This document shows positions 1-64,000 of a stretch of DNA of 64,000 nucleotides, piece after piece. This DNA is from Candidatus Flavonifractor intestinipullorum. GTDB lineage: Bacteria; Bacillota; Clostridia; Oscillospirales; Oscillospiraceae. The notes under the pieces are model-generated. The model did not search any database and had not been told where the DNA came from. It saw only the letters and a list, made by a program, of their open reading frames with translations. The DNA lies in NCBI GenBank assembly GCA_019118925.1, contig DWYC01000088.1, positions 1-64,000 on the forward strand, written 5' to 3'. Numbering within the stretch: the first letter of the stretch is position 1; every line of letters starts with the position of its first letter. A program made the position numbers and the translations under genes.

Positions 1-112
1 GATGAGTTTCGGGGCTGGATCTTGAAAAAAGTATGATCTTTCGTCTCAGCGTAAGCGTATGATTATGAGTACAAAAGAAATATGTAAGCGTGGATTGTCC
101 ATGACAATCTCT

Positions 113-238
113 TTAACTTTGGGAAACACCCTGCTCCCATTTGGAGACGGTCTGCCGCACCACGTTGAGTTTGACGGCCAGCTCCTCCTGCGAAAGCCCT
201 TTTGCTTTCCGGAGCCGTTGAATGTTTTCACTTAACAC
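113..238 (-). pseudogene. Truncated XRE-family HTH regulator (about 41 aa, HTH only)
   Basis: Minus frame from GTG at 238 reads MLSENIQRLRKAKGLSQEELAVKLNVVRQTVSKWEQGVSQS*, with AGGAGGT upstream. Stop falls right after the HTH; not in the supplied ORF track (GTG start, short). Confidence 0.6.
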
Positions 239-470
239 CGGGAATGACCTCCTTTCCTGTCAGCATTATTGTACGGGAAATCGCCCGTTGCCGCAAGCAA
301 CGCAGAGTAACATTGCGCGCAACGCGGCCGTAAACAGGAGAGGAATTGCTGCGGCCGCCTTAAAGAAAAGGGAAGGGCGGCCTCTGTGTGGACGGCGAAG
401 CCGGTTTATGCTATAATAAAATTTCAAAGAATTTGGGCCGGAGCATTCCGGCCGGTTGGAGTGTGATGGG

Positions 471-1640
471 ATGACACAATGGCTGCTCAAACGATTTGTC
501 CCCGGGTTTGACCGCAGCGGCGACCCGGCGGTGCGGGAGCGGTACGGACTGCTCTCCGGCGCGGTGGGCATCGTATTGAACCTGCTTCTCTCGGGGGGAA
601 AATTCCTGGCCGGTGCGGTGACGGGCTCCATTTCCATAATGGCCGACGCCTTTAACAACCTCTCCGACGCGGGCTCCTCGGTGGTGACCCTGGTGGGATT
701 CCGCCTGGCGGGGCAGAAAGCCGACCGGGACCACCCCTTCGGCCATGGACGAATTGAGTATCTGGCGGGACTGCTGGTGTCGCTGCTGATCCTGATGGTG
801 GGCGTGGAGCTGATCCAGTCCTCGGTGGAGAAGATTCTCCACCCCGCCCCGGTGGAGCTCTCCGCCCTGTCGGTGGTCATTCTGGCCGTTTCAGTGGCGG
901 TGAAACTGTGGATGAGCCATTTTAACCGCACACTCTCCCGGCGCATTCACTCGGCGGCTATGGCGGCCACCGCCACCGACTCCCTCTCCGACGCGGTGGC
1001 CACCGCCACCCTGCTGGCCGGCCTGGTGGCGGGATACTGGCTCGGGCTGCCCCTGGACGGCTGGCTGGGCCTGGCGGTGGCGGTGTTTATCCTCCGGGCG
1101 GGCTGGGGGGCGGCCAAGGACACGGTGGACCCCCTTCTGGGTAAGCCCCCCGACCCGGAACTGGTAAAGGCCATCGAGCAGACCGTCCTCTCCCACCCCC
1201 AGGTGGTTGGAATGCACGATCTGGTTATCCACGACTACGGACCCGGCCGGGCCATGATGTCCTTCCATGCGGAAGTGCCCATGGACGCCAACATTCTGGA
1301 GGCCCACGACATCATCGACCACATTGAACGGGAGCTCATGGAGAAATACGACATCCTGACCTCCATCCACATGGACCCCATCGTCACCAACGACCGGCAG
1401 GTCAACGAGCGCCGGGCCATGGTGGAACGCCTGGTGAAGGAGATCAACCCCAACCTGACCATCCACGACTTTCGGATGACAGGGGGACCCTGCCATACCA
1501 ACCTGATTTTCGACGTGGCGGCCCCCCACGACTGCCCGCTGGGGGATGAGGAGCTCAAGGAGGCCATCACCCGGCGCATCCGGCAGGAAAACGCCAACTG
1601 CTTCGCCGTGATCCAGGTGGACCACCTTTTTGTGGAGTGA
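471..1640 (+). CDS. Cation diffusion facilitator (CDF) family transporter
   Basis: SISIMADAFNNLSDAGSS and DHPFGHGRIEYLAGL motifs typical of the CDF family, plus a C-terminal cytoplasmic domain. Confidence 0.93.
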   Translation: MTQWLLKRFVPGFDRSGDPAVRERYGLLSGAVGIVLNLLLSGGKFLAGAVTGSISIMADAFNNLSDAGSSVVTLVGFRLAGQKADRDHPFGHGRIEYLAGLLVSLLILMVGVELIQSSVEKILHPAPVELSALSVVILAVSVAVKLWMSHFNRTLSRRIHSAAMAATATDSLSDAVATATLLAGLVAGYWLGLPLDGWLGLAVAVFILRAGWGAAKDTVDPLLGKPPDPELVKAIEQTVLSHPQVVGMHDLVIHDYGPGRAMMSFHAEVPMDANILEAHDIIDHIERELMEKYDILTSIHMDPIVTNDRQVNERRAMVERLVKEINPNLTIHDFRMTGGPCHTNLIFDVAAPHDCPLGDEELKEAITRRIRQENANCFAVIQVDHLFVE

Positions 1641-1747
1641 GGGGCCGGGATTCACAGAATGTTCACCCATCCGGCGGGAGATGGAGGTAAAATGACGCTG
1701 GACATCCCCGGTTCCGGCCGGTTTGACGTGAGAAAGGAAGACGTTCC

Positions 1748-2443
1748 ATGGCAACGAAAATACTGATCGTAGAGGACGAGACCAACATTGCCGAGCTCCT
1801 CCACCTCTATTTGGAGAAAGAGGGCTTCGAGACCGCAGTGGCCCCGGACGGCGGGAAGGGCGTGGAGCTTTTTCGTTCCTTCCACCCGGATCTGGTGCTG
1901 CTGGACATCATGCTGCCGGTGATGGACGGATGGTCGGTGCTCAAGAAGATCCGGGAGAGCGACAAGACCCCCGTCATCATGCTCACCGCCAAGGGAGAGA
2001 CCGACGACAAGGTCAGCGGCCTGGAGATGGGGGCCGACGACTACATCGTCAAGCCCTTTGAGATGAAAGAGGTGCTGGCCCGCATTCATGCGGTGCTCCG
2101 CCGCTTCGGCGCCGAGGAGAACAGCACGGCCGAGAAGAAACTCACCTTTGATAAACTGGTCATCAATCTGGACTCCTACGAGCTGCTGGTGGACGGCAAG
2201 CGGGTGGATACGCCCCCCAAGGAGCTGGAGCTGCTCTACCATCTGGCCTCCGCCCCCAACCGGGTGTTCACCCGCAACCAGCTCCTGGACGAGGTGTGGG
2301 GTTTCGACTACTTCGGAGACTCCCGGACGGTGGACGTACACATCAAGCGGCTGCGGGAGAAGCTGGAGGGGGTCAGCGACCAGTGGAGCCTCAAGACCGT
2401 GTGGGGCGTGGGATATAAATTCGAGGTTGTGACCAGCGGATGA
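1748..2443 (+). CDS. OmpR/PhoB-type response regulator
   Basis: Receiver motifs (VEDE, LLDIMLPVMDGW, MLTAKGE, GADDYIVKPF) and winged-helix DNA-binding domain. Confidence 0.95.
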   Translation: MATKILIVEDETNIAELLHLYLEKEGFETAVAPDGGKGVELFRSFHPDLVLLDIMLPVMDGWSVLKKIRESDKTPVIMLTAKGETDDKVSGLEMGADDYIVKPFEMKEVLARIHAVLRRFGAEENSTAEKKLTFDKLVINLDSYELLVDGKRVDTPPKELELLYHLASAPNRVFTRNQLLDEVWGFDYFGDSRTVDVHIKRLREKLEGVSDQWSLKTVWGVGYKFEVVTSG

Positions 2444-3873
2444 AGAGCTTTTACCAGCGGCAGTTCCTCCTGATGGCGGGGATGGTGCTCACCTCGTTTG
2501 CTCTGCTCAGCTCGGCGTTTATGACGCTGTCCTACCAGTACACCATTCAGGATAAGCGGGAGTCCATGGAGCGCAACGCGGAATTCATCGCCCAGTTCAC
2601 CGGCGCGGTGCAGAGCAGCGGCCTGAGTCTGATGGACTCCTCCTATCAGGCCTATGTGAGTTCCATCTCCAGCATCTCCGACGCCTATGTCATCATCTGC
2701 AAGCCGGGCGGGCGGGTGATTCTGGCCTCGGAGGGGGCGTTCCGCTCGGGCGTGTCCGTCCCCTCGGTGCCTCAGGAAATCTGCCGGGAGCTGGAGGAGA
2801 CCGGGGACTACAGCGGGATGACTACCCTGGGGGGCCTTTTTCCCCAATCCCGGTATGTGGCCGGGCGGAGCGTGACCATCAGCGACTTTACGGGCAACAG
2901 CTATGAGACCAACCTGGTCTTTGTGGCGGCCGACACCGCCAGCATTACGGAGCTGTGGCGGGCGGTGGCCTCCATCTTCTTTGTCACTGCCCTGACGGTC
3001 ATTTTTATCGCCTTTATCTGCAGCGCGCTCACCTCCCGGCGCCAGACCCGGCCCATGCATGAGATCGCCGAGATGGCCCGGAAATTCGGCCACGGGGAGA
3101 TGGACGCCCGGGTAACCGGCTATGAGAACCGCCAGGACGAGGTGGGCGAGCTGGCCGAGGCCTTCAACAACATGGCCGAGTCCCTGGCCCAATCGGAGGC
3201 GCGGCGCAGCGAGTTTATCGCCAACGTCTCCCACGAGCTCAAGACCCCCATGACCACCATCGCCGGTTTCGCCGACGGGATTCTGGACGGCACCATTCCC
3301 CCGGAGAAGGAGAAGGAGTATTTAAAGACCATCTCCTCCGAGACCCGGCGGCTCTCCCGGCTGGTGCGGCGGATGCTGGACCTCTCCCGCCTGCGCTCCA
3401 ACCAGAATGTGACCGCCCAGGAGACCTTTGACATCGTAGAGCTCATGCTCCGGGTGCTGGTGAGTCTGGAGCCCAAGGTGACCGCCCGGGGACTGGATGT
3501 GGAGACGCAGCTCCCCGACGGCAGCGTGATGGTCTGGGGAGACCCGGACGCCATCACGCAGGTATGCTACAATCTGCTGGACAACGCCGTTAAATTTGCC
3601 ACCCAGGGCAGCGCCATCGGCATTTCCGTGGTCACGAAGGGCGGGAAGGCCCGCATCTCGGTGCGCAACCACGGCGAGACCATTCCGCCGGAGGAGCTGG
3701 CGCTCCTCTTCGACCGCTTCCACAAGTCCGACCGCTCCCGCAGCATGGACCGGGACGGAGTGGGGCTGGGGCTGTATATCGTCAAAACGATCCTGGGCAA
3801 CCACAAAGAAAATATCACCGTCACCAGCCAGGACGGCGTGACCGAATTCACCTTTACCCTCACCCTGGCGTAG
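2440..3873 (+). CDS. HAMP-containing sensor histidine kinase
   Basis: Overlaps the regulator stop; H-box NVSHELKTPMTTIAGF, N-box and GVGLGLYIVKTIL. Confidence 0.95.
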   Translation: MKSFYQRQFLLMAGMVLTSFALLSSAFMTLSYQYTIQDKRESMERNAEFIAQFTGAVQSSGLSLMDSSYQAYVSSISSISDAYVIICKPGGRVILASEGAFRSGVSVPSVPQEICRELEETGDYSGMTTLGGLFPQSRYVAGRSVTISDFTGNSYETNLVFVAADTASITELWRAVASIFFVTALTVIFIAFICSALTSRRQTRPMHEIAEMARKFGHGEMDARVTGYENRQDEVGELAEAFNNMAESLAQSEARRSEFIANVSHELKTPMTTIAGFADGILDGTIPPEKEKEYLKTISSETRRLSRLVRRMLDLSRLRSNQNVTAQETFDIVELMLRVLVSLEPKVTARGLDVETQLPDGSVMVWGDPDAITQVCYNLLDNAVKFATQGSAIGISVVTKGGKARISVRNHGETIPPEELALLFDRFHKSDRSRSMDRDGVGLGLYIVKTILGNHKENITVTSQDGVTEFTFTLTLA

Positions 3874-3900
3874 GGAGCGGGGGAGAGAAGGAGCTGTGCC

Positions 3901-5163
3901 ATGAACCACTATTACTACGACCGGCCCGATCTGGCCGCCGGAGGGAGCGCCCTTCCCCCGGGGAGGGGAAAGGGCTTCCGCCGCCGGAGAAGGGAGCGGA
4001 AGCGGCGGCCGGGGCTGGGCCGGGCGGCGGCCTGCCTGTGCGCCTTTTTGGTCCTCATGGCGGGCGGGAGCGCCGGAACGCTGGTCCTGCGGCAGCTCAC
4101 ACCCTTTGGGGCCGGAGGGGAGTGGTGGACCGCCCCGGCGGAGGGCGAGACGGTTTCCATCCTCCCCGCCCCCACCGAGACGGTGGAGCGGGCTCCGGTG
4201 GGGGACGGCACCACCCTCACCCTCCTGGCCGAGCCGGAGGGCGAGCCCCTCACCCGGCAGGCCATTTATGAAAAGTGCCTGCCCTCCATTGTCAGCATCC
4301 AGAGCGTCAGCGCCTCGGCGACCTCTCAGGGGACGGGGATCGTCATGACCGGCAACGGATACATTATCACCAACCACCACGTGATTGAAGGGGCCCAGGA
4401 GATCTCGGTGACCCAGCTCTCGGGCGGAGAGACCTATGAGGCCAAGCTGGTGGGCAGCGACGCCGCCACCGACCTGGCCGTGCTGAAAGTGGAGGCCCGG
4501 GATCTCACCGCCGCCGAGTTCGGGGATTCCGCCCTCCTCCGGGTGGGGGATCTGGCCCTGGCGCTGGGCAACCCCCTGGGCGAGCGCTTTTCGGGCACCA
4601 TGACCGACGGCATCATCTCCTTCATCGACCGCAGCGTCCTGGTGGACGGGTATGAGATGCAGCTCATCCAGACCAGCGCCGCCCTCAACTCCGGCAACTC
4701 GGGGGGCGCGCTGCTCAACGAGTACGGCCAGGTGGTGGGAGTCACTACCTTAAAAATGAGCTCCGACTGGAACACCATCGAGGCGCTGGGCTTTGCCGTC
4801 CCCACGGCCACGGTCAAGGGCGTGGTGGACCAGCTCCTCGCCGCCGGCTACGTCACCGGGCGGCCCACCATCGGGATCACCGTAACGGCGGTGAGCGATC
4901 TGCCGGACGCGCTGGCCCAGGGGCTGCCCATGGGCGTGTACGTGGCCACGGTGGACGAGAGCTCCGACGCCTGGGCCAAGGGAGTGCGGCCCGGAGATGT
5001 GATTACCGCCGCCAACGGTACGGCGGTGTACAGCACCGACGGCCTCAACGAGATCAAAAACAGCCTCTCCGTGGGGGACACGCTGGAGCTGGAGCTCTTC
5101 CGGGAGGGGGAGACCGTTACGGTCTCGGTGGAGCTGGTGGAACAGCACACCATCGGCGGCTGA
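3901..5163 (+). CDS. HtrA/DegP-like S1C trypsin-like serine protease with PDZ domain
   Basis: GTGIVMTGNGYIITNHHVIEGA, SAALNSGNSGGALLN and PDZ region; N-terminal TM segment. Confidence 0.94.
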   Translation: MNHYYYDRPDLAAGGSALPPGRGKGFRRRRRERKRRPGLGRAAACLCAFLVLMAGGSAGTLVLRQLTPFGAGGEWWTAPAEGETVSILPAPTETVERAPVGDGTTLTLLAEPEGEPLTRQAIYEKCLPSIVSIQSVSASATSQGTGIVMTGNGYIITNHHVIEGAQEISVTQLSGGETYEAKLVGSDAATDLAVLKVEARDLTAAEFGDSALLRVGDLALALGNPLGERFSGTMTDGIISFIDRSVLVDGYEMQLIQTSAALNSGNSGGALLNEYGQVVGVTTLKMSSDWNTIEALGFAVPTATVKGVVDQLLAAGYVTGRPTIGITVTAVSDLPDALAQGLPMGVYVATVDESSDAWAKGVRPGDVITAANGTAVYSTDGLNEIKNSLSVGDTLELELFREGETVTVSVELVEQHTIGG

Positions 5164-5345
5164 GGCCGCGCAAAAAAGGGGCGCTCTCCACCGGAGAGCG
5201 CCCAAATGCAAATAAGAGAGAATGGAATGGGAACCTGAGAAAAGCTCCCGTGCGGGATCGGACCCATTGGCCGAGCTGCAAGAAGAGTGTATCATAATTC
5301 CCATAAATTGTCAAATAAAACTTTTGTAGAAAGAGGTCGAATCCC

Positions 5346-6515
5346 ATGCTGATCTATCATGGCGTGGTCCACACCATGGACGGAGCGGTCATTCCCCGGG
5401 GCTATGTGCGCCTAGAGGGAACGCGCATCGCCGCCGTGGGCCCCATGGAGGAGTGCCCAACCCCCGGTCCCGGCGATCTGGACGCCGGGGGAGGACACAT
5501 CCTCCCCGGATTTATCGACGCCCACTGCCACCTGGGCCTGCTGGGGGACGGGGTGGGCTTTGAGGCGGACGACAGCAACGAGGCCACCGACCCCTGTACC
5601 CCTCAGCTGCGGGCGGTGGACGGCATCAATATTCAGGACCGCTGCTTCGCCGAGGCCCGGGCCGCCGGGGTGACCACCGTCCTCACCGGACCGGGGAGCG
5701 CCAACCCCATCGCCGGGCAGTTCGCCGCCCTGAAGACCAACGGCCGCTGGGTGGACGAGGCGGTAATCAAGGCCCCCGCCGCCATGAAATTCGCCCTGGG
5801 GGAGAACCCCAAGACGGTCTATAACGAGCGCAAGGAGACCCCCATCACCCGCATGGCCACGGCGGCAATCATCCGGGAAAACCTGGCCAAGGCCCTGGAG
5901 TACCAGGACAAGTGCGACAAGGCCGACGAGGACCCGGACACCGACGCCCCCGATCTGGACGTCAAGCTGGAGGCCCTGGTCCCGGTGGTCCGGCGGGAGC
6001 TGCCCGCCCATTTCCACGCCCACCGGGCGGACGACATCGCCACGGCGGTGCGCATCGGCCGGGAGTTCGGACTCAATTACGTCCTCGTCCACGGGACGGA
6101 GGGCCACCTTGTGGCCGACCTCCTGGCCCGGGAGGGCGTAGGGGTGATTACCGGCCCCTGCCTGGGGGACCGGAGCAAACCGGAACTGGCCAACATGACG
6201 CTGGAGAACCCGGTGATCCTGGCCCGGGCGGGGGTCAAGGTGGCCATCTGCACCGACCACCCGGAGACCCCCGTTCAGTATCTCCCCCTCTGCGCGGCCA
6301 TGGCCGTCCGGGCCGGGCTGGACGAGGAGGAGGCCCTGGCCGCCATCACCCGCAACGCCGCCGAGCTGGCGGGCGTGGAGCGGCGGGTGGGCACCCTCAC
6401 CCCCGGCAAGGACGCCGACGTGGTGGTCACCACCGGCCACCCCCTGGACTGGCGCAGCCAGGTGCTGGCCGTTTTCCTGGAGGGCACACCGGTGGCGGGA
6501 AAAAATTTCGTTTAG
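5346..6515 (+). CDS. Amidohydrolase family protein
   Basis: GGHILPGFIDAHCHLG metal motif, HFHAHRADD, VAICTDHPETP, C-terminal GKDADVVVTTGHPL. Confidence 0.9.
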   Translation: MLIYHGVVHTMDGAVIPRGYVRLEGTRIAAVGPMEECPTPGPGDLDAGGGHILPGFIDAHCHLGLLGDGVGFEADDSNEATDPCTPQLRAVDGINIQDRCFAEARAAGVTTVLTGPGSANPIAGQFAALKTNGRWVDEAVIKAPAAMKFALGENPKTVYNERKETPITRMATAAIIRENLAKALEYQDKCDKADEDPDTDAPDLDVKLEALVPVVRRELPAHFHAHRADDIATAVRIGREFGLNYVLVHGTEGHLVADLLAREGVGVITGPCLGDRSKPELANMTLENPVILARAGVKVAICTDHPETPVQYLPLCAAMAVRAGLDEEEALAAITRNAAELAGVERRVGTLTPGKDADVVVTTGHPLDWRSQVLAVFLEGTPVAGKNFV

Positions 6516-6642
6516 CTCTGGTAATTTTTTCAGAGTGTGTTATAATTGTGACAAGGAGCTCCGATATGGAGCCTCCAATTCCGGTCATTTTGCCGATGGA
6601 ACGACAAGGGCCCTCTCCGGAGGGCGGAAGGAGCTGACATCT

Positions 6643-7185
6643 ATGAAGTTCGTGTTTACCGACAAAAAGGTCAACCTCCCCAACAAGGTCCACGCCTATG
6701 CCGAGAAGAAAGTGGGCAAGCTGGAGCGCTATTTCAAGGCGGAGACGGAGGCTGCCATTGTCTTTAGTGTAGAAAAGGGCCGCAACAACGTGGAACTGAC
6801 GGTGCGCTCCGGCGGCACCATCATCCGCGTGGCGGAGAGCACGTCGGACATGTTCGCCACCATCGACGCGGCGGTGGCCTCGGTGGAGCGTCAGCTCCGG
6901 AAGAACAAGGCCCGCCTGGAAAAGCGCCTGCGCCAGGACGCCTTTGTCCGCTCGGTGGACGAGGAGGTCTCCTCCTTCGCGCCCGAGACGGAAGAGGAGG
7001 AGTTCAAGATCGTCCGCACGAAGAAATTCCCCATCAAGCCCATGACGGTGGAGGAAGCGGTGCTGCAGATGAACCTGGTGGACCACACCTTCTTCGCCTT
7101 CAAGGATGTGGACCACGACGGGGCCTTCTCGGTGGTCTATAAGCGCAACGACGGCGGCTACGGCCTGATCGAAGACGCGGAATAA
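6643..7185 (+). CDS. hpf: Ribosome hibernation promoting factor (long form)
   Basis: MKFVFTDKKVNLPNKVHAYAEKKVGKLERYF and C-terminal KKFPIKPMTVEEAVLQMNLVDHTFFAFKD. Confidence 0.93.
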   Translation: MKFVFTDKKVNLPNKVHAYAEKKVGKLERYFKAETEAAIVFSVEKGRNNVELTVRSGGTIIRVAESTSDMFATIDAAVASVERQLRKNKARLEKRLRQDAFVRSVDEEVSSFAPETEEEEFKIVRTKKFPIKPMTVEEAVLQMNLVDHTFFAFKDVDHDGAFSVVYKRNDGGYGLIEDAE

Positions 7186-7191
7186 TCTCCC

Positions 7192-7223
7192 AGCGGCTCC
7201 CGGGGCTGGCCCCGGGAGCCGCT
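7192..7223 (+). terminator. Hairpin terminator after hpf
   Basis: AGCGGCTCCCGGGGC-TG-GCCCCGGGAGCCGCT followed by GATTCTTTAT; strong stem, weak T tract. Confidence 0.6.
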
Positions 7224-7420
7224 GATTCTTTATATCACTTTGAAAAGCGGAGGGGAGCTGTATAAAAATTTTTAAAAAACTTAGAAAAGATTAACATCCG
7301 TGCTTGCCGAATCGGTTGGATAGTGCTATAATAACGGACACCAGGTGGGAGAAAGCCGGTACCTTGTACGAATTGTCCAAAAAAGGTCGCCTTAAAAAAT
7401 AGGTTCGGTTTTTTTGAAAA

Positions 7421-7454
7421 TGTAACCGGTTTTGTAACCGCCTTGTGCTATACT
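7421..7454 (+). promoter_or_regulatory. Putative activator-dependent promoter for the SipW/TasA-like locus
   Basis: Direct repeats TGTAACCGGTTT/TGTAACCGCCTT (12-bp period) just upstream of TATACT (7449-7454); no good -35 hexamer at 16-18 bp. Confidence 0.45.
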
Positions 7455-7489
7455 TATCCACAGAAGCCAAACCCCGGAATGAAATGATG

Positions 7490-7575
7490 GAAAAGAGCAA
7501 ACCATGCGAAAGCATGGGACGCAAAGCCAGAAGGCTACCGCGGAGAGGGAGAGCCTCCCCCCGCCACGCTCGTTC
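7490..7575 (+). ncRNA. Probable cyclic di-GMP-I (GEMM-I) riboswitch aptamer; boundaries approximate
   Basis: GAGCAAACCATGCGAAAGCATGGGACGCAAAGCC matches the 5' half of GEMM-I (P2 with GAAA tetraloop, then GGGACGCAAAGCC). The 3' half matches the consensus less clearly. Confidence 0.65.
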
Positions 7576-7635
7576 GGCCGCCCAGGACAGGAACCTTCCG
7601 ACCGTCTGGACGCGCGTTACTCTTTTGGCCCGCAG

Positions 7636-7670
7636 CGCCGCAGACGAGGAGACCGTCTGCGGCGTCTTTT
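7636..7670 (+). terminator. Intrinsic terminator of the riboswitch expression platform
   Basis: Perfect 11-bp stem CGCCGCAGACG/CGTCTGCGGCG with TCTTTT tail. GACCGTCTG at 7600-7608 duplicates 7651-7659, so it can compete for the 5' arm as an antiterminator. Confidence 0.75.
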
Positions 7671-7712
7671 ATGCCCGGCGCTTCTGAATCTCCGGAAAAT
7701 GAGGTGGGTCCC

Positions 7713-8285
7713 TTGCCTAAGGCAGTTCGAATCATTTGGAATACCGTGACGACGCTGCTGGCCGTCGCGGTGGTGGCGGCGGCGGTGCTGCTGGTGGGGG
7801 TGCGCCTGGTGGGGCTGACGCCCTACGTGGTCCTCAGCGGCAGTATGGAGCCCACGTATCCCACGGGCTCGCTGATCTACGTGCGGGACGTGGAGCCCAC
7901 GGAGGTGGAGGTGGGGGACCCCATCACCTTTGTCCTCGATGAGGAGCTGAACGTGGCCACCCACCGGGTGGTGGAGGTCAACGAGACCGACGGCTGGTTC
8001 CGCACCAAGGGCGACGCCAACGACGCCCCGGACGGCAGCCCCGTGCTCTTCGAAAATCTGATCGGGGAGCCGGTGTTCTGTATCCCCAAGCTGGGGTATC
8101 TCACCAATTTCCTCACCAATCCCCCCGGGATGTACCTGGGGTGGAGCGCGGTGGTAATCCTGCTGATCCTCCTCTTCGCGCCGGACCTCCTCAAGTGGGC
8201 GGACAAGCAGGACCAGAAGCCCCGGGGCAAACGCGAGGCCCACGGGACATCCGATGACGGGGGAACGCCGAAAGGCAGTAAATAA
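7713..8285 (+). CDS. sipW: SipW-type signal peptidase I
   Basis: VVLSGSMEPTYPTGSLIYVRDV and THRVVEVNETDGWFRTKGDANDAPD; probable TTG start with GAGGTGGG upstream. Confidence 0.85.
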   Translation: MPKAVRIIWNTVTTLLAVAVVAAAVLLVGVRLVGLTPYVVLSGSMEPTYPTGSLIYVRDVEPTEVEVGDPITFVLDEELNVATHRVVEVNETDGWFRTKGDANDAPDGSPVLFENLIGEPVFCIPKLGYLTNFLTNPPGMYLGWSAVVILLILLFAPDLLKWADKQDQKPRGKREAHGTSDDGGTPKGSK

Positions 8286-8371
8286 ATTCAACCCGGTACC
8301 CAAGCGAACCCCAAGCAGACCCAGCAAAGACCCAAAAACACGTGTGCAATGAAAGAAAGGAGCAAAACACA

Positions 8372-8980
8372 ATGAAAATGAAGAAGATCGTCGCGACCGG
8401 TTCCGCTCTGGCCCTGACCGCCGCCGTCGCCGTGGGCGGCACCCTGGCTTACCTGCAGGATGCGTCCGGCGATGTCGTCAACACCTTTACCTGGGACGCG
8501 AAGAATGCCATCCAGCTGACCCTGGACGAGCATAAGTATCTGCCGGAGAGCAATACGCTTGATATGGAAGCCGATCCTGTTCAGGCGAATAGTAACTATT
8601 CCATCATTCCTGGCGCTACTGCTCCCAAGGATCCCACTCTGCATTTGGACACTGAGACCGCGAGCTACCTGTACGTTGTGATTGACAACAAGCTGGGCGA
8701 GGACGTGGTTGCGATCACTGGCCTTGGCCAGAATTGGAATAGGGTGGAGAGCGCTACTCTGCCTGCTGGTGTGGCGGGTACTCTGTATTACTACACTGGC
8801 ACTGTGACCAACGGCGATTATCCTGTGTTCACCGGCGTCGAGTATGCGGATGACTTGGAGTATGACGAAGAGACCAGTGTGACCGGCACCATTACGGTGA
8901 AGGGCTTTGCTGTTCAGGCTTCCGCTGGTGGGGACGCTGTGGCCGCTTGGAATGCCACCTTCGGTGCTCCTCAGCCCTAA
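8372..8980 (+). CDS. TasA/camelysin-like SipW-dependent secreted protein
   Basis: MKMKKIVATGSALALTAAVAVGGTLAYLQDASGDVVNTFTW: SipW-type signal peptide followed by NTF motif. Confidence 0.75.
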   Translation: MKMKKIVATGSALALTAAVAVGGTLAYLQDASGDVVNTFTWDAKNAIQLTLDEHKYLPESNTLDMEADPVQANSNYSIIPGATAPKDPTLHLDTETASYLYVVIDNKLGEDVVAITGLGQNWNRVESATLPAGVAGTLYYYTGTVTNGDYPVFTGVEYADDLEYDEETSVTGTITVKGFAVQASAGGDAVAAWNATFGAPQP

Positions 8981-9031
8981 TCCTTCCTACATAACAACAA
9001 CGATTTTCTCATGAGAAAGGGAGCTTGACTT

Positions 9032-9637
9032 ATGAATATGAAGAAGAAACTGGTCGCCGGCGGTCTGGTCGCCGCTCTGGCCGCTACCGCCATCGGCGGC
9101 GCTACCCTGGCTTACTTCACCGATGAAGAAAAGGCCGTGAATACCTTCAGCGTGGGCAACGTGGACATCACTCTGACCGAGTCCGAGTGGGTTGAGAGCG
9201 ACGCCAAGCTCATCCCCGGCCGGGTTATCGACAAGAACCCCACCATCACCCTGGAGGCGGGCAGCGAGGATGCCTACACCTTCATGAAGGTGCAGCTTTC
9301 TCAGGACTTCGTGGACCTCCTGACCGATTATGCTACTGCTGCGAGCATCACCAACCCCATGGACGTGGTGGAGGACTGGTTCGTCAGCGAGGTCGGCCCC
9401 AAGGTCATGTATGTGGACGTGGACGCGGGCTATGCCATCCTGGGTGTGATGAGCCCCAAGTCGGCGGGCGACTCCGTCACCTACTTTGACCAGGTTACCG
9501 TGCCCAAGGGCGTGACTCAGGAGATGATCAGCGCTGAGGACGAGTACACCATCACCGTCACCGGCTATGCCATCCAGGCTGAGGGCTTTGACACCCGCGA
9601 GGAGGCGTTTGCCGCTCTCTTCCCTGAGCTGGCCTAA
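9032..9637 (+). CDS. TasA/camelysin-like SipW-dependent secreted protein
   Basis: MNMKKKLVAGGLVAALAATAIGGATLAYFTDEEKAVNTFSVGNVDITLTESEW; good match to the TasA family start. Confidence 0.85.
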   Translation: MNMKKKLVAGGLVAALAATAIGGATLAYFTDEEKAVNTFSVGNVDITLTESEWVESDAKLIPGRVIDKNPTITLEAGSEDAYTFMKVQLSQDFVDLLTDYATAASITNPMDVVEDWFVSEVGPKVMYVDVDAGYAILGVMSPKSAGDSVTYFDQVTVPKGVTQEMISAEDEYTITVTGYAIQAEGFDTREEAFAALFPELA

Positions 9638-9669
9638 TCCAATACTTAAGTACCGGACTTGAATGAAAG

Positions 9670-9700
9670 GGGCGGCGGGGCGTTCCCCGCCCCGCCGCCC
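9670..9700 (+). other. Very GC-rich intercistronic hairpin
   Basis: GGGCGGCGGGGCG-TTC-CCCGCCCCGCCGCCC-like stem between the second and third TasA-like genes. Confidence 0.6.
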
Positions 9701-9814
9701 AAAGGTTTTCCCGGCAAGACTGCCTGTCGGGATTCCCTGCCAAGCGGACGGCCCTCTCCCCAGGGCGGCCCGCTATGACCAAATCTCACGCAGAGAGGAA
9801 AGGCGGTAGACGAC

Positions 9815-10399
9815 ATGAAGAAACGACTTGCGGCCGGCGGCCTTGCGCTGTCGCTGCTGGCGATCCTGGGCATCGGTACCGCGGCCTACTTCGTTGCAGA
9901 TGGGCGGGCGGTGAACGAGATCACCACCGGCACCATCGATCTGACGTTGACCCAGAGCATCAACGGCGCGGTGATCGATACCACCGCACTGGAGGAGATC
10001 ATGCCCGGCGAGACGGTGAACCAGACGGCCGACATCGAGAACGCGGGCAACCATCCCTTCTGGACCCGGGCGCGGTATGAGGTGACCATCACCGCTGCCG
10101 ACGGTACCACGGAGCTGCCCGCCGCGCTGGAGGACGGCACGCCGGTCATCACCTTCGGCGCGGGGGAGGGCTGGCTGGACGGCGGCGACGGCTGGTATTA
10201 CTGCCCGGACATCGTCCCCGTGGGCGAGAGCGTCACTCCCTTCCGCGAGGTGACCTTCGCCGCCGGGGCCGGCAACGAATATCAGGGCTGCGACATTTCC
10301 ATCGCCGTGGACGCCCAGGCGGTCCAGAGCGATAACAATACCCCCGACAGCGGCAGCGTTCTGGAGGTCAAGGGCTGGCCCGAGACCGAGACACCCTAA
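9815..10399 (+). CDS. TasA/camelysin-like secreted protein
   Basis: MKKRLAAGGLALSLLAILGIGTAAYFVADGRAVNEITTGTIDLTLTQ. Confidence 0.75.
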   Translation: MKKRLAAGGLALSLLAILGIGTAAYFVADGRAVNEITTGTIDLTLTQSINGAVIDTTALEEIMPGETVNQTADIENAGNHPFWTRARYEVTITAADGTTELPAALEDGTPVITFGAGEGWLDGGDGWYYCPDIVPVGESVTPFREVTFAAGAGNEYQGCDISIAVDAQAVQSDNNTPDSGSVLEVKGWPETETP

Positions 10400-10420
10400 A
10401 GGAAAGAGGTGTGATGCAGT

Positions 10421-13400
10421 ATGTATAATTGGAAAAAGCGCCTGCTGGCGGCGGCGCTGGCCGGTTGCATGGCCATGGGGCTGATGACGCCCGCGCTGGC
10501 TGTGGAAGTGGATGCGTCCACCTCTCCCACCGAGACGGTGGAGGAGACCACCGCGCCGGTGACGGACGAGACCACGGCCCCCACCGACGAGGTGGACCCC
10601 GGCTTTAGCGTGGACCCCAGCCAGGAGCCCTCTGAGGAGCCCAGCGAGAGCGTGGAGCCCTCGGCGGAGCCTTCCGAAGAGCCCAGCGAGAGCGTGGAGC
10701 CCTCGGCGGAGCCTTCCGAGGAGCCCAGCGAGAGCGTAGAGCCCTCGGCGGAGCCTTCCGAGGAGCCCGGCGAGAGCCCGGAGCCCAGCGCCGAGCCTTC
10801 GGCCGAGCCCTCCCTGCCCCCCGAGGTGGAGATCCCCGAGGAGAGCATCCCCCTGGACCCCGGCTTTGAGGTGCCCGACTACGGCAGCATGACCACCGAG
10901 GAGCTCTATGAGGCGCTGCAGTCCTTCGGCGGCGACGCCGCCCTGGAAGAGGCGTTCTATGCCCTCCTGACCGAGGAGCAGATCGCCGCCCTGGAGGCGT
11001 ACATTCAGGAGCAGGAGGAGCAGGCCCTGGAGGCGGAGTACCCCGCCATCCCCGCCCAGTCCGCCACCGATGAGGCCAACGGCGTCACGGTGACGGTGTC
11101 GGCGCCGGCCGGCGCGTTCCCGGCGGGGACCGAGCTGACCATTGAGCTCGTTCAGACCCCCAACCCCCTGACTCGCATGTTCACCCAGGACCAGAAGGCC
11201 ATGGTGGACGAGGCTGTGGCCGAAGCCTTGGCGGAAGAGCCCGCCGAGCCGCAGCAGTCGGTGGCCTTCGACATCACCTTCCGGCTCGACGGCGCGGAGG
11301 TGCAGCCCCGGGAGGGCTACACCGTCAGCGTGACCTTCGATGTGGAGAGCGCCAGCGCCCTTCTGGACGGCGCCGACCAGCTCCAGGTGTTCCACGTGGA
11401 CGGCGACGCCGTGGCCGAGGCCGTGGGCGAGGCCGTCGCGGTGGACCCCGAGGCCGACACCCAGCAGATCGCCGTGGAGGCCGAGCAGTTCTCCATCTAT
11501 GCCCTGACTGCGGCGGTCACACCGAGAGCAAGCTATGAGGTCAATTTGGCTGATCTAAATGGCATGACGTTCCAGGTCGGCGATGTAATTGAGGTAACTG
11601 CCCAAGAAGAGAATCGATATCAGTGGAACGTCACTTCTGGTAGAGACTGCGTAACAGTTCAATCTTTGCCGGATACAAACACCGGTGGATGGTGGCCTAC
11701 CTACTATAAACATTGGCAGATCACCATGAATGAGCCGGGAAGTGTAACCGTTCAGTACGGATATACTGACTGGTGGGGGTGGCATGGTACTCAAGCCACG
11801 TTTACGATTGAGGAACCGGTCCCCGCCGGTCCTCTGACCATTGAAGATCAGATCAACCGGAACGGCAGCCTGATTCCGGTGCTGAACCGTGACGAAGCGG
11901 GCGTCCCGGCAGATGCTGAAGTCACCTACCGCTGGTACAGAGCGGAGAACAACGGCAGTGCCCCCGCATTTAAGGAGTGCGCGGAGGTGACGGGCGATGC
12001 GCTGGATACTCAGTACGCTCCTGAAAACGGCGTCAACGTAGCTGTGGACCAGGGCGGCAAGTACTGGTACTATGTGACCGCCACCTATACTACAGATGCG
12101 GGTGGTGCAGAACAGACGCTCCGCTCTGCACCCTACTGGGTGCCCTACTCCAATGAGCTGGAGAACGGTGGATTTGAGGATCCAGATACCAGTGAGTATG
12201 GCTATGGTTGGAGTGTACAGTTCAACCAGAATGAAGAGTTCCTTCTCAATCCGTCCAGTGCCGCAGATCATACCGCCCTGTGGTGGAAATCCACTGGCGA
12301 AGGATACAGCCAAACCAACGGGACCGTCCATATTGAGTATGTGGCCCCGGATAAGGGAGATCCTACGAGCGAGTTCAGCGCCAGATGGGGCGCGGGTACG
12401 CCTACAAGCCCGAACGCAACCGGCAGCGATCAGTATGCAGAGCTGAACTGCGAGGCATTTGGCGCACTCTATCAGGACGTGCTGACAGCCCCCGGTGCAG
12501 AGCTCTATTGGAGCCTGTCGCACCGCGGCCGAGAAGGCGTAGACGAAATGGCTGTGGTAATTATGCCCGCCTCTGAAGCACGGAATATTACCACACAGTC
12601 GCAGCTGGAGCAGGTACTGACTAATCCGGGAAAGTATAACGCGGCTGTGACTTATATTAAGAGCGATGCGGATGCGTGGCACTCCTACTCCAGTACGATG
12701 GACATGGCAGACAGCGAGGGGGCGTATGACCGGAACACGAATATCGCGTATAACGCCACGCCGGATATGTTCAACGCGGACGGCTCCTATAAGGGAAGCG
12801 GTGAGTATCTGACCCGGTTCTTCTTTGTCGCAGTCAACACATTCACAGGGGATCCTACGGTCGGCAACCTGATTGACGAGGTCAGCTTCTCCGACGATCT
12901 GTCCTATACCATTAACTATTATCTGGGTGATGCTTCTACTCCTGACCGGACGGAGCACGACAGTGCAGATCCCTTTACCCGGGTGACTGCGGATGTGAGT
13001 AGCTATCTGGGTGAGGGCTGGACAGTTGAGCGTACTGAGATCGACGGGGAGGATGCGAATGGCAGTTTGCAGATGCTCCTGACTGCCAGCGGGATGACAC
13101 TGAATGTGTACCTGATTCAGGGCGGCATCACGGTCGTGAAGCAAGTCGCGGGCGTGACATTGACCGGGAGCTACACGGCAAACTTTGCGCTGTACGAAGA
13201 TAATAATGGCAGCGTAGGGAGTCAGGTAGCAAAGGCAAGCGTCACCGTCAACTCGGGGACGGGCGCAGGCAGTGTAGTCTTTACGGACATGAAGGGAGAG
13301 CGGTTCATTCCCGAAATAAGTGCCACCTACTATATCTGTGAAACTTCCACATTGCCAGTGGATGGGTACAGCCTGACCTCTACGACGTATGACGGTGCGC

Positions 13401-14014
13401 CGGCCACGGACGGTTATTACCAATTTAGTGTTAATCAGAACGGCGTAGCCTCCATCACGGTGGTCAACACCTACACGGAGAAGCCCAAGTTCGGCAGCCT
13501 GACCATCATCAAGGAGGTAGCGGGTACGGACCCCATCGAGCAGAGCTTCATCTTCACGGTGACCAGCCCGGACGGCTTCTCCATGAGCGTCGTCATGAGC
13601 CCGGAGGACTTCGGCTCGGAGCGCAGCTGCAGTGTTACCATCACGAACCTCCCGGTGGGTTCGTATACCGTGACCGAGGACACCGGCTGGTCTTGGAAGT
13701 ATGAGTGTACTAGCCAATCGTCCCAAGAAGTTGAAATCAGCGCGGAAAATCTTAATCCGACGGTAGAATTTACTAACAAGGATAAGGGGAGCTCGTGGCT
13801 GGGCGGCACGGACATTGTGGAGAACGTGTTTGACAAAGTGAGTAGCGATTCCGGTGCGCAGGTGACCCCTGCGGCCAACACGGACGCCAACGTGACGCCG
13901 CTGCCCACGGCCCCCAAGGACCCCGAGGAGGACCAGGGCGACAAGAACAACAACACCGAACCCGACCCCGGCGAGGAGGCCATGACCCAGGAGGGAGGCG
14001 AGAGCAATGTTTGA
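10421..14014 (+). CDS. Large secreted surface protein with EPS(E/A)-repeat linker and C-terminal Cna-B/SpaA-like (prealbumin-like) domains
   Basis: Classical signal peptide ending TPALA, EEPSESVEPSAEPS repeats, and domains such as GSLTIIKEVAGTDPIEQSFIFTVTS...LPVGSYTVTEDTGW. No LPxTG seen. Confidence 0.75.
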   Translation: MYNWKKRLLAAALAGCMAMGLMTPALAVEVDASTSPTETVEETTAPVTDETTAPTDEVDPGFSVDPSQEPSEEPSESVEPSAEPSEEPSESVEPSAEPSEEPSESVEPSAEPSEEPGESPEPSAEPSAEPSLPPEVEIPEESIPLDPGFEVPDYGSMTTEELYEALQSFGGDAALEEAFYALLTEEQIAALEAYIQEQEEQALEAEYPAIPAQSATDEANGVTVTVSAPAGAFPAGTELTIELVQTPNPLTRMFTQDQKAMVDEAVAEALAEEPAEPQQSVAFDITFRLDGAEVQPREGYTVSVTFDVESASALLDGADQLQVFHVDGDAVAEAVGEAVAVDPEADTQQIAVEAEQFSIYALTAAVTPRASYEVNLADLNGMTFQVGDVIEVTAQEENRYQWNVTSGRDCVTVQSLPDTNTGGWWPTYYKHWQITMNEPGSVTVQYGYTDWWGWHGTQATFTIEEPVPAGPLTIEDQINRNGSLIPVLNRDEAGVPADAEVTYRWYRAENNGSAPAFKECAEVTGDALDTQYAPENGVNVAVDQGGKYWYYVTATYTTDAGGAEQTLRSAPYWVPYSNELENGGFEDPDTSEYGYGWSVQFNQNEEFLLNPSSAADHTALWWKSTGEGYSQTNGTVHIEYVAPDKGDPTSEFSARWGAGTPTSPNATGSDQYAELNCEAFGALYQDVLTAPGAELYWSLSHRGREGVDEMAVVIMPASEARNITTQSQLEQVLTNPGKYNAAVTYIKSDADAWHSYSSTMDMADSEGAYDRNTNIAYNATPDMFNADGSYKGSGEYLTRFFFVAVNTFTGDPTVGNLIDEVSFSDDLSYTINYYLGDASTPDRTEHDSADPFTRVTADVSSYLGEGWTVERTEIDGEDANGSLQMLLTASGMTLNVYLIQGGITVVKQVAGVTLTGSYTANFALYEDNNGSVGSQVAKASVTVNSGTGAGSVVFTDMKGERFIPEISATYYICETSTLPVDGYSLTSTTYDGAPATDGYYQFSVNQNGVASITVVNTYTEKPKFGSLTIIKEVAGTDPIEQSFIFTVTSPDGFSMSVVMSPEDFGSERSCSVTITNLPVGSYTVTEDTGWSWKYECTSQSSQEVEISAENLNPTVEFTNKDKGSSWLGGTDIVENVFDKVSSDSGAQVTPAANTDANVTPLPTAPKDPEEDQGDKNNNTEPDPGEEAMTQEGGESNV
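10634..10801 (+). repeat. 42-bp in-frame tandem repeat (3 near-perfect plus 1 degenerate unit)
   Basis: GAGGAGCCCAGCGAGAGCGTGGAGCCCTCGGCGGAGCCTTCC units at 10634, 10676, 10718, and a degenerate one at 10760 (EEPSESVEPSAEPS). Confidence 0.9.
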
Positions 14015-14627
14015 CCGGAAGAAATATGAAGGCAAGCGTGCCCTGCGCCGCTGGCCCAAGTGGCTGCCCGCGGCGGCGGCGGTAGCGCTGATCGCCACGC
14101 TGGCGGTGGGCGGAACCCTGGCCTGGCTGTCGGCCTACACCCAACCGGTGAAGAACACCTTCGTCATGGGCACGGTTCCCCCGCAGGTAACGGAGAGCTT
14201 TAATCAGAAAGTTAAAGAAGACGTCAAAGTTACCAACCATGGCAACATCCCCGCGTACATCCGCGTGGCGCTGGTCTGCACCTGGCAGGATGACAGCAGA
14301 AATGTAGTAGGCGAGCCCGCCAGCCTGGACGACCTTATCATCGACTGGGGAACAGAAGGCGGCTCTGAAACTGCTGAAGCTCCCGGAAACGGTTGGATCA
14401 AAATCGGTGACTACTACTACTACACCCAGCCGGTAGCGGCGGGAGATACTACGTTTAACCTGATTGACTCGGCGAGGGTCAAAGATGATGCGGCCACCAA
14501 TGGCTATCACATGAATCTCCAGGTCATCGCCGACTCCATCCAGGCGAACCCCACCAGCGTGGTCCAAAGCCAGTGGGGCGTTATGGTAGATGAGAACGGT
14601 GCAATTACCGGCTCTACTAACAACTAA
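14007..14627 (+). CDS. TasA/camelysin-like SipW-dependent secreted protein
   Basis: ALRRWPKWLPAAAAVALIATLAVGGTLAWLSAYTQPVKNTFVMGTV; ATG overlaps upstream stop (ATGTTTGA). Confidence 0.75.
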   Translation: MFDRKKYEGKRALRRWPKWLPAAAAVALIATLAVGGTLAWLSAYTQPVKNTFVMGTVPPQVTESFNQKVKEDVKVTNHGNIPAYIRVALVCTWQDDSRNVVGEPASLDDLIIDWGTEGGSETAEAPGNGWIKIGDYYYYTQPVAAGDTTFNLIDSARVKDDAATNGYHMNLQVIADSIQANPTSVVQSQWGVMVDENGAITGSTNN

Positions 14628-14641
14628 GGAGGTGACTGACG

Positions 14642-16150
14642 ATGAAAAAACATACCCTTCGCGCACTGATGGCGGGAGGCGTGGCCGCGGCTCTGCTGTG
14701 CGGCATCGTCGCGGTCACCGCCCTGGCGGACGGCAACGTCCCCACCGTGACCTATGATCACGCCAACCGGCAGTTCGTGTTTACCAACTTCAATGACGAC
14801 TACATCACCGACGGCGACGGGGCGAAGTACCCCAACCTGTTTCAGGCCATGGACGGCGGCGACGGCAACGGCCTGATGCCCGGCGACACGGTCACTCAGG
14901 AAATCCACGTCACCACCAGCGGCATGGGCTCCGGCTCGGTGATCCTGACCCTGCGGGCGGAGCCCACCGCCGACGCCGACGCCAACGCCGACTATGAAAA
15001 GCTCCTCTCCGCCACCGGTGAGGACGAGGACGGCGACGGCCAGCCCGACGGCGTGACCCTCACCGTCCGGGAGAAGAACGGCGCCACCATGACCGACATG
15101 AACGGCAACGTGGTGGAGGAGATCTCCGGCTCCCTGGGCGAGGGCGTCACTCTGGGCCGCCTCTACCGGGGCGACAGCCTGGATCTGATGGTCACGCTGA
15201 ACATCCCCGTGACCGTAGGCAATGAGCTCCAGGGCCTGGAGGCCCAGGTGGGCTGGGTCTTTACCGCCGACTACCGCTCCGGCGGCGGCGGGACCGATCC
15301 GGATCCCGATCCCAGCAATTCCGGCGGCGGCGGGACGGACATCCCCGAGGAGAGCACGCCTCTGGGTCCGCTGCCCGATCTGGAGCGGGGCGACCACTTT
15401 GCCTACATCGTGGGCCGTGACGACGGTCTGGTCCACCCCGAGGCCGAGATCACCCGCGCCGAGGTGGGCACCATCTTCTTCCGCCTGCTGACCGAGGAGT
15501 CCCGGAACCAGTTCTGGGCCACCACCAACCCCTACACCGACGTCCCCTCGGACGCCTGGTTCAACAAGGCCATCTCCACCCTGACCAACGCGGGTATCAT
15601 CTACGGCCGCGGCGCGGGCATCTTTGACCCCGACGCCTCCATCACCCGTGCGGAGTTTGCCGCCATGGCCGTCCGGTTCTTCGGCGGCGGCTACGAGGGC
15701 GAGGACCTGTTCAGTGACATCGACGGCCACTGGGCCCAGGATGCCATCAACCAGGCCGCCAACCAGGGTATCGTCAGCGGCTATCCCGACGGCACCTTCC
15801 GGCCCGACAACAACATCACCCGTTCGGAGGCCATCTCCATCATCAACCGGGTGCTGGACCGCCGGCCCGAGAAGGACCACCTGCTGGCCGAGGAGGATAT
15901 GATCACCTGGCCCGACAACATGGACACCTCCACCTGGTACTACGCGGACATCCAGGAGGCCACCAACTCCCACGACTACGATCCCTCGGAGGAGCGGGAC
16001 GAGGAAGGCAACCAGTACGAGATCTGGACCGGTTCGCTGCCCGTGCGTGACTGGATCACGCTGGAGCGCGCCTGGACCAACTCCAACGAGTCCGTCAACC
16101 CCGGTGACGTCATGTTCGTCACCTCCCGGGAGAGCGCGGTTATCCGTTAA
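14642..16150 (+). CDS. S-layer homology (SLH) domain protein with TasA-like N-terminal region
   Basis: SLH motifs AEITRAEVGTIFFRLL, YTDVPSDAWFNKAISTLTNAGIIYGRGAGIFDPDASITRAEFAAM, FSDIDGHWAQDAINQAANQGIVSGYPDGTFRPDNNITRSEA. Confidence 0.85.
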   Translation: MKKHTLRALMAGGVAAALLCGIVAVTALADGNVPTVTYDHANRQFVFTNFNDDYITDGDGAKYPNLFQAMDGGDGNGLMPGDTVTQEIHVTTSGMGSGSVILTLRAEPTADADANADYEKLLSATGEDEDGDGQPDGVTLTVREKNGATMTDMNGNVVEEISGSLGEGVTLGRLYRGDSLDLMVTLNIPVTVGNELQGLEAQVGWVFTADYRSGGGGTDPDPDPSNSGGGGTDIPEESTPLGPLPDLERGDHFAYIVGRDDGLVHPEAEITRAEVGTIFFRLLTEESRNQFWATTNPYTDVPSDAWFNKAISTLTNAGIIYGRGAGIFDPDASITRAEFAAMAVRFFGGGYEGEDLFSDIDGHWAQDAINQAANQGIVSGYPDGTFRPDNNITRSEAISIINRVLDRRPEKDHLLAEEDMITWPDNMDTSTWYYADIQEATNSHDYDPSEERDEEGNQYEIWTGSLPVRDWITLERAWTNSNESVNPGDVMFVTSRESAVIR

Positions 16151-16174
16151 GCGCACACTTCCGGAACCCAGAGA

Positions 16175-16214
16175 AAAACAGGGGCCGCAGCCATATGGCT
16201 GCGGCCCCTGTTTT
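16175..16214. terminator. Bidirectional intrinsic terminator
   Basis: AAAACAGGGGCCGCAGCCATATGGCTGCGGCCCCTGTTTT. Confidence 0.9.
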
Positions 16215-16223
16215 GCGCCCATT

Positions 16224-16907
16224 TCAGTCATTCCAGCGCAGCGTTTTGAGAAATACTTTCTGCTCCGGGGTGATGCGGCAGCTCTCCACCGCCTTCTGAA
16301 TGGTCTTGTTGTGGACCCAGCGATCCAGCCGCCGCTGCTCCAGATAGGGGAGAGCGGCCGCCCACTGCTTGGCCAGGGCGGTGGCGAAGTACCAGGCGAG
16401 CATCATGTTCACATAGTACGCCCCGGAGCGCACCCCGGCGGCCCAGTCCAGGTAGTCCGGCCGGAAGTCCGCCTCCAGGTACTCCCGCATCAGCACGCCC
16501 AGGCCGAAGCGGACCGTGTAGGTGTCTCCCGTGTCCAGCCAGGCCCGGACCCGGCCGGGGAGCTGGGGCGGACGGGTATGGAAGGCGCGGGGACTGAGAA
16601 GGTCGCAGGTGGCCCAGTTGTCCACATGGGGGAGGAAGGCCTCCAGAGCGTCTACCACGGCGCCATAGTCCCGCAGGGCGGAGAGGAGCAGGCCGTGGAG
16701 GTTGTCCTCCTCGTAATAGGCGTGGGGCAGGCTCTGGAGAAAGGCGGCGGCCTCCGGGGTCCCCTGGAGGTCCCTGGCCAGCCGCCGCAGGGCGGGCGTA
16801 CGCACGCCGATGACCCGGGCCGGGTCCACGGTGGGCATGAGCTTGCACTGAAAGGCACGGTAGGCCGGGTCCTGGAGGGCGAAGAGGGCCTCTTGGATGG
16901 GGGTCAT
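16224..16907 (-). CDS. DNA alkylation repair protein (AlkD-like HEAT-repeat family)
   Basis: VIGVRTPALRRLARDL, HAYYEEDNLHGLLLS, FLPHVDNWATCDLLSPR, YVNMMLAWYFATALAKQW. Confidence 0.85.
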   Translation of the reverse strand: MTPIQEALFALQDPAYRAFQCKLMPTVDPARVIGVRTPALRRLARDLQGTPEAAAFLQSLPHAYYEEDNLHGLLLSALRDYGAVVDALEAFLPHVDNWATCDLLSPRAFHTRPPQLPGRVRAWLDTGDTYTVRFGLGVLMREYLEADFRPDYLDWAAGVRSGAYYVNMMLAWYFATALAKQWAAALPYLEQRRLDRWVHNKTIQKAVESCRITPEQKVFLKTLRWND

Positions 16908-16976
16908 AGCATCTGCCTCCTTGTTGAAAAACAAGGGGACGGACCGCAGGGTCCGTCCCGGTTGGATTGGATTGAT

Positions 16977-17975
16977 TTACGCGCGCTCGTCCAGCTCCTG
17001 GAAGCGGTGACAGAGGACGTGGTGGCCCTCCTCCGCCTCCACCCACTGGGGAACCTGGGCGCAGGCCTCCTGGGCGTAGGGACAGCGGGTGCGGAAGCGG
17101 CAGCCCGAGGGGGGATCGGCGGGGCTGGGGATGTCGCCCTCCAGAAGGATGCGGTCCCGCCGGCCGAAATTGCCCACCTGGGGCGCGGCGGAGAGGAGCG
17201 CCTTGGTATAGGGGTGCAGGGGGTGGTTGAAGATGGTCTCGGTGTCGCCCAGCTCCACCATCTGACCCAGGTACATGATGGCCACCCGGTCGCACAGATA
17301 CTCCACCACGCTCAGGTCGTGGCTGATGAAGAGGTAGGTGAGGCCCAGCTTTTCCTGCAATTCCCGCAGGAGGTTCAAAATTTGGGCCCGGACCGACACG
17401 TCCAGGGCGGAGACCGGCTCGTCACAGATGATGAGCTTGGGCTGGGTAGCCAGAGCCCGGGCGATGACGATGCGCTGGCGCTGGCCGCCGGAGAACTCAT
17501 GGGGGTAGCGGTTCATGTGGGTCTCGTTGAGGCCCACCATCTGCAAGAGCTCCTTGACCCGGGCCTCCCGCTCGCCGGGGCCGGTGTAGAGCCCCCGGAT
17601 GCGCATGGGCTCCTCAATGATCTGCCGCACGGTCATGCGGGGGTGCAGGGAGCTGTAGGGGTCCTGAAAGACGATCTGCATATCCTTGCGCAGGGCGCGC
17701 AGCTGATGCTTGTTCTGAGCCATGAGGTCGGTTCCGTCAAAGGTGATGGCGCCGCTGGTGGGCTCAATGAGCCGCAGCACCGTACGGGCGAGGGTGGTCT
17801 TGCCGCAGCCCGACTCCCCGACGAGCCCCAGCGTCTCCCCCTCGTAGAGGCGGAAGCTCACGTGGTTGACGGCCTGGACATAGCGCTTCTCCTCAAAGAA
17901 CCAGCCTTTGATGGGGAACCACTTGCACACGTCGTCCGCCTGAAGCAGGACCTTGCGGGCGGTGTTTTCAGCCAT
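16977..17975 (-). CDS. Oligopeptide/dipeptide ABC transporter ATP-binding protein (OppF/DppF-like)
   Basis: [32 protein letters not shown] class motif, C-terminal Cys-rich oligopeptide_HPY-type region. Confidence 0.93.
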
Positions 17976-18949
17976 TACTTAGCCACCTCCTCATAGCGGA
18001 AACAGCGGACGGCGTGACCGCTGCCCATGTCGTAGAGCGGGGGCTTGGCGCGATTGCACCGCTCGGTGGCGTAGGGGCAGCGGGGGGCGAACACGCACCC
18101 CTTGGGGAAATCCAGCGCGGAGGGTACCGAGCCGGGGATCACATGGAGCTTCTCCCGGCTGCCCCGCTGGGGCAGAGAGGCCTTCAGCCCCTGGGTATAG
18201 GGGTGGAGGGGCTCGGTAAAGACGGCGGCGGTGGGGCCCTCCTCCATCACGTCCCCGCAGTAGAGCACCAGGGTGCGGCTGCACAGCTCGCTGACCACCC
18301 CCAGGTCGTGGGTGATGAAGGCGATGGCGGTGCCCAGCTCGTCCCGGAGCTTGCACATCAGGTCCAGGACCTGGGCCTGGATGGTTACGTCCAGGGCGGT
18401 GGTGGGCTCGTCGGCGATGAGCAGCTCCGGCCGGCAGGCCAGGGCCATGGCGATCATCACCCGCTGGCGCAGGCCGCCCGAGAGCTCATAGGGGTAGCAG
18501 TCCACCCGTTTTTCGGGCATGGGCACGTTGACCATGCGCAGGGCCTCGATGGACTTCTCCCGGGCCTCCTTTTTATTGAGGCCCTGATGGAGGCGAAAGA
18601 CCTCCATGAGCTGGTGCCCCACGGTAAAGACCGGATTGAGAGAGGTCATGGGCTCCTGAAAGATCATGGACACCCGGTTGCCCCGGATGTGGCGGAAGTC
18701 CTTCATGGGCATATCCAGCAGGCTCTCGCCGTCAAGCTCGATGCGGCCGGAGACCCTGGCGTTCTTCTGGGTCAGGCGCATGATGGCCAGGGCCGTCATG
18801 CTCTTGCCGCAGCCCGACTCGCCCACGATGCCCAGGGTCTCCCCCTTGTGGATATCGAAGGTCAGGCCGTGGAGGATGTCCAGGGTGGCGGTGTCGGTCT
18901 CGATGGAGACATGCAGGTCCTCTACATGCAATGCGATGTCGTTGTTCAT
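17975..18949 (-). CDS. Oligopeptide/dipeptide ABC transporter ATP-binding protein (OppD/DppD-like)
   Basis: [48 protein letters not shown]. Confidence 0.93.
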
Positions 18950-18962
18950 GCTTCCGCCTCCC

Positions 18963-19796
18963 TTACTTCATTTTGGGGTCCAACAGGTCCCGCAGGCCGT
19001 CGCCCAGGATGCTGATGCTCAGCACCGTCACCACAATGGCGAGGCCGGGGTAGATGGCCATATAGGGGTGGGTGATGACAAAATCCTTGGCCACGCTGAG
19101 AATGCCGCCCCAGGTGGGGACATTGGGGTCCACGCCCACGCCCAGGAAGCTCAGGGACGCCTCGGTGAGGATGGCGCTGGCCATGGTGGTGGTGAACCGG
19201 ATGATGAGGGGCGAGACGCACAGGGGCAGGATGTACTTGAACATAATGCGCGCGTCGGTGGCGCCCATGGCCCGGGCGCTCTCCACATGCTCGCTCTCCT
19301 TGATGGAGAGGACCTGGCTGCGGACGATACGGGCCACGCTGGGGGTGCCCACGATGGCCAGGGCGGTGATGACCTTGTCCACGCCGTTGCCGAAGATACA
19401 CGCGAGAGTCAGGGCCAGCAACATCTCCGGAAAAGCGGAGACGCCCTCCAGCACCCGCATGACGATCTTGTCCAGGGTCTTATAGTAGCCCATCAGCAGG
19501 CCCAGCACAATGCCGCCGGCGGTGGACACCACCGCCACCAGCACGCCCACCAGCAGGGAGATCCGGGCCCCGTAGAGCACCCGGGAGAAGATATCCCGGC
19601 CGAAGCGGTCGGTGCCCATAAAGTGGACCGAGCTGGGGAACTGGTTCTGATCCAGGGGATTGAGGGCGTTGGGGTCGTAAGTGGTGATGAGGGGAGCGGC
19701 GATGGAGATGAGGATGATGGCGGCCAGTACGCCGCCGCCGAGCAGAATCCGGCCGTATTTCCGCAGGAAGGCGGAGAGAGTCATTTTGTGTTGCAT
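18963..19796 (-). CDS. Peptide ABC transporter permease (DppC-like)
   Basis: HFMGTDRFGRDIFSRVLYGARISLLVG and EASLSFLGVGVDPNVPTWGGIL. Confidence 0.93.
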   Translation of the reverse strand: MQHKMTLSAFLRKYGRILLGGGVLAAIILISIAAPLITTYDPNALNPLDQNQFPSSVHFMGTDRFGRDIFSRVLYGARISLLVGVLVAVVSTAGGIVLGLLMGYYKTLDKIVMRVLEGVSAFPEMLLALTLACIFGNGVDKVITALAIVGTPSVARIVRSQVLSIKESEHVESARAMGATDARIMFKYILPLCVSPLIIRFTTTMASAILTEASLSFLGVGVDPNVPTWGGILSVAKDFVITHPYMAIYPGLAIVVTVLSISILGDGLRDLLDPKMK

Positions 19797-19811
19797 TGCT
19801 TCTCCTCCCCG

Positions 19812-20759
19812 TCAATTGAGCTCGACCCGGGGGTCAAAGACCTTATAGAGCAGGTCCACCACCAGATTGACTACGATGTACACCAGAGCCACCACCAGGA
19901 TGATGGCCTGAACCTGGGTATAGTCCCGGCGGATCAGAGAGTCGTAGGCCAGCTTGCCCATGCCGTTGATGCCGAACACCGTCTCGATCACGCAGGCGCC
20001 GCCCATCAGAGAGGCGATGTTGGTGCCGATGTGGGTGATCACTGGGGACATGGCGTTCTTCAGGGCGTGCTGGTAGAGCACGACCCGCTCGGCCAGGCCC
20101 TTGGCCCGGGCAGTGCGGATATAGTCGTCCCCCAGCACGTCCAGCATGGTGGAGCGGGTATAGCGGGCGATGGAGGCCACGCTCTGGAAGCCCAGGGCCA
20201 CCGAGGGCAGGATCACATACCGGATGGACTGGAGCAGTCCCACCTCTGCAATGGGGTAGTAGTTCATATTGGGCAGCACGCCCCAGAGGGTGCCCACGTA
20301 GTAGGCCAGCATGATGCCGCTCCAGAACACGGGGATGGACAGGCCGAAAACCGACACGGTCATGAGCAGATAGTCGAGAACGCTGTTGCGCTTGACCGCG
20401 CTGATGATGCCCACGGGGATGCCGATGATGACCGAGATGAGAATGCTCAGAATCATGATGAGGACCGTGGGCTCCAGGCTGTTGCGGATGTTCTCAAAGA
20501 CGGGCAGGTTGTTGTACATGGACGTACCCCAGTCCCCCCGCAGCAGGTCCTGAATGTACTCCACGAACTGTACGGGCAGGGGCTTGTTCAGCCCCAGGGT
20601 CTCCCGCAGAATCTCCAGGTCGCCCGGCGGGGCGTCCCGGCCCAGAATGAGCACCGCCACGTCGCCGGGAAGCATCCGCATGAGAAAGAAGGTGATGAAC
20701 ACCACGATCAGGAGCACGGGAATGGCGGAGAGAATGCGTTTGAGGGTGTATTTTAACAC
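19812..20759 (-). CDS. Peptide ABC transporter permease (DppB-like)
   Basis: MLKYTLKRILSAIPVLLIVVFITFFLMRMLPGD and RYTRSTMLDVLGDDYIRTARAKGL. Confidence 0.93.
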   Translation of the reverse strand: MLKYTLKRILSAIPVLLIVVFITFFLMRMLPGDVAVLILGRDAPPGDLEILRETLGLNKPLPVQFVEYIQDLLRGDWGTSMYNNLPVFENIRNSLEPTVLIMILSILISVIIGIPVGIISAVKRNSVLDYLLMTVSVFGLSIPVFWSGIMLAYYVGTLWGVLPNMNYYPIAEVGLLQSIRYVILPSVALGFQSVASIARYTRSTMLDVLGDDYIRTARAKGLAERVVLYQHALKNAMSPVITHIGTNIASLMGGACVIETVFGINGMGKLAYDSLIRRDYTQVQAIILVVALVYIVVNLVVDLLYKVFDPRVELN

Positions 20760-20814
20760 AGATGTCCTTCCTCCTTGTGGAAAAAATAACCCGGCGCAGC
20801 GCCGTACCGGGGAA

Positions 20815-20842
20815 GGCAGGGGAAGCCGCGGCCTCCCCTGCC
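20815..20842 (-). other. Intercistronic hairpin between binding protein and permease genes
   Basis: GGCAGGGGAAGCCGCGGCCTCCCCTGCC. Confidence 0.5.
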
Positions 20843-20858
20843 CTAAAAAGCTATGAAT

Positions 20859-22544
20859 TTATGCCGCGGAGGTAAAGTAGGAGTTCCACCAGTACATGTC
20901 CACGCCCTGACGGTCGGGGATCATATCGGAGGAGTACCAGCACACGGTGCCGAAGTCGCCCAGAATGATATAGGGGACCTCTTCGTCCAGGAGCGTACAG
21001 AAATCGGTAAAGGCCTGGATGCTCTCCTCACTGCCGGCGGCGGTGGTGCCCAGGCGGTTCAGGATCTCCTGGCGCTCGGGGCTGTCCCACAGGAGGTAGC
21101 CGGTGACAAACTGGCTGAGCAGGGGGTGCAGATAGGACTTCTGCGTCTCCCGGCAGCAGATGTCGAAGTCGCCGCAGTTGGGGTCGTTGTAGCTGCTCTC
21201 ATAGGTGGTGACGTCCTTGACCTGTAGGTCCACGTTCACACCGATGGCCCGCAGCATCTCGGCGGCGGGCAGGGCGGTGGTGTAGTAGGAGTCGGAGTCG
21301 GCGCACCACCAGCGGATGGTCTCGCCGTTGTAGCCGGAGGCCTCCAGATACTCCCTGGCCTGGTCCAGATCCTGGCCCATATTCTGGTTGAGGATCTCGT
21401 TATAATAGGGGCTGGAGGGCATCATGGGGCAGCCGTCCACCGCGTACTGAGTGGGATCGGTCTTGGTGGAGAGCAGAATCTGATTGGCGTCCAGGCAGGC
21501 CCGGACGGCCTTGCGGAAGTTCACGTCCTGGACGATGCTGTTGCTGTTGGCCTCGGTCAGATTGAAGATGATGGTGGGGGACCAGCCGTTCCAGTCCTTA
21601 TCGCTCCAGCAGCCGGCGTTCTCCAGCTGGGGGGCCATGTCGGTGAGGATGGAGGTGGAGTAGTCGAAGTTGCCGCCGATCATGCCGTTGGCCCGGGCGG
21701 TCTGGTCGCTGGCCACGCTGCAGTAGATCTTGTCGAAGTAGGCGTGCTTGGGGGCGGCGGGGCCGGTGCCGGCCATGTCGTCGGGCACGGGCACATAGTC
21801 CTCAAACCGGGTGAGGGTCAGGTCGGTCTCCCGGTTCCAGGTCTCCAGCATATAGGGGCCGGTGCCGATGATCTCACTGTCGTCGGTAATATAGGAGTCC
21901 ATGTGGGCCTGTGCGATCTCGGCGGGCATGACCTTGCACCCGCCCTTGAGCTCGCCGATGGTGAGCAGGGCGATGGGGGCCACGGCGGAGAGGGTGTAGA
22001 CCACGGTGGAGTCGTCCACCACCTCGGTATTGACGATATAGTCGCCGAAGTTGGTCTGACCGTTGGTGGAGTAGACCAGGAAGCGGTCGATGGAGGCCAC
22101 CACGTCGTGGATGTCCACCGTATCGCCGTTGTGGAACTTGACGTTCTCCCGCACGGTGAGGGTGAGCTGAAGGTTGTTCTCGCTCATCTCATAGGTGCAC
22201 ACGCCGGGCCAGACGGTGCCGTCGTCGGCCACCTGAACCGGGGACTCGTAGATGTGATAGCCGGGGACATAGTTCTGATTGGTGAAGAACTGGGCGGGGT
22301 CCAGGGAGTTGGTGGCGCCGTTGAAGTTCAGGCGCATGGTGCCGCCGTACTTGTCCTCCTCGGCGGTGGTGTCGGCGGCCAGGCGCTGGGCGCTGGTGCC
22401 CTCCTGGAAGCTGGACGAGGCCTGACCACCGCTGGGGGCGGCGGAGGCGGCGGGCTGTCCGCCGCCGTCACAGCCGGCCAGGACGCCCAGAAGCAGGGCC
22501 CCGGCGGTGAGGACGCTCAGGACGCGGGTGGGAGTACGATTCAT
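20859..22544 (-). CDS. Peptide ABC transporter substrate-binding lipoprotein (SBP_bac_5)
   Basis: MNRTPTRVLSVLTAGALLLGVLAGC lipobox; family motifs GTMRLNFNGATNSLDPAQF, VKFHNGDTVDIHDVVASIDRF. Confidence 0.92.
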   Translation of the reverse strand: MNRTPTRVLSVLTAGALLLGVLAGCDGGGQPAASAAPSGGQASSSFQEGTSAQRLAADTTAEEDKYGGTMRLNFNGATNSLDPAQFFTNQNYVPGYHIYESPVQVADDGTVWPGVCTYEMSENNLQLTLTVRENVKFHNGDTVDIHDVVASIDRFLVYSTNGQTNFGDYIVNTEVVDDSTVVYTLSAVAPIALLTIGELKGGCKVMPAEIAQAHMDSYITDDSEIIGTGPYMLETWNRETDLTLTRFEDYVPVPDDMAGTGPAAPKHAYFDKIYCSVASDQTARANGMIGGNFDYSTSILTDMAPQLENAGCWSDKDWNGWSPTIIFNLTEANSNSIVQDVNFRKAVRACLDANQILLSTKTDPTQYAVDGCPMMPSSPYYNEILNQNMGQDLDQAREYLEASGYNGETIRWWCADSDSYYTTALPAAEMLRAIGVNVDLQVKDVTTYESSYNDPNCGDFDICCRETQKSYLHPLLSQFVTGYLLWDSPERQEILNRLGTTAAGSEESIQAFTDFCTLLDEEVPYIILGDFGTVCWYSSDMIPDRQGVDMYWWNSYFTSAA

Positions 22545-23140
22545 TGGTAGATCCTCCTTTATGTTGATGATACCCAAATGGGGCCTGCGGGCCCCGGAGT
22601 TTCCATACAAAGAAATTGCCATGGACCGTCCCACGCTGAGGAACATCCATGGCAGTATATGGGCGGGATAAGCCCATAAAAGCAGTCAATGATAACGCTC
22701 CACACATGTGGCAGTCTGGGGGATATTCTCCCACAGCCCAGGCAGCCGGCCCCGTGGGCGGCGGGACGGCCCTTCGGCGGCCAAGCCTTTCCCCAGCAGG
22801 GCCGCCCGCCCCGAAGCCTGGATACTCATCTTTGCCGCGCCTCTACCATTGATTCCAATCTTATGGTTTTGGAAACAATCAGATATATATTGGAATTCTA
22901 CCAAATCTGCGGCCTGGTGTCAATATATCTGGCGATATATTTCCCGCATTCCGGGCCATTTTGCACGCTGCGGCGCAACTTGCACAGCGGTGCGGCCCAT
23001 GGTAGAATAAAGTTCCCAGTTTATTACGGACGGAAGGAGCGGTGCGCCATGGACAGCGAGCAGCGCAAAAAGAGAGCCGTGGCCGTTGGCCCGGCGGGAG
23101 AAAGGAGGGATGAGACAACAATTTGAAAGGAGCGTTTGCG

Positions 23141-23806
23141 ATGCATTCCATTCCCGATCCCAATGTGATCTTTCCCAACGAATACGGTACCACCTGCTTT
23201 TTGAAAAATGTGATCTCCGCCCCCAACATTCAGGTGGGAGATTATACCTATTACGACGACCCGGCGGACCCCACGGCCTTTGAGAAAAACAACGTGTGGT
23301 TCAACTACCCGGAATTTGGCGACCGCCTGGTGATCGGCAAATTCTGCTCCATCGCCTCGGGCGTACGCTTCATTATGGGCCCGGCCAATCACCGCACCAG
23401 CAGCGTGACAACCTATCCGTTCCACGTCTTTGGCGGCGCGTGGGCCCAGCACACGCCCGACCACCTCTCCGAGCTCCCCTTCAAGGGGGACATCGTGGTG
23501 GGCAACGACGTCTGGATCGGTCCGGACAGTCTGATTCTCCCCGGCGTACACATCGGGGACGGGGCGGTCATCGCGGCCCGGTCCGTGGTGAGCCGGGATG
23601 TGCCCCCCTATGGCGTGGCGGGAGGCAACCCGGCCCGGGTGCGGAAGAAGCGCTTTGGAGAAGCGCTGATCCAGATCCTGCTGGAGCTGCGGTGGTGGGA
23701 CTGCCCGCCGGAGGAGCTGGTCCAGCTCCTGCCGCTGCTGTGCGACCCGGATCTGGAGCGGGTGGAACAGACCCTGGGGGCTTACTGTGCCGCCCGGCGG
23801 AAGTAA
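23141..23806 (+). CDS. Vat/CatB-like hexapeptide-repeat O-acetyltransferase
   Basis: VIGKFCSIASGVRFIMGPANHRTSSVTTYPFHVFG, GNDVWIGPDSLILPGVHIGDGAVIAARSVVSRDVPPYGVAGGNPARVRKKRF. Confidence 0.85.
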   Translation: MHSIPDPNVIFPNEYGTTCFLKNVISAPNIQVGDYTYYDDPADPTAFEKNNVWFNYPEFGDRLVIGKFCSIASGVRFIMGPANHRTSSVTTYPFHVFGGAWAQHTPDHLSELPFKGDIVVGNDVWIGPDSLILPGVHIGDGAVIAARSVVSRDVPPYGVAGGNPARVRKKRFGEALIQILLELRWWDCPPEELVQLLPLLCDPDLERVEQTLGAYCAARRK

Positions 23807-23935
23807 TGCCGGTAGAAGTGTCAGATTTGTGCAAAGCTACAGGAAAGAATGGTTGCAATTCCGGGGGACAAGTGCTATCCTTTATCTGCTTAATTCCCAG
23901 GCCCGGAGGCCCGGTGAGAAAGGAACAGAACTGAC

Positions 23936-25102
23936 ATGATTTTCGGCATTTTGAAGGACATCAAAGAGGGCGAGTACCGGGTGATCTGTACGCCCATGGA
24001 GGTCAAGAGCATCGTGGCTGCGGGCCATACGGTGTGGGCCCAGCACGACTGCGGCAAGATGGCGGGCTTCCCGGACGAGGCCTATGCCGCCGCGGGCGCC
24101 CGGATTGTGGACACGGCGGAGGAGATGTACGCCGGGTGCGATATGGTGGCCAAGGTGAAGGAGTTCACCACCCAGGAGTGCGCCCAGATGCGCAAGGGCC
24201 AGATCATCCTGGGGTGCATCCACCCCGCCGCCCATCCGGAGGAGGTGGACGCCCTGCTTGAGAGCGGCTGCATCGCCTTCACCGCCGAGGACTCCCACCG
24301 CTACGGCTCCCCCAACTGCGAGGCCGCCGGAAAGCAGGGGGCCCTCTTCGGGCTGGAGTCCATGCTGACCATCAACGGCGGCAAGGGCAAGTACGTGGGC
24401 GGTTTCGCCGGCGCGCCGGGCATGAACGTGCTCATTCTGGGCGGCGGCACCGTGGGTCAGGCGGCTCTCCAGGTCCTCTATGCCCTGGGGGCCAGGTGCA
24501 CCGTCATGGACATCAATGTGGGCATCCTGCGCACCCTCATGAACCAGTATAAGGGCGAGATCGACACCATGTTCTGCAACAAGGAGACCATTGCCTCGGT
24601 GCTGCCCCAGACCGACATGGTCCTCAACTGCGTCAAGTGGCCCAAGGAGCGCAAGGATTTCCTCATCGACAAGGAGATGCTCAAGCTCATGGAGCCCGGC
24701 TCGGTGCTGGTGGACATCTCCAACGACGACCCCGGCGCCATTGAGTCCAGCCACGAGACCCACCACGACAACCCCCGCTACGTGGTCAACGGCGTGGTCC
24801 ACTACTGCGTGAGCAACATCCCCGGCGCAGTGGCCAACTCCACTTCGGTGGCCTACGCGGCCGAGATGCTGCCCTTTATCCTGAGCATCCTCAACGACGG
24901 CGTGGCGGGCTGCTGCGCCAAGGACGGCTATTACCGCCGGAGCCTGACCACCTACGAGGGCTACCTGACCCACGAGGAGACCAGCGCCATCCAGCACAAG
25001 CCCTGGATCCGCCCGGAGGACATTCTGGGCATCGCGGGGGGGCACCTGGATCCGGCGCCCGCCGCCACGGTGACCCACTCCGACCTGTTCTATCAGCGCT
25101 AA
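23936..25102 (+). CDS. Alanine dehydrogenase-family protein
   Basis: ILKDIKEGEYRVICTPMEVKSIVAAGHTV, VLILGGGTVGQAALQVLYALGA, HYCVSNIPGAVANSTSVA. Confidence 0.88.
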   Translation: MIFGILKDIKEGEYRVICTPMEVKSIVAAGHTVWAQHDCGKMAGFPDEAYAAAGARIVDTAEEMYAGCDMVAKVKEFTTQECAQMRKGQIILGCIHPAAHPEEVDALLESGCIAFTAEDSHRYGSPNCEAAGKQGALFGLESMLTINGGKGKYVGGFAGAPGMNVLILGGGTVGQAALQVLYALGARCTVMDINVGILRTLMNQYKGEIDTMFCNKETIASVLPQTDMVLNCVKWPKERKDFLIDKEMLKLMEPGSVLVDISNDDPGAIESSHETHHDNPRYVVNGVVHYCVSNIPGAVANSTSVAYAAEMLPFILSILNDGVAGCCAKDGYYRRSLTTYEGYLTHEETSAIQHKPWIRPEDILGIAGGHLDPAPAATVTHSDLFYQR

Positions 25103-25123
25103 CGGCTCTGCCGGTTCAAACGA

Positions 25124-25160
25124 ACGCCGCCCCGCTCAATTTCTTGAGCGGGGCGGCGTT
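25124..25160. terminator. Bidirectional intrinsic terminator
   Basis: ACGCCGCCCCGCTCAATTTCTTGAGCGGGGCGGCGTTTT. Confidence 0.85.
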
Positions 25161-25168
25161 TTATGGGT

Positions 25169-26191
25169 TCAGGAGGCCGCCAGAGCCTGGCGGTAGGCGG
25201 TATAGTCGGCGCTCCACTGCTCGTCGCCGGAGTCGGCGGCCAGACCGGGCCAGCGGCGGCTGAGCAGGACGCTGAGATAGTCGGTGAACCGGGCGGCGGC
25301 CACGCCGGTCAGGTGGCGCTGGTCATAGAAGTCGGCCGTGGTGAGACCGATCGCCTCATAGCACTGGTTGAAGTCGTCGAAGGGCACCCCGTAGGCGGCG
25401 GCCAGCTCCTCGACCGACTCCATCCGCAGGGCCTGAGTCTCCTCCAGGGCGGTGTTGGAGGGGGCCTTGATGAGCCAGAGGTCGATGCCCTCGGCCTCGC
25501 ACAGGGCGATGATCTTCTCCAGATACTCCACATTTTTCTCCAGCAGCGCGCCGCTCTCTCCCGCCTCCATGGGAATGACCTCGGGGGCGGTGACCTGCCG
25601 GTCGGGCAGGAGCACATGGCCCCGATAGGGGTCGCGGAGCTGGGAGCGGCGGGTGTGGTAGTCCTGGTCCTCCAGCTCGTCCCAGCGGCTGTGGTACTTC
25701 ATAAAGTTCCAGATCAGCGGGGCCCGCTCCCCCGCCGGGGCGGAGACCATGGCCAATTTGAGCTTGTCCAGGGACAGGGGCAGCTCGTCCATAAAGGAGA
25801 AGTTCACCCCGTCGTCGTAGTACTCCTGGTCGTCCCCCATCATGTTGCACTCCACCACGATGAGCTGGGGGTCCTGGGTCTTGAGGGCCTCCTTCACGTA
25901 GTAGTACGTGGCCCACATGGGCTGGAGCTGGGTGGCAAAGACATAGCTCTTCACCCCCGTGTTGTACCACAGCTCCAGAGGGGAGACCGAGGCGTACACA
26001 TGGGAGGAGCCGAAGAAGAGAACCGAGAACTCCCCCTCGGGCTCGTTATAGAAACCGCCGATCTTGTTGGTCATGTCCCAGGGGGGCTCCAGAGACTTCC
26101 GGGCGAAGAGCCAGGTCATGGGCCCCACGGTCAGCAGGAAAATGAGGGTAAAGACCAGGGCGCTGAGAAAAAATTTTTTATTGGATGTCAT
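25169..26191 (-). CDS. AlgX/DHHW-like SGNH-type membrane-anchored protein (O-acetylation partner)
   Basis: N-terminal TM, FGSSHVYASVSPLELWYNTG; adjacent to MBOAT gene. Confidence 0.65.
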   Translation of the reverse strand: MTSNKKFFLSALVFTLIFLLTVGPMTWLFARKSLEPPWDMTNKIGGFYNEPEGEFSVLFFGSSHVYASVSPLELWYNTGVKSYVFATQLQPMWATYYYVKEALKTQDPQLIVVECNMMGDDQEYYDDGVNFSFMDELPLSLDKLKLAMVSAPAGERAPLIWNFMKYHSRWDELEDQDYHTRRSQLRDPYRGHVLLPDRQVTAPEVIPMEAGESGALLEKNVEYLEKIIALCEAEGIDLWLIKAPSNTALEETQALRMESVEELAAAYGVPFDDFNQCYEAIGLTTADFYDQRHLTGVAAARFTDYLSVLLSRRWPGLAADSGDEQWSADYTAYRQALAAS

Positions 26192-26200
26192 GGGGCCACC

Positions 26201-27682
26201 TCAGAACTGGAAGTAGATGAACTGGGACTCGGAGAAATCGGGCCCATAGATGCCGAAAATGAGGATCACGTAGAGGACGGCCAAATAGCACGCCCACCGC
26301 ACCGGCACAGGCAGGCGCAGGACATACGTGCGCACCCGGACGCCGGCGCTGTTGCACAGATCCACCGCAAAGAGGACCAGCAGAGAGAGCAGCATAACCC
26401 GCAGCTCGGCTCCGTTCAGGCCCAGCGAGAACCCCTCGGCGACGGCGGCCCCGCCGGAGGACACGTGGGAGAGGATGTCCAGAGCGGCAGAAAAGGAAGG
26501 GGCGCGGAAGAAGAGCCAGGCGAAGTCGATGAGCACGAAGGTCAGGGCGATGCGCACCGCCTTCCACACCAGGGTCCTGGTGGGCAGGTGCAGGGCGGCG
26601 CACAGGCGCTCCCGGGCGGGACGGAGGATGCTCCCCAGCACCTGGTACACACCGTTGAGGGCGCCCCAGACCACATAGTTCCAGCTCGCCCCGTGCCACA
26701 GGCCGGAGGCGGTGAAGGTGATGAGATTGTTGAGGTACTTCCGGGCGGTCCCCTTCCGGTTGCCGCCCAGGGGGATATACAGGTAATCCCGGAACCAGGT
26801 GGACAGGGAGATGTGCCACCGGTGCCAGAACTCCCCGCAGGACTGGGAGAGATAGGGCTGACGGAAGTTCTCCATCAGGCGGAAGCCCATGACCTGGGCC
26901 GCCCCCACGGCGATGTTGGAGTAGCCGCCGAAGTCGCAGTAGATCTGGAAGGCGAAGAGGACCACCGCCAGCACGACGGCCCAGGCGGGCATGGCGGCAT
27001 AGCCGTCAAAGACGGTGTCCACCACGATGGCCACCCGGTCGGCCACCACCATCTTCTGAAAAAGGCCCCAGAGCATCAGCAGCAGTCCGTCCCGAGCCCG
27101 CTGGGCGTCGAAGGTGTGGCGCTCATGGACCTGGAGCAGGAGATTTTTGGACCGCTCGATGGGTCCGGCCACCAGCTGGGGAAAGAAGGAGACGAACAGA
27201 GCGTAGCGGAAGAAATTGGGTTCGGCCTCGATTTCCCCCCGGTACACGTCCATGGTGTAGCTCAGGGCCTGGAAGGTGTAGAAGGAGATGCCCACCGGCA
27301 AAATCACGTCAAAGACCGGCTTGTGCAGGGCTACGCCCCCCAGGGCGAACAGCGCCTCCAGATTGTCCCAGAAGAAGTCCCAGTATTTGAAAAAGAAGAG
27401 GATGGCCAGGTTGCTCCCGAAACTCAGCGCCACCCAGAGCCTGCGCATCCAGGCGCGGCGTTTGGCGTCGGGAATCTGATTGGAGCGGTGGATGAGCAGG
27501 CCGCTCAGGAAGGTGATGGCGGTGGAGGTGGCCATCAGCAGGGCGTAGCGCGGATTCCAGCACATGTAAAAATAGTAACTGGCGATCAGGAGCCACACCC
27601 AGCGCACCCGGTGCGGGAGGACGAAGTAGACGAGGGTGACGATGGGGAAAAAGATGAGAAAATCCAGTGAATTAAACAGCAT
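26201..27682 (-). CDS. MBOAT family O-acyltransferase (AlgI/DltB-like)
   Basis: MLFNSLDFLIFFPIVTLVYFVLP, QIYCDFGGYSNIAVGAAQVMGF, WHRWHISLSTWFRDYLYIPLGGNRKG, GLWHGASWNYVVWG. Confidence 0.95.
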   Translation of the reverse strand: MLFNSLDFLIFFPIVTLVYFVLPHRVRWVWLLIASYYFYMCWNPRYALLMATSTAITFLSGLLIHRSNQIPDAKRRAWMRRLWVALSFGSNLAILFFFKYWDFFWDNLEALFALGGVALHKPVFDVILPVGISFYTFQALSYTMDVYRGEIEAEPNFFRYALFVSFFPQLVAGPIERSKNLLLQVHERHTFDAQRARDGLLLMLWGLFQKMVVADRVAIVVDTVFDGYAAMPAWAVVLAVVLFAFQIYCDFGGYSNIAVGAAQVMGFRLMENFRQPYLSQSCGEFWHRWHISLSTWFRDYLYIPLGGNRKGTARKYLNNLITFTASGLWHGASWNYVVWGALNGVYQVLGSILRPARERLCAALHLPTRTLVWKAVRIALTFVLIDFAWLFFRAPSFSAALDILSHVSSGGAAVAEGFSLGLNGAELRVMLLSLLVLFAVDLCNSAGVRVRTYVLRLPVPVRWACYLAVLYVILIFGIYGPDFSESQFIYFQF

Positions 27683-27769
27683 CGCGCTTCCTCCGGAAAA
27701 AAGGTGGGGGGACGGAGCGGGTCCGTCCCCCCATTATAGCATACCCAAACGGGAAGGGAAAGGGCGTTC

Positions 27770-29143
27770 TTACCCCTCCCGCAGCAGGGCTTCTCCGGCG
27801 GTGTAGATGTCGCCCGCCCCCACGGTCAGGATCAGGTCGCCGGGCCGGGCCGTCTCCCGCAGGCAGGCGGTGACCTCCTCCAGCGTGGCGCAGTAACGGC
27901 TGCCGGGGATCTCCCGGGCCAGGTCCGCCGAGGAGATGCCCAGCTCGTTGGTCTCCCGGGCGGCGTAGATCTCGGCCAGGATGGTGAGATCGGGTTCCCG
28001 CAGGACCCGGACAAAGTCGTCGAAGAGGGCCTTGGTCCGGGAGTAGGTGTGGGGCTGGAAGGCGCAGACGAGACGCCGGTAGTGCAGCTGCCGGGCGGCG
28101 GAGAAGAGGGCCTCCAGCTCCCCGGGGTGGTGGGCGTAGTCGTCATAGACGGCCGCGCCGTGGTAATCCCCCTTGCGCTCAAAGCGCCGGCCCGCCCCCA
28201 GGAAGGCGCAGAGCCCCTGCTCCACGGCGGAGGCCGGGAAGTGGAGGGCCCAGGCGGCCGCGGCGGCGGCCAGAGCGTTTTTCACATTGTGCACTCCCGG
28301 CACCTGGAGCTCCACATGGGCGAAGAGATTCCCCCGGACCACCACGTCGAAGGCGGGGAGGCCGTTGTGCCAGACGAGATTTTGGGCGTGAACGCCCCCC
28401 TCCTCCAGGCCGAAGGTGAGCATCGGGCGCGTCTCCCCCGCCAGGGTGCGCATGGTATTTTCATCGTCCCGGTTGGCGATGATGAGGCCGTCTTCCGGGA
28501 CCCGGTCGGCAAAGGCACGGAAGGAGCGCTCCACGTCCTCCAAATCCCGAAAGAAATCCAGGTGGTCGGCCTCCACATTCAAAATAACGGCGATGGTGGG
28601 GTAGAAGTGGAGGAAGGAGTTGCAGTACTCGCAGCTCTCCAGAATGATGGTGTCCCCGTGGCCCACCCGGTGGCCCGCCCCCAGGAGAGGGAGGGTGCCG
28701 CCGATCATCACGGTGGGGTCGGCGGCAGCGGCCATGGCGATGTGGGTGCACATGGAGGTGGTGGTGGTCTTGCCGTGGGTTCCGGCGATGCACAGGGCGT
28801 TGCGGTAGGCGCGCATGATGGACCCCCAGGCCTGGGCCCGCTCATAGACGGGAAGGCCCAGACGGCGGGCCTCGGCGATTTCGGGGTTGGAGTCGTGGGC
28901 GGCGGCGGTGCGGATGACGAGCTCCGCCCCCGCCACGTTTTCGGCCCGCTGGCCGATGGCAATGGGAATGCCCAGGGCGCGCAGGTGGTCCACCGCGGGG
29001 CTCTCCCGCATGTCGGAGCCGGTGATGGTCATACCCATCCCGTGGAGGACCTCCGCCAGAGGGGCCATGGATACCCCCCCGATGCCCACCAGGTGGGCCC
29101 GGCGGCCCGGGACGAGATAGTCGTGGATGCTGCTGTCAGTCAT
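27770..29143 (-). CDS. murC: UDP-N-acetylmuramate--L-alanine ligase
   Basis: VGIGGVSMAPLAEVLHGMGMTITGSD, CIAGTHGKTTTTSM, YDDYAHHPGELEALF. Confidence 0.95.
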   Translation of the reverse strand: MTDSSIHDYLVPGRRAHLVGIGGVSMAPLAEVLHGMGMTITGSDMRESPAVDHLRALGIPIAIGQRAENVAGAELVIRTAAAHDSNPEIAEARRLGLPVYERAQAWGSIMRAYRNALCIAGTHGKTTTTSMCTHIAMAAAADPTVMIGGTLPLLGAGHRVGHGDTIILESCEYCNSFLHFYPTIAVILNVEADHLDFFRDLEDVERSFRAFADRVPEDGLIIANRDDENTMRTLAGETRPMLTFGLEEGGVHAQNLVWHNGLPAFDVVVRGNLFAHVELQVPGVHNVKNALAAAAAAWALHFPASAVEQGLCAFLGAGRRFERKGDYHGAAVYDDYAHHPGELEALFSAARQLHYRRLVCAFQPHTYSRTKALFDDFVRVLREPDLTILAEIYAARETNELGISSADLAREIPGSRYCATLEEVTACLRETARPGDLILTVGAGDIYTAGEALLREG

Positions 29144-29231
29144 GGGTCATACACCCTTTCCAAAGTGATGTCAAGTTTAATCGTACCATTATATCCCATC
29201 CAAACCTCCGCTTCAAGGGGAAAGGAGGCGT

Positions 29232-29573
29232 TTACCGGGCGGCCTCCTCCGGAGAAGGGGCGGCCGCCCGCTTCCCCGCGGCCTCCCGGCGCGCCAGGTC
29301 CTCGGCCAGGGTGCGGCGGGGCCGGGCGTTGATGCGCTCCCCCCAGCGCGCCGCCCAGGCGCGCAGCGCCTCCAGCCCCTCCTGCGAGAGAGGGAAGGAG
29401 ACCTCCTCCTCCACCTGGCTGAACGCGTGGCCGAAGGGACCCTCCCACACCTGGGCGGTCAAGGTACTTCCGTCCTCCGACGGGACGGCCTGATAGCGCA
29501 TCCGGCCGGCGCTGGCGGTCCAGGCGTTCCCGTTGACGAAGTGGGAGAGGACGGGCAGAAAGTATTCCTCCAT
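29232..29573 (-). CDS. Hypothetical protein
   Basis: 113-aa ORF between murC and the ABC operon; no family recognised. Confidence 0.55.
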   Translation of the reverse strand: MEEYFLPVLSHFVNGNAWTASAGRMRYQAVPSEDGSTLTAQVWEGPFGHAFSQVEEEVSFPLSQEGLEALRAWAARWGERINARPRRTLAEDLARREAAGKRAAAPSPEEAAR

Positions 29574-29684
29574 GGGACATAGCTCCTTTTCACGATGGTA
29601 CTTCCATTATAATGCCTGCCGGGCCGGGCCACAAGCCCGGCGGGCAAAAAGACTCCCCGGCCGGCGGGCCGGGGAGGGTGTGCG

Positions 29685-30461
29685 TTAATAGCGGGAGAGA
29701 AACTGCCGGGTGCGTTCCTCCCGGGGGTGCTCAATGACCTGCCGGGCGGGCCCCTGCTCCACAATGACGCCGCCGTCCATAAAGACCACCTCGTCGGCCA
29801 CGTCCCGGGCGAAGGCCATCTCATGGGTGACGATGATCATGGTGGTCTTTTGCTCGGCCAGGTTCCGGATGACCTTGAGCACCTCGCCGGTGAGCTCCGG
29901 GTCCAGGGCGGAGGTGGGCTCGTCAAAGCAGAGGATATCCGGGTGGAGCGCCAGGGCCCGGGCGATGGCCACCCGCTGCTGCTGGCCGCCGGAGAGCTGG
30001 CTGGGATAGTGGCCGGCGCGCTCGGAGAGGCCCATTTTGGCCAGCAGCTCCCGGCCTTCGGCCTCGATCTGCTCCAAAATCTCCTTTTTGTTCTGCTTGA
30101 AGTCGGGCTGCTCCTGGGCCAGCAATTCCCGGGCCAGGGTCACGTTTTTCAGCGCCGTGTACTGGGGAAAGAGGTTAAAGGACTGAAATACCAGGCCGAA
30201 GTGGAGGCGCTTTTTCCGCACCTCACTCTCCCGCTGGGTGGCGGGATTGTCTGCGTCGAAGATGACCGACCCGCCCACCGAGATGGAGCCGCGGTCGGGC
30301 TTTTCCAGAAAGTTGAGGCAGCGCAGCAGGGTGGTCTTGCCGCTGCCCGAGGAGCCGATGATGGCCAGGGCCTGGCCCTGTTCCAGGGAGAAGCTGATGT
30401 CCTCCAGCACCCGGGTGGCGCCGAAATGTTTTTCGATGTGATGTACCTCTAAGATTGCCAT
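29685..30461 (-). CDS. Polar amino acid ABC transporter ATP-binding protein
   Basis: [55 protein letters not shown]. Confidence 0.94.
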   Translation of the reverse strand: MAILEVHHIEKHFGATRVLEDISFSLEQGQALAIIGSSGSGKTTLLRCLNFLEKPDRGSISVGGSVIFDADNPATQRESEVRKKRLHFGLVFQSFNLFPQYTALKNVTLARELLAQEQPDFKQNKKEILEQIEAEGRELLAKMGLSERAGHYPSQLSGGQQQRVAIARALALHPDILCFDEPTSALDPELTGEVLKVIRNLAEQKTTMIIVTHEMAFARDVADEVVFMDGGVIVEQGPARQVIEHPREERTRQFLSRY

Positions 30462-30476
30462 ATCCGGTCCTCCTAG

Positions 30477-31166
30477 TTACTGAAAGAAGGAGAGCTTGCG
30501 CTCCAGCTTGCCCAGAAGCACCGTGACGATGCCGCTGAAAATCAGGTAGTATACCGCGGTGAAGAACAGCGGCCAGGTCAGACCCGCGATGCCGGAGTTG
30601 CCCTTCATAAAGGATTCGCCCATCCAGATGACCTCCTGCAGCGCGATGACCCGGGCGAGAGAGGTGTCCTTGACCAGGGTGATGATCTCGTTGGAGATGG
30701 GGGGGACGATGCGCTTGATCATCTGCAGGAGCGTGACGTGGAAGAAGATCTGCCGCCGGGTCATGCCCAGCACCAGACCGGCCTCCTGCTGCCCCTTGGG
30801 CACGCCCTGGATGCCGCCCCGGTAGATTTCCGAGAAGTAGCAGGCGTAGTTGATGATGAAAGCCACGCACACGGCCAGCATCCGGCCCGACTCGCCGCTG
30901 GGCCAGTTGAACCACTTCTGTATCCCGGGCACATAGAACAGCGCGATGATCTGCAGCACCAGAGGGGTGCCGCGGATGACCCACACCACCGTGCGGGTGA
31001 CCCACCGCAGGGGAGCAAAGCGGCTCATGGAGCCGAAACTGATGATCAGGCCCAGAGGCAGCGCCCCCACAAGGGTGATGAAGAACAGCTGGAGGGTCTT
31101 GAGGAAGCCGCTGTTCAGGGCGGATATCACCGTTTGAAAGGTGCTGGAAGTAAAAAATTCAAGCAT
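30477..31166 (-). CDS. Polar amino acid ABC transporter permease
   Basis: RGTPLVLQIIALFY, YFSEIYRGGIQGVPKGQQEAGLVLGM. Confidence 0.94.
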   Translation of the reverse strand: MLEFFTSSTFQTVISALNSGFLKTLQLFFITLVGALPLGLIISFGSMSRFAPLRWVTRTVVWVIRGTPLVLQIIALFYVPGIQKWFNWPSGESGRMLAVCVAFIINYACYFSEIYRGGIQGVPKGQQEAGLVLGMTRRQIFFHVTLLQMIKRIVPPISNEIITLVKDTSLARVIALQEVIWMGESFMKGNSGIAGLTWPLFFTAVYYLIFSGIVTVLLGKLERKLSFFQ

Positions 31167-31274
31167 GGTATCGTCCTCTCCGGATGGTGTGATCAGGGGG
31201 AAAAGCCGTCCAAAGGCAGAGGGCGAACCCGCCCTCTGCCTTGGCTGCGCGCACAGCGCCCGCTGTATTGGGAC

Positions 31275-32132
31275 TTAGTCCAGGATCACGGCGTCCTGCA
31301 GGCCGTAGGTGGTGGCGGTGTCCGACACGGTGCCGTCGGCCACCTTCTCCGCCCAGAATGTGTTGAATGCATCCACCAGGTCGGAGCCCTGCCGGAAGCC
31401 CACGCCGTACTCCTCGGAGGGCAGGTCCTGGGCCTCGTTCAGGTTCAGGCTGTAGACCAGGTCGCTGTAGCTGGTGCCCTCGCCGGTCATCTCGGCGGCC
31501 ATCAGCACATCGATGACGGCGGCGTCGGAGGTGCCGGCGGAGACCTCCATCAGGGCGTTGGACTGGGCCTGGACGGGCACGGTAGTGGCGCCCAGAGCCT
31601 CGGCGGCATCCTCGCCGGCGGAACCGGACTCCACGGCGATGTTCAGGCCCTCCAGGCTGGTCAGGCCCTCAAACTCCGCGGCCCGGTCGGCGGGGTAGAC
31701 CAGGGTCTGGTAGTTGGTGCAGTAGGGGTTGGAAGTGCCCATGGCGGCGAGCACGTCGTCGGTGAGGGTCATGCCGTTCCACACGCAGTCGATGGCCCGG
31801 GAGTTCAGCTCCTCCACCTTGTAGTCCCAGGTGATCTCCTGGAACTCCACGTCCACGCCAAGGCTCTCGGCGAAGGCCTTGGCCATGTCGGCGTCAAAGC
31901 CGATCCACTCATCGCTGCCCTCTTCCTTGTAGTCCATGGGGGCGAAGTAGGTAATGCCCACCACCAGGGTCCCCTTGCCCTGGACGTAGGCCAGGTCGCT
32001 CTCGGCCGGGGCGGCGCTCTCCTGCGAGCCGGAGGGGGCGCTGCTGGGGGCGGAAGCGGTGCCGCCGGAGCAGGCGGCGAGAGTCAGGCCCATGGCGCCG
32101 GCCAGGGCGAGCGCAAGCAGTTTCTCTTTCAT
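31275..32132 (-). CDS. Polar amino acid ABC transporter substrate-binding lipoprotein
   Basis: MKEKLLALALAGAMGLTLAACSGG lipobox; WIGFDADMAKAFAESLGV. Confidence 0.92.
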   Translation of the reverse strand: MKEKLLALALAGAMGLTLAACSGGTASAPSSAPSGSQESAAPAESDLAYVQGKGTLVVGITYFAPMDYKEEGSDEWIGFDADMAKAFAESLGVDVEFQEITWDYKVEELNSRAIDCVWNGMTLTDDVLAAMGTSNPYCTNYQTLVYPADRAAEFEGLTSLEGLNIAVESGSAGEDAAEALGATTVPVQAQSNALMEVSAGTSDAAVIDVLMAAEMTGEGTSYSDLVYSLNLNEAQDLPSEEYGVGFRQGSDLVDAFNTFWAEKVADGTVSDTATTYGLQDAVILD

Positions 32133-32258
32133 ATCCGTGTCCTCCATCGTGTTGTTTCAGAAAATGCAGCACAGCGCGGTGCTGTTGCTTTAGTATATTA
32201 ACACAATAAAGCGGATTTGGGAAGAGGGGAATGAAAAAAATTTTTCCAGCCCCCGGAA

Positions 32259-33089
32259 TCAGAGAAAACAGCGCGCCTCCGCCCGGCCGGGATAGCCCAG
32301 CTCCAACTCCTGCTTGTGGTAGAGATAGCCCGGGTCGTCGTAATACCGGGCCTGGACCGGGCAGCCCTTGACGCAGGCGCCGCACTTGATGCACACGCCG
32401 GGACACCGGGTTACGTCGGCCGGGTCAATGGCCCCCATGGGACAGACCGCCGCGCAGCGGCCGCAGCAGATGCAGGCGGGGGAGACCTTGGGTTTGACCT
32501 TTCGGATGTCGATGGGGCGGCCGGCGCGGTCCCGGGGCTGGTAGTAGGGCCCCACGGGACGGCGGCCGGGAACCGGAACCGGGGTCTCGAAGGGACCGGA
32601 ACGGAGCTTTCGGGCCACGGCGCGGCCGAAGGAGCGGGCCAGGGCCAAATCCTCCCCGTCCGGCCGTCCGGCGGCCAGAACGGTGGAAAAGGCGTGCTCC
32701 CCCACAAAGGCCGCCCCCGCCGCCGTATGGAAGCCCCGGGCTTCCAGCAGCTCCCGCAGCTCCATCAGGGCGTCGTCGAAGTTCCGGTTGCCGAAGAGGA
32801 CCACCGGCACGGCCAGGGCGTCCCGGCCCACCCAGGTGTTCAGATAGGGCAGCATCAGGTTGGGCAGCCGCCCCGCATAGACGGGCAGGCCCGCCACCAA
32901 CACATCCCCCGGCTCCATGGGGGGCGGGGCCGTCCGCCCGGCGGGCAGCGTGAAATCAAATTCCTCCCAAGGTGCGTTCAGCTCCTCGGCCAGGGCCCCG
33001 GCCAGCGCGCGGACCACGGTACGCGTGGTGCCCGTGGGGCTGAAAAAACAGGCGCGGACCATGCCGCCCGGCCGATAGGTCAGTTCCAT
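32259..33089 (-). CDS. EFR1-type flavodoxin-like/4Fe-4S ferredoxin protein
   Basis: FFSPTGTTRTVVRAL flavodoxin start; two clusters CICCGRCAAVCPMGAI and CIKCGACVKGCP. Confidence 0.85.
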   Translation of the reverse strand: MELTYRPGGMVRACFFSPTGTTRTVVRALAGALAEELNAPWEEFDFTLPAGRTAPPPMEPGDVLVAGLPVYAGRLPNLMLPYLNTWVGRDALAVPVVLFGNRNFDDALMELRELLEARGFHTAAGAAFVGEHAFSTVLAAGRPDGEDLALARSFGRAVARKLRSGPFETPVPVPGRRPVGPYYQPRDRAGRPIDIRKVKPKVSPACICCGRCAAVCPMGAIDPADVTRCPGVCIKCGACVKGCPVQARYYDDPGYLYHKQELELGYPGRAEARCFL

Positions 33090-33194
33090 AACCATTCCCC
33101 CTGTTTTTGTTCTTGGTTCCAGTGTACCACCGGGCCCACCGGAGCGCAAGGCGAGAAAAAGCCCCGCCCGGATCAAATTCCGGGCGGGGCCGCG

Positions 33195-35084
33195 TTAATC
33201 TCCGCCGGTGAGCAGGGTGAAGAACCCGCCGGGCCGGTTGGATTTGTCAAAAATATGGTTGTAGAGCACCTGCTTGTATCCGTCCAGGGCGGACTGGGCG
33301 GCGGGGGAGAGTTCCTTCTCATCGGCAGTGTGGACCCATTCGCCCTGATTGTCCACATAGCCCACCGTATTGACAATGGGCAGCTCCTCCCACAGATCGC
33401 TCAGGTACTTCTGATAGCCGGTCTGGGGGAGATTGGCCGTCTCGGTCAGGAGGGAGGAGAGGTAGTTCAGCGAGAGCTCCACCCCCTGGGCCTCGGGAAT
33501 GTCGTAGTTGGCCCAGATGAGGAAGGGGACCATCTGCTTTTTCTGGGCGGCGGCGGCATCCAGAAAGTCCACCTCGCCCCCCAGAACGGCGTTGTAAAAC
33601 TCGGTGTCCACCTGGGGCTGGTGGTCGCCGAAGAGGCAGATCATGGTGGGCTCCTCCACCTGGGAAAAATAGGAGATCAGCTCCTCCAGGGCCTGGTCGC
33701 TCTGATAGACCAGGTTGAGATACTGGTCCACCGTGTCGAACTTCCCCTCGTACTCTCCGGTGAGCCAGACTTCCCGGGGGAGGTTGGTCCACTCGCCGGT
33801 GTAGCCGCTGTGGTTCTGCATGGTCACGTTGAAGAGGAAGAGGGATTCGCCCTCCTCCTTGGCCTCGTAGCGGGCGATGAGGTTTTCATAGTCGGCCCGG
33901 TCGGAGAGGTACTCCCGAATGAGGTCATCCTCGGTATAGGAAAAATCTTCTAGAAAATACTGCTCGTCAAAGCCCATATCCTCATAGACCGCCACCCGGT
34001 TCCAGCCGGAGGAGTAGTAGGGGTGCATGGCCACGGTGCGGTAGCCCAGATCGCCCATCTGACGGGCGAGACCGGGCTCGTGATTGCTGATGTACATGTG
34101 GTAGGGCACGGTGCCCGCGGGGAGGAAGGCGGTGGTATTTCCCGTGAGGAACTCATATTCGGAGTTGGCGGTGGTGCCGCCGAACACCGAGGAGTAGGCG
34201 TAGCCCTTGACGGTGTTTTCCGTCAGGCTGTGGAGAAAGGGCATGGCGTCCCGGTTGGTCTCCACCCCGGGCAGGACGCCCAGGTCGGAGAAGGACTCGT
34301 TCATGATGACAATCAGGTTCACCGGACGGGTCTCCCCGTCCGAGGCGGCGCGCTCCGCCGCCTCATCCGAGGGGTACTGCTCCGCCAGAGACGCCACCGC
34401 CTGGGCCGAGTAACCCTCAGGAGGCGTGACCCAGCTGTAGCGCACACACAGGGAGAAGTTCAGGGCCAGGCCGTTTCCGCGGGTGGTCCACATGGAGGGG
34501 GAAATCCCCGCGTCGGAGACGGTGTCGGTACAGAAAAACATCCATAAAAAGGACAGGCACAGAGCCTGGGATGGGACAAAGAGCTTCCAGGAAAAGGGCC
34601 GGCGCCCCTTCGGCGTGGGCAGCAGGGCCATGGCCGCCAGAAAGAGGACCATTACCAGCAGAGTGAGCAGCTCCTCCGGGCCGGGCATGTAGTTGTAGTT
34701 GCCCGCCACGTTCAGCGCGGTGCGGATGGTGACGATATCGCTGGGGAAGATGGTACGGCCCCGGAAGCGGTAGGCATAGCTGTTGACGACGCCGATGGCC
34801 CAGGCGAAGAACATGGCCGCTCGGACAGCCCGCTCCCGGTTGCCCAGTACAAAGTAGAAGAAAATTTCCCCCATGTAGTACCACACCAGGTTCAGAGCCA
34901 GCTGGAGGGAACTGAACCCCCAGGGGTTGTTGCTGTTGAGGACCTCCACCATCCAGTAGGATACCAGAGGGCCCGCAAGGAAGAAGAGCCGGGAGAGCCA
35001 TACGGCCTGCTCTTCCGAGAGGGGAAGCTTGGGATAGCGGATGCCTCCTTCCCTCCGGCGGCGGACAATGGAAGGAAATTGCAT
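33195..35084 (-). CDS. LTA synthase-family sulfatase-fold membrane protein
   Basis: N-terminal TM segments; NLIVIMNESFSDLGVLPGVE, GGTTANSEYEFLTGN, CLFGDHQPQVD. Confidence 0.88.
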   Translation of the reverse strand: MQFPSIVRRRREGGIRYPKLPLSEEQAVWLSRLFFLAGPLVSYWMVEVLNSNNPWGFSSLQLALNLVWYYMGEIFFYFVLGNRERAVRAAMFFAWAIGVVNSYAYRFRGRTIFPSDIVTIRTALNVAGNYNYMPGPEELLTLLVMVLFLAAMALLPTPKGRRPFSWKLFVPSQALCLSFLWMFFCTDTVSDAGISPSMWTTRGNGLALNFSLCVRYSWVTPPEGYSAQAVASLAEQYPSDEAAERAASDGETRPVNLIVIMNESFSDLGVLPGVETNRDAMPFLHSLTENTVKGYAYSSVFGGTTANSEYEFLTGNTTAFLPAGTVPYHMYISNHEPGLARQMGDLGYRTVAMHPYYSSGWNRVAVYEDMGFDEQYFLEDFSYTEDDLIREYLSDRADYENLIARYEAKEEGESLFLFNVTMQNHSGYTGEWTNLPREVWLTGEYEGKFDTVDQYLNLVYQSDQALEELISYFSQVEEPTMICLFGDHQPQVDTEFYNAVLGGEVDFLDAAAAQKKQMVPFLIWANYDIPEAQGVELSLNYLSSLLTETANLPQTGYQKYLSDLWEELPIVNTVGYVDNQGEWVHTADEKELSPAAQSALDGYKQVLYNHIFDKSNRPGGFFTLLTGGD

Positions 35085-35231
35085 GGGTGGTCAGCCTCCT
35101 GTGGATCAGTATTGGAAAGCAACGGACGTCCCTTCCGGGACGCCCGGCGGCGTTACAGACCTTATGATACCACAAAAGTCCGAAAACGCAACCGGGTTTT
35201 CGGACTTTTGAAAGAAACCTTCATAAATTCT

Positions 35232-35834
35232 TCAGAAATGGCGGAAGGGGTTTCCAACCTGGGGACCGGGGCGCAGAGGAGGGCCCGAGAGGGGAATGAC
35301 CCGGTCGGCCAGGGCGGTGAGAGCGGACTCATGCCCGGAGAGGAGCACCGGGACGCCCAGCGCCCGGATGCGCGCGAGGATGCGCCCGGCCCGGGCCTCG
35401 TCCACGCCGGTAAAGGGCTCATCCAGCAGATACAGCCCCCCGCCGCAGGCCAGCGCCCGGGCCAGGGCCAGCCGCCGGCGCATGCCCCCGGAGAGCGCCC
35501 GGGGGTAACGGGCGCCCTCCCCCGCCAGCTCCACCAGGTCCAGCCAGCGCTCCGCCTCCCCCCGCCGGGCGCGGGGGAGTACGTCGGTAATGTGCTGCTC
35601 CGCCGTCCGCCAGGGGAGCAGCCGGTCCTCCTGGAAAAGGAGAACCGGGTCGGGTGGGAGCTCCAGAACCCGGACGGAGCAGGGCTGCAGGCCCGCCAGA
35701 CAGCGCAGGAGGGTGGTCTTGCCGCAGCCCGAGGGCCCCGAGAGGGCGGTGACGCCCCCGTCGGGCCAGGTAAGGGAGAAGTCCTCCAGCACACGCCGGG
35801 CGCCGTAGCCCGCCGTCATGCCCTCAATCCGCAT
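35232..35834 (-). CDS. ABC transporter ATP-binding protein (SsuB/ThiZ-like)
   Basis: [43 protein letters not shown]. Confidence 0.9.
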
Positions 35835-36603
35835 GGCGCATTCCTCCTTCCAGACGGACCAGGAGGCTCCCCAGGGCCCGTTCCAGCAAAAAGCTCAGAA
35901 TCAGAACCACCAGCGTCCAGGCGAAGAGGGCCGGGGTCTCCAGGTAGATTTTGGAGAAGTAGACCTGGGTGCCGATGGCCAGGCGGGGGACGCAGAGGAC
36001 CTCGGCGGCCACCCCGGCCTTCCAGGCCAGGCCCAGAGAGGTGTGGCAGGCGCTGGCGAAATAGGGCAGCACCGACGGGGCGTACACCAGGCGCACGGTT
36101 TTCCACCGGCTGAAGCGGTACGCCCGTGCGGCCTCCAGCAGAAGGGGATCGGTCTGGGCGATGCCCCGGGAGACATTTCCCCAGACCACCGGGAGAACCA
36201 TCAGGCCGGAGACCACCACCGGAACCCATCCGGTGACCACCCACAGGATAACCAGCAGGCTGAAAGAGGCCACCGGCGTGGCCCGGATGACCCGGATGGC
36301 GGGAGAAAAGAGCCAGTCGGCCCACTTCCACGCCCGGGTGGCCGCCCCCAGGGCGGTCCCCGCCAGCACTCCCCAGAGGAGCCCGCCGAAAATCCGCAGC
36401 AGCGTGAGAAAGGTAGTATGCCAGAATTCCGCCGTTCCCGCCAGCTCCGCCAGCGTCCGCGCGACCGTGAGGGGAGCGGGGAGAATCAGGTCGGTCCGGA
36501 TGCCCCGCACGGCCTGAAGGTACCACACCGCCCCCTGCCACACCAAAAGCCAAACGGCCAGGGGGAGGACCCCCCTGGCCAGAAAACGCCTCCAGCCCTT
36601 CAT
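35824..36603 (-). CDS. ABC transporter permease (SsuC/ThiX-like)
   Basis: BPD-type permease with [25 protein letters not shown]; overlaps ATPase gene. Confidence 0.9.
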
Positions 36604-36611
36604 GCGCGCGC

Positions 36612-37652
36612 TCAGGGCAGGTAGAAAAAGCCGTCGTCCGGGTTGGCCCCGCCGATGGAGTCGGGATCGGCGGCGTAGAGAACGGCGTAGTAGTCCCGGA
36701 TGGAGAGCATGTCGCTGCCGGTGATGCACACCAGATTGGCCTGGGGGATGGCGGCCAGGGCAATGGGCTCCTTGGGCACGATGCCGGCCTCCACCACCAG
36801 GAGGGCGGCCGTCTCCGGGTTGTTCTTTACAAAGTCGATGGAGGCGGCGTACTCCTCCAGGAAGTTTTCCACCGCCTGGGGATTTTCCTGGATGAACTCC
36901 GTGCGGGCCACCACGCAGCCCATGGTAAAGGTCCCCTCGGCCCCCGCCTCTTCCCAGGCGGTGTTGAAGTCGATGGCCGCGCGCACGTCGCTGTTCTGCA
37001 TCATCACGGCGGTGGCGGCGGGGACGGGGAGCATGGCCAGGGCGGCTTCGCCGGAAACCATCTTGGCCTGTACTTCCTCACTGGTCAGCCACTGGATGTC
37101 CACGTCGCGCTCCGGGTCCAGGCCGTTCTGGGTCAGGAGGTAGTCCAGCACATACTCCGGGTTGGCGCCCTGACCGGTGGCGTAGAGGGTTTTGCCCGCC
37201 AGGTCGGCAAAGGAGTGGACGGTATCCCCGTTTTCCAGAATATAGAGCACGCCCAGGGTATTCAGGGCCAGCATCTGGATGTTGCCGGCCTTGTTGTACA
37301 AATTGGCCGCCACATTGGTGGGCAGCGCGGCGATGTCCACCTCGCCGGTGGCGAGTTTGCCGGTGAGATCGGTGGGCTGAGCGGCCACCTCCACTTGGTA
37401 ATCGTTGCGCGTGGTCCCCTCGGCGTTGTCGGCGATGAGCTTGGCCGCGCCCATACCGGTGGGGCCGTTGAGCATGGCCAGGTTGACCACGGGGCGCTCC
37501 GCCTCCGGCGTGGGGGAGGGGGCGGAGGCCGCGTCCTGCGTGGGGGAGGGGGTGGGCGCTGCGGTGGGCTGGGTATTGCCGCCGCAGCCGGAGAGAAGGG
37601 CGGTGAGCAGCGCCGCGCACAGGGCCAGTGCCGTCCAGGTACGAAACTTCAT
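36612..37652 (-). CDS. ABC transporter substrate-binding lipoprotein (NMT1/SsuA-like)
   Basis: LCAALLTALLSGCGGN lipobox; LNGPTGMGAAKLI, VDIAALPTNVAANLYNKAG. Confidence 0.88.
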   Translation of the reverse strand: MKFRTWTALALCAALLTALLSGCGGNTQPTAAPTPSPTQDAASAPSPTPEAERPVVNLAMLNGPTGMGAAKLIADNAEGTTRNDYQVEVAAQPTDLTGKLATGEVDIAALPTNVAANLYNKAGNIQMLALNTLGVLYILENGDTVHSFADLAGKTLYATGQGANPEYVLDYLLTQNGLDPERDVDIQWLTSEEVQAKMVSGEAALAMLPVPAATAVMMQNSDVRAAIDFNTAWEEAGAEGTFTMGCVVARTEFIQENPQAVENFLEEYAASIDFVKNNPETAALLVVEAGIVPKEPIALAAIPQANLVCITGSDMLSIRDYYAVLYAADPDSIGGANPDDGFFYLP

Positions 37653-37898
37653 GGGATCACATTCCTTTCTAAAATGAATCCGTACTGTATAATATAGAGC
37701 TTATATAACAAAACGGAGGAAAATTTGTCCGGTTTCCCGGAAAAAATTCATCCGAACGCTTCCAAAGCTAAACGGGGGAGTTTTTCCAGAGCACCCTGGG
37801 TCTTTTACTTTACCCATTTTTCAGGAAAAAGTCAAGGGCGCGGCGGACGGGCCGGGCGCATAGGATGGGGCATCTGACAGCGGAAAGGAGACAGTCCT

Positions 37899-38207
37899 AT
37901 GAAACAGCGAGGCCACTGCGGCCCGGACCGGGAGGACCGGGCCAGGAAGGACGCCCAGGTTCTGCTCCGGGCGGGGCGGGAGCTTGCCGCCGGGCAGGAC
38001 GCCGACGGAGAGCCCATGCGGCGCTATACCTATCCGGTGGGTCCGGTGGGCGTCCGGTCCGGCCAGGAGGCGGGAGATCCCCTCCAGACCCGGATTCTGG
38101 AGACACTAATCGAGCAAAACCAGCTGCTCACCGATCTGGTGGCGGCGGTGAACTCTCTGACCTCGGCGGTGCTGGCCAGCCTGTGCCGCACGAGCGGAAG
38201 AGAATGA
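37899..38207 (+). CDS. Hypothetical small protein
   Basis: 102-aa ORF with C-terminal LETLIEQNQLLTDLVAAVNSLTSAVLA amphipathic region. Confidence 0.5.
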   Translation: MKQRGHCGPDREDRARKDAQVLLRAGRELAAGQDADGEPMRRYTYPVGPVGVRSGQEAGDPLQTRILETLIEQNQLLTDLVAAVNSLTSAVLASLCRTSGRE

Positions 38208-38328
38208 GTTCTTACAAAAAGATAAAATTCCAAAATTGTACCTTGCCCGGCGGCGTATTTTTCGCTATACTATTCCATGTTGACTGTTGACATAATCGGG
38301 ATTTGCTGAGGAAAGGGGCCTTTGCTCC

Positions 38329-39360
38329 ATGGGAAAACGGGTACTGCGCCGGAAAAAATCCGCTCTGCGCCGGCTGGCCGGGGTGCTCTACGGACTTCTG
38401 GTGGCCTTGTCTGCGGTGATCGTGGCGCTGTATGTGATCTACAATGTGATGAAGGAGGAGCCCACCATGGCCGCCGGCGGAAGTCCTCCTCCGGTGGCCT
38501 CCGGGCAGCAGGACCCCCAGACCTCCGCAGATCCTCAGGGGCTGACCCGAAAAGAGGGGACCTATACCGTTCTGCTCACCTGCCCCGATGTGGCCAGCGG
38601 CAATGCCGACACCATCATGGTGGCCATGTACGACACGGTGAATCAGAAGGCGGGGCTGGTCTCCATCCCGCGGGATACCCTGGTGGAGGGGGAGAGCCCG
38701 GGCGGGAATCGCTATTATAAGATCAACAGCTCCTATCACTACGGGATTGACGAGCTGAAGGAGACGGTCTCCGACCTGCTGGGCATCCCCATCGACTACT
38801 ACGTGTCCATTGACGTGGAGACCTTCCCCAAGCTGGTGGACATGGTGGGGGGCGTGGACTTCGAAATCCCGGTGTACATGGACTACGAGGACCCCACCCA
38901 GGACCTGTATATCTACTTCCAGCCGGGAATGACCCATCTGGACGGCCAGGAGGCCATGGAGGTCTGCCGCTTCCGCCACAACAACTGGTGGAAGACCCAG
39001 GTGGCCTATACCGACGTGGAGCGCACCCAGACCCAACAGCAGATCCTCACCCTCATCGCCCAAAAAATCCTCTCCCAGCCGGACAATATCCCCGGCTACA
39101 TCGAGCTCATCGCCCAGAATGTGGAGACCGACTTCTCACTGGGGGAGATGCTCTGGTTTGTGGAACCCGCTCTGGGCTTCGACCTGTCCACCGGACTGAG
39201 CACCGCCACCCTTCCCGGCGACGGCGAGGTCACCTATCACGGCTGGACCTACTGCTATGCGCTCTATCCGGAGGAGACGCTGGAAATTTTAAACGAGATG
39301 CTCAACCCCTACACCACGCCCATCACCCTGGAGATGACCAACATCGTACAGGCCTCCTGA
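38329..39360 (+). CDS. LytR-CpsA-Psr (LCP) family cell-wall glycopolymer ligase
   Basis: ADTIMVAMYDTVNQKAGLVSIPRDTLVEG, YHYGIDELKETVSDLLGIPIDYYVSIDVETFPKLVDMVGGVDF. Confidence 0.92.
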   Translation: MGKRVLRRKKSALRRLAGVLYGLLVALSAVIVALYVIYNVMKEEPTMAAGGSPPPVASGQQDPQTSADPQGLTRKEGTYTVLLTCPDVASGNADTIMVAMYDTVNQKAGLVSIPRDTLVEGESPGGNRYYKINSSYHYGIDELKETVSDLLGIPIDYYVSIDVETFPKLVDMVGGVDFEIPVYMDYEDPTQDLYIYFQPGMTHLDGQEAMEVCRFRHNNWWKTQVAYTDVERTQTQQQILTLIAQKILSQPDNIPGYIELIAQNVETDFSLGEMLWFVEPALGFDLSTGLSTATLPGDGEVTYHGWTYCYALYPEETLEILNEMLNPYTTPITLEMTNIVQAS

Positions 39361-39386
39361 GGCGGGCTGGAGCAGGGAAGCGCCTG

Positions 39387-39427
39387 AAACTCTATGCGAA
39401 TGGGAGGCACCCGTTTGCATAGAGTTT
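39387..39427 (+). terminator. Intrinsic terminator after the LCP gene
   Basis: AAACTCTATGC...GCATAGAGTTTTTCTTTT. Confidence 0.8.
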
Positions 39428-39457
39428 TTCTTTTCCGCCGCGGCGCGGAAAAAGGGC

Positions 39458-39506
39458 TTGACATATGTCCGAAATCGGATATAATACAGGATGTACGAAA
39501 TCGTAC
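39458..39506 (+). promoter_or_regulatory. Sigma-70-type promoter with two MarR-type inverted repeats
   Basis: TTGACA (39458)-16 bp-TATAAT (39480). TCCGA-AA-TCGGA (39468-39479) in the spacer and GTACGA-AA-TCGTAC (39493-39506) over the start region. Confidence 0.85.
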
Positions 39507-39525
39507 AAACGGAGGGGCGAACCGA

Positions 39526-39957
39526 ATGCACTACTTAAAAGCGGGACAGTACACCTATCTGGCCGGGGAGATCAACGCGCTCTACCACGAGGCGGCGGTG
39601 AAAATGGGCCTTTCAGACAGTGTGCAGAATATTCTGTATGTCATCTGTGAAAAGGGGACCCGCTGCCTCCAGAGTGAAATCAGCCGCCTGACCGGCATCA
39701 GCAGGCAGACCATCAACTCGGCCATTCGGAAGCTGGAGCACGAGGGGATCGTATACCTGGAGCCGGGCCAGGGGCGCAACACCGTGGTCTGTCTGACGGA
39801 ACAGGGGGAGGCGTATGCGCAGAAAACCATTCAGCCCCTCTTTGAGATTGAAAACCGCATTTGGAACGATTGGACGGAAGAGGAACAGGAGGAATACCTG
39901 CGTCTGACCCGGAAATACCGGGACGGGCTCAAGACCTATTTGAAAACCATGCTGTGA
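39526..39957 (+). CDS. MarR family transcriptional regulator
   Basis: LQSEISRLTGISRQTINSAIRKLEHEGIVYLEPGQGRNTVVCLTEQGEAYA winged helix. Confidence 0.9.
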   Translation: MHYLKAGQYTYLAGEINALYHEAAVKMGLSDSVQNILYVICEKGTRCLQSEISRLTGISRQTINSAIRKLEHEGIVYLEPGQGRNTVVCLTEQGEAYAQKTIQPLFEIENRIWNDWTEEEQEEYLRLTRKYRDGLKTYLKTML

Positions 39958-39983
39958 CCGGCCGTCCGGAGGAGTGAGAGAGG

Positions 39984-40412
39984 ATGAACCGAGAGAACAA
40001 GAGAAAACGGTATGAAAAGGGCTATTATAAGACCCACGCGTGCAGCGACAGCTTTACCTGCAAGGTGTGCGGGCGGCTGGTGGTGTCCGCCGGAGCGGGC
40101 AGCGATCACCGCAATCACTGCCCCAACTGCCTGTGCAGCCTGCATGTGGACGTGGAGCCGGGAGACCGGGCGTCCGACTGCGGCGGGATCATGGACCCGG
40201 TGGGCGTGTGGGTGAGAAAGAGCGGGGAGTGGGCCATCATCCACCGCTGCCGCCGCTGCGGACAGCTCCGTTCCAACCGGGTGGCCGCGGACGACAACCC
40301 CATGAAGCTGATGTCCATCGCCATGAAGCCGCTCTCCCAGCCGCCCTTCCCGCTGGAGCGCATCGAGGAGATGACCGCGCAGATGGGGGGCGACGGGCGC
40401 CTGTACGTCTGA
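39984..40412 (+). CDS. RNHCP domain-containing zinc-ribbon-type protein
   Basis: FTCKVCGRLVVSAGAGSDHRNHCPNCLCSLHVD...GEWAIIHRCRRCGQLRSNRVAADDNP. Confidence 0.85.
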   Translation: MNRENKRKRYEKGYYKTHACSDSFTCKVCGRLVVSAGAGSDHRNHCPNCLCSLHVDVEPGDRASDCGGIMDPVGVWVRKSGEWAIIHRCRRCGQLRSNRVAADDNPMKLMSIAMKPLSQPPFPLERIEEMTAQMGGDGRLYV

Positions 40413-40413
40413 A

Positions 40414-40449
40414 AAAACAGCATGTGCCCCCTTGGGCACATGCTGTTTT
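40414..40449. terminator. Bidirectional intrinsic terminator
   Basis: AAAACAGCATGTGCCCCCTTGGGCACATGCTGTTTT. Confidence 0.88.
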
Positions 40450-40457
40450 CGCGTGAG

Positions 40458-41324
40458 TTATTCCAGCAGGTCGGGGCCGGGCAGGTCCATCTTCCGCTTC
40501 CGGGCGGCGGAGACGGAGAGCTTTTCGGCCAGGGCCTTGGGGTCCTCCCGGTCCAGGGCCTCCCGGTAGGCGGTCAGGTGGCCGATGAGCCGGTCCAGAG
40601 CGGCGGAGAGGGCGGGGCGGTTCATGGAGAACAGCTCGGTCCACAGCCCCACGTCCAGGGCCGCCACCCGGGTGCAGCCCCGGAAGGAGGAGCCCTCGAA
40701 GCCGCGGCAGGCAAAGAGCATGGGGTCGTCGCACACGCTCACGGCGATGATGTGCATGAGCTGGCTGGTATAGGCGATCATGGCGTCGTGTTCCTGGGCG
40801 GTGGTCCGGTACACGTCCCGGCAGCCGATGTGCCCCGCCAGACGCTCCAGGAGGGCGATGTGTCCGTCCGTACTGTTCTCCCGGGGGACCAGAATCCAGT
40901 GGCTCCCCTGAAAGAGCTCCGGAAACGCGTGCTCGATGCCCGAGAACTCGGTGCCCGCCATGGGGTGGCAGCCGATGAAATCCACGCCCTCGGGCAGGAC
41001 CCGGGCCCCCTCCAGAATGGCGGTCTTGACGCCGCACACGTCGGTGACCAGGCACCCGGGCCGGAAGCGCTCCCGGTGCTCCTGCAAAAAGCGGACGATG
41101 CCCCGGGGGTGGAGGGCCAGCACCACCACATCGGCCCCGGGGAGAACGCCGGCGGCGTCGCCGGTGACCATATCGCCCACGCCGTGCTCGGCGGCGTAAC
41201 GCAGGGTGGGTTCCGAGATGTCCACACCCACAATCTCATAGTCCTCAAAGCCCTTCAGGGCCATGGCCAGAGAGCCGCCGATGAGGCCCAGGCCCACCAC
41301 AACCAGGCGCTTTTTCTCCGCCAT
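40458..41324 (-). CDS. tyrA: Prephenate dehydrogenase
   Basis: LVVVGLGLIGGSLAMALKG, GVDFIGCHPMAGTEFSGIEHAFPELFQGSHWILVPRE. Confidence 0.92.
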   Translation of the reverse strand: MAEKKRLVVVGLGLIGGSLAMALKGFEDYEIVGVDISEPTLRYAAEHGVGDMVTGDAAGVLPGADVVVLALHPRGIVRFLQEHRERFRPGCLVTDVCGVKTAILEGARVLPEGVDFIGCHPMAGTEFSGIEHAFPELFQGSHWILVPRENSTDGHIALLERLAGHIGCRDVYRTTAQEHDAMIAYTSQLMHIIAVSVCDDPMLFACRGFEGSSFRGCTRVAALDVGLWTELFSMNRPALSAALDRLIGHLTAYREALDREDPKALAEKLSVSAARKRKMDLPGPDLLE

Positions 41325-41327
41325 GGC

Positions 41328-42347
41328 TCACACCTCCCGGCCCATGCAGGGGGCCAGCGCGGCCAGACGGTCCATCACGCCCTGGAACTGCTCCGGAGTC
41401 AGGGACTGGGCCCCGTCGCACAGGGCGTTTTTGGGGTCGTTGTGGACCTCGATCATGAGGCCGTCGGCCCCGGCGGCCACCGCCGCCATGGCCATGCGCT
41501 CCACCATCCAGGCCTTGCCGCAGGCGTGGGAGGGGTCCACCACCACTGGCAGATGGGAGAGGGTCTTGACGGCCAGCACGGCGGACAGGTCCAGGGTGTT
41601 GCGGGTAAAGGTCTCAAAGGTGCGGATACCCCGCTCGCAGAGGATCACATTGGGGTTGCCCCCGGCCAGGATGTACTCGGCGGACATGAGCCACTCCTCA
41701 ATGGTGGAGGAGAGCCCCCGTTTGAGGAGGATGGGCTTGGTGGTCCGGCGGCCCAGGGCCTTCAGGAGGGCGAAATTCTGCATATTCCGGGCCCCCACCT
41801 GGATGACATCCACACACTCCTCGAAGAGCTCCACATATTCGGTGCTCATGATCTCGGTGACGATGGGCAGGCCCGTGGCCTCCTTGGCCTTCTGGAGGAG
41901 CTCCAGACCCTGGCACTCCAGCCCCTGGAAGGCATAGGGGGAGGTGCGGGGCTTGAAGGCGCCGCCCCGCAGGGCGCAGGCCCCGCTCTTCTGCACGGCG
42001 CGGGCCACACAGGTGATCTGCTCCGCGCTCTCCACCGAGCAGGGTCCGGCGATGACGGCCAGCTTTTTGCCGCCCACCGCTGCGCCGCCGCCCAGGGGGA
42101 CCACCGTATCGTCGGGGTGGTATTTGCGGTTGGCCTTCTTATAGGGCTCGGTGACCCGCATGACCCGCTCCACACCGGGGAGCTGCTCCAGCAGCTCCTG
42201 GTCGATACGGGCGGCGTCGCCTTCCGCGCCCAGCACGGTGGTCTCGGCGCCTTTGGAGATGTTGACCTGGACGCCTCCGGCCTTCATGGCCTGGATGGCC
42301 TCCTGAAGCTGCTCGGGCGTAAAGTGGGGTTTCATAATGACGACCAT
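41328..42347 (-). CDS. aroF: 3-deoxy-7-phosphoheptulonate (DAHP) synthase
   Basis: VIAGPCSVESAEQI, LRGGAFKPRTSPYAFQGL, DPSHACGKAWMVERMAMAAVAAGADGLMIEVH. Confidence 0.93.
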   Translation of the reverse strand: MVVIMKPHFTPEQLQEAIQAMKAGGVQVNISKGAETTVLGAEGDAARIDQELLEQLPGVERVMRVTEPYKKANRKYHPDDTVVPLGGGAAVGGKKLAVIAGPCSVESAEQITCVARAVQKSGACALRGGAFKPRTSPYAFQGLECQGLELLQKAKEATGLPIVTEIMSTEYVELFEECVDVIQVGARNMQNFALLKALGRRTTKPILLKRGLSSTIEEWLMSAEYILAGGNPNVILCERGIRTFETFTRNTLDLSAVLAVKTLSHLPVVVDPSHACGKAWMVERMAMAAVAAGADGLMIEVHNDPKNALCDGAQSLTPEQFQGVMDRLAALAPCMGREV

Positions 42348-42376
42348 AACAGTCCCTGCCTTTCTCGTTGTGCATG

Positions 42377-42414
42377 AAAAAACCGCGGCCGCCCAAACTG
42401 GGCTGCCGCGGTTT
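42377..42414 (-). terminator. Leader (attenuator) terminator upstream of DAHP synthase
   Basis: Minus strand AAACCGCGGCAGCCCAGTTTGGGCGGCCGCGGTTTTTTC, about 30 nt before the aroF ATG. Confidence 0.85.
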
Positions 42415-42466
42415 CCCGTATTCCATCTCCCCACTGGGGGGCGGGAGTTCCACTCGGACAGGCCGG

Positions 42467-42541
42467 TTATGGGCAGGCAAACAGACCGCTGCTATAATAG
42501 TAGCGGTAATCGCCATACGCATAACCGGTGGTGAAGAGCAT
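42467..42541 (-). CDS. Tyr-rich leader peptide MLFTTGYAYGDYRYYYSSGLFACP (24 aa)
   Basis: Minus strand ATG at 42541 preceded by AGGAGG (42555-42550); six Tyr codons within ten residues; stop TAA 42469-42467; followed by terminator and aroF-tyrA. Confidence 0.85.
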   Translation of the reverse strand: MLFTTGYAYGDYRYYYSSGLFACP

Positions 42542-42571
42542 CGTACACGCCTCCTGGTGGAAGTTACTTGC

Positions 42572-42600
42572 ACTTTAGCACATTTTGGTGCGAAAGTCAA
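42572..42600 (-). promoter_or_regulatory. Sigma-70-type promoter of the leader-aroF-tyrA transcript
   Basis: Minus strand TTGACT-17 bp-TAAAGT, about 30 nt upstream of the leader ATG. Confidence 0.75.
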
Positions 42601-42690
42601 GAGAGAAAATTTCCCGGCGGAGGCCGGCTGCAGGGAACGGGACAACCCCGGCCCGCCAATAGGCGGGACCGGGGCGGCGCGAAGGCGGAG

Positions 42691-44340
42691 TTAGCTCCGG
42701 CGCAGGAGCACCAGCGACTCATAGGGCCGCAGCTCCAGGGCCGTGGAAGCTCTGGCGTCCGGGTAGTTGGACAGAAGAACCTGACAGCCCTCCAGGGCCT
42801 CCGGGCAGGTCCAGGTGCAGGGTTTGGGGTAGAAATTGCTGATGCAGTAGAGGGTATCCCCCTGCCAGCGGCGGCGGTAGGCCAGTACGGCGGGATGGCC
42901 GGGGTCCAGGGCCTCGAAATCGCCGCAGGCGATGACGCCGTACTCCTTCCGCAGGCGCACCAGGGTCTGGTAATGGGTAAAGATGGAGTCGGGATCGCCC
43001 ACCTGGGCCTGGGCGTTGATGCGGGTATAGTTGGGGTTGACGCCGATCCAGGGCGTGCCGGCGGTAAAGCCGCCGTTGGGGGAGGCGTCCCACTGCATGG
43101 GGGTGCGGGCGTTGTCCCGGGAGTGGACGTTCAGAATGTTGTAGGCGCTCTGCGCGCTCATGCCCTTGTCCCGCAGAATCTGGAAATGGTTCAGACTCTC
43201 CACATCCCGGTACTGGGAGAGGTCTGTAAAACCGGCATTGGTCATGCCGATCTCCTCCCCCTGGTAGATATAGGGGGTGCCCCGCAGGCAGTGGATGACA
43301 TTGGCCAGCATCTTGGCCGACTGTTTCCAGTAGGTTCCCTCGTCCCCAAAGCGGGAGACCACCCGGGGCTGGTCGTGGTTGCACCAGAACACGGCGTTCC
43401 AGGCGTCGTGCGCCGCCATGCCCTGCTGCCAGGAGAAGAGGATATCCTTGAGCTTGTGGAAGTCGGCAGGCACCAGCACCCACTTCTCGTTGCCCATGAA
43501 GTCCACCTTCAGGTGGTGGAAGGAAAAGACCATGCTCAGCTCGTGGCTCTCCGCTCCGGCGTACCGGAAGCAGTTCTCCATGGAGGTGGAGGACATCTCC
43601 CCCACCGTGATGATCCCCGGGTCTTGACCAAATGTGGCCTCGTTGAGCTCCCGGAGGTACTGGTGGATGCGGGGCCCGTCGGTGTAGAACCGGCGGCCGT
43701 CCCCCTGGCTGTCGTCCTCAAAGGCGCCCTTGCTGATGAGGTTGATGACGTCGAAGCGGAAGCCCTTTACCCCCTTGGCCATCCAGAAGCGGACCACATC
43801 GGCCACCTCAGAGCGGACCTCCGGGTTGTCCCAGTTCAGGTCGGCCTGAGTTTTGTCAAAGAGATGCAGGTAGTATTCGTCAAACTGGGGGACGTATTCC
43901 CAGGCGTTCCCGCCGAATTTGCTCTCCCAGTTGGTGGGGGGCTCCCCGTTGGGCTTGCCCTTCTTCCAGATATAGTAGTCTTTATATTTGGGGTCCCCGG
44001 CCAGGGCCTTCCGGAACCACTCGTGTTCGGTGGACGTGTGGTTAAAGACCATGTCCAGCATCAGGCCGAGACCCCGCTTTTCCGCCTCCCGGGAGAGCTC
44101 TTCGAAGTCGTCCATGGTACCGTAGCGGGGGTCGATCTGCCGGTAGTCGGCCACATCATAGCCGTTGTCGTTCTGGGGAGAGACGAAGAATGGGGTGAGC
44201 CAGAGGTAGTCCACTCCCAGCTCCTTCAGGTAGTCCAGCTTGGCCGTGACGCCCCGGAGTTCCCCCAGGCCGTCTCCGTTGGTGTCCAGGAAGGACTTGG
44301 GATAAATCTGATAGACGGTGCTTGTTCGAAAATCGCACAT
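42691..44340 (-). CDS. treC: GH13 alpha-glucosidase, probably trehalose-6-phosphate hydrolase
   Basis: TVYQIYPKSFLDTNGDGLGELRG, LMLDMVFNHTSTEHEWF, GFRFDVINLISK, FWCNHDQPRVVSRFGDE; beside trehalose-type PTS. Confidence 0.88.
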   Translation of the reverse strand: MCDFRTSTVYQIYPKSFLDTNGDGLGELRGVTAKLDYLKELGVDYLWLTPFFVSPQNDNGYDVADYRQIDPRYGTMDDFEELSREAEKRGLGLMLDMVFNHTSTEHEWFRKALAGDPKYKDYYIWKKGKPNGEPPTNWESKFGGNAWEYVPQFDEYYLHLFDKTQADLNWDNPEVRSEVADVVRFWMAKGVKGFRFDVINLISKGAFEDDSQGDGRRFYTDGPRIHQYLRELNEATFGQDPGIITVGEMSSTSMENCFRYAGAESHELSMVFSFHHLKVDFMGNEKWVLVPADFHKLKDILFSWQQGMAAHDAWNAVFWCNHDQPRVVSRFGDEGTYWKQSAKMLANVIHCLRGTPYIYQGEEIGMTNAGFTDLSQYRDVESLNHFQILRDKGMSAQSAYNILNVHSRDNARTPMQWDASPNGGFTAGTPWIGVNPNYTRINAQAQVGDPDSIFTHYQTLVRLRKEYGVIACGDFEALDPGHPAVLAYRRRWQGDTLYCISNFYPKPCTWTCPEALEGCQVLLSNYPDARASTALELRPYESLVLLRRS

Positions 44341-44352
44341 GGAGCATCCTCC

Positions 44353-46302
44353 TTAAAACTGGATGACCGGGGTCTCGCCGGCCACGGCGTCCATACCGGT
44401 GGTAAAGGCGGGGGCGGTATCGCCGGGGTCGCTGACGATGAAGGCGGTGATGGTGGGGTGTCCGGCGGCGCGGATCTTATCCAGGTCGAAGGTGATGAGG
44501 GGGTCGCCCCGGCGGACATGGTCGCCCTCTTTTACATGGAGCTGGAAGCCGTCGCCTCCCATGGACACCGTGTCCATTCCCACGTGGATGAGCAGCTCCG
44601 CACCGTTGCCCAGGGTGAGGCCCACGGCGTGACGGCTCTCCTCCATAACCGAGCAGACGGTGGCGTCCGCGGGGGCCACCACGACCTGGCCGGTGGGATC
44701 AATGCCCACGCCCTCTCCCAGGACGCCCTGAGAAAAGACCTGGTCCGGAATCTCCTCCAGAGGCAGGATGCGCCCGGTGATGGGGGAGGTAACAGTCAGG
44801 GCGCCGGCGGGGGCATGCTCCGCTGCGGCGGGCGCGGAGACCTCCTCCAGAGGCGCGGAAGCGGTGGGGGCATGGCCGGCCCGATCGGCGGCGGAGAGCT
44901 TCCGGCTGCCCACGATCAGGGTGAGGACAAAGGGGACCACGATGGCCACCGCCATGGCCAGAAGGAAGTTAAGCCAGTACTGGGGCATGATGGACAGGAT
45001 GCCGGGCAGGCCGCCCACGCCGATGGAGTAGGCATATACGCCGGTACCGATGGAGATCACCGCCGCGCAGGCCGAGCCGATCATGCCGCAGACCAGAGGG
45101 AAGCCGTATTTCAGATTCACGCCGAAGAGGGCGGGCTCCGTCACGCCCAGGTAGCAGGAGATGCACGCGGGGATGTTCACCTGCTGGGCCCGCTCGTTTT
45201 TCTTCTGCAAAAAGCTCATGGCCAGCACGGCGGAGCCCTGGGCGATGTTGGACAGGGCGATCATGGGCCAGAGATTGGTGCCCTGGTAGAGATTGACCAG
45301 CTGGGAGTCGATGGCGTTGGTCATGTGGTGCAGTCCGGTCATGACCAGCGGGGCGTAGACCAGGCCGAAGATGGCGGCAAAGAGCCACTTTACATTGGAG
45401 GTCAGGCCCAGGTTGACCACGGCGGCGATGGCGTCACCGATCTTCCAGCCGATGGGGCCCACGACGGTGTGGGCGATGATGACCGCGGGCACCAGGGAGC
45501 AGAAGGGGACCACGATCATACTCACGACCTCGGGGCAGTGCTTTTTAAAGAACTTTTCCAGGTAGACCAGAACGAAACCGGCCAGCATGGCGGCGATCAC
45601 CTGGCCCTGATAGCCGATCATCTGCACCTGAATAAAGCCGAAGTCCCAGACGGGGATATCCTCGGCGGCGGTGGTGGCCACCGAGAAGCCGTTGAGCAGC
45701 TGGGGCGAGACCAGGGTCAGGCCCAGAATGATGCCCAGAATCTGCGTGGTGCCCATCTTCTTGGTGATGGACCAGACGATGCCCACCGGGAGCATGTGGA
45801 ACACAGCCTCGCCGATGAGCCAGAGGAAGCTGTACAGGCCCGCCCAGAACTGAGATATGTCGGCCAAACTCTGGGTGCCGTTATTGAAGAAATTGATCTC
45901 GCCGATGACGTTGCGGAAGCCCAGAATCAGACCGCCGCAGATGAGAGCCGGAATAATGGGGGCGAAAATCTCGCCCAGCGTACCCATGATGCGCTGGATG
46001 GGAGACTGGTTGGACTTGGCGGCGTCTTTCACCGCGTCTTTGCTCACGCCCTCAATGCCGGCAAAGGCGGTAAATTCGTTGTAGAAATTGGCCACGTCGT
46101 TGCCGATGATGACCTGGAACTGTCCGGCCTGGGTAAAAGTGCCCTTCACCGAGGGGAGTTGTTCGATCTGGGCGGTATCCGCCTTTGCGGCGTCCACCAG
46201 CACGAAGCGCATGCGCGTCATACAGTGGGAAACGGCCTGAATATTCTCCTTGCCGCCCACCAGACGGAGCAGCGCCTGCACGTCAGCCTGATACTTTGCC
46301 AT
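44353..46302 (-). CDS. treP: PTS EIIBCA, beta-glucoside/trehalose type
   Basis: IIB VGGKENIQAVSHCMTRMRFVL, IIC membrane domain, IIA ELLIHVGMDTVSMGGDGFQLHVKEGDHV. Confidence 0.85.
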   Translation of the reverse strand: MAKYQADVQALLRLVGGKENIQAVSHCMTRMRFVLVDAAKADTAQIEQLPSVKGTFTQAGQFQVIIGNDVANFYNEFTAFAGIEGVSKDAVKDAAKSNQSPIQRIMGTLGEIFAPIIPALICGGLILGFRNVIGEINFFNNGTQSLADISQFWAGLYSFLWLIGEAVFHMLPVGIVWSITKKMGTTQILGIILGLTLVSPQLLNGFSVATTAAEDIPVWDFGFIQVQMIGYQGQVIAAMLAGFVLVYLEKFFKKHCPEVVSMIVVPFCSLVPAVIIAHTVVGPIGWKIGDAIAAVVNLGLTSNVKWLFAAIFGLVYAPLVMTGLHHMTNAIDSQLVNLYQGTNLWPMIALSNIAQGSAVLAMSFLQKKNERAQQVNIPACISCYLGVTEPALFGVNLKYGFPLVCGMIGSACAAVISIGTGVYAYSIGVGGLPGILSIMPQYWLNFLLAMAVAIVVPFVLTLIVGSRKLSAADRAGHAPTASAPLEEVSAPAAAEHAPAGALTVTSPITGRILPLEEIPDQVFSQGVLGEGVGIDPTGQVVVAPADATVCSVMEESRHAVGLTLGNGAELLIHVGMDTVSMGGDGFQLHVKEGDHVRRGDPLITFDLDKIRAAGHPTITAFIVSDPGDTAPAFTTGMDAVAGETPVIQF

Positions 46303-46396
46303 GGGTGCGGTCCCTCCTTCAAACGTGTTCGCCTTTGCAGTTTGCCCGGTTTTCAGCGGTTTTTCCGCTTTTTTAAGGTGAGACTATGATACTCCA

Positions 46397-46412
46397 ACTT
46401 GTTTAAACAAGT
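46397..46412. promoter_or_regulatory. Putative TreR operator
   Basis: Perfect 16-bp palindrome ACTTGTTTAAACAAGT. Confidence 0.7.
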
Positions 46413-46512
46413 CAATTGGCCGATTGGATAAATCCAACGCGGCTTTTTTGGACAGGTTTACCAGAACAAAGATGGTTGACTTTTGAGGGGGAGGGTGGTA
46501 CAGTGAGAAAAA

Positions 46513-46526
46513 GTTGTTCAAACAAG
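46513..46526. promoter_or_regulatory. Second putative TreR operator
   Basis: GTTGTTCAAACAAG, same TTGTT..AACAA core, 13 nt upstream of the regulator ATG. Confidence 0.6.
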
Positions 46527-46538
46527 GGGGTGGGCGCC

Positions 46539-47276
46539 ATGCCGCGCCAGAAGTATACCGAGATCTATCGGGCCTTGAAAGACCGGATCGAGGCCGGAGC
46601 CTATCCGGTGGGGCAGCTGCTGCCCTCGGAGAACACGCTGATCGCCGAATTTGACTGCTCCCGCAATACGGTGCGCCGGGCGGTGGCCGGGCTGGTGCGG
46701 GACGGCTATGTACAGACCCGGCAGGGCTGGGGGGTGTGCAATATCTTCCAGCCCATCGAGCCTTCGGCCTACACGATGGGGACCATCGAGTCCTTTGCCG
46801 AGACTTCCCGCCGCACCGGACAGCACAGCGCCACCCGGGTGGTGGGCTTCTCCCTGTGTACCGCCGGGGAGGAGCTGGCCCGCCGGTCTGGCTTTGCCGT
46901 TGGGACGGAGCTGTTCTATATCCAGCGCATCCATGACCTGGATGGAGTCCCCCGCATCTTCAACCACAACTACTTCCGGCGGGATTGCATGCCCGGCCTG
47001 ACGGCCCGGATCGCCGCGGGGTCCATCTACCGCTACCTGGAGGAGGAGCAGGGGATGTCCATCGTCACCAGTAAACGCACCATCACGGTGGAGCGGGCCA
47101 CCGAGGAGGACCGGAAGTGGCTGGAGCTGGGAGAATACAACTGTCTGGCGGTTCTGAGCAGTCAGACCTATAACAGCGACGGGATTCTCTTTGAGTACAC
47201 GCAGTCCCGGCATTACCCGGGCATCTTTCGCTTTCAGGACAACGCCGTGCGCACACCCGAAGGGCGCCGGGCATAA
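46539..47276 (+). CDS. treR: GntR/HutC-family regulator, probable trehalose repressor
   Basis: MPRQKYTEIYRALKDRIEAGAYPVGQLLPSENTLIAEFDCSRNTVRRAVAGL plus UTRA domain; divergent from trehalose operon. Confidence 0.85.
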   Translation: MPRQKYTEIYRALKDRIEAGAYPVGQLLPSENTLIAEFDCSRNTVRRAVAGLVRDGYVQTRQGWGVCNIFQPIEPSAYTMGTIESFAETSRRTGQHSATRVVGFSLCTAGEELARRSGFAVGTELFYIQRIHDLDGVPRIFNHNYFRRDCMPGLTARIAAGSIYRYLEEEQGMSIVTSKRTITVERATEEDRKWLELGEYNCLAVLSSQTYNSDGILFEYTQSRHYPGIFRFQDNAVRTPEGRRA

Positions 47277-47308
47277 AAAAAGCACGCCGCAGCGCGGCGT
47301 GCTTTTTT
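47275..47308 (+). terminator. Intrinsic terminator after treR
   Basis: AAAAAAAGCACGCCGCAGCGCGGCGTGCTTTTTT. Confidence 0.9.
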
Positions 47309-47340
47309 CCAATGGGCGGATGGGGGGCGGAGAGACCCCG

Positions 47341-47739
47341 TTATAGCTGGGAATCGTCGTCGGCGAAATCGGCCGGAGAGACTCCGCCGCCGGCGGGAGA
47401 GACCGGTTCTTCGGGGGGAATTTCCGTCTCCACGGCGGCGACCTCGGAGTCCTTCAGCCGCCCCTCCTCCTTGATCTGAGCGATGCGGGCCTTATTCTCC
47501 TCGATGTTGATCTTGGCCGCGGTGATCTTCTCGCACAGGGCCGTATAACCCGCCTCGGGGGCCATGCCGCGCTCGGCATAGTAAAGCTTTCCAATCTCCA
47601 GGTAGGCTTTGCGGATGGTGTCGTTTTCGCCGGAATTGGCCAGGCTGAGCCGGGCGATCTCCGCCAGCTGCTTGGATTTGGCCACGCCGGCCTGGGTCAG
47701 CTCCACCGCTTTTACCTTCAGTTCATCAATAAGCGCCAT
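47341..47739 (-). CDS. Hypothetical coiled-coil protein
   Basis: MALIDELKVKAVELTQAGVAKSKQLAEIARLSLANSGENDTIRKAYLEIGKLYYAERG; acidic Pro-rich tail. Confidence 0.7.
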   Translation of the reverse strand: MALIDELKVKAVELTQAGVAKSKQLAEIARLSLANSGENDTIRKAYLEIGKLYYAERGMAPEAGYTALCEKITAAKINIEENKARIAQIKEEGRLKDSEVAAVETEIPPEEPVSPAGGGVSPADFADDDSQL

Positions 47740-47890
47740 AATCCGTAACCTCCTCAGAAGGGGAGAACCCCTTTTTTTCATTGTATCCTGTTTTCCCCCG
47801 GCATGCAAGAGGGCGGGACGCTTTTCTCTCCGGGAGAATTCCGTCACAGCTGCCAGACGAGGAACATAGGATACTCCGGAGGTCATGCCT

Positions 47891-48658
47891 ATGAATATCT
47901 ACCAGAATAAAAATATGCCGCAGGACCGTGCGTGCAGGCCCTGTGTCCCCACTTGCTGCCCGCCGTCTCCGGCGCCGTGCAACGTCAGTATTGTTCCCAT
48001 TCCCGGCCCCACGGGGGCGACGGGTCCCACCGGAGTGACGGGTCCCACGGGGGCGACGGGTCCCACCGGCCCGGCGGGCTCTGCGGGCGTTACAGGTACA
48101 GCGGCCACTGTGACGGTAGGTACGGTGACCACGGGGGAGCCGGGCAGTCAGGCCGCCGTCACCAACAGCGGCACATCCCAGAATGCGCGGCTGGACTTTG
48201 TGATTCCGCAGGGCGCCACCGGCAGCGGGGCCGGCCCGGCGGAGTTCCTCAACGCCTACTCCACGCCGGCGCAGGCGGGGAGCGCGGGGGCAGCCCTGAT
48301 CTTTGACCGCAACGGCGCGCAGAATGGGACGGCGGTGACTCACGCCAACAACTCCGCCAATGTGGTCCTCCAGAAGCCGGGATATTACCGGGTTTCGTTC
48401 CAGACGGCCATCGGACCGGCCTCGGGCGTGACGTTCCCCTTTTCGGTGCTGCTGTACTTGTCCCAGGATGGAACCGGAGTACCGGGGGCCAGCGTCCGCC
48501 ACACCTTCCACACCTCCGCAGACATCAGCAATGTGGCGCTTTCCCAGATTGTGGCGGTTACCACCGCGCCCTCCACGCTGAATGTGGTGGGAGGGAGCGG
48601 GAGTTTCCTCTACTCAGACGCGGGCATCAGCGTCAACCAGCTCAGCGGCCTGTCCTGA
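47891..48658 (+). CDS. Collagen-like repeat protein (BclA-like exosporium/surface architecture)
   Basis: GPTGATGPTGVTGPTGATGPTGPAGSAG triplets, C-terminal beta-rich domain; GGAGG before ATG 47891. Confidence 0.8.
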   Translation: MNIYQNKNMPQDRACRPCVPTCCPPSPAPCNVSIVPIPGPTGATGPTGVTGPTGATGPTGPAGSAGVTGTAATVTVGTVTTGEPGSQAAVTNSGTSQNARLDFVIPQGATGSGAGPAEFLNAYSTPAQAGSAGAALIFDRNGAQNGTAVTHANNSANVVLQKPGYYRVSFQTAIGPASGVTFPFSVLLYLSQDGTGVPGASVRHTFHTSADISNVALSQIVAVTTAPSTLNVVGGSGSFLYSDAGISVNQLSGLS

Positions 48659-48857
48659 CGGGATTTCACACAGCCGCTCCGGCCGGAATTTCCCGGCCGG
48701 AGCGGCTGCATTCCGGGGGGAGGAAAGGATGGTTCATTATTGCTAAAATTCGCAAGTTTCTATAAGAGGTTTTTCTGCAAATCTGGTAAAGTAAAAGGCG
48801 AAAAAAGGGACGGAACTTGTCCCCGCTATATTTTAACAGCAAGGAGTAGAGAGCCCT

Positions 48858-49871
48858 ATGAAACGCGATATGAAACAGTGGATGAAAGACGTCGTCGACG
48901 CGCCCGTAAAGCGGGCGGTTCCCGTCCTGTCCTTTCCGGCGATCCAGCTCATGGGGATCACGGTCCGGGAGCTCATCTCCAGCAGCGACGCCCAGGCCAA
49001 GGGCATGAAAATGGTGGCCGACCGGGTGCCGACCGGCGCTTCGGTGAGCCTGATGGACCTGTCGGTAGAGGCCGAGTGCTTCGGCTCTCAGATCCGCTTC
49101 TCCGATGACGAGGTGCCCACCGTGGTTGGCTCGGTGGTCTCCTCTCTGGAGGAAGTGGAGGCCCTTTCCGTTCCCGCGGTGGGCGCGGGCCGCACGGGCA
49201 TTTACATTGAGGCCATCCAGAAGGCGGTGGACCTGATTCAGGACCGCCCGGTTTTTGCCGGTGTGATCGGCCCCTTCTCCCTGGCCGGCCGTCTGATGGA
49301 CGTGACCGAGGCCATGATCTACTGCTATGAGGAGCCCGAGATGGTGGCCGCCCTGCTGGACAAGGTCACCGACTTCCTCATCGCCTACTGCAAGGCCTAC
49401 AAAGAGGTGGGGGCCAACGGCGTGGTGATGGCCGAGCCTCTGGCCGGCCTGCTCTCGCCCGCTCTGGCCGAGGAGTTCTCCGCTCCCTACGTCAAGCGGG
49501 TGGTGGACGCCGTTCAGGACGACAACTTCTCGGTGGTCTACCACAACTGCGGCAACGCCGCCATCCAGATGATCGACTCCATTCTGGGCACCGGCGCGGC
49601 CATGTACCACTTCGGCAACGCCATCTCCATGAAGGAGATGCTCCAGCACATCCCCGCCGGTACCATCGCCATGGGCAACGTGGACCCCGCCGGGCAGCTG
49701 CGCAACGGGACGCCTGAGTCCGTCCGGGCCGAGACCCTGCGCATCATGGGCGAGTGCTGCGACCACCCCAACTTCGTCATCTCCTCCGGCTGCGACATCC
49801 CGCCCATGTCCCCCTGGGAGAACATCGACGCCTTCTTCCAGGCGGTGGACGAGTTCTATCAGAAGAAGTAA
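48858..49871 (+). CDS. Uroporphyrinogen decarboxylase-family corrinoid methyltransferase (MtaA/CmuA-like)
   Basis: UroD-type fold motifs; Zn-ligand-like HNCGN and SSGCDIPPMSPWENIDAFF. Confidence 0.85.
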   Translation: MKRDMKQWMKDVVDAPVKRAVPVLSFPAIQLMGITVRELISSSDAQAKGMKMVADRVPTGASVSLMDLSVEAECFGSQIRFSDDEVPTVVGSVVSSLEEVEALSVPAVGAGRTGIYIEAIQKAVDLIQDRPVFAGVIGPFSLAGRLMDVTEAMIYCYEEPEMVAALLDKVTDFLIAYCKAYKEVGANGVVMAEPLAGLLSPALAEEFSAPYVKRVVDAVQDDNFSVVYHNCGNAAIQMIDSILGTGAAMYHFGNAISMKEMLQHIPAGTIAMGNVDPAGQLRNGTPESVRAETLRIMGECCDHPNFVISSGCDIPPMSPWENIDAFFQAVDEFYQKK

Positions 49872-50015
49872 TTTTAACCAGATATCTCCTCTCTTCACTC
49901 TACCCCTATCCCGCACACCGGCCGCCTGAACAGGCGGCCGGTGTGTCCTTTTCGAAGGGATAAAAAAACCGGCCCGGACACTTGTCCGGGCCGGTTTTAT
50001 GCCTGAGGAAAGCGA

Positions 50016-50654
50016 TCAGGCCACGCAGAAGGAAAGGGCGGCCGCAGCAGCGGCGGTGGCGTCGGGGGTGTAGCAATCGGCGCCGATGGACTCGGCAAAG
50101 CTCTCGGTGACGGGGGCGCCGCCCACCATGATCTTGACCTTGCCGTTGAGATCGGACTGATGCACGGCGTCCACCACGGTCTTCATCTCGCCCATGGTGG
50201 TCGTCAGCAGGGCGGAGCAGGCGATGATCTTGGCGTTGTGCTCCTTGGCCGCGTCGATGAACGCGGAGGCGGGCACGTCCACGCCCAGGTCCACCACTTT
50301 CAGGCCCTTGCCCTCCATCATCATGCGCACCAGGTTCTTGCCGATGTCGTGCAGGTCGCCCTTCACGGTGCCCAGAATGACGGTGCCCTTCTCCTCCACA
50401 CCGGCGGCCACCAGCAGGGGACGCAGGACGGTAATGCCCTTGTTCATGGCCCGGGCGGCCACCAGAACCTCGGGCACAAAGACCTCGTTGTTCTTGAACT
50501 TGCCGCCGATGATGTTCATACCGGCCAGCAGGCCGTCCTCCAGAATCTCCTGGGGAGAGATGCCCTCGTCCACGGCCTGCTGTACCAGTTCCTTGACCTT
50601 GGGGGCCTTACCGGCCTGCAGATAGGTGCTGATCTCGTTGAGAATTTCGCTCAT
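50016..50654 (-). CDS. Methyltransferase-associated corrinoid (B12-binding) protein
   Basis: GDLHDIGKNLVRMMMEGKGLKVVDLGVDVPASAF (DxHxxG motif), N-terminal cap helix region. Confidence 0.92.
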   Translation of the reverse strand: MSEILNEISTYLQAGKAPKVKELVQQAVDEGISPQEILEDGLLAGMNIIGGKFKNNEVFVPEVLVAARAMNKGITVLRPLLVAAGVEEKGTVILGTVKGDLHDIGKNLVRMMMEGKGLKVVDLGVDVPASAFIDAAKEHNAKIIACSALLTTTMGEMKTVVDAVHQSDLNGKVKIMVGGAPVTESFAESIGADCYTPDATAAAAAALSFCVA

Positions 50655-50686
50655 CGTTCTCGACTCCTTTTTTATGATATATTTGG

Positions 50687-52222
50687 TTAAGATTCGGATG
50701 CAAAGAGCATGTGCTCCATGTAGTACTCGGAAAACAGACGGTTACCCGACAGGGGAATCTCTCTGGCCCGGCTCCGAATGGCCGAGAGGGTGTCCAGAAA
50801 CGCCTCATCCAGCAGTACCGCCGCCGCGCCGGCCAGGGCCGCGTTGCCCAGCACCCGGGCCCGGGGGGCCAGAACAGGGGGGAAGAGCCCAATGCGGGCG
50901 GCGCTGTCCCGATTCATATGGTGCCCAAACCCGCCGGCAATATAGAGGCGGTCCACTTCTTCCGGCGTCAGACCGGCCTCTTCCAGCAGCGTGCAGATGC
51001 CGGCGCACACGGCGGCTTTGGCCAACTGAATCTGGCGAATGTCCTTTTGTGTAAGAAAGACCTGCGTACCCGGGATTTGCCAGGCAGAGAGCTCCTCCCG
51101 CTGGGTGATGCCGGGCGCCTCGTCGTCCAAAAGGCCCGTCTCATCCATGATCCCCAGCTCCAGCAGAGCGGCCGCTGCGTCCAGCACGCCCGAGCCGCAC
51201 AGACCTTCCGCCGCTCCGCTGCCCAGGACCTCCACGGTGACCCCGCCCCGGCCGTCGGGCCGGATGGCGGTAATGGCGCCGGGAGCGGCCTGCATCCCGC
51301 AGGAGAGGCCCGCGCCTTCAAAGGCCGGGCCCATGGCGGTGGAGGCGCAGTAGAGCGTCCCGCCGTGGGCGAGCACAATCTCGCCGTTGGTACCCAAATC
51401 GATGAGTAAAGCGGTCTCCTCCGGATGGTCCATCAGTCCGGAGGCCAGGACAGCGCAGGTGATATCGGCCCCCACATAAGCGCCCAGACAGGGCGGGAGA
51501 TAGGGGGGGACGCCGCCGAGCGTACAGGCGCCGGGTCCGCCGAAGAGGGAGACCGGGACAAACGGGGCCACCGCGATGCCGCGGGGGTCCAGCCCCTCCC
51601 AGAAGTGGAGCATCGTAGTGTTGCCGGTGACCACCGCACAGTCGAGGGCGGAAACGCCGGCCTGGGCCATGCAGGAGGCGGCCATGCGCTCCAGCTGCTG
51701 GTGAATGCACTCCGTCAGGGGAGCGACCCCGTGCTGATTGGAGTGCTCGATGCGGGAGATCACATCGGCCCCGAAACCGGCCTGCTCGTTGGCGCCCAGG
51801 GCCTCCCCGTAAATCCGGCCGTCCTCCAGCCGGTAGAGCTGTGCGGCCACGGTGGTGGTACCGATGTCCACCGCCAGTCCCCAGCCCTTTTTGCGCAGGG
51901 TATGGGCGGGGAGAACTACGGCGGACAGGGTGTCGACCTCTTGCTCAGGCAGCCACACCGACGCATCGCCCAAAACCTGGACATAGCAGGCCAGACGAAT
52001 GCCCTGCGAACGCTCCTCCGGAGAGAGACGTTCCGCCTCCTCCGCGCAGGGAGGGGCGAGCTGCCCGGCACAGCGCACCTTACACTTGCCGCAGGTGTGG
52101 TTGCCGCCGCAGGGCATCGGAAAGGGGAGCCCGGCCTCCAGCAGGAGGGAGCGCAGAGACGGCCGGCCCGAGAAGGTCCGCTGTATTTGCTCGCAGCCGC
52201 GATAGAACGTGATAACCGACAT
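50687..52222 (-). CDS. RamA-like ASKHA/2Fe-2S corrinoid activation protein
   Basis: N-terminal CGGNHTCGKCKVRCAG ferredoxin motif; GLAVDIGTTTVAAQLY, LYIAGGFGHHMNRDSAARIGLFP. Confidence 0.9.
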   Translation of the reverse strand: MSVITFYRGCEQIQRTFSGRPSLRSLLLEAGLPFPMPCGGNHTCGKCKVRCAGQLAPPCAEEAERLSPEERSQGIRLACYVQVLGDASVWLPEQEVDTLSAVVLPAHTLRKKGWGLAVDIGTTTVAAQLYRLEDGRIYGEALGANEQAGFGADVISRIEHSNQHGVAPLTECIHQQLERMAASCMAQAGVSALDCAVVTGNTTMLHFWEGLDPRGIAVAPFVPVSLFGGPGACTLGGVPPYLPPCLGAYVGADITCAVLASGLMDHPEETALLIDLGTNGEIVLAHGGTLYCASTAMGPAFEGAGLSCGMQAAPGAITAIRPDGRGGVTVEVLGSGAAEGLCGSGVLDAAAALLELGIMDETGLLDDEAPGITQREELSAWQIPGTQVFLTQKDIRQIQLAKAAVCAGICTLLEEAGLTPEEVDRLYIAGGFGHHMNRDSAARIGLFPPVLAPRARVLGNAALAGAAAVLLDEAFLDTLSAIRSRAREIPLSGNRLFSEYYMEHMLFASES

Positions 52223-52402
52223 AGTTCCCTCCCACTCCTTTTTCTAGTATCATAAAGCGAGTTTCCCATTTTGTCATCCTATTTTGATGAAGTGCACAAT
52301 AATTTTCAAAAAAACACAAAATAGTTCTAAAAAATCACGAGGGCGGTATGGTATGATAGAGGAGCATTAAAGGGGAGGGAAGGGACGGCTTTGACTGCGC
52401 AG

Positions 52403-52963
52403 TCAATTACCGGGCTTCCCCAGAAGCACCGCCCCGAAATAGGTCACGGTGTTCACCCCGTTGATGTAGCGCATCCCGCACAGCCCGGCCAGTCGGGAGA
52501 CGTCGATGCAGTAGCCCTCCAGAGAGGCCATGGCCTCCTCCGGGAACCGGCAGGCCTCTCCCGTGCGTTTGGCGCACACGGCACAGCGGCGGCAGCCGCC
52601 CGCCCCCAGCTGGAGAAAACCGGACACCCCACGCTCCTGCAGCAGGACGCGGATGTCCCGGGCCAGGCGGTTCTGCCGTTCTCCTGCGGCCAGCATCCCT
52701 TCGATGTCAAAACTGTCCTCCAGAGAAGAGATGGTCTGGTAGACGAGAACCTGATCGTAGGACCGGGCCCGGGCGATCAGATCGGGGGCCTCTCCCACAT
52801 CGGGAGGACACATCCAGCACTGCCCATACATCCCGCAGGCGTTGGAGCGGCACATCTCCCGAAAGGAGAGATCAAAGGGAATCTCGCCCACGGGCAGGAA
52901 CGCCGCCGCCTCCGCGCCCAGAGTCCGCACCGCCTGCAGCAGCGCTTCCGGCTGGAAATTCAT
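52403..52963 (-). CDS. DUF2284 cysteine-rich metal-binding protein
   Basis: CRSNACGMYGQCWMCPPDVG and GGCRRCAVCAKRTGEACRFPEEAMASLEGYCIDV. Confidence 0.85.
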   Translation of the reverse strand: MNFQPEALLQAVRTLGAEAAAFLPVGEIPFDLSFREMCRSNACGMYGQCWMCPPDVGEAPDLIARARSYDQVLVYQTISSLEDSFDIEGMLAAGERQNRLARDIRVLLQERGVSGFLQLGAGGCRRCAVCAKRTGEACRFPEEAMASLEGYCIDVSRLAGLCGMRYINGVNTVTYFGAVLLGKPGN

Positions 52964-53164
52964 GGCACTCACTCCTTGCATTTTTCTCTCCATGACACCG
53001 CAGTCATCTTGCATTGAAACGGATTTTCCTGTAGAATAAGGGAAAGAAACGATGTCGCGGATATCCCGACCTTTATTATACCGGAAGCCGTGCCGGATCT
53101 CTTATAAAAAATCCACTTATTTCGCAAAGTTTTGCCCGGATCCGGCCAGGAGAGAGGAGCGACC

Positions 53165-54436
53165 ATGAGACCGCGGGAAGAATTTGATGTGGTGCTGTCC
53201 AAGGACTGCGCCCGGGCTTTTTCCACTTCCACCGGTCTGGGGAGCGTGGTCTCACTGGCCGACGGAGCGCCGCTGGCCGCGTTTGGCGGCTACCACTGCG
53301 AAAACTGCCGGATCTGCGCCCTGGCGGGAAAGCAGCGCACCCTGTGCGTACAGAGCCATATTTACGGCATGAACGAGGCCGAGCGCTTCGGCGGGAAATA
53401 CGTCTATTTCTGTCCCATGGGGCTGACCTGCTTTACCTCCCCCATTGTGGGCACCGACAGCACGGAGGCCAAAATCACGGTGGGGCCCTTCTTGATGGTG
53501 GACCGGCAGGACTACATTCACGACGATCTGCTGCCCAAGATCCAGGGGGAGTATGACCTGGCGGAACTCACCGCCGAAGTGGAGAAGCTCCCGGTGGTCC
53601 CGGCCGCCCGGGTGGAGGGTATTTCCTCCCTCCTGTTCATGGCGGTGGGCTTTATGAACAACGTCTGGGCGGCCAACCACATGCTGGAGGTGCAGGAGTC
53701 CTACTCCATCCAGAAGCAGGTCTCCTCCTATCTGGCCACGTTAAAAGGCGAAAAGCAGCCGCCGCCCTATCCTCTGGACCTGGAGAACGAGCTGCTGGAC
53801 AGCATCAGCCACCTGGACCGGGAGAAGGCCAACCGCTGCCTCAACGAGCTTTTGGGCTATATCTTTTTTATGGGCGGCAATTTTCAGTTGGCCAAATCCC
53901 GCATTTCCGAGCTGCTGGTGCTCATCTCCCGGGCGGCCATCACCGGCGGGGCCGACGCACAGACCATGCTCCTCATGACCCACGACTATTTGCAGATCAT
54001 TCCCCGCATCACCAGCATGGACGAGCTGTGCAGCTGGCTGGCCAAGGCCATGAACCGCTTTATGGACAACCTCTTCCAGTTTGCCGATGTGAAGCACGCC
54101 AATGTGATTCACCACGCCACCCAGTACATCCGCGCCCACTACGCCGAAAAAATTACGCTGGACAACGTGGCCCGGGAGGTCTATCTCTCGCCCACCTACT
54201 TCAGCCGCATTTTCCGGCAGGAGACGGGGGTGACCTTCAACGCCTACCTCAACGCCGTGCGCATTGAGCAGAGCAAAAAGCTCCTCAACGACCCCTCCGT
54301 GCGGCTCATCGACATCTCTCTGATGGTGGGCTTTGACAACCAGAGCTATTTTACCAAGGTGTTTAAGAAAATCACCGGCCTTTCCCCGCTGCAATACCGG
54401 GAAAAGAAGTGCAAAGGCTTTCAGCATATCAATTGA
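53165..54436 (+). CDS. AraC-family regulator with N-terminal PocR-type sensory domain
   Basis: CENCRICALAGKQRTLCVQSHIYG Cys cluster; C-terminal ITLDNVAREVYLSPTYFSRIFRQETGVTFNAYLNAVRI. Confidence 0.88.
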   Translation: MRPREEFDVVLSKDCARAFSTSTGLGSVVSLADGAPLAAFGGYHCENCRICALAGKQRTLCVQSHIYGMNEAERFGGKYVYFCPMGLTCFTSPIVGTDSTEAKITVGPFLMVDRQDYIHDDLLPKIQGEYDLAELTAEVEKLPVVPAARVEGISSLLFMAVGFMNNVWAANHMLEVQESYSIQKQVSSYLATLKGEKQPPPYPLDLENELLDSISHLDREKANRCLNELLGYIFFMGGNFQLAKSRISELLVLISRAAITGGADAQTMLLMTHDYLQIIPRITSMDELCSWLAKAMNRFMDNLFQFADVKHANVIHHATQYIRAHYAEKITLDNVAREVYLSPTYFSRIFRQETGVTFNAYLNAVRIEQSKKLLNDPSVRLIDISLMVGFDNQSYFTKVFKKITGLSPLQYREKKCKGFQHIN

Positions 54437-54504
54437 CCCATTGTTTGTCATAAAATCAGCCTGAGATTCCGATCCGGGCGCCAAAAAGAAAGGAAGTCTG
54501 AATC

Positions 54505-55539
54505 ATGTCCACCCTGAAAGAACGTAACGCGGAACGCCTGAGAAAGAGCATCGCCGGAGAGAAGGCGGACGGCCACGCCGTATTCAACTACTACACCTAC
54601 CCCTTCTTCCACGCGGTGAGCAAAGTGCCCCTGAACGAGTACTTCCACAACCCCAAGGTCATGTTCGAGACCCAGCTGGAGGTCTTGGAGCAGCTGGACG
54701 GCTGCGGCAACCTGGCCCCCGACGCCGGCGCCGTGGCCGAGTGCAGCGCCCTGGGCGGCAAGGTCCGTTTCGACGAGCACGGCTTCATCTCGGTGGCCCC
54801 CGCCGAGATTGAGGAGCTGGACGACGTGCTGGCCATCAAGCCCGGCGACCCCTATGGGGACAACTATATGCGCATCGCGCTGGAGACCCTGGAGTACATG
54901 GTGGACCACTGCCCCGAGGGCTACAAGGTCAACCCCCACGCCATCATGGGCCCCTTCACCGTGGGCGCCCAGCTGCGGGGCATCAGCGACTTCTGCGCCG
55001 ACACCATTGCCGAGCCTGAGCTGGTGCAGGCCATCCTGGACCTGGTCATCGAGACCCAGATCAACTTCCTGAAGGCGCAGGAGAAGATTTTGGGCGAGCC
55101 CCTGCACCACATCCTGGTGTGCGACGACCTGTCCGCCTTCCTCAGCGAGCAGGCCTATCGGGACATCATCCTGCCCTCCTATGAGAAGCTCTTTGCCGAG
55201 TTCCCCCATACTCAGCGCTGGCTCCACAACGACTCCACCGCCCGCCACATCGCCCCGGACATCTCCAAGGGCGGCATGGTGGCCTGGCAGTATCATCCCA
55301 GCATCACGCCTCAGGACGCCCTGACTCTGACCGAGGGCAAGGTCACCCTGCTGGGCGGCCTGAACCCGGTGGAGCTGGCCGGCCTCACCGAGGAGGAGAC
55401 CGTGAAGAAGTGCAACGAGGTCATCGACTCCTTCGGCGGCAACAACCGCTGCGTGCTGGCCGCCGGCGGCTCCATCAACCAGGTGCCGCTGGTCAACCTG
55501 CGGGCCATGTTCCGCGTGGCCGACGAGCGGAAGATCTAA
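54505..55539 (+). CDS. Uroporphyrinogen decarboxylase-family protein, Zn-ligand-less paralog
   Basis: UroD-like fold with LLGGLNPVELAGLTEEETVKKCNEVIDSFGGNNRCVLAAGGSINQVP; HNDST replaces HNCGN. Confidence 0.82.
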   Translation: MSTLKERNAERLRKSIAGEKADGHAVFNYYTYPFFHAVSKVPLNEYFHNPKVMFETQLEVLEQLDGCGNLAPDAGAVAECSALGGKVRFDEHGFISVAPAEIEELDDVLAIKPGDPYGDNYMRIALETLEYMVDHCPEGYKVNPHAIMGPFTVGAQLRGISDFCADTIAEPELVQAILDLVIETQINFLKAQEKILGEPLHHILVCDDLSAFLSEQAYRDIILPSYEKLFAEFPHTQRWLHNDSTARHIAPDISKGGMVAWQYHPSITPQDALTLTEGKVTLLGGLNPVELAGLTEEETVKKCNEVIDSFGGNNRCVLAAGGSINQVPLVNLRAMFRVADERKI

Positions 55540-55565
55540 GCCTCCGCCCGCTCCGGGTCAACGGC

Positions 55566-55606
55566 AAAACAGCGCCCCTGCCGCTTCAAGCGGCAGGGGC
55601 GTTTTG
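55566..55606. terminator. Bidirectional intrinsic terminator
   Basis: AAAACAGCGCCCCTGCCGCTTCAAGCGGCAGGGGCGTTTT. Confidence 0.85.
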
Positions 55607-55638
55607 ACGCCTCAGAGGCGCGGAGAAGCCGGAGAGGG

Positions 55639-56190
55639 TTATTCCTGCCCTTCCGGTCCGGCGGGCTGGGAGGGCGTCTGAACGGCCAGCAGAGCGTCGT
55701 GGCTGCGGACCAGCCACTCCTCGGTGATGCGCCAGCGGCCCTCGACCTTCTCCACCCGGCACTCGCACATGGAGAAACACTTTTTGCCGTCCTCGGCCAG
55801 AGACTTGCCGGTGGGAGGGCCGTAGGCGGTCCAGCCGGTGTTGCGCCAGGAGAAATTGGTGCACTGGCCGAAGCTGTACCCGTCCTCCTCGTTGCCCTCG
55901 GCGAAGATGTCCACAAACTCCACCGTCTGGTCGGGGAAGGAGCGGATAGTGGACAGGGTAGCCGCCACCGAGGCCTCGGCGCCCACGCTGTCCCCGTCGC
56001 AGCTGTGCACCACCGTGGAGTCGCAGTAGAACTCATAGATGGCGCCGATGCACTTGTACTGCCAGATCCACTCGGTGTAGGCCTTGAAGAGCTCGGCCAC
56101 CTCCTCGGGGAATTGCAGCTTGCACTGGCGGCAGAACTCCGCCACTTTTTTGCGGCCCTCGCTCATGTCGTGGAGCGTCATCTGAATCAT
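55639..56190 (-). CDS. SnoaL/NTF2-like protein (paralog A)
   Basis: IGAIYEFYCDSTVVHSCDGDSVG...FPDQTVEFVDIF...YGPPTGKSL...VEGRWRITEEW; ATGA overlap with upstream gene. Confidence 0.75.
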   Translation of the reverse strand: MIQMTLHDMSEGRKKVAEFCRQCKLQFPEEVAELFKAYTEWIWQYKCIGAIYEFYCDSTVVHSCDGDSVGAEASVAATLSTIRSFPDQTVEFVDIFAEGNEEDGYSFGQCTNFSWRNTGWTAYGPPTGKSLAEDGKKCFSMCECRVEKVEGRWRITEEWLVRSHDALLAVQTPSQPAGPEGQE

Positions 56191-56717
56191 GCTCTGGTTC
56201 CTCCTTCCGCGTCGCTGGTCTGGACCTGCCGCAGCAGGCTTTCCGAGTCGGAGTTGACCTCAAAGGGGATTTTCCAGGCGCCGTCCACCTGCTTGAGATA
56301 GAGCATGGACAGGTTCAGGCAGCGCTCCCCCAGAGACTTCCCGGTGGCGGGGCCGTTGGGGCTGAAGCCCAGATTGGTGCCCTTCAGGCGCATGCGGCGA
56401 AAGACCTTCCAGCAGTCGGGGGCGGCGCGGTAGACGATGATGTGGTCGATCTCGGTGTGCAGGTCAGGGAAGGCGGCCTCCAGCTCGTTGATCTGGATGG
56501 CGATCTCATCCGGATGAGAGTAGCGGATGCCGCTCTGTTTGTGGTACTCCACCTCTTCGGGGTAGAAGTCGTAGACCAGGCCTACCATCTTATAGTCGTA
56601 GATGAGCTTAGTCAGGCAGGTGATGAACTCCCGCACCTGGTCCGGGGTGTCCAGAGTGGGGGAGTAGACCACGTCGCTCATGTGCCAGATGGCGTCCATT
56701 TTTTCGTCGGATTTCAC
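56187..56717 (-). CDS. SnoaL/NTF2-like protein (paralog B)
   Basis: VGLVYDFYPEEVEYHKQSG...FPDLHTEIDHI...GPATGKSLGERCLNLSMLYLKQVDGAWKIPFE. Confidence 0.75.
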   Translation of the reverse strand: MKSDEKMDAIWHMSDVVYSPTLDTPDQVREFITCLTKLIYDYKMVGLVYDFYPEEVEYHKQSGIRYSHPDEIAIQINELEAAFPDLHTEIDHIIVYRAAPDCWKVFRRMRLKGTNLGFSPNGPATGKSLGERCLNLSMLYLKQVDGAWKIPFEVNSDSESLLRQVQTSDAEGGTRA

Positions 56718-56745
56718 GCAAACACCTCATTTCAAATGGATGAAT

Positions 56746-56781
56746 AAAAAGCGGGCCGCATATCAAGGGATATGCGGCCCG
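56746..56781 (-). terminator. Intrinsic terminator between SSS symporter and paralog B
   Basis: Minus strand CGGGCCGCATATCCCTTGATATGCGGCCCGCTTTTTATT. Confidence 0.8.
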
Positions 56782-56801
56782 TTCGAGAAAAACAGTCTGG
56801 A

Positions 56802-58478
56802 TTACTTCTTGGCCTTGGCGGGGCTCATGTTCTCACGGATCCAGGCGGAGACGCGGCCGCGGACAAAGAAGTCCTCGAACACGCCCTGCTGGGCGGTATG
56901 CTCCGCATACCACTTCTTCTCGGTGAGGAGGGAGACCACGACCACGGTGATGATGCCGCAGAAGATGGCGGGGAAGCCCAGGAAGAAGCCGCCCCAGACA
57001 TAGCGCACGCCGGCGGCGTACAGGCCCAGGTACACGGCCTCGCCCACGAGCATGCTGGCGACAGCGCCCTGGGGAGTGGCCTTCTTCCAGAACAGGCCGG
57101 CCACGATGGTGGGAGTAACCAGCACCATGCCGTTGGTGGCCATATCGGTCAGGAGGGTCAGCAGAGGCAGCTCGGTGGTGGCGAAGCAGAAGCCGATGAT
57201 GCCCAGGATGACCACGATGACACGGGTACGGAACACTTCCTGCTTGGCGTGAGCCTCAACGCGGTTGTCGATGGTGTCCAGGCTGGCGCCGCCGTCGGCG
57301 CCGATGGTGGGCTCACCCTTCTTCAGGCGCAGCATGTTGGTGAGCAGGTCGTTGGACACCAGGCCGGACAGGGAGATCAGCGTGGAGTCCAGGGTGCCCA
57401 GAGCGGCAGCCAGGATGAAGGTGCAGACGATGCCCAGCATGATGGGGCTGCCCGCCATGGAGCACAGCTCCAGAATACCGGCCTCGGGGTTGGAGACGGT
57501 CACGCCCTTGGCCACGGCGCCCAGAACGACGACGCCGAAAAGGCCGTAGATGCTCAGCCAGATGCCGGAGGCGGCGGTGGCGATGGAGGACTTCTTAACC
57601 TCGCGCACGTTCTTGGCCAGGCAGATGCTCATGAAGTTGGAGGGGTAGACCAGCATAACCAGGGTGCCCAGAATGACGTTGGAGACCCAGTAGGGAATGT
57701 TGAAGTCGCCCACGTTCTCCAGGACGTAAATCTGCTCCTGGGTCTGACCGGCATACAGAGTCTGAGCGGCCTGATCGGCGGAGTGGAACATATCGCCGAC
57801 ACTGCCGTCGAAGTAGTAGCCGACCAGATAGCCCAGCACCACCAGGGAGCCGCCCAGCATAACGATAGCCGAGAAGCTGTCCACCATGGACACCGAGTGC
57901 ACGCCGCCGGTGGCCACATAGATGATGATGATGGTGAAGGCGATGGCGGAGCCCACGATGACGGGCATGGTGTCGCCGGAGGCCAGGTTCATGGCGATAC
58001 CCAGAGTACGGATCTCGGTGATGAGCCAGATGATGTTGAAGCAGACAATGATCAGAGACACAAAGAACTTCACCCAGCGGCTCTGATACCGCAGCTCCAT
58101 GATGTCGGGCAGGGTGGAGAGGCGGTACTTCTTGGCCAGGGGCCAGATCTTCTCGCTCAGGAAGAACATCACCATACCGGTGGCGGCACAGGTGACCACC
58201 GAGTTCAGGCCGGCCACGCCGTAGTTGTAGAAGAAGCCGACGCGTCCGGTGAAGGTGGTGCCGGAGTAGAACGTAACACAAGTAATCAGGAAGACCACCA
58301 CGGCGTTGCGGGACTTGCCGCCGGTGAGGTAATCCTCAAAGGTCTGGTTTTTCTTACGCTCGATTGCCTTTTTGGAGAAGCCCTGATACCAGGCCATCCA
58401 GATGACAACGGCGATATAGGCCAGCATGATAATAAACGGAATTGGGCTTTGAATCAGTTCAGCCTGCATTGCATTCAT
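56802..58478 (-). CDS. Sodium:solute symporter (SSS) family transporter
   Basis: Multi-TM; FYSGTTFTGRVGFFYNYG, ATGGVHSVSMVDSFSAIVMLGGSLVVLGYLVG, AAALGTLDSTLISLSGLVSNDLL. Confidence 0.92.
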   Translation of the reverse strand: MNAMQAELIQSPIPFIIMLAYIAVVIWMAWYQGFSKKAIERKKNQTFEDYLTGGKSRNAVVVFLITCVTFYSGTTFTGRVGFFYNYGVAGLNSVVTCAATGMVMFFLSEKIWPLAKKYRLSTLPDIMELRYQSRWVKFFVSLIIVCFNIIWLITEIRTLGIAMNLASGDTMPVIVGSAIAFTIIIIYVATGGVHSVSMVDSFSAIVMLGGSLVVLGYLVGYYFDGSVGDMFHSADQAAQTLYAGQTQEQIYVLENVGDFNIPYWVSNVILGTLVMLVYPSNFMSICLAKNVREVKKSSIATAASGIWLSIYGLFGVVVLGAVAKGVTVSNPEAGILELCSMAGSPIMLGIVCTFILAAALGTLDSTLISLSGLVSNDLLTNMLRLKKGEPTIGADGGASLDTIDNRVEAHAKQEVFRTRVIVVILGIIGFCFATTELPLLTLLTDMATNGMVLVTPTIVAGLFWKKATPQGAVASMLVGEAVYLGLYAAGVRYVWGGFFLGFPAIFCGIITVVVVSLLTEKKWYAEHTAQQGVFEDFFVRGRVSAWIRENMSPAKAKK

Positions 58479-58504
58479 TGCGTGTTCCCTCCCTCTTTCT
58501 TAAA

Positions 58505-58711
58505 TTAGTCGAAGGTATTGTCGTTGCGCTCCCACCAGAAGAGGAACCAGGTGAGACCCACCAGAAGAGCACCGATGACCCAGATACCTACAAAGAAGCA
58601 GGGGAACGGGCCGATGTACCCCTCGCGGTTCCACACATTCATCAGAGGGGGAATTACGCCGCAGCCGAACAGGTAGGTAATGGCCAGAAGTACAGTAATA
58701 ACCTTACGCAT
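58505..58711 (-). CDS. Small membrane protein, probable SSS partner subunit
   Basis: 68 aa, two predicted TM helices (MRKVITVLLAITYLFGCGVIPP...), just upstream of the SSS gene. Confidence 0.75.
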   Translation of the reverse strand: MRKVITVLLAITYLFGCGVIPPLMNVWNREGYIGPFPCFFVGIWVIGALLVGLTWFLFWWERNDNTFD

Positions 58712-58766
58712 GAGTGATATCTCCTTTCTTCGCTCTTATCGATGTGCTGCGGGAGCTCGAATCAGA

Positions 58767-59312
58767 TCACTCCAGGAGACGGCGGTAGGCATCGTTGCTG
58801 CGGATGCTCGCCTCCTTCCCCACGCGCCACTTGCCGTCGATGAACTGAATCCAGCACTCGCACATCTCCAAATCCTCATAGGGCTCGAAGCTCAGGTCTT
58901 TGCCGGCGCCGTGGGGGCCTACGCCGCCCTTGCCGCAGCCGGTGTTGTAAACGACCTGGCCGAACCGGTAATTGTCGCCGTCCCGGACACAGTGAATGTC
59001 CACAAACTCCACATTCAGGTCGGGGAACTGGGCCAGGGAGCGCAGGGTGTCCCAGACCACGTGATCGGAGCCCTCCAGATTGGCGCCGCCGTCCCGCTCT
59101 TCCTTCAGACCGTCGAAGTAGAAGTCGTAGACACGGCCCACCTGCTTGTGCTTCCAGATCAGCATGGTGTAGGCCTCGAACAGGTCGGCGATCTCCTGGG
59201 GCTCTTTATAGGTGCAGTTGCGGATGACATCCTCGTAGAGGGCGCGCTCGGCCATGATCTCATCTACGGTCATCTCCGTGATTTTCTTATTCTCGGTGAT
59301 ATTGGGCAGCAT
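58767..59312 (-). CDS. SnoaL/NTF2-like protein (paralog C)
   Basis: VGRVYDFYFDGLKEERDGGANLEG...FPDLNVEFVDIHCVRDGDNY...HGAGKDLSFEPYEDLEMCECWIQFIDGKWRV. Confidence 0.75.
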   Translation of the reverse strand: MLPNITENKKITEMTVDEIMAERALYEDVIRNCTYKEPQEIADLFEAYTMLIWKHKQVGRVYDFYFDGLKEERDGGANLEGSDHVVWDTLRSLAQFPDLNVEFVDIHCVRDGDNYRFGQVVYNTGCGKGGVGPHGAGKDLSFEPYEDLEMCECWIQFIDGKWRVGKEASIRSNDAYRRLLE

Positions 59313-59361
59313 AGGATGTTACCTACCTTTCTTCCGTCAAATTTGAAATGATATGCAGCGC

Positions 59362-59880
59362 TTACTCCTGCTCGGGCTTGCAGGCGGCCTTGATGCACTC
59401 CATGCTGTACATGGTGAACTCCCGCACGATGCGCCAGGTGCCGTTGATCTTGCGCACGGTGGCCATGCTCATGGTGATGCACTCCTCGGGCTTGAGCGCG
59501 CGCATGGTGGCGGGGCCGTAAATGCTCTGATTGCGGTTCGTGCCCTCCATGGTGTAGTACTGCCACACCTTGTACTCGTCGCCCTTCTTCACGGCGAAGT
59601 AGTCCCGCATGTGGATCTTCAGATCGGGGAACGCGGCGGTGAACTTCAGGGCCTCCTGCATGATGGCGTGGGCCCCCTCGTAGGCGTCGCCGTTTTCCCG
59701 GCGGAGCACTGCGTCGTCGGCGTAGATATCGTAAACGCTGCCGATCCACTTGTGGTTGTAGATCAGCTCTTTGTAAAGGCGGAAGTACTCCGCGATGGAC
59801 GCCTCGTCGGTCAGCTCCATGGACTTGACCTTCTCGTTCACTTCCATCATCTCGTTGTAAAGCCGGTCTGCCTTATACAT
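59362..59880 (-). CDS. SnoaL/NTF2-like protein (paralog D)
   Basis: IGSVYDIYADDAVLRRENGDAYEG...FPDLKIHMRDYFAVKKGDEY...YGPATMRALKPEECITMSMATVRKINGTWRI. Confidence 0.75.
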   Translation of the reverse strand: MYKADRLYNEMMEVNEKVKSMELTDEASIAEYFRLYKELIYNHKWIGSVYDIYADDAVLRRENGDAYEGAHAIMQEALKFTAAFPDLKIHMRDYFAVKKGDEYKVWQYYTMEGTNRNQSIYGPATMRALKPEECITMSMATVRKINGTWRIVREFTMYSMECIKAACKPEQE

Positions 59881-59934
59881 TGCGCCATGACCTCCTAGAA
59901 AAAATAAGTTTTCATTTTATCTCAATGGCTGCGC

Positions 59935-61044
59935 TCAACCATCGATTCGGGGGGAAGCTGCGGGGACGTTCGAATTGCGCAGGCGCTCCTGAATCAGGAC
60001 GATGGCCACGCCGCACGCACCGGCGGAAAGTTTGGCCACAATCATGGGGACAATCATATCCGGGCGCACGCCGGCGGTGTAACCCAGGTGATCGCCCAGA
60101 GCCGCGCCCACGGTGATGGCCCAGACGGTATTGATGATCGTGCCTTTTCGATCCATGTCTTTGATCATCGTAAAGACGGGGACCGAGTTGGCCAGAGCGA
60201 AAATCAGACCGGCTGTACTGGTGGAGTCGAGGACCATGTGCCTTCCGGCCGCCTTCAAGGGCCTGTCCAGCACCTTGAGCAGGATGGACAGCACCGGGAA
60301 CGTGCCCGCCAGGACAAGGGCAATGTGGCCCACCGTGGACATGGCCTCCGAGATGGGGGTCATGCCCGGGAGAATGACGGCGCCGGTGATGGCCTCAAAC
60401 CCCGCGCAGATCAGTCCGAAGTAGATGAGGGCGGTTACCGCCCGGCCGAACCACAGGGAACCGGTCACCATGGCGTTGGGGGCCAGACGCAGGCCGATGG
60501 CCAGCAGAACAGAGATGACAATGATGGGAACCATGTTGCGGAGAATAAACAGGAAGGGGAAGCCGGCCACCAGACCGCCGAGGATGCTGCCGATGGGGGT
60601 GACGATAAAACCGATCAGCAGGCCCTGTGCGAACCAGGGGTGCTTCTCCTTGGGGATAATGCCCAGCCCCACCGGGATATGAAAGACCAGAATCACGCCG
60701 AACATGGAGGCCACGATGGCGCCGCTGAGAAGTCCGGCCCGCTCGTCCACTGCCAGTTCCATTGCCAGGTCGTAGCCGCCCATATCGTTGGCCAGGATAG
60801 CGCCGAACATACCCGGGTCCACGCCGATGGCCTGAAAGAACGGGGTGATAACGGGGCCCAGGTACCGGCCGATCAGAGGAGTCAGACAGATGATACCCGC
60901 CATGCCCAGGGCCAGGGTACCCATGGCCTGGAAGCCCTCCTCAAACTTGGGCGCCAGGCCCAGCTTTCCACCGAAAATTTTGTCGAGGCCGCCCAAAATA
61001 AACCCCACGGCAACAATCCAAAGGATGATCTGATCCAGAGACAT
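59935..61044 (-). CDS. EutH-like ethanolamine-type transporter
   Basis: ILGGLDKIFGGKLGLAPKFEEGFQAMGTLALGMAGIICLTP, GMFGAILANDMGGYDLAMELA, AALGDHLGYTAGVRPDMIVPMIVAKL. Confidence 0.85.
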   Translation of the reverse strand: MSLDQIILWIVAVGFILGGLDKIFGGKLGLAPKFEEGFQAMGTLALGMAGIICLTPLIGRYLGPVITPFFQAIGVDPGMFGAILANDMGGYDLAMELAVDERAGLLSGAIVASMFGVILVFHIPVGLGIIPKEKHPWFAQGLLIGFIVTPIGSILGGLVAGFPFLFILRNMVPIIVISVLLAIGLRLAPNAMVTGSLWFGRAVTALIYFGLICAGFEAITGAVILPGMTPISEAMSTVGHIALVLAGTFPVLSILLKVLDRPLKAAGRHMVLDSTSTAGLIFALANSVPVFTMIKDMDRKGTIINTVWAITVGAALGDHLGYTAGVRPDMIVPMIVAKLSAGACGVAIVLIQERLRNSNVPAASPRIDG

Positions 61045-61122
61045 GAATCTCAGCGCTCCTTAACCAAAATGGCCGCGTCAGCCGCAAGCCATCCTGCGGA
61101 CGCGTCGTGTGTCTAATTATTT

Positions 61123-61140
61123 CTGCAACTCTCATGCCAA
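61123..61140 (-). promoter_or_regulatory. Sigma-54 (-24/-12) promoter upstream of the EutH-like gene
   Basis: Minus strand TTGGCATGAGAGTTGCAG; fits TGGCAYG-N4-TTGCW with GG-10 bp-GC spacing. Confidence 0.8.
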
Positions 61141-61160
61141 AACAATTACAAATCGGGAAC

Positions 61161-61200
61161 GTTTGAAGAATAAAGACAACATTTGAAGAATAAAGACAAA
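61161..61200. repeat. 20-bp tandem direct repeat upstream of the -24/-12 promoter
   Basis: GTTTGAAGAATAAAGACAAC / ATTTGAAGAATAAAGACAAA, back to back. Confidence 0.9.
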
Positions 61201-61559
61201 AATAATACAAAAAAAGCAGGAAAATTTTCAATGAGATCGGCAATATGAAAAATAGAAATCACTTTTTCTCCGCCGCTTGCAGCGGGAATTTTTCGCGGCG
61301 GGCAGCGTCAATTTTGTTGCGTATGAGCATCGGTTGTTGTCCTGATGCAACGATCCGGGGGCAAACGGCGCAGAAAAGACAGGTACTATCATACATAATT
61401 TCGGAACAAATGTAAAATTAAAAAACTGGAAAGTCCGAAGAAAATGAAAATTTTTTCAAAAAGCGGCCGATTTTATGGAAAAAATGGACAAGACAAACCG
61501 GTTCTGATACAATAGAAACCAAAGAGACCGTACATTCGAAACGAGGAAGGTGAGGGGTT

Positions 61560-62615
61560 ATGGCAGAAAGAGGGCACCGGAACAGCGGCGTGACAGCCAC
61601 CGACGTGGCCCGGCGAGCGGGCGTGTCTCAATCGACCGTCTCCCGGGTGTTGAATCCAAATGGAAAGGTAAAGGTCCAGGAAGAGGCCCGGCAGCGGGTG
61701 CTCCAGGCGGCCCGGGAGCTGGGATACCGCCCCAACGCCATCGCGCAGACGATGATCTCCGGCCGTTCCAAAATTGTGGGGGTGGTGGTGTCCGACTACT
61801 TCAACGTCTTTTACTACCAGATGCTCCAGCTGCTGACCAACCGTCTGATGGCTGCGGGACTCCAGGCCATGGTGTTCTCCTCGCCGCCCCGGTCGGACAT
61901 CAACGAGCTGCTCCAGCGCTTCTACCGCTATCAGGTGGACGGGGTGATTGTGACCTCCTCGGCGCTCTCCCACCATGTGACCGAACAGGGCATCCAGAGG
62001 GGGGTGCCGGTGGTGCTCATCAATGGATATTTGCCGGATATGGGGGTCAACGCTGTGCAGAGCGACCAGTTCGGCAGCGGTATCCTTATGGCGGACTACC
62101 TGGTGGGGGTAGGACACCGGCGCTTCGCCTATGTGAGCTCCGAGAACAGCCCCCACCGCAACTACATGCCCCGGCAGGAGGGCTTCCTGGAGGGCCTGCG
62201 CCGCCACGGCGTGGATACCTGCCGGGTGATTCCCGGGGGATACAGCTACCAAAGCGGCCTGGAGGTGGGGGAGAGCCTGGCCCGGGAGGCGGACATGCCC
62301 GACGCCATTTTCTGCTCCGGCGACTGGAACGCCATGGGCGTTCTGGACGCCCTGCGGCGGCACTCCCGGCGGGAGATCGGACGGGAGGTCTCGGTCACCG
62401 GCTATGACACCCCGATCCTCACGGGGCTGGAGGCCTATTCCATCACCGGCCTGACCCAGGACATGGACGGCCTGTGCAGCGACGCGGTAGAGCTGCTGGA
62501 AACGCTGATGGAGGACCCGGAGAGACCGCCGCAGCTTCTGACCCGGCCCATGCATTTGACGATTCGTTCTTCGTCCCGCCCGCTTCCCCGGGAAATGGAG
62601 CAGAAAAAGGGCTGA
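61560..62615 (+). CDS. LacI-family transcriptional regulator
   Basis: VTATDVARRAGVSQSTVSRVLNPNGKV HTH; GYRPNAIAQTMISGRSKIVGVV; periplasmic-binding-type sensor. Confidence 0.93.
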   Translation: MAERGHRNSGVTATDVARRAGVSQSTVSRVLNPNGKVKVQEEARQRVLQAARELGYRPNAIAQTMISGRSKIVGVVVSDYFNVFYYQMLQLLTNRLMAAGLQAMVFSSPPRSDINELLQRFYRYQVDGVIVTSSALSHHVTEQGIQRGVPVVLINGYLPDMGVNAVQSDQFGSGILMADYLVGVGHRRFAYVSSENSPHRNYMPRQEGFLEGLRRHGVDTCRVIPGGYSYQSGLEVGESLAREADMPDAIFCSGDWNAMGVLDALRRHSRREIGREVSVTGYDTPILTGLEAYSITGLTQDMDGLCSDAVELLETLMEDPERPPQLLTRPMHLTIRSSSRPLPREMEQKKG

Positions 62616-62622
62616 TTTGCTC

Positions 62623-62651
62623 TTGACAGTGGGCAGGAAAGGGCGTATGAT
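62623..62651 (+). promoter_or_regulatory. Sigma-70-type promoter of the twin SnoaL/NTF2 gene
   Basis: TTGACA (62623-62628)-17 bp-TATGAT (62646-62651). Confidence 0.75.
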
Positions 62652-62706
62652 GAGAGTATCTCAGATAAGAATACGTATTCACACAATTTAGTTGGAGGTG
62701 CCTCTC

Positions 62707-63798
62707 ATGGATGATGTGAAGATCTATTATGGCGATCAGTCTCAAGTCAACCCGCTGGGCCGCCGGAATTATGACGAATACCTGACTTATACCGAGAAGA
62801 AACAGGAGCTGCCCGGATTTGACCGGGAGTATCTGGACATTGTAGACTATATTATCAAGATCACGCACCGGATCTGGGAGGAGAAGGGCGTGGGCATCAT
62901 TTACGACACCTATGCCAACAACTGTGTGGTCCATACGGGCGACGGCGCTTCGGTGGGCTCGCAAAACGTGGTGTCCAATACGCTCTCGATGCTCCACGCG
63001 TTCCCGGACCGCCGCTCCATGGCGGAGGACGTCATCTGGTCGGAGGACACGCCGGGCGTGTTCCTCTCGTCCCATCGGATTCTCTCCACGGCCACCAATC
63101 TGGGCGAGAGCAATTTCGGCCCGGCCACCGGGAAGAAGGTCTATTTCCGCACCATCGCCGACTGTGCCTGCACGGAGAATCTGATTTTTGAGGAATGGCT
63201 GGTACGGGACAACCTCTGGCTGGTCAAGCAGCTGGGCCTGGACCCCTGGGCTCTGGCCCGGCAGATGGCCGCGGGCCAGAGCGCGAAAGCGCCCGCCGGC
63301 CGGGACGAGTGCATGGAGGGGCAGTTCCTGCCCGAAGTGTATACCGCCAAGGATGATTCGGTGGGCGAGCAGCTGCTGGAGGCCCTCAACGACATCTATA
63401 ACCGCAAGCTGATTAACCGGGTGTGCGATCTGTACGCCGGAAACGCAGTGGTCCACACCGTCTGCAATCAGGATCTGGTGGGGCACGACGAGATTCAGGG
63501 GTCCATTGTGAGCCTGCTGGCCTCCTTCCCCAACAGCCGCCTGCTGGTGGACCGGGTCACCTGTAACTACCATGAGGAGGACAGCTCCTGGCACGTCTCG
63601 GCCCGCTGGCGCCTGCGGGGCCTGCACGAGGGCATCGGCCGCTTCGGCGCCCCCACCGGCAAGCAGGTGGACATTCTGGGCATTACCCAATACCGCTTTG
63701 TCCAGGGCAAAGTAGTGGAGGCCTGGGAGCTCTATGACGGACTGGATGTGCTCCGGCAGCTCTGCCTGGGGGACGGGCATCCCGCCGAGGAGATCTGA
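62707..63798 (+). CDS. Twin-domain SnoaL/NTF2-like protein (paralog E)
   Basis: N-half GIIYDTYANNCVVHTGDGASVG...GPATGKKV; C-half RVCDLYAGNAVVHTVCNQDLVG...FGAPTGKQV; TTGGAGGTG upstream of ATG 62707. Confidence 0.75.
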   Translation: MDDVKIYYGDQSQVNPLGRRNYDEYLTYTEKKQELPGFDREYLDIVDYIIKITHRIWEEKGVGIIYDTYANNCVVHTGDGASVGSQNVVSNTLSMLHAFPDRRSMAEDVIWSEDTPGVFLSSHRILSTATNLGESNFGPATGKKVYFRTIADCACTENLIFEEWLVRDNLWLVKQLGLDPWALARQMAAGQSAKAPAGRDECMEGQFLPEVYTAKDDSVGEQLLEALNDIYNRKLINRVCDLYAGNAVVHTVCNQDLVGHDEIQGSIVSLLASFPNSRLLVDRVTCNYHEEDSSWHVSARWRLRGLHEGIGRFGAPTGKQVDILGITQYRFVQGKVVEAWELYDGLDVLRQLCLGDGHPAEEI

Positions 63799-63893
63799 AC
63801 CGGTCCCTTTTCCAAATCGAAGTTTTATAGCGTTTTATAAAATTCACCCCCTCCGCAGCACTCCCGGAAAAGAGAGGCTGCGGAGGGGGCGGA

Positions 63894-64000
63894 TTATTCT
63901 TCGCGTTCCCGCATGATCTTACGGATTTTACTGAGGGTGACGGGCGTCATATTGAGCAGCGACGCGATGTACTTATGGCCGATCTGGTCAATCAGGCCGG
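63894..64000 (-). CDS. Crp/Fnr-family regulator, C-terminal fragment (runs off window)
   Basis: Minus strand reads ...GLIDQIGHKYIASLLNMTPVTLSKIRKIMREREE*, an HTH typical of Crp family. Confidence 0.65.
   Translation of the reverse strand, partial: GLIDQIGHKYIASLLNMTPVTLSKIRKIMREREE

Follow-up and report, generated by a model that had tools for sequence, protein, structure and literature searches.

The window, by which we mean the whole 64-kb stretch of DNA analysed, carries on its forward strand a riboswitch leader with an intrinsic terminator and, behind it, a run of genes for surface proteins that may form a single operon (Table 1). The SipW-like gene at its head probably starts at TTG 7713 rather than at ATG 7671, since the orthologues begin at the same residue behind GAGGTG; the ATG sits at the end of the terminator U tract. 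Two of the three small proteins encoded next (9032-9637 and 9815-10399) are camelysin/TasA-like (PF12389, TIGR04088), and the other (8372-8980), which gave no family match, was called secreted from its position and signal-peptide-like N-terminus alone. As in a SipW-TasA-type locus, a SipW-like peptidase is found beside proteins with SipW-type signal peptides, TIGR02228 and TIGR04088 both scoring above cut-off; the Bacillus models of SipW (NF046067) and TasA (NF046066) matched under their own cut-offs. These domain matches bear out the surface genes (SipW, TasA-like, SLH) named in an earlier note made from the sequence.

Table 1. Features of the leader and of the gene run behind it
Feature	Position	Strand	Basis or remark
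Extended -10 promoter element TGC-TATACT (candidate)	7446..7454	+	sequence, inferred
c-di-GMP-I (GEMM-I) aptamer	7486..7585	+	RF01051, 60.6 vs 35 bits
J1/2 ligand-pocket strand GGAAAAGAGC	7489..7498	+	7491-7497 complementary to 7620-7626
A at the Vc2 G20 position (specificity base)	7496..7496	+	cmscan alignment
P2, GAAA tetraloop at 7508-7511	7497..7522	+	cmscan alignment
P3, lengthened, tetraloop receptor degenerate	7528..7580	+	cmscan alignment
Putative antiterminator 5' strand GACCGTCTGG	7600..7609	+	duplex p 0.07; folding models
CUCUUUU, candidate anti-aptamer strand complementary to J1/2	7620..7626	+	folding, duplex energies, alignment
Intrinsic terminator, hairpin 7635-7665 and U tract	7635..7671	+	12-bp stem, loop 7, then CTTTTATG
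SipW-like signal peptidase I	7713..8285	+	PF10502, TIGR02228
Three small secreted proteins (8372-8980, 9032-9637, 9815-10399)	8372..10399	+	
Large surface protein, SpaA prealbumin-like domain	10421..14014	+	PF17802
SipW-type signal-peptide protein (14007-14627), SLH-domain protein (14642-16150)	14007..16150	+	TIGR04088, PF00395

The aptamer belongs to the known riboswitch class GEMM-I. The covariance-model search with Rfam 15 gave a match to RF01051 above the gathering cut-off (E 2.2e-9 calculated over the whole 64-kb window), and no other family in Rfam exceeded its cut-off at 7486-7585; matches to miRNA, STnc240 and further families near the aptamer were dropped, their scores lying under their own cut-offs. 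In agreement with the model, the GEMM-I signature that the earlier note had described is present base for base at 7497-7528 (GCAAACC-ATGC-GAAA-GCAT-GGGACGCAAAGCC), and the terminator that it named was confirmed as a strong intrinsic one. In the cmscan alignment the lower pairs of P2, G7497-C7522 and C7498-G7521, conform to the c-di-GMP type, and both A47 (A7523) and the 3' ligand-pairing C (C92; CC at 7581-7582) are present. The 3' half had been called atypical, which holds for the long P3 and the weak tetraloop receptor (CUACC...CACG against the consensus CUAAG...UAUG, the P2 GAAA tetraloop being intact), but the functionally important deviation, A7496, sits in the 5' half. Apart from the ligand question raised by this base and the layout of the platform, the element is ordinary, and the earlier reading of the riboswitch was mostly right.

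The promoter-like sequence GTGCTATACT also occurs upstream of the aptamer in a related genome, G009. In another, G006 (locus L054, about 3130-3350), it lies 3' of the riboswitch terminator, and sipW there may thus have a second, riboswitch-independent promoter. Among the loci searched outside the genus, a GEMM-I hit upstream of sipW was seen only at L171, so the link between GEMM-I and sipW is essentially confined to the genus. The sole other above-cut-off Rfam match in the window is a lysine riboswitch (RF00168, 22685-22853, minus strand, 80.4 bits) upstream of a minus-strand gene run encoding a peptide-type ABC transporter (16977-22646), which is either an unusual lysine-riboswitch target or a lysine/oligopeptide importer.

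Position 20 and its possible partner strand

Position 11 of the Rfam model, which we take to be the ligand-contacting G20 of Vc2, is aligned with A7496, and the element thus lacks the G20 expected of the c-di-GMP class. G20 makes a Hoogsteen contact to one guanine of c-di-GMP; the Rfam model is satisfied without it, whereas the name of the ligand leans on it. The six terminator-linked copies read in the genus (the window, G002, G006, G009 and two in G008) all share this A20; every one has an intrinsic terminator, and four of them, in the window, G002, G006 and G009, lie upstream of sipW. The nine other genus copies read (L046-L049, L051, L052, L055, L059 and L060) have G20 and are followed by a Shine-Dalgarno sequence and, within tens of bases, a start codon. 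A split of 6/6 against 0/9 by platform would arise by chance in about 1 in 5005 draws, related copies not being independent, and aptamers of both kinds occur side by side in one genome, divided by platform.

More widely, A20 was detected in 25 of 401 family genomes and in 8 of 394 genomes drawn from the order, mostly in other contexts, and the idea that it is unique to the fibre locus was dropped on the family count. The A20 leader of G356 stands upstream of genes for a coiled-coil protein, a signal peptidase and a surface protein, so the surface-target theme recurs. Three further A20 observations concern single genomes. In G008 the second leader with a terminator (L057, contig C145) has behind it an acyl-CoA-ligase-like gene and one for a large secreted protein, in place of sipW. 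A single leader of G457 (L192/L209, C1 near 518811-518921) holds tandem A20 GEMM-I aptamers spaced by 79 nt, with a third GEMM-like copy directly behind. In G195 (genus g55 of the same family; 99% complete) A20 was found in each of the four GEMM-I copies, and the GGDEF domains read from it all lack the Hypr Ser; this makes it well suited for settling what A20 aptamers sense.

When the eight leaders whose J1/2 has the form GAAAA(G/A)AGC (the window, G002, G006, G008a, G008b, G009, G356 and G697) were folded freely, several paired J1/2 (GGAAAAGAGC) with a GCUCUUUUCC farther downstream. Duplex energies were compared with 500 dinucleotide-shuffled linkers per leader, and J1/2 paired better with the natural linker than with the shuffles in five of the eight (p.002 in G002, <.002 in G006,.004 in G009, <.002 in G356 and.014 in G697, against.20 in G008a and.42 in G008b). 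The pairing in the window is just 7 bp long and not significant alone (p.19); G008a and G008b have a longer J1/2 complement (9 and 8 nt) downstream of the aptamer, beyond the tested linker. Two compensated changes, G-C to A-U in G002 and G356, were seen, the formal test for covariation, made on seven rows, being weak. Judged by these comparisons, no other switching element of the related leaders appears as well supported as the J1/2 pairing with GCUCUUUUCC. A comparable arrangement exists in G20 paralogues (L001 at G000:C26:47855-47941, and L010 on G008:C158), where the J1/2 sequence TGATAAA is complementary to a TTTATCA abutting the Shine-Dalgarno sequence AAGGAGG; pairing of the pocket strand may thus drive translational control too.

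A20 might be kept for the sake of the platform, as the partner of a U in the anti-aptamer strand, with ligand choice unchanged. A20 lies opposite U in 7/7 aligned leaders, and substitution of the equivalent G11 by A or C in the C. difficile riboswitch Cd1 brought neither large stabilisation nor large destabilisation (PMC9262584). However, G could also pair there as G-U, and U-pairing fails as a general account of A20 because such a platform is missing from the majority of A20 copies in the rest of the family. We regard this explanation as rather unlikely; it addresses why the base has been retained and does not conflict with the ligand-induced ON switch considered below.

Possible antitermination and the predicted direction of switching

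The earlier note had proposed that GACCGTCTG at 7600-7608, which we confirm to be an exact copy of 7651-7659, acts as an antiterminator by capturing CAGACG, located at 7641-7646. In the window the duplex of this strand with the terminator 5' arm scores -12.9 kcal/mol; 7% of dinucleotide-shuffled linkers do as well or better, a suggestive result. Across the leaders the corresponding p values were.07 (window),.064 (G002),.17 (G006),.13 (G008a),.81 (G008b),.012 (G009),.35 (G356) and.99 (G697). The proposed antiterminator is thus plausible, with moderate support and with the window alone indecisive, but the better-supported switch in related leaders is the pairing of J1/2 described above. Linker hairpins in which the P1 3' strand pairs with the antiterminator, considered as a common anti-antiterminator, seemed promising for the window and for G006 and were dropped, as the eight linker folds do not share them.

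Switching was modelled on transcripts that stop just before the terminator 3' arm, the bound state being represented by a blocked J1/2 and a self-confined aptamer with soft penalties. From free to bound, modelled antiterminator pairing rises from 0.40 to 0.80 in the window, 0.38 to 0.94 in G006, 0.23 to 0.70 in G009, 0.01 to 0.93 in G356 and 0.04 to 0.57 in G697; the model gives no switching in G002 and G008a, and in G008b the antiterminator is almost absent. The mean gain over the eight leaders, 0.36, exceeds all 60 of 60 shuffled means (0.18 +/- 0.07), and the window's own gain, matched by 23 of 60 shuffles, is not significant alone. The window helices 7491-7497 x 7620-7626 and about 7603-7608 x 7641-7646 cross, and are therefore mutually exclusive in a nested fold. 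In equilibrium folds of the complete leader the terminator is present in the free and bound states alike, so that the decision must be kinetic, made during transcription.

On these folding models, a ligand-induced ON switch is most likely, being the simplest reading. Without ligand, J1/2 would pair with CUCUUUU further along the leader, and the terminator would form. With ligand, J1/2 would be retained in the aptamer, leaving the linker strand near 7600-7609 to pair with the terminator 5' arm, and RNA polymerase would read through the resulting antiterminated leader into sipW. In the opposite arrangement the bound ligand would favour the terminator, as in Cd1, where transcriptional OFF control is established for this class (PMC9262584). 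The full-length folds, which end in the terminator whether free or bound, agree with such an OFF switch, but 0/8 leaders had clearly more antiterminator when free (the largest drop, in G008a, was 0.09). Matrix production, moreover, is usually promoted by c-di-GMP. An OFF switch accordingly seems unlikely to us, and the ON switch is retained in what follows.

Ligand and comparison with known systems

A20 is a distinguishing mark of GEMM-Ib, the type that senses cGAMP: in the cGAMP riboswitch of Geobacter (4YAZ) the equivalent base is A14, within J1/2 A9-A14, followed by the P2 pair C15-G40 (PMC6274999), and the G20A mutant of Vc2 binds cGAMP (PMC7288161). A cGAMP-selective riboswitch in a gut Firmicute, served by a synthase unrecognised there, would also accord with the division of A20 and G20 aptamers by platform within one genome. 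Against this, the lower P2 pair G7497-C7522 is G-C, whereas 4YAZ has C-G there. Single-base changes in lower P2 are reported to shift ligand selectivity, and the cGAMP class has been described from Gram-negatives (both PMC9262584). Hypr GGDEFs, which have Ser where canonical GGDEFs have Asp (PMC6456294), were not seen among the domains read from ten genus genomes and seven other A20 genomes, those of the larger genomes being sampled in part; the catalytic domains read have Asp at this position. A SMODS (DncV-type) synthase was absent from the host genome (assembly 81% complete) and from 9 of 10 A20 genomes searched, the exception being G273. We therefore consider cGAMP selectivity quite unlikely. 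Very improbable, in our estimate, is its extension to two channels built on one fold in gut Oscillospirales, with G20 aptamers reading c-di-GMP beside start codons and A20 aptamers reading cGAMP from an unrecognised synthase and turning surface fibres on by antitermination.

Because of the G-C pair in lower P2 and the absence of a Hypr-type GGDEF (cGAMP synthase) among the domains read, c-di-GMP is predicted to be the likelier natural ligand. The selectivity of the A20 pocket may be looser, and 3',3'-cGAMP may also be accepted; cGAMP riboswitches are reported to bind c-di-GMP as well (PMC9262584). The aptamer class named in the earlier note is upheld and its ligand, c-di-GMP, is likely, but the A at the specificity base, which the note does not mention, leaves the ligand unsecured. 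In two genus genomes GGDEF genes lie less than 2 kb from a GEMM-I riboswitch (G002:C117:6828-7286 and G005:C6:148398-148826). That the aptamer is degenerate and binds nothing, the terminator merely setting a low basal level, is hardly likely at all: the P3 tetraloop receptor is degenerate and the RF01051 score is the lowest among the subtype copies scored, but that score is still 60.6 bits, the core, GAAA loop, P2 and P3 are intact, and position and form are conserved across species of the genus.

Taken as a whole, it is probable that this GEMM-I riboswitch, most likely an ON switch, uses transcription attenuation to regulate a SipW-TasA-type surface-fibre operon in response to a ligand that is most likely c-di-GMP, bound through an A20 pocket. 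Such control would link the production of SipW-TasA-type fibres by Flavonifractor-like gut bacteria with a cyclic dinucleotide; in the literature covered, which was incomplete, we found no paper linking a SipW-TasA operon with a c-di-GMP riboswitch. The presence of A20 and G20 aptamers in one genome, with no Hypr GGDEF seen, offers a natural test of A20 sensing outside Geobacter. What adds interest is an A20 pocket in bacteria where no cGAMP synthase was recognised, together with a platform that would hide the pocket strand itself.

The window element resembles the GEMM-I riboswitches Vc2 and Cd1 in aptamer fold, core sequence and P2 GAAA tetraloop, and Cd1 also in having a transcriptional terminator in the leader. 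It differs from both in its A at position 20 and weak tetraloop receptor, and from Cd1, an OFF switch, in being predicted ON. With GEMM-Ib riboswitches such as that of G. metallireducens pilM and 4YAZ it shares A20, predicted transcriptional ON control and a pilus/fibre-type target, whereas its G-C rather than C-G pair in lower P2, its Firmicute host and the lack of Hypr GGDEFs among the domains read set it apart. The pilM terminator captures the 3' ligand-pairing C (PMC9262584), whereas the window platform would instead hide J1/2. Finally, the pairing of a SipW-like peptidase with camelysin/TasA-like substrates recalls the tapA-sipW-tasA loci and BsaA-SipW of Clostridium perfringens, to which the window adds SpaA-domain and SLH proteins, all behind a GEMM-I leader.

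Follow-up and report, generated by a model that had tools for sequence, protein, structure and literature searches.

The window analysed here is a stretch of 64,000 nucleotides of Candidatus Flavonifractor intestinipullorum, whose forward strand carries seven co-directional genes in the order sipW-T1-T2-T3-BIG-T4-X (Table 1). Their number, positions and direction agree with the initial annotation of this DNA, which proposed an SLH-anchored system of TasA-like fibres. The source genome is a bin of 2.25 Mb that is 81% complete, and its sole camelysin and SipW-substrate matches are those of this locus.

Table 1. Features of the sipW-T1-T2-T3-BIG-T4-X locus (positions in the window)
Feature	Position	Strand	Evidence
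Promoter-like site TTGCCG-17-TATAAT, TG before second hexamer	7304..7332	+	Pattern match only; number of matches not beyond shuffles
c-di-GMP-I riboswitch aptamer	7486..7585	+	60.6 bits (gathering threshold 35)
Terminator-like hairpin, 12 pairs, probable riboswitch expression platform	7635..7665	+	Hairpin search, folding
sipW, SipW-type signal peptidase, TTG start	7713..8285	+	TIGR02228 105 bits; ribosome site
T1, TasA-like subunit, putative shaft	8372..8980	+	hhalign as member of T1/T2 profile; model
T2, TasA-like subunit, putative shaft	9032..9637	+	PF12389 6e-11; TIGR04088 over cut-off
T3, TasA-like subunit, putative adaptor beside X on the base side	9815..10399	+	PF12389 1.1e-6; hhalign with X N-domain; T3-X fusion in L182, L184, L186
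BIG, 1197-aa secreted protein, putative adhesin	10421..14014	+	Pro/Glu/Ser linker; uncharacterised central region; SpaA domain and WSWRY...WLGG motif at C-terminal end
BIG conserved C-terminal domain, 155 aa around SpaA domain and its tail	13448..13912	+	Alignment, 47 relatives
T4, TasA/BsaA-like subunit, putative BIG adaptor	14007..14627	+	TIGR04090 1e-10; co-occurs with BIG signature
X signal peptide and TasA-like N-domain	14642..15295	+	hhalign with T3 96.9%; model pLDDT 88; VIA top 5OF2 Z 6.0
X SLH repeats, wall anchor, conserved C-terminal tail	15380..16150	+	PF00395 115 bits; three [ILV]TR[AS]E motifs

The first gene encodes the dedicated SipW-type peptidase that had been proposed, its match to TIGR02228 (archaeal/SipW-type signal peptidase) lying well over the cut-off of 51.85 bits. 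The TTG start is preceded by a GAGGTGGG ribosome site; an alternative start, the ATG at 7671, was rejected, as this codon is located within the tail of a hairpin. The riboswitch, which is above the Rfam gathering threshold, ends 128 bases 5' of sipW, and the terminator-like hairpin is placed between the two. Neither of these elements figured in the initial annotation. The source genome encodes three clear GGDEF proteins, and the operon is apparently under the control of c-di-GMP via the riboswitch, which would link it to a signal of the sessile lifestyle. Folding of partial transcripts left the antiterminator strand tied up without the aptamer fold and free with it, while in full-length folds the terminator was favoured whether or not the aptamer was present. 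The riboswitch would more likely switch transcription of the operon ON than OFF in response to c-di-GMP, a reading which is weak because the full-length folds retain the terminator in both states.

The four small proteins had been described as having SipW-type signals and NTF(S/T) starts. We confirmed the signals (GGTLAY-x-TD...NTF), which in T2 and T4 exceed the TIGR04088 cut-off and in T1 and T3 are recognised by alignment, with sipW in the same operon; the NTF(S/T) start did not hold for T3, which begins NEITTG. The camelysin/TasA model PF12389 was passed by T2 and T3, and T4 matched the BsaA model TIGR04090 with 41.8 bits, below the curated cut-off of 60. T1 matched no single family among the Pfam and NCBIfam models and joins the group through profiles only. 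The hhalign comparison of profiles linked T1/T2 with T3 (99.6%), T1/T2 with T4 (99.2%) and T4 with T3 (99.2%), over 151-166 columns which include the signal and extend far past it. By this profile evidence T1-T4 are one family. Searches against PDB sequences gave AbpX as the best, weak match of T3, and found no TasA with the T1/T2 profile. Flagellin, the best such match of T4, was dismissed as a relative, since the similarity begins in the hydrophobic signal region. Nor do we claim that a terminator between T2 and T3 sets the ratio of subunits: the strong 13-pair hairpin present there has no T-run, and a terminator-like site was found at this place in only 10 of 46 relatives, a count made without a control. 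The bsaA gene is followed by a terminator.

The T1 model (53 sequences; pLDDT 88.6) has its first 16 residues unstructured, and strand 1 starts at residue 22. Foldseek ranked 7UEG (AbpA) second and the TasA fibre 8AUR third, with modest E values (0.002-0.005); VIA re-alignment returned other beta-sandwiches (Z about 7), with no TasA listed. In 53 T1/T2 proteins a median of 18 residues separates the SipW site from strand 1, and all four T proteins of the operon retain an N-terminal segment after this site. TasA polymerises by inserting donor-strand residues 28-38 into the next subunit (PMC9674648). By analogy, cleavage of the special signals of T1-T4 by SipW would expose about 18 N-terminal residues, a segment that would complement the next subunit as a donor strand; the shaft would be made of T1 and T2.

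The last gene was proposed to encode an SLH protein with a TasA-like N-terminal region, and both parts of this description were borne out. X has an ordinary signal, with its site between TALA and D, and not one of the SipW type. The profile link of its N-domain (X-N) to T3 covers 113 columns, every one beyond the signal; a match of X to T4 was confined to the signal, and this relation was rejected. Sixty X N-domains gave no convincing match to Pfam (five weak matches to Cep192_D4 and one Fn3-like) and one weak match, to BsaA, in NCBIfam, so this fibre-side domain is covered by no Pfam model and lacks a family of its own. Searching PDB sequences with the X profile also found no TasA. The AlphaFold2 model of X-N (60 sequences; pLDDT 88.0, pTM 0.83) had a single Foldseek match under E 0.001, the archaeal bundling pilus AbpA (7UEG), and VIA re-alignment placed two TasA structures on top (5OF2, and 5OF1 with Z 5.7), with 128 residues aligned and modest scores. 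Two structure methods and the profiles thus agree in predicting a TasA fold for X-N, less so for T1. Taken with the T1-T4 profiles, the link of X-N to T3 and the confident models of X-N and T1 uphold the TasA-like assignment, at modest structure scores. One test set by the initial annotation was whether predicted structures would lack TasA jelly-roll folds; these models did not refute it on that ground.

In X proteins the median number of residues from the signal site to strand 1 is 2 (versus 18 in T1/T2). With neither a SipW-type signal nor a donor segment, X is TasA-like as a domain and not a full TasA-type subunit, and for this reason it seems to be an acceptor of a strand and not a donor. 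X would therefore seem to be an acceptor-only fibre base, a wall-tied end piece that is the mirror image of TapA, which was formerly called an anchor and proved to be a starter. It may accept the last donor strand, probably that of T3, and its SLH repeats may bind the pyruvylated wall polymer, by which the fibre would be tied to the wall. T3 is placed beside X because in three genomes of one genus (L182, L184 and L186) the two are fused in a single chain (T3 - X - PQTGD - membrane span - T1/2).

These observations bear on the possibility that the products form a coat of separate surface proteins (e.g. of the spore or S-layer), in which no strand exchange takes place. The polymer is here predicted from genes and the T1 beta-sandwich matches many non-polymerising folds too, which would suit such a coat; nevertheless, we regard it as improbable, since T1-T4 all keep the post-SipW segment that TasA requires for fibres (PMC9674648), SipW is dedicated to the operon, fibre proteins are the top structure matches of X-N, and control by c-di-GMP suits a surface-attached, vegetative role.

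The 1197-aa protein (BIG) had been viewed as a long stalk or tip with a Pro/Glu/Ser linker and SpaA/Cna-B-like domains. The linker is present and is coded by a 42-nt repeat, but only one SpaA domain (residues 1025-1120) passes the Pfam cut-off; sequence comparison found no solved structure related to the middle region. The C-terminal domain (YTVTE..WSWRY....WL.G.....N.F) is common to 47 aligned proteins, and the parts before it vary between relatives (VWA, List-Bact repeats, MucBP). Because the N-terminal part varies while the C-terminal part is conserved, BIG is better read as an adhesin that can be exchanged while its dock stays fixed; the conserved C-terminal tail is, speculatively, the likely docking piece. 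T4 is a putative adaptor of BIG, and T4-adapted BIG would present the variable adhesin at the end of the fibre opposite X.

The initial annotation had set co-conservation of the genes in related genomes as a test of its proposal, and we found such conservation across an order. A single-sequence search found X in 8 of 150 genomes of the family. Matches to X occurred in 73 of 394 genomes and 54 of 168 genera of the order (at E 0.001, with strong matches at about 40 places), in 26 of 391 genomes of the class and in 19 of 299 of the phylum at E 1e-6. A scan of named genomes with an alignment of four X sequences revealed 45 loci, for example in [Clostridium] viride DSM 6836, Pseudoflavonifractor phocaeensis An858 and Collinsella stercoris. 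The distribution is patchy, as two genomes of the same genus that were searched gave no X. Upstream sequence of 9 kb or more was available at 48 loci; of these, 40 have sipW, 43 T1/T2 and 42 T3, while T4 and the BIG signature occurred together in 33 and were both missing from 15. The order sipW-T1/T2-T3-BIG-T4-X recurs across genera; judged by gene content and order, the seven genes are one conserved operon type that is frequent among Oscillospiraceae and further Clostridia, many of which come from guts. This conservation counts strongly against X being an unrelated S-layer protein which merely adjoins the operon. SLH proteins are common (one adjoins the operon in L014), yet X-N recurs behind the same genes whether SLH is present or not, and is related to T3 and, in one genus, fused to it, so that this view is nearly refuted.

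The same comparison revealed an exchange of wall anchors. The C-terminus of X is of the SLH type in about ten genomes (the window, L012, L014 (=L098), L015 and L091-L096). In nearly all other X proteins it is sortase-type: P(Q/K)TGD, or a motif close to it, is followed by a membrane span and a Lys/Arg tail, and at several of these loci a sortase gene is located directly 3' of X. CsaB makes the SLH ligand; it exceeded the cut-off in 9 of the 10 genomes with SLH-type X versus 7 of 34 others (Fisher p 1.3e-4, kinship uncorrected), and the source genome is among those with a match over the cut-off (G000:C81). The presence of a sortase was rejected as a separator of the two types, since one was found in 43 of 44 genomes; the single sortase match of the source genome is on a different contig (C21). 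In the tree, the SLH rows fall within one supported branch of ten, with one sortase-type row (L013) included, and they may represent a single clade. Judging from these C-termini, SLH is the minority form and the sortase-type anchor is commoner among relatives. The natural exchange of the two on the same X N-domain lends independent support to the idea of an SLH anchor. A conserved protein that joins a TasA-like domain to one of two standard wall anchors makes the anchoring of TasA fibres directly testable. The riboswitch is more restricted: it precedes sipW in only two of the operons scanned, that of the window and that of L059 (G144), also an SLH-type genome, and no such riboswitch was found in four other SLH-type loci (L058, L014, L093 and L096) or in about 22 sortase-type loci, some of which have short leaders.

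We consider it probable that the operon builds a thin, chaperone-free TasA-type surface fibre which is fixed to the cell by X and carries BIG, via T4, at its other end. The earlier model of fibrils, minor subunits, a stalk and an SLH anchor, with the fibre predicted from genes, is thereby supported and extended; it is amended in that BIG is read as an adhesin, SLH is the minority form, and control by c-di-GMP is added. Alternatively, though this is rather unlikely, the T proteins may form a loose, mostly released biofilm matrix like that of BsaA, with X as a wall-bound starter or minor link and BIG as a separate matrix adhesin. BsaA polymers are mostly recovered from the medium, and neither BsaB nor BsaC is needed for their formation (PMC7395162); T4 resembles BsaA, and CapP of B. 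cereus works as a polymerisation helper although its C-domain is retained at the wall (PMC13082335). However, a matrix that is shed would hardly be expected to have a dedicated protein with a standard wall anchor closing nearly every operon, and X has no free N-terminal segment for starting a fibre in the manner of TapA. If the anchored fibre is the correct reading, such operons may, more tentatively, represent a kind of Gram-positive pilus that is widespread and as yet undescribed. These pili would assemble by strand exchange and have both a base and a tip that are defined. Their TasA-like anchor would only accept a strand and its SLH or sortase-type module would be exchanged in evolution; a variable tip adhesin would dock by its conserved C-terminal domain via an adaptor, and in some species a c-di-GMP riboswitch would switch expression. 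Surface fibres of gut bacteria bear on attachment to the host and to food particles.

The known TasA systems had been taken to be of the simpler tapA-sipW-tasA kind, but the closest known relative is instead the larger sipW-bsaABCRSD operon of C. perfringens, which produces BsaA pellicle filaments (PMC7395162). Both operons combine a dedicated SipW, a SipW-dependent subunit and more secreted proteins; BsaA polymerises, whereas the operon of the window is known from its genes. The C. perfringens operon includes a two-component system, and no wall anchor has been described for it. The window adds four TasA-like genes, the SLH anchor protein, the long SpaA-domain protein and the c-di-GMP riboswitch. 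With tapA-sipW-tasA of B. subtilis it shares SipW, the N-terminal donor segment and, by prediction for X-N, the TasA fold (PMC9674648, PMC10151520). TapA, as the donor-only starter of the TasA fibre, donates a strand (PMC9674648, PMC10151520), whereas X lacks a donor segment, resembles TasA itself and is wall-anchored; several shaft-like genes and the adhesin-like protein are further additions. The tasA-calY system of B. cereus with CapP (PMC13082335) resembles the one proposed here in its two co-assembling TasA-like subunits, its independence of sortase and its wall-retained helper, but the wall-binding C-domain of CapP is disordered and not SLH, and no SpaA-domain protein has been described there.

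The archaeal bundling pili (AbpA, AbpX) are TasA-like strand-complemented fibres, as is proposed here, and 7UEG heads the Foldseek matches of X-N. We know of no X-type anchor protein in these pili. Gram-positive sortase-assembled pili share with the proposed fibre a shaft, a VWA- or SpaA-containing adhesin-like protein and a wall-fixed base protein. Unlike their components, T1-T4 and BIG carry no sorting signal, the operon of the window has no pilus sortase, and the anchor is on X only. We looked for sorting-type tails on T1-T4, BIG and X of the window and found none; with the sole sortase match of the genome off the contig, we rejected assembly of this kind. The literature searched (mostly freely accessible papers) gave no report of SLH-anchored TasA fibres or of these Oscillospiraceae operons. 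The anchor protein, the adhesin-adaptor pair and control by a riboswitch, which we did not find described there, are what this operon newly brings to the SipW/TasA/BsaA kind, to which it belongs.

A second operon layout, in which the gene of the anchor protein X lies directly 3' of T3, lacks both BIG and T4 and is rich in genes of the T1/2 type. It was found at loci L104, L110, L122, L128, L134, L138, L142, L153, L158, L161 and L168; eleven T1/2-like genes are present in L158, and some of those in this layout encode products of 600-900 aa.

In one genus, a natural fusion joins these components in a single ORF of 624-641 aa, which encodes, in order, a T3-like domain, the X N-domain, PQTGD with a membrane span and, after a SipW-type signal, a T1/2-like domain. 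Such a chain is perhaps cleaved into separate pieces after export.

The entire operon (sipW-T1/2-T3-BIG-T4-X) is also carried by Collinsella stercoris (Actinomycetota; L123), whose X is of the QTGD type and forms a long branch in the tree. A Clostridia-type X was observed in a record labelled Paludibacteraceae (Bacteroidota; L100), which is probably a mis-binned contig. Within the family of the window's genome, at least 12 matches to the SipW-type signal are dispersed across one nearly closed chromosome (G125:C1), outside its T/X operon, several of them in frames of 400-650 aa.

The gap between T2 and T3 (177 nt in the window) is also long in relatives (median 149 nt), and the hairpin that it contains possibly sets T1/T2 levels relative to those of the downstream genes. 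Besides the c-di-GMP-I riboswitch preceding sipW, the window's genome contains only one more, at locus L200. A long ORF, which encodes a secreted protein of more than 1200 aa and extends past the stretch examined, has this element at its start, so a second surface protein may be under c-di-GMP control.

Coordinates of the fusion ORFs and RNA elements
Feature	Position	Strand	Details
T3/X/T1/2 fusion ORF	L182 883-2766		
T3/X/T1/2 fusion ORF	L184 847-2772		
T3/X/T1/2 fusion ORF	L186 700-2574		
Strong hairpin	window 9670-9700		13 pairs; between T2 and T3
c-di-GMP-I riboswitch	G000:C26:47855-47941 (L200)	-	78.6 bits
Lysine riboswitch	window 22685-22853	-	80.4 bits

Follow-up and report, generated by a model that had tools for sequence, protein, structure and literature searches.

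What might a gut bacterium do with a run of small, divergent NTF2-like proteins encoded beside two transporters? The question is raised by the window, the 64,000-nucleotide stretch of Candidatus Flavonifractor intestinipullorum DNA that we analysed as a whole. An earlier note had proposed an undescribed catabolic or ligand-processing system here, one that imports a hydrophobic or quaternary-amine substrate and converts it stepwise.

Gene order at the locus

The seven ORFs on which that proposal was built (EutH, NTF2-D, NTF2-C, a membrane protein, SSS, NTF2-B, and NTF2-A) were all recovered on the minus strand (Table 1). They are separated by short gaps of 26–84 bp, and the ATGA overlap between NTF2-B and NTF2-A is real. 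The gene order therefore stands, but a single operon of seven genes probably does not, because the terminator-like hairpin between SSS and NTF2-B suggests two transcription units, EutH-beta-alpha-TM-SSS (TM, the membrane protein) and beta-alpha. The inventory was also incomplete, as a LacI-family regulator and a fifth NTF2 protein, a fusion of two domains, had been missed.

The membrane protein is probably a small partner of the SSS symporter. EutH scores 427.6 against a curated NCBIfam EutH cut-off of 482 and falls under the cut-off for three equivalog models as well, and no other eut genes were recognised near it in the window. The LacI regulator matches at 52% a LacI that adjoins another alpha/beta pair in the window genome; a LacI operator was considered and rejected, as no convincing palindrome was found.

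Table 1. Features of the NTF2 cluster, its divergent neighbours, and the adjoining corrinoid module (positions in the window).
Feature	Positions	Strand	Evidence and remarks
UroD1, UroD-family methyltransferase, thiol-type motif H-x-C...C	48858-49871	+	PF01208; 82% in Dysosmobacter
Corrinoid (B12-binding) methyl carrier protein	50016-50654	-	PF02310/PF02607; 84-90% in Oscillibacter/Dysosmobacter
Corrinoid activation protein (RACo/ASKHA)	50687-52222	-	PF14574; 53% in Oscillibacter gene run
AraC regulator with PocR sensory domain	53132-54436	+	PF10114
UroD2, UroD-family putative O-demethylating methyltransferase	54505-55539	+	PF01208; H-x-D, no Cys
Terminator-like hairpin 3' of NTF2-A	55573-55601	-	Consensus match only
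NTF2 alpha subunit (NTF2-A)	55639-56190	-	Alpha subfamily; 45-47% to Oscillibacter alphas
NTF2 beta subunit (NTF2-B)	56187-56717	-	PF07366 E 1.4e-5; beta subfamily; 49% to Oscillibacter beta
Terminator-like hairpin between SSS and NTF2-B	56752-56781	-	13-pair stem and T-run; consensus match only
SSS-family Na+/solute symporter	56802-58478	-	PF00474 E 2e-23; 81% identity, B. pullicaecorum
68-aa membrane protein	58505-58711	-	No Pfam family; syntenic, 71-74% identity
NTF2 alpha subunit (NTF2-C)	58767-59312	-	No Pfam match; predicted NTF2 fold
NTF2 beta subunit (NTF2-D)	59362-59880	-	PF07366 E 2e-7; beta subfamily; partner 58767-59312
EutH-family transporter	59935-61044	-	PF04346 E 5e-119; 86% identity to B. 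pullicaecorum counterpart
LacI-family regulator, divergent from cluster	61560-62615	+	PF00356/PF13377
Two-domain (tandem) NTF2/SnoaL protein, divergent from cluster	62692-63798	+	PF07366 E 2e-29; model pLDDT 93

Two NTF2 subfamilies encoded in pairs

The NTF2 fold that had been proposed for the small ORFs is borne out by both sequence matches and models. Three of the four match SnoaL/SnoaL_2 weakly in Pfam, as the tandem protein does more clearly, and NTF2-C, the most divergent of the four, has an NTF2/cystatin-like predicted structure by Foldseek (pLDDT 85). The tandem model likewise matches NTF2 folds. A PDB sequence search with NTF2-D returned only spurious matches, such as estrogen receptor. 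As all six NTF2 domains together were too divergent for a pattern scan, the tandem protein served as the query; 135 relatives of it are present in the genome contigs database.

The sequence motif said to be common to the four small ORFs holds only approximately. Four NTF2 paralogs are indeed present, but they comprise two alpha (A and C) and two beta (B and D) proteins, which the tree places in deep sister subfamilies with alpha as one clade (support 100/99). The suggestion that A pairs with B and C with D, possibly as hetero-oligomers, gains support from the four genomes in which such pairs were found (the window genome, Butyricicoccus pullicaecorum, Dysosmobacter, and Oscillibacter). One alpha lies beside one beta in all 14 pairs, with one extra alpha-like gene at one Oscillibacter locus. 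Sub-clades match between the alpha and beta trees, and the two distance matrices correlate at r = 0.78, a value that none of 20,000 permutations reached. A physical alpha-beta heterodimer would fit this pattern, and linked inheritance without contact could also produce matching trees.

The gene neighbourhood is conserved in Oscillibacter, Dysosmobacter, and B. pullicaecorum, and in the last both the EutH-beta-alpha-TM-SSS unit and the divergent LacI-fusion unit are syntenic with the window. Across the first unit dN is far under dS, so that the arrangement reflects more than chance. The alpha protein NTF2-C is 97% identical between the two genomes (dN 0.014, dS above 1) and is under extreme purifying constraint; recent horizontal transfer or contamination was considered as the source of this identity and rejected, because silent sites are saturated.

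SnoaL-type cyclases rely on an acid-base dyad of His (in THxG) and Asp (in ExWxxxD). The tandem protein alone retains this dyad, in its C-domain (H312 and D349), and alpha and beta have lost it and carry an invariant Cys and an invariant Asn, respectively, in its place. The earlier idea of BaiE-type catalysis in each paralog is accordingly doubtful. It is also conceivable that the pairs are not enzymes, but ligand-binding heterodimers that hold or sense an imported compound beside its transporter. The missing dyad would suit such a role, as would the gene neighbourhood that 12 of the 14 pairs share with a transporter (EutH, SSS, TRAP, or ABC). Foldseek matches to the alpha model include, besides enzymes and PhzA/B, the CaMKII hub and Nxf1-p15, in which the NTF2 fold is used for non-enzyme partnering. 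We nevertheless consider this reading unlikely, as conserved polar residues are kept in alpha (C33, Q119, C151, C153, and E167) and in beta (N115 and E154), while the conservation of alpha and the specificity-like duplications suit an enzyme at least equally well. Moreover, the LacI and AraC/PocR regulators and the TRAP/ABC binding proteins already sense and bind.

Corrinoid and catabolic partners and a possible pathway

The suspected link to the corrinoid module is upheld by Dysosmobacter and Oscillibacter, in which the module is kept beside the pairs or within the same gene run. UroD2, which adjoins the cluster in the window, has orthologs in all three other alpha/beta genomes (74–90%). Orthologs of the AraC/PocR regulator (61–80%) adjoin UroD2 in Dysosmobacter and Oscillibacter, and the corrinoid protein does so in three of the four alpha/beta genomes. 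The ligand motif is H-N-C plus Cys in UroD1 and H-N-D plus Gly in UroD2. In O-methyltransferases of the UroD superfamily, the Cys is replaced by carboxylate or non-coordinating residues (PMC10418091). The Asp/Gly pattern of UroD2, in which the zinc ligand Cys is replaced as in UroD-type O-demethylases (MT I), corresponds to the reported one, and we infer that UroD2 is a putative O-demethylase.

A second set of partners is found on another contig of the window genome, C94, where one operon encodes IolM-, IolN-, UlaG-, and IolB-like proteins, a 2-hydroxyacid dehydrogenase, and an HpaI aldolase. Each of the four pair-bearing genomes has one IolN-like gene, and in all four it is surrounded by the other five genes; across 251 genomes of the family, by contrast, only 2 carry a close homolog of it. 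A single collinear run in Oscillibacter takes in the genes for the corrinoid protein and its activase along with catabolic, EutH, beta, alpha, and TRAP genes, and in Natroniella acetigena the same six enzymes (37–51% identity) share one locus with a tandem NTF2 protein and a UroD. The NCBIfam scores are 217 bits against a curated cut-off of 450 for IolM, 159 against 245 for IolN, and 117 against 205 for IolB, so these genes are treated as relatives and not as assigned inositol enzymes. As a rule HpaI-class aldolases require a 2-keto-3-deoxy acid, yet inspection of these gene runs revealed no further dehydratase that could be recognised. An IunH/PfkB/ADPRH block beside Chloroflexi tandem genes was rejected as part of the system, being convergent and confined to one lineage.

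Together with the LacI regulators, these partner genes suggest a substrate that is polar and resembles a sugar or cyclitol, in place of the hydrophobic or quaternary-amine compound first envisaged. We tentatively favour, at somewhat short of an even chance, a reading in which the cluster is the uptake and first-processing arm of a dispersed anaerobic B12-dependent catabolism of an O-methylated sugar-like compound, likely a cyclitol of the methyl-inositol type, with an alpha-beta heterodimer as lyase/isomerase. EutH and SSS would import the substrate or substrates, and UroD2 would load the corrinoid protein with the O-methyl group. The RACo-type activase would keep that protein active, and UroD1 would hand the methyl on to an acceptor. 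Each neighbouring alpha and beta would constitute one enzyme acting by proton abstraction, in a dehydration, beta-elimination, or keto-enol isomerisation. The several pairs per genome may be specificity variants and the tandem fusion a related single-chain version. The ring or its oxidised product would be processed by the C94 operon, with the IolM-like member acting as a dehydrogenase, the IolN-like one as a ring hydrolase, the UlaG-like one as a hydrolase, and the IolB-like one as an isomerase, beside the 2-hydroxyacid dehydrogenase and the HpaI aldolase.

A bolder form of this proposal, which we regard as somewhat unlikely, is that the pairs represent a new heterodimeric NTF2 enzyme class (with an invariant CxC in alpha, an invariant Asn in beta, and the SnoaL dyad in neither). 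Such enzymes would catalyse the key elimination/isomerisation step by which O-methylated cyclitols, pinitol for example, are degraded in the gut through a so far undescribed pathway that depends on B12, and the many pairs per genome would be stereo-specific variants. Our literature search found no paper on pinitol demethylation.

Other substrates deserve consideration. The lignin-dimer lyases LdpA and PcfL are NTF2-like, and a methoxylated aromatic (a lignan, flavonoid, or monolignol dimer) might undergo corrinoid O-demethylation and cleavage by lyases of this type. UroD-superfamily aryl O-demethylases exist (PMC10418091), and C94 also carries an HpaB-family gene and a CoA transferase. However, the common operon holds the six sugar-acid and inositol-like genes described above and none for ring reduction or aryl-CoA metabolism, and the tandem NTF2 relatives are accompanied by LacI regulators and sugar-type ABC transporters, so that we give an aromatic substrate only a small chance. 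Equally improbable is the possibility that these genes make up an ordinary system for myo-inositol, for example the inositol-to-butyrate route of Dysosmobacter, and that methylated compounds play no part. The resemblance to IolM, IolN, and IolB favours it, as does the window genome, in which no full-scoring IolD was found; the pathway of Dysosmobacter welbionis from myo-inositol to butyrate is itself not yet characterised (PMC12482443). However, the genomes of Butyricicoccus, Dysosmobacter, and Oscillibacter each encode a canonical IolD, scoring above cut-off, at a different site. Plain myo-inositol thus has a separate route in these three, and it was rejected as the most likely substrate. Such a system would also leave unexplained why UroD2 is present in all four genomes, and the corrinoid protein beside it in three. 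Finally, NTF2 dehydratases include BaiE, EutH takes its name from ethanolamine, and corrinoid systems demethylate betaines. The import and stepwise conversion of a steroid/bile acid or betaine-like substrate is nevertheless very improbable, since the partner enzymes are of sugar-acid/cyclitol type and the common operon contains no recognisable gene for an MttB-type methyltransferase, a CoA ligase, or a bai-like or amine-related function.

Returning to the O-methylated cyclitol, our literature search returned nothing relevant on this gene combination, and none of the papers found describes the paired subfamilies, the operon that accompanies them, or a catabolic system with these two transporters, in agreement with the original suspicion of an undescribed catabolic system. 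If our reading is right, a heterodimeric branch is added to a large enzyme fold, together with a B12-dependent route that could open methylated plant sugars to gut Oscillospirales. The analysis also supplies the genes of a candidate pathway for testing in Butyricicoccus pullicaecorum DSM 23266, a type strain.

Relation to known systems

The SnoaL-like polyketide cyclase/ester cyclase family (PF07366) shares the fold, gives weak-to-good sequence matches, and has the His and Asp seen in the tandem C-domain. In contrast, alpha and beta form obligate-looking pairs in catabolic loci and differ at the dyad positions. The best Foldseek match of the tandem protein is the Lsd19-type epoxide hydrolase (PDB 3rga, 4rzm), which likewise has two NTF2 domains in one chain. 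However, identity is about 11%, global superposition is poor, and Lsd19-type enzymes serve polyether biosynthesis and not catabolism. PhzA and PhzB of phenazine biosynthesis are, like alpha and beta, adjacent paralogous NTF2 proteins, although they belong to another pathway, match alpha at approximately 16% identity, and are close paralogs, whereas alpha and beta diverged deeply.

For three proteins of the shared operon (the Zn-dehydrogenase, the creatininase-family protein, and the KduI/IolB-family protein), the best NCBIfam matches come from the Thermotoga-type inositol pathway (IolM, IolN) and IolB, but all are below cut-off, and the operon adds HpaI, UlaG-like, corrinoid methyltransferase, and paired NTF2 genes. 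Corrinoid O-demethylase systems and mlp clusters likewise contain UroD methyltransferases, a corrinoid protein, and a RACE/Ram activase (PMC10418091). The module in the window differs from these in that its genes are divergent, which places it outside the definition published for mlp clusters, and in that it combines one O-type and one thiol-type UroD and joins them to NTF2 and sugar-acid genes.

Gene cluster, fold and transcription units

All open reading frames named in the earlier note are present on the reverse strand at 55639-61044, the claimed ATGA overlap is there, and the EutH and SSS transporters give unambiguous Pfam matches. The proposed single-strand operon stands as a gene order; as a single unit it is doubtful, because a terminator-like hairpin suggests that EutH-NTF2-D-NTF2-C-membrane protein-SSS and NTF2-B-NTF2-A are separate units. 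Three of the four small ORFs show weak Pfam matches to SnoaL families, and NTF2-C matches no Pfam family and is therefore the hardest test of the NTF2 fold. Its model (pLDDT 85, pTM 0.81) bears the fold out, matching NTF2/cystatin-like structures in Foldseek, among them LinA, PhzA/B, SnoaL-type cyclases and the CaMKII hub. The two-NTF2-domain protein beside the LacI regulator, here called the tandem protein, was modelled at pLDDT 93. Two 20-bp direct repeats (AACGTTTGAAGAATAAAGAC, 95% identical) lie side by side in the divergent EutH/LacI promoter region and are a possible regulator site. Elsewhere in the window, a protein with collagen-like GPTGATGPTG repeats would, by its appearance, be of spore-surface/exosporium type.

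Features of the window and of fetched loci (L-numbers)
Feature	Location	Strand	Remark
LacI regulator and two-NTF2-domain protein (368 aa)	window 61560-63798	divergent from cluster	missed by the earlier note
Terminator-like hairpin	window 56781-56752	-	between SSS and NTF2-B
Direct repeats	window 61158-61197		
Collagen-like protein	window 47885-48658	+	
Dysosmobacter alpha/beta pair and neighbours	L130:8029-11094		
Oscillibacter alpha/beta pair and neighbours	L133:7997-13137		
CoA genes	L017:11303-16626		window's genome, contig C94
Second double-SnoaL family	L017:6318-7331	-	
Second double-SnoaL family	L031:6381-7391	-	
Second double-SnoaL family	L035:12537-13550	+	

Paired inheritance and distribution of alpha and beta

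The small proteins fall into two subfamilies, alpha (NTF2-A and NTF2-C, 35% identical) and beta (NTF2-B and NTF2-D, 30%), and at every locus examined alphas are closest to other alphas and betas to other betas. Two further pairs lie on contigs C88 and C94 of the window's genome, and others occur in Butyricicoccus pullicaecorum, one Dysosmobacter MAG and one Oscillibacter MAG. Genes outside the window were called by a simple codon-usage script in draft genomes, the window's own MAG being 81% complete. One alpha adjoins one beta in 14/14 pairs, in varying order, and one Oscillibacter locus has an extra alpha-like gene. The maximum-likelihood tree places all alphas in a single clade (100/99); the betas form one too, or nearly so, and the sub-clades of the two correspond, with all four pairs of one sub-clade adjoining EutH. 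Distances among the alphas track those among the betas (matrix correlation 0.78, 0/20,000 permutations as high). Judged from sequence, this shows that alpha and beta move as a unit but does not imply physical binding, because linked inheritance alone could yield an equal correlation.

The gene set is rare. It is absent from the genus-mates (0/9 examined), and among 150 genomes searched in the family one other was positive, through a contig fragment of C88 type. The Butyricicoccus family has it in 1/87 genomes, and among 81 genomes around Dysosmobacter only the two previously found carry it. Between the window and B. pullicaecorum, a member of another family in the same order, alpha is 97% identical (dN 0.014, dS > 1, silent sites saturated), beta, EutH, SSS, the membrane protein and the tandem protein are 74-87% identical, and LacI is 31% identical.

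Some pairs have other neighbours. The Dysosmobacter pair at L130 lies between a preceding membrane pyrophosphatase-like gene and a following GGGtGRT-family gene (PF14057) rather than beside a transporter. The Oscillibacter pair at L133 adjoins an SSS symporter gene as well as genes of the membrane dipeptidase family (M19), relatives of which occur also at L054 and L057. The C88-type pair (L012/L016; L006 on contig C99 of genome G025) has a flavodoxin-like gene and no transporter beside it; G025, which belongs to another genus, carries the beta and the flanking sequence in near-identical form, suggesting recent transfer or shared contamination.

Associated genes and candidate chemistry

The suggested link between the pairs and the corrinoid module recurs in other genomes, with orthologs 53-90% identical to those of the window. 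In Dysosmobacter, UroD2, AraC, the corrinoid protein and UroD1 adjoin an alpha/beta pair. In Oscillibacter, a neighbourhood survey recovered the EutH-beta-alpha grouping together with UroD2: one collinear run, from which AraC/PocR-UroD2 diverges, encodes corrinoid activase, corrinoid protein, HpaI aldolase, 2-hydroxyacid dehydrogenase, an IolB/KduI-family protein, a metallo-beta-lactamase-fold hydrolase, a Zn-dehydrogenase, a creatininase-family hydrolase, EutH, beta, alpha, a TRAP transporter, an Fe-dehydrogenase and two further alpha/beta pairs. Dysosmobacter has the same catabolic run, with best NCBIfam matches to IolM, IolN and IolB, each below cut-off. In B. pullicaecorum the genes are split between two contigs: one bears the EutH-beta-alpha-membrane protein-SSS unit, the other the catabolic run together with UroD2 and TRAP. 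In the window's genome, the run lies on C94 with an alpha/beta pair, two LacI genes, an SSS symporter and another double-SnoaL protein, and in between are a CoA-transferase, an HpaB-family gene that we read as 4-hydroxybutyryl-CoA-dehydratase-like, and a 3-hydroxyacyl-CoA dehydrogenase. The CoA genes adjoin the IolN-like operon; ETF/acyl-CoA dehydrogenase-like genes lie beyond them, and a link to butyrate formation is possible. The IolN-like gene is present in 4/4 pair-bearing genomes and has close homologs in 2/251 genomes of the family. Its association with the pairs is strong but not perfect, because the family search for pairs found none in G016, the other family genome with the gene (80% complete), and the search for IolN-like genes gave no match in G025, the genome with the C88-type fragment.

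UroD1 carries an H-x-C...C motif, whereas UroD2 and its orthologs have H-x-D and Gly; in UroDs of the tandem loci Asp replaces the first Cys too. His-Cys-Cys marks S-methyltransferases in this superfamily, and in O-methyltransferases Cys is replaced by carboxylate or non-ligand residues (PMC10418091). Since UroD2 fits the latter rule, the simplest reading would be an O-methyl compound as its methyl donor, with UroD1 as the thiol-side enzyme.

The Iol-like dehydrogenase, hydrolase and isomerase, with HpaI aldolase, would provide oxidation, ring opening, isomerisation and retro-aldol cleavage. Because inspection of these runs revealed no other recognised dehydratase, the leading candidate for an elimination or isomerisation step is the NTF2 pair. 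Of the NTF2 proteins compared, the tandem protein alone, in its C-domain (H312, D349), keeps the His and Asp of the SnoaL family. Their loss in alpha and beta, which have other invariant residues instead (alpha C33, Q119, C151, C153 and E167; beta N115 and E154), counts against simple SnoaL chemistry, and the pair may serve in binding rather than catalysis. Plain myo-inositol as the substrate is disfavoured because 3/4 genomes carry canonical IolD elsewhere, although PMC12482443 describes the route from inositol to butyrate in Dysosmobacter welbionis as uncharacterised, which keeps that substrate in play.

The tandem family and its relatives

Relatives of the tandem protein number at least 135 and come from Bacillota, Chloroflexi, Proteobacteria and other groups; we found no literature description of a two-domain NTF2 family with these neighbours. 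Within 10 kb of the 80 relatives fetched, we counted LacI (42 loci), a second double-SnoaL family (41), sugar-type ABC transporters (~26), HisD (20), SDR (20), bicupin (18), HpaI (17), MetE-like (13) and UroD (5) genes. Transport genes across the three named phyla are of LacI/ABC or TonB/SSS type (L029-L108; e.g. L038, L047, L055), and the second double-SnoaL family (~337 aa, cluster c2) often lies beside an SSS symporter in Bacillota. One locus of Natroniella acetigena unites HpaI, 2-hydroxyacid dehydrogenase, IolB-, IolN-, UlaG- and IolM-like genes, these six being 37-51% identical to those of the gut operon, with a tandem NTF2 gene and UroD. NTF2 proteins, HpaI aldolase, alcohol oxidation and a methyltransferase are thus found together across phyla. 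Among known structures, the top PDB match of the tandem protein is Lsd19, an epoxide hydrolase that likewise has two NTF2 domains.

Follow-up and report, generated by a model that had tools for sequence, protein, structure and literature searches.

A predicted sigma-54 promoter before a EutH-SnoaL-symporter operon and its likely trans-encoded activator

Introduction

In the Clostridiales, the upstream activating sites (UAS) of sigma-54 enhancer-binding proteins (EBPs) usually lie at a distance of 100-250 bp, and 38 EBPs of this order were found unclustered with their targets (Nie et al. 2019, PMC6615313). There is also a precedent for a LacI-family protein controlling a sigma-54 promoter, namely CcpA at the cel promoter of B. 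thuringiensis (PMC10864463). No mention of ethanolamine, SnoaL, creatinin- or aldolase was found in the text of PMC6615313, and a literature search on EutH/SnoaL returned nothing relevant. The locus described here lies in a 64,000-nucleotide stretch of Candidatus Flavonifractor intestinipullorum (the window, i.e. the whole stretch of DNA analysed). A sequence-only reading of the window had reported a sigma-54 promoter with no sigma-54 activator encoded in the window; we found no EBP gene on the entire contig.

Results

The promoter and its operon

The promoter faces a set of genes on the minus strand and is flanked by a divergent regulator:

61124-61139, minus strand: predicted sigma-54 (-24/-12) promoter TGGCATGAGAGTTGCA; perfect consensus, promoter position, rpoN in the genome
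59935-61044, minus strand: EutH-family transporter, heading the operon (PF04346, E 5e-119)
59362-59880, minus strand: SnoaL-like protein (PF07366; 87% identity to the Butyricicoccus pullicaecorum copy)
58767-59312, minus strand: SnoaL-like protein, identified by similarity, without a Pfam match of its own
56802-58478, minus strand: sodium:solute symporter (PF00474), with which the core operon probably ends
56752-56781, minus strand: terminator-like hairpin downstream of the symporter gene, with a 13-bp stem followed by a T-run
55639-56717, minus strand: two more SnoaL-like genes past the terminator, reached by read-through or forming a separate unit
61560-62615, plus strand: divergent LacI-family regulator (PF00356, PF13377)

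Described earlier as near-perfect, TGGCATGAGAGTTGCA is in fact a perfect match, with the GG-N10-GC core set in TGGCAYG-N4-TTGCW; the window has no second perfect match, and the genome as a whole just one more. Transcription is predicted to start near 61113, and the EutH start lies 80 bp downstream of the site; placement and orientation agree with the proposal that it drives the EutH/SnoaL/SSS operon. The consensus match alone is weak evidence, because about one perfect match per ~2.2 Mb genome is expected by chance and control patterns are at least as common: the whole genome contains 16 matches with ≤ 1 mismatch versus 21 for the reversed-pattern controls (no enrichment). We take the promoter as real because of its placement. 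Among the 16 matches, six occupy a promoter position: the window site and five others, all of which adjoin EBP genes. On these sequence grounds, we regard 61124-61139 as a genuine sigma-54 promoter of the EutH-SnoaL-SnoaL-symporter operon.

The genome (2.25 Mb, 94 contigs, 81% complete) contains a single rpoN gene (C17:4795-5271; PF04552, E 2.4e-57), on which the earlier proposal depended, and the AAA+ activator expected elsewhere in the genome has four candidates, i.e. four strong EBPs (PF00158), all off this contig. The divergent LacI regulator noted before is borne out by its Pfam matches. No leader hairpin was found in a search for one (z = -0.9), and other EutH homologs had no upstream sigma-54 site with 0-1 mismatch. 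At 62623-62651 (plus strand), TTGACA-N17-TATGAT lies upstream of a tandem-SnoaL gene, which therefore probably has its own sigma-70 promoter.

Candidate activator sites and the choice of EBP

Upstream of the promoter, two inverted repeats resemble GTTGC-N6-GCAAC:

61316-61331, minus strand: candidate EBP site UAS2, GATGC-TCATAC-GCAAC; 1 mismatch to GTTGC-N6-GCAAC, 176 bp upstream of -24
61336-61351, minus strand: candidate EBP site UAS1, GTTGC-ATCAGG-ACAAC; 1 mismatch to GTTGC-N6-GCAAC, 196 bp upstream of -24

The two are 20 bp apart and are the sole sites within one mismatch of the motif in the 64-kb window. Their distances of 176 and 196 bp agree with the Clostridiales range (PMC6615313). 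Perfect copies of GTTGC-N6-GCAAC occur in the flanking promoters of the EBP at C94:30611-31987 and of its B. pullicaecorum ortholog (GTTGCGAAAGCGCAAC, GTTGCATGATTGCAAC), and the promoters of the genome's other EBPs contain no such site with ≤ 2 mismatches. The window promoter thus carries candidate UAS for the C94:30611 EBP regulon, as two one-mismatch sites at the usual distance, of a motif chosen partly post hoc. Of the 22 sigma-54 promoters that adjoin EBPs of the C94:30611 kind, 11 contained the broader pattern TGC-N5-YGCA (1.2 expected from shuffles); of the 31 that adjoin EBPs of other kinds, 2 contained it (expectation 2.4). For the window taken alone, the same test gave P = 0.07. When the 260-bp upstream region was shuffled, 0.9% of the shuffles had at least one site within one mismatch of GTTGC-N6-GCAAC and 0 of 20,000 had two, probabilities that are optimistic because the motif was sought and refined with the window sequence already known.

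The EBP at C94:30611 adjoins an HpcH-aldolase/IolB-like/alcohol dehydrogenase/creatininase-family operon, in which the aldolase, IolB-like, dehydrogenase and creatininase genes come after the EBP's sigma-54 site at C94:30382. The recognition helix STIVRK occurs in this protein and in both of its orthologs; two other EBPs of the genome have a different helix. Collectively, the shared motifs point to this trans-encoded PAS-AAA+-HTH EBP as the likely activator of the window promoter, and it most probably acts through 61316-61331 and 61336-61351.

The other three EBPs have flanks of a different kind. The EBP at C94:11640 has three copies of the candidate UAS TATTC-N6-GAATA, and L123 and L124 contain similar sites; the C10 EBP is accompanied by a block, ATCGTGGTTAC...GATAATCACGAT, conserved between the window's genome and G203; and GACCAATT repeats lie upstream of both sigma-54 sites flanking the C15 EBP. 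The latter gene (L030) has a sigma-54 site on each flank, facing what we take to be cysteine-desulfidase-like and PatB/MalY-like genes. At C10:34000-38700 (L031), a presumed GrdX/GrdE/GrdB-like reductase operon adjoins a sensorless EBP; the reading frame of the GrdB-like gene is interrupted, perhaps by a selenocysteine TGA.

A real sigma-54 promoter served by another activator, be it one of these three or an EBP missing from the assembly, seems unlikely, though it deserves weighing. With the assembly 81% complete, a fifth, unseen EBP is possible, and the candidate UAS are assigned to the C94:30611 EBP by motif only, and imperfectly. Against this, the flanks of the other three EBPs (TATTC-N6-GAATA; ATCGTGGTTAC...; GACCAATT) find no clear counterpart before the window promoter, and B. 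pullicaecorum has the operon together with just one strong EBP.

Other genomes carrying the operon

Besides the window's genome, only two carriers of the SnoaL/symporter/EutH set were found, B. pullicaecorum and G813, which limits the comparison of EBP and operon to two independent cases; both possess an ortholog of the C94:30611 EBP. Butyricicoccus pullicaecorum DSM 23266 (L035, G310) carries the operon at 86-87% identity (EutH 86%, SnoaL 87%), with the same gene order and a divergent LacI gene. Unlike the window, it has no sigma-54 site before EutH, and its LacI is just 31% identical. A sigma-70-like promoter precedes its EutH copy instead; control of the operon by sigma-54 is thus not conserved in this species. 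In the same locus, the interval from the LacI gene to the tandem-SnoaL gene contains a perfect GTTGC-N6-GCAAC (L159:8336), ~200 bp downstream of a one-mismatch sigma-54 site (L035:3427). Across its length, the only strong EBP of this species shares 67% identity with C94:30611-31987, and its aldolase/IolB-like/dehydrogenase/creatininase genes come after a sigma-54 site at L160:5292. In the surrounding region (C21, L160:2833-5306), a dehydrogenase gene comes after an rpoN-like gene, and the sigma-54-like site TGGCACGAAAAATGCT occurs at 4173 and 5292.

In G813, from another family of the class, the SnoaL genes lie within a 15-kb block that encodes creatininase-family, alcohol dehydrogenase, HpcH aldolase, URO-D, SnoaL, symporter, SnoaL and EutH proteins and carries three perfect sigma-54 sites. 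Among 391 genomes sampled from the class, its EBP (C31:505-1851, 54% identity) was the best match outside the window's genome. Since the EBP, the aldolase/creatininase genes and the operon recur together, the EBP appears to travel with a pathway that includes the window operon; the two operons unlinked here adjoin each other in another species.

The B. pullicaecorum promoter bears on a further alternative, in which the sigma-54 match is fortuitous and the operon is transcribed from a LacI-regulated sigma-70 promoter, TTGAAA-N18-TATTAT at 61231-61202. This we judge very improbable. The ortholog does have a sigma-70-like promoter, a weak site of that type exists here, and ~1 perfect sigma-54 match per genome is expected by chance; however, sigma-70-like matches of such quality arise by chance in AT-rich DNA (3 found versus 0.9 expected, both strands), and the perfect sigma-54 match is well placed and oriented, with EBP-type candidate sites upstream. 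If the sigma-54 promoter is used as we propose, near-identical operon genes would have undergone a promoter swap, standing under sigma-54 here and under a sigma-70-like promoter in B. pullicaecorum.

Tandem repeat and dyad upstream of the promoter

Two further elements lie between the promoter and the candidate UAS:

61161-61200, minus strand: tandem duplication of the 20-bp unit TTTGTCTTTATTCTTCAAAT (period 20 bp, 95% match, score 77)
61248-61267, minus strand: 20-bp partial dyad AAAAAGTGATTTCTATTTTT, AAAAA-N2-GA-N2-TC-N2-TTTTT, candidate LacI-family operator

The tandem repeat is directly upstream of the promoter, 21-60 bp from -24. The sequence-only reading had described two back-to-back 20-bp copies: the repeat is real and unique, though in the register given there the second copy matches at 18/20 positions, the first and last base differing. 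An 18-bp core, TTGTCTTTATTCTTCAAA, is found at 61162-61179 and 61182-61199, with no further copy anywhere in the genome at ≤ 3 mismatches, and so the repeat does not recur at other targets of a common regulator in the whole genome, be it as a UAS or as a LacI operator. Nor does the unit resemble any sequence upstream of the genome's four EBPs. It was ruled out as a site of the EBP at C94:11640, whose candidate UAS is TATTC-N6-GAATA, and of the C10 EBP, as it has no match to that protein's conserved block. Intrinsically bent DNA was likewise rejected: the predicted bend exceeded the shuffle mean, but with P = 0.09 (wedge model). Elsewhere in the window, GC-rich DNA at 10624-10800 contains a 42-bp tandem repeat of ~4 copies.

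The dyad AAAAAGTGATTTCTATTTTT has a single other copy in the whole genome (≤ 3 mismatches allowed), which is identical; it lies at C94:16751-16770, with another LacI gene on one side and a SnoaL operon on the other. That region (C94:14500-24500, L126) is a LacI-SnoaL-SnoaL-LacI cluster, and the genes adjoining it presumably encode relatives of 3-hydroxybutyryl-CoA dehydrogenase, CoA-transferase and 4-hydroxybutyryl-CoA dehydratase. The second LacI encoded in the cluster shares 52% identity with the LacI of the window. Judged by this recurrence, 61248-61267 is the likelier LacI operator, in preference to the tandem repeat for which that role had been suggested. A distinctly doubtful reading is that the repeat, close to the promoter, is bound by a third regulator that belongs to neither the LacI nor the EBP class; were it true, a single sigma-54 promoter would integrate three inputs within a 200-bp loop.

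The earlier proposal that the repeat itself is an unusually close activator-binding region can hardly be credited: the duplication has two-turn spacing directly upstream of the promoter, each unit has TTG-N11-CAA ends and a third TTG-N11-CAA occurs further up, but the repeat lies closer to -24 than the 100-250 bp of the Clostridiales (PMC6615313), is unique in the genome, matches no known EBP site there, and the third TTG-N11-CAA overlaps UAS1, which with UAS2 makes the better candidate.

Discussion

In the model we propose, the C94:30611 EBP would occupy the two sites at 61316-61331 and 61336-61351, which are 20 bp apart; through DNA looping it would then reach the sigma-54 closed complex at 61124-61139 and remodel it. 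The same protein probably also controls the adjoining HpcH-aldolase/IolB-like/alcohol dehydrogenase/creatininase-family operon, which suggests that both operons form one catabolic regulon. The divergent LacI is probably a second layer, acting via the dyad at 61248-61267; the dyad is inside the loop that activation would need, so LacI could block the EBP there. The tandem repeat would also be positioned within this loop, adjoining the promoter. The promoter match and its placement, rpoN, the gene orthology and the shared motifs are read from the DNA itself; from these we infer EBP binding, activation, LacI action and an inducer. An orphan promoter would thereby become a testable regulon, in which a single PAS-type EBP would serve two unlinked operons through the proposed motif.

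This scheme resembles the Clostridiales sigma-54/EBP regulons (Nie et al. 2019, PMC6615313) in its -24/-12 promoter and an EBP with a Fis-type HTH, in having several inverted-repeat UAS 100-250 bp upstream, and in the action of some EBPs on unlinked operons. It differs in the motif, as many of those described are TGT-N10-12-ACA and that found here is TGC-N6-GCA. With the B. thuringiensis cel operon (PMC10864463) it would share the binding of a LacI-family protein, there CcpA, to the upstream region of a multi-UAS sigma-54 promoter. In contrast, CelR is a PRD-type EBP and CcpA a global regulator, whereas the EBP here is of the PAS type and the LacI protein local and divergent. The arrangement is thus a standard one of sigma-54 promoter, remote UAS and trans-encoded EBP, new in its members and its motif and not in kind.
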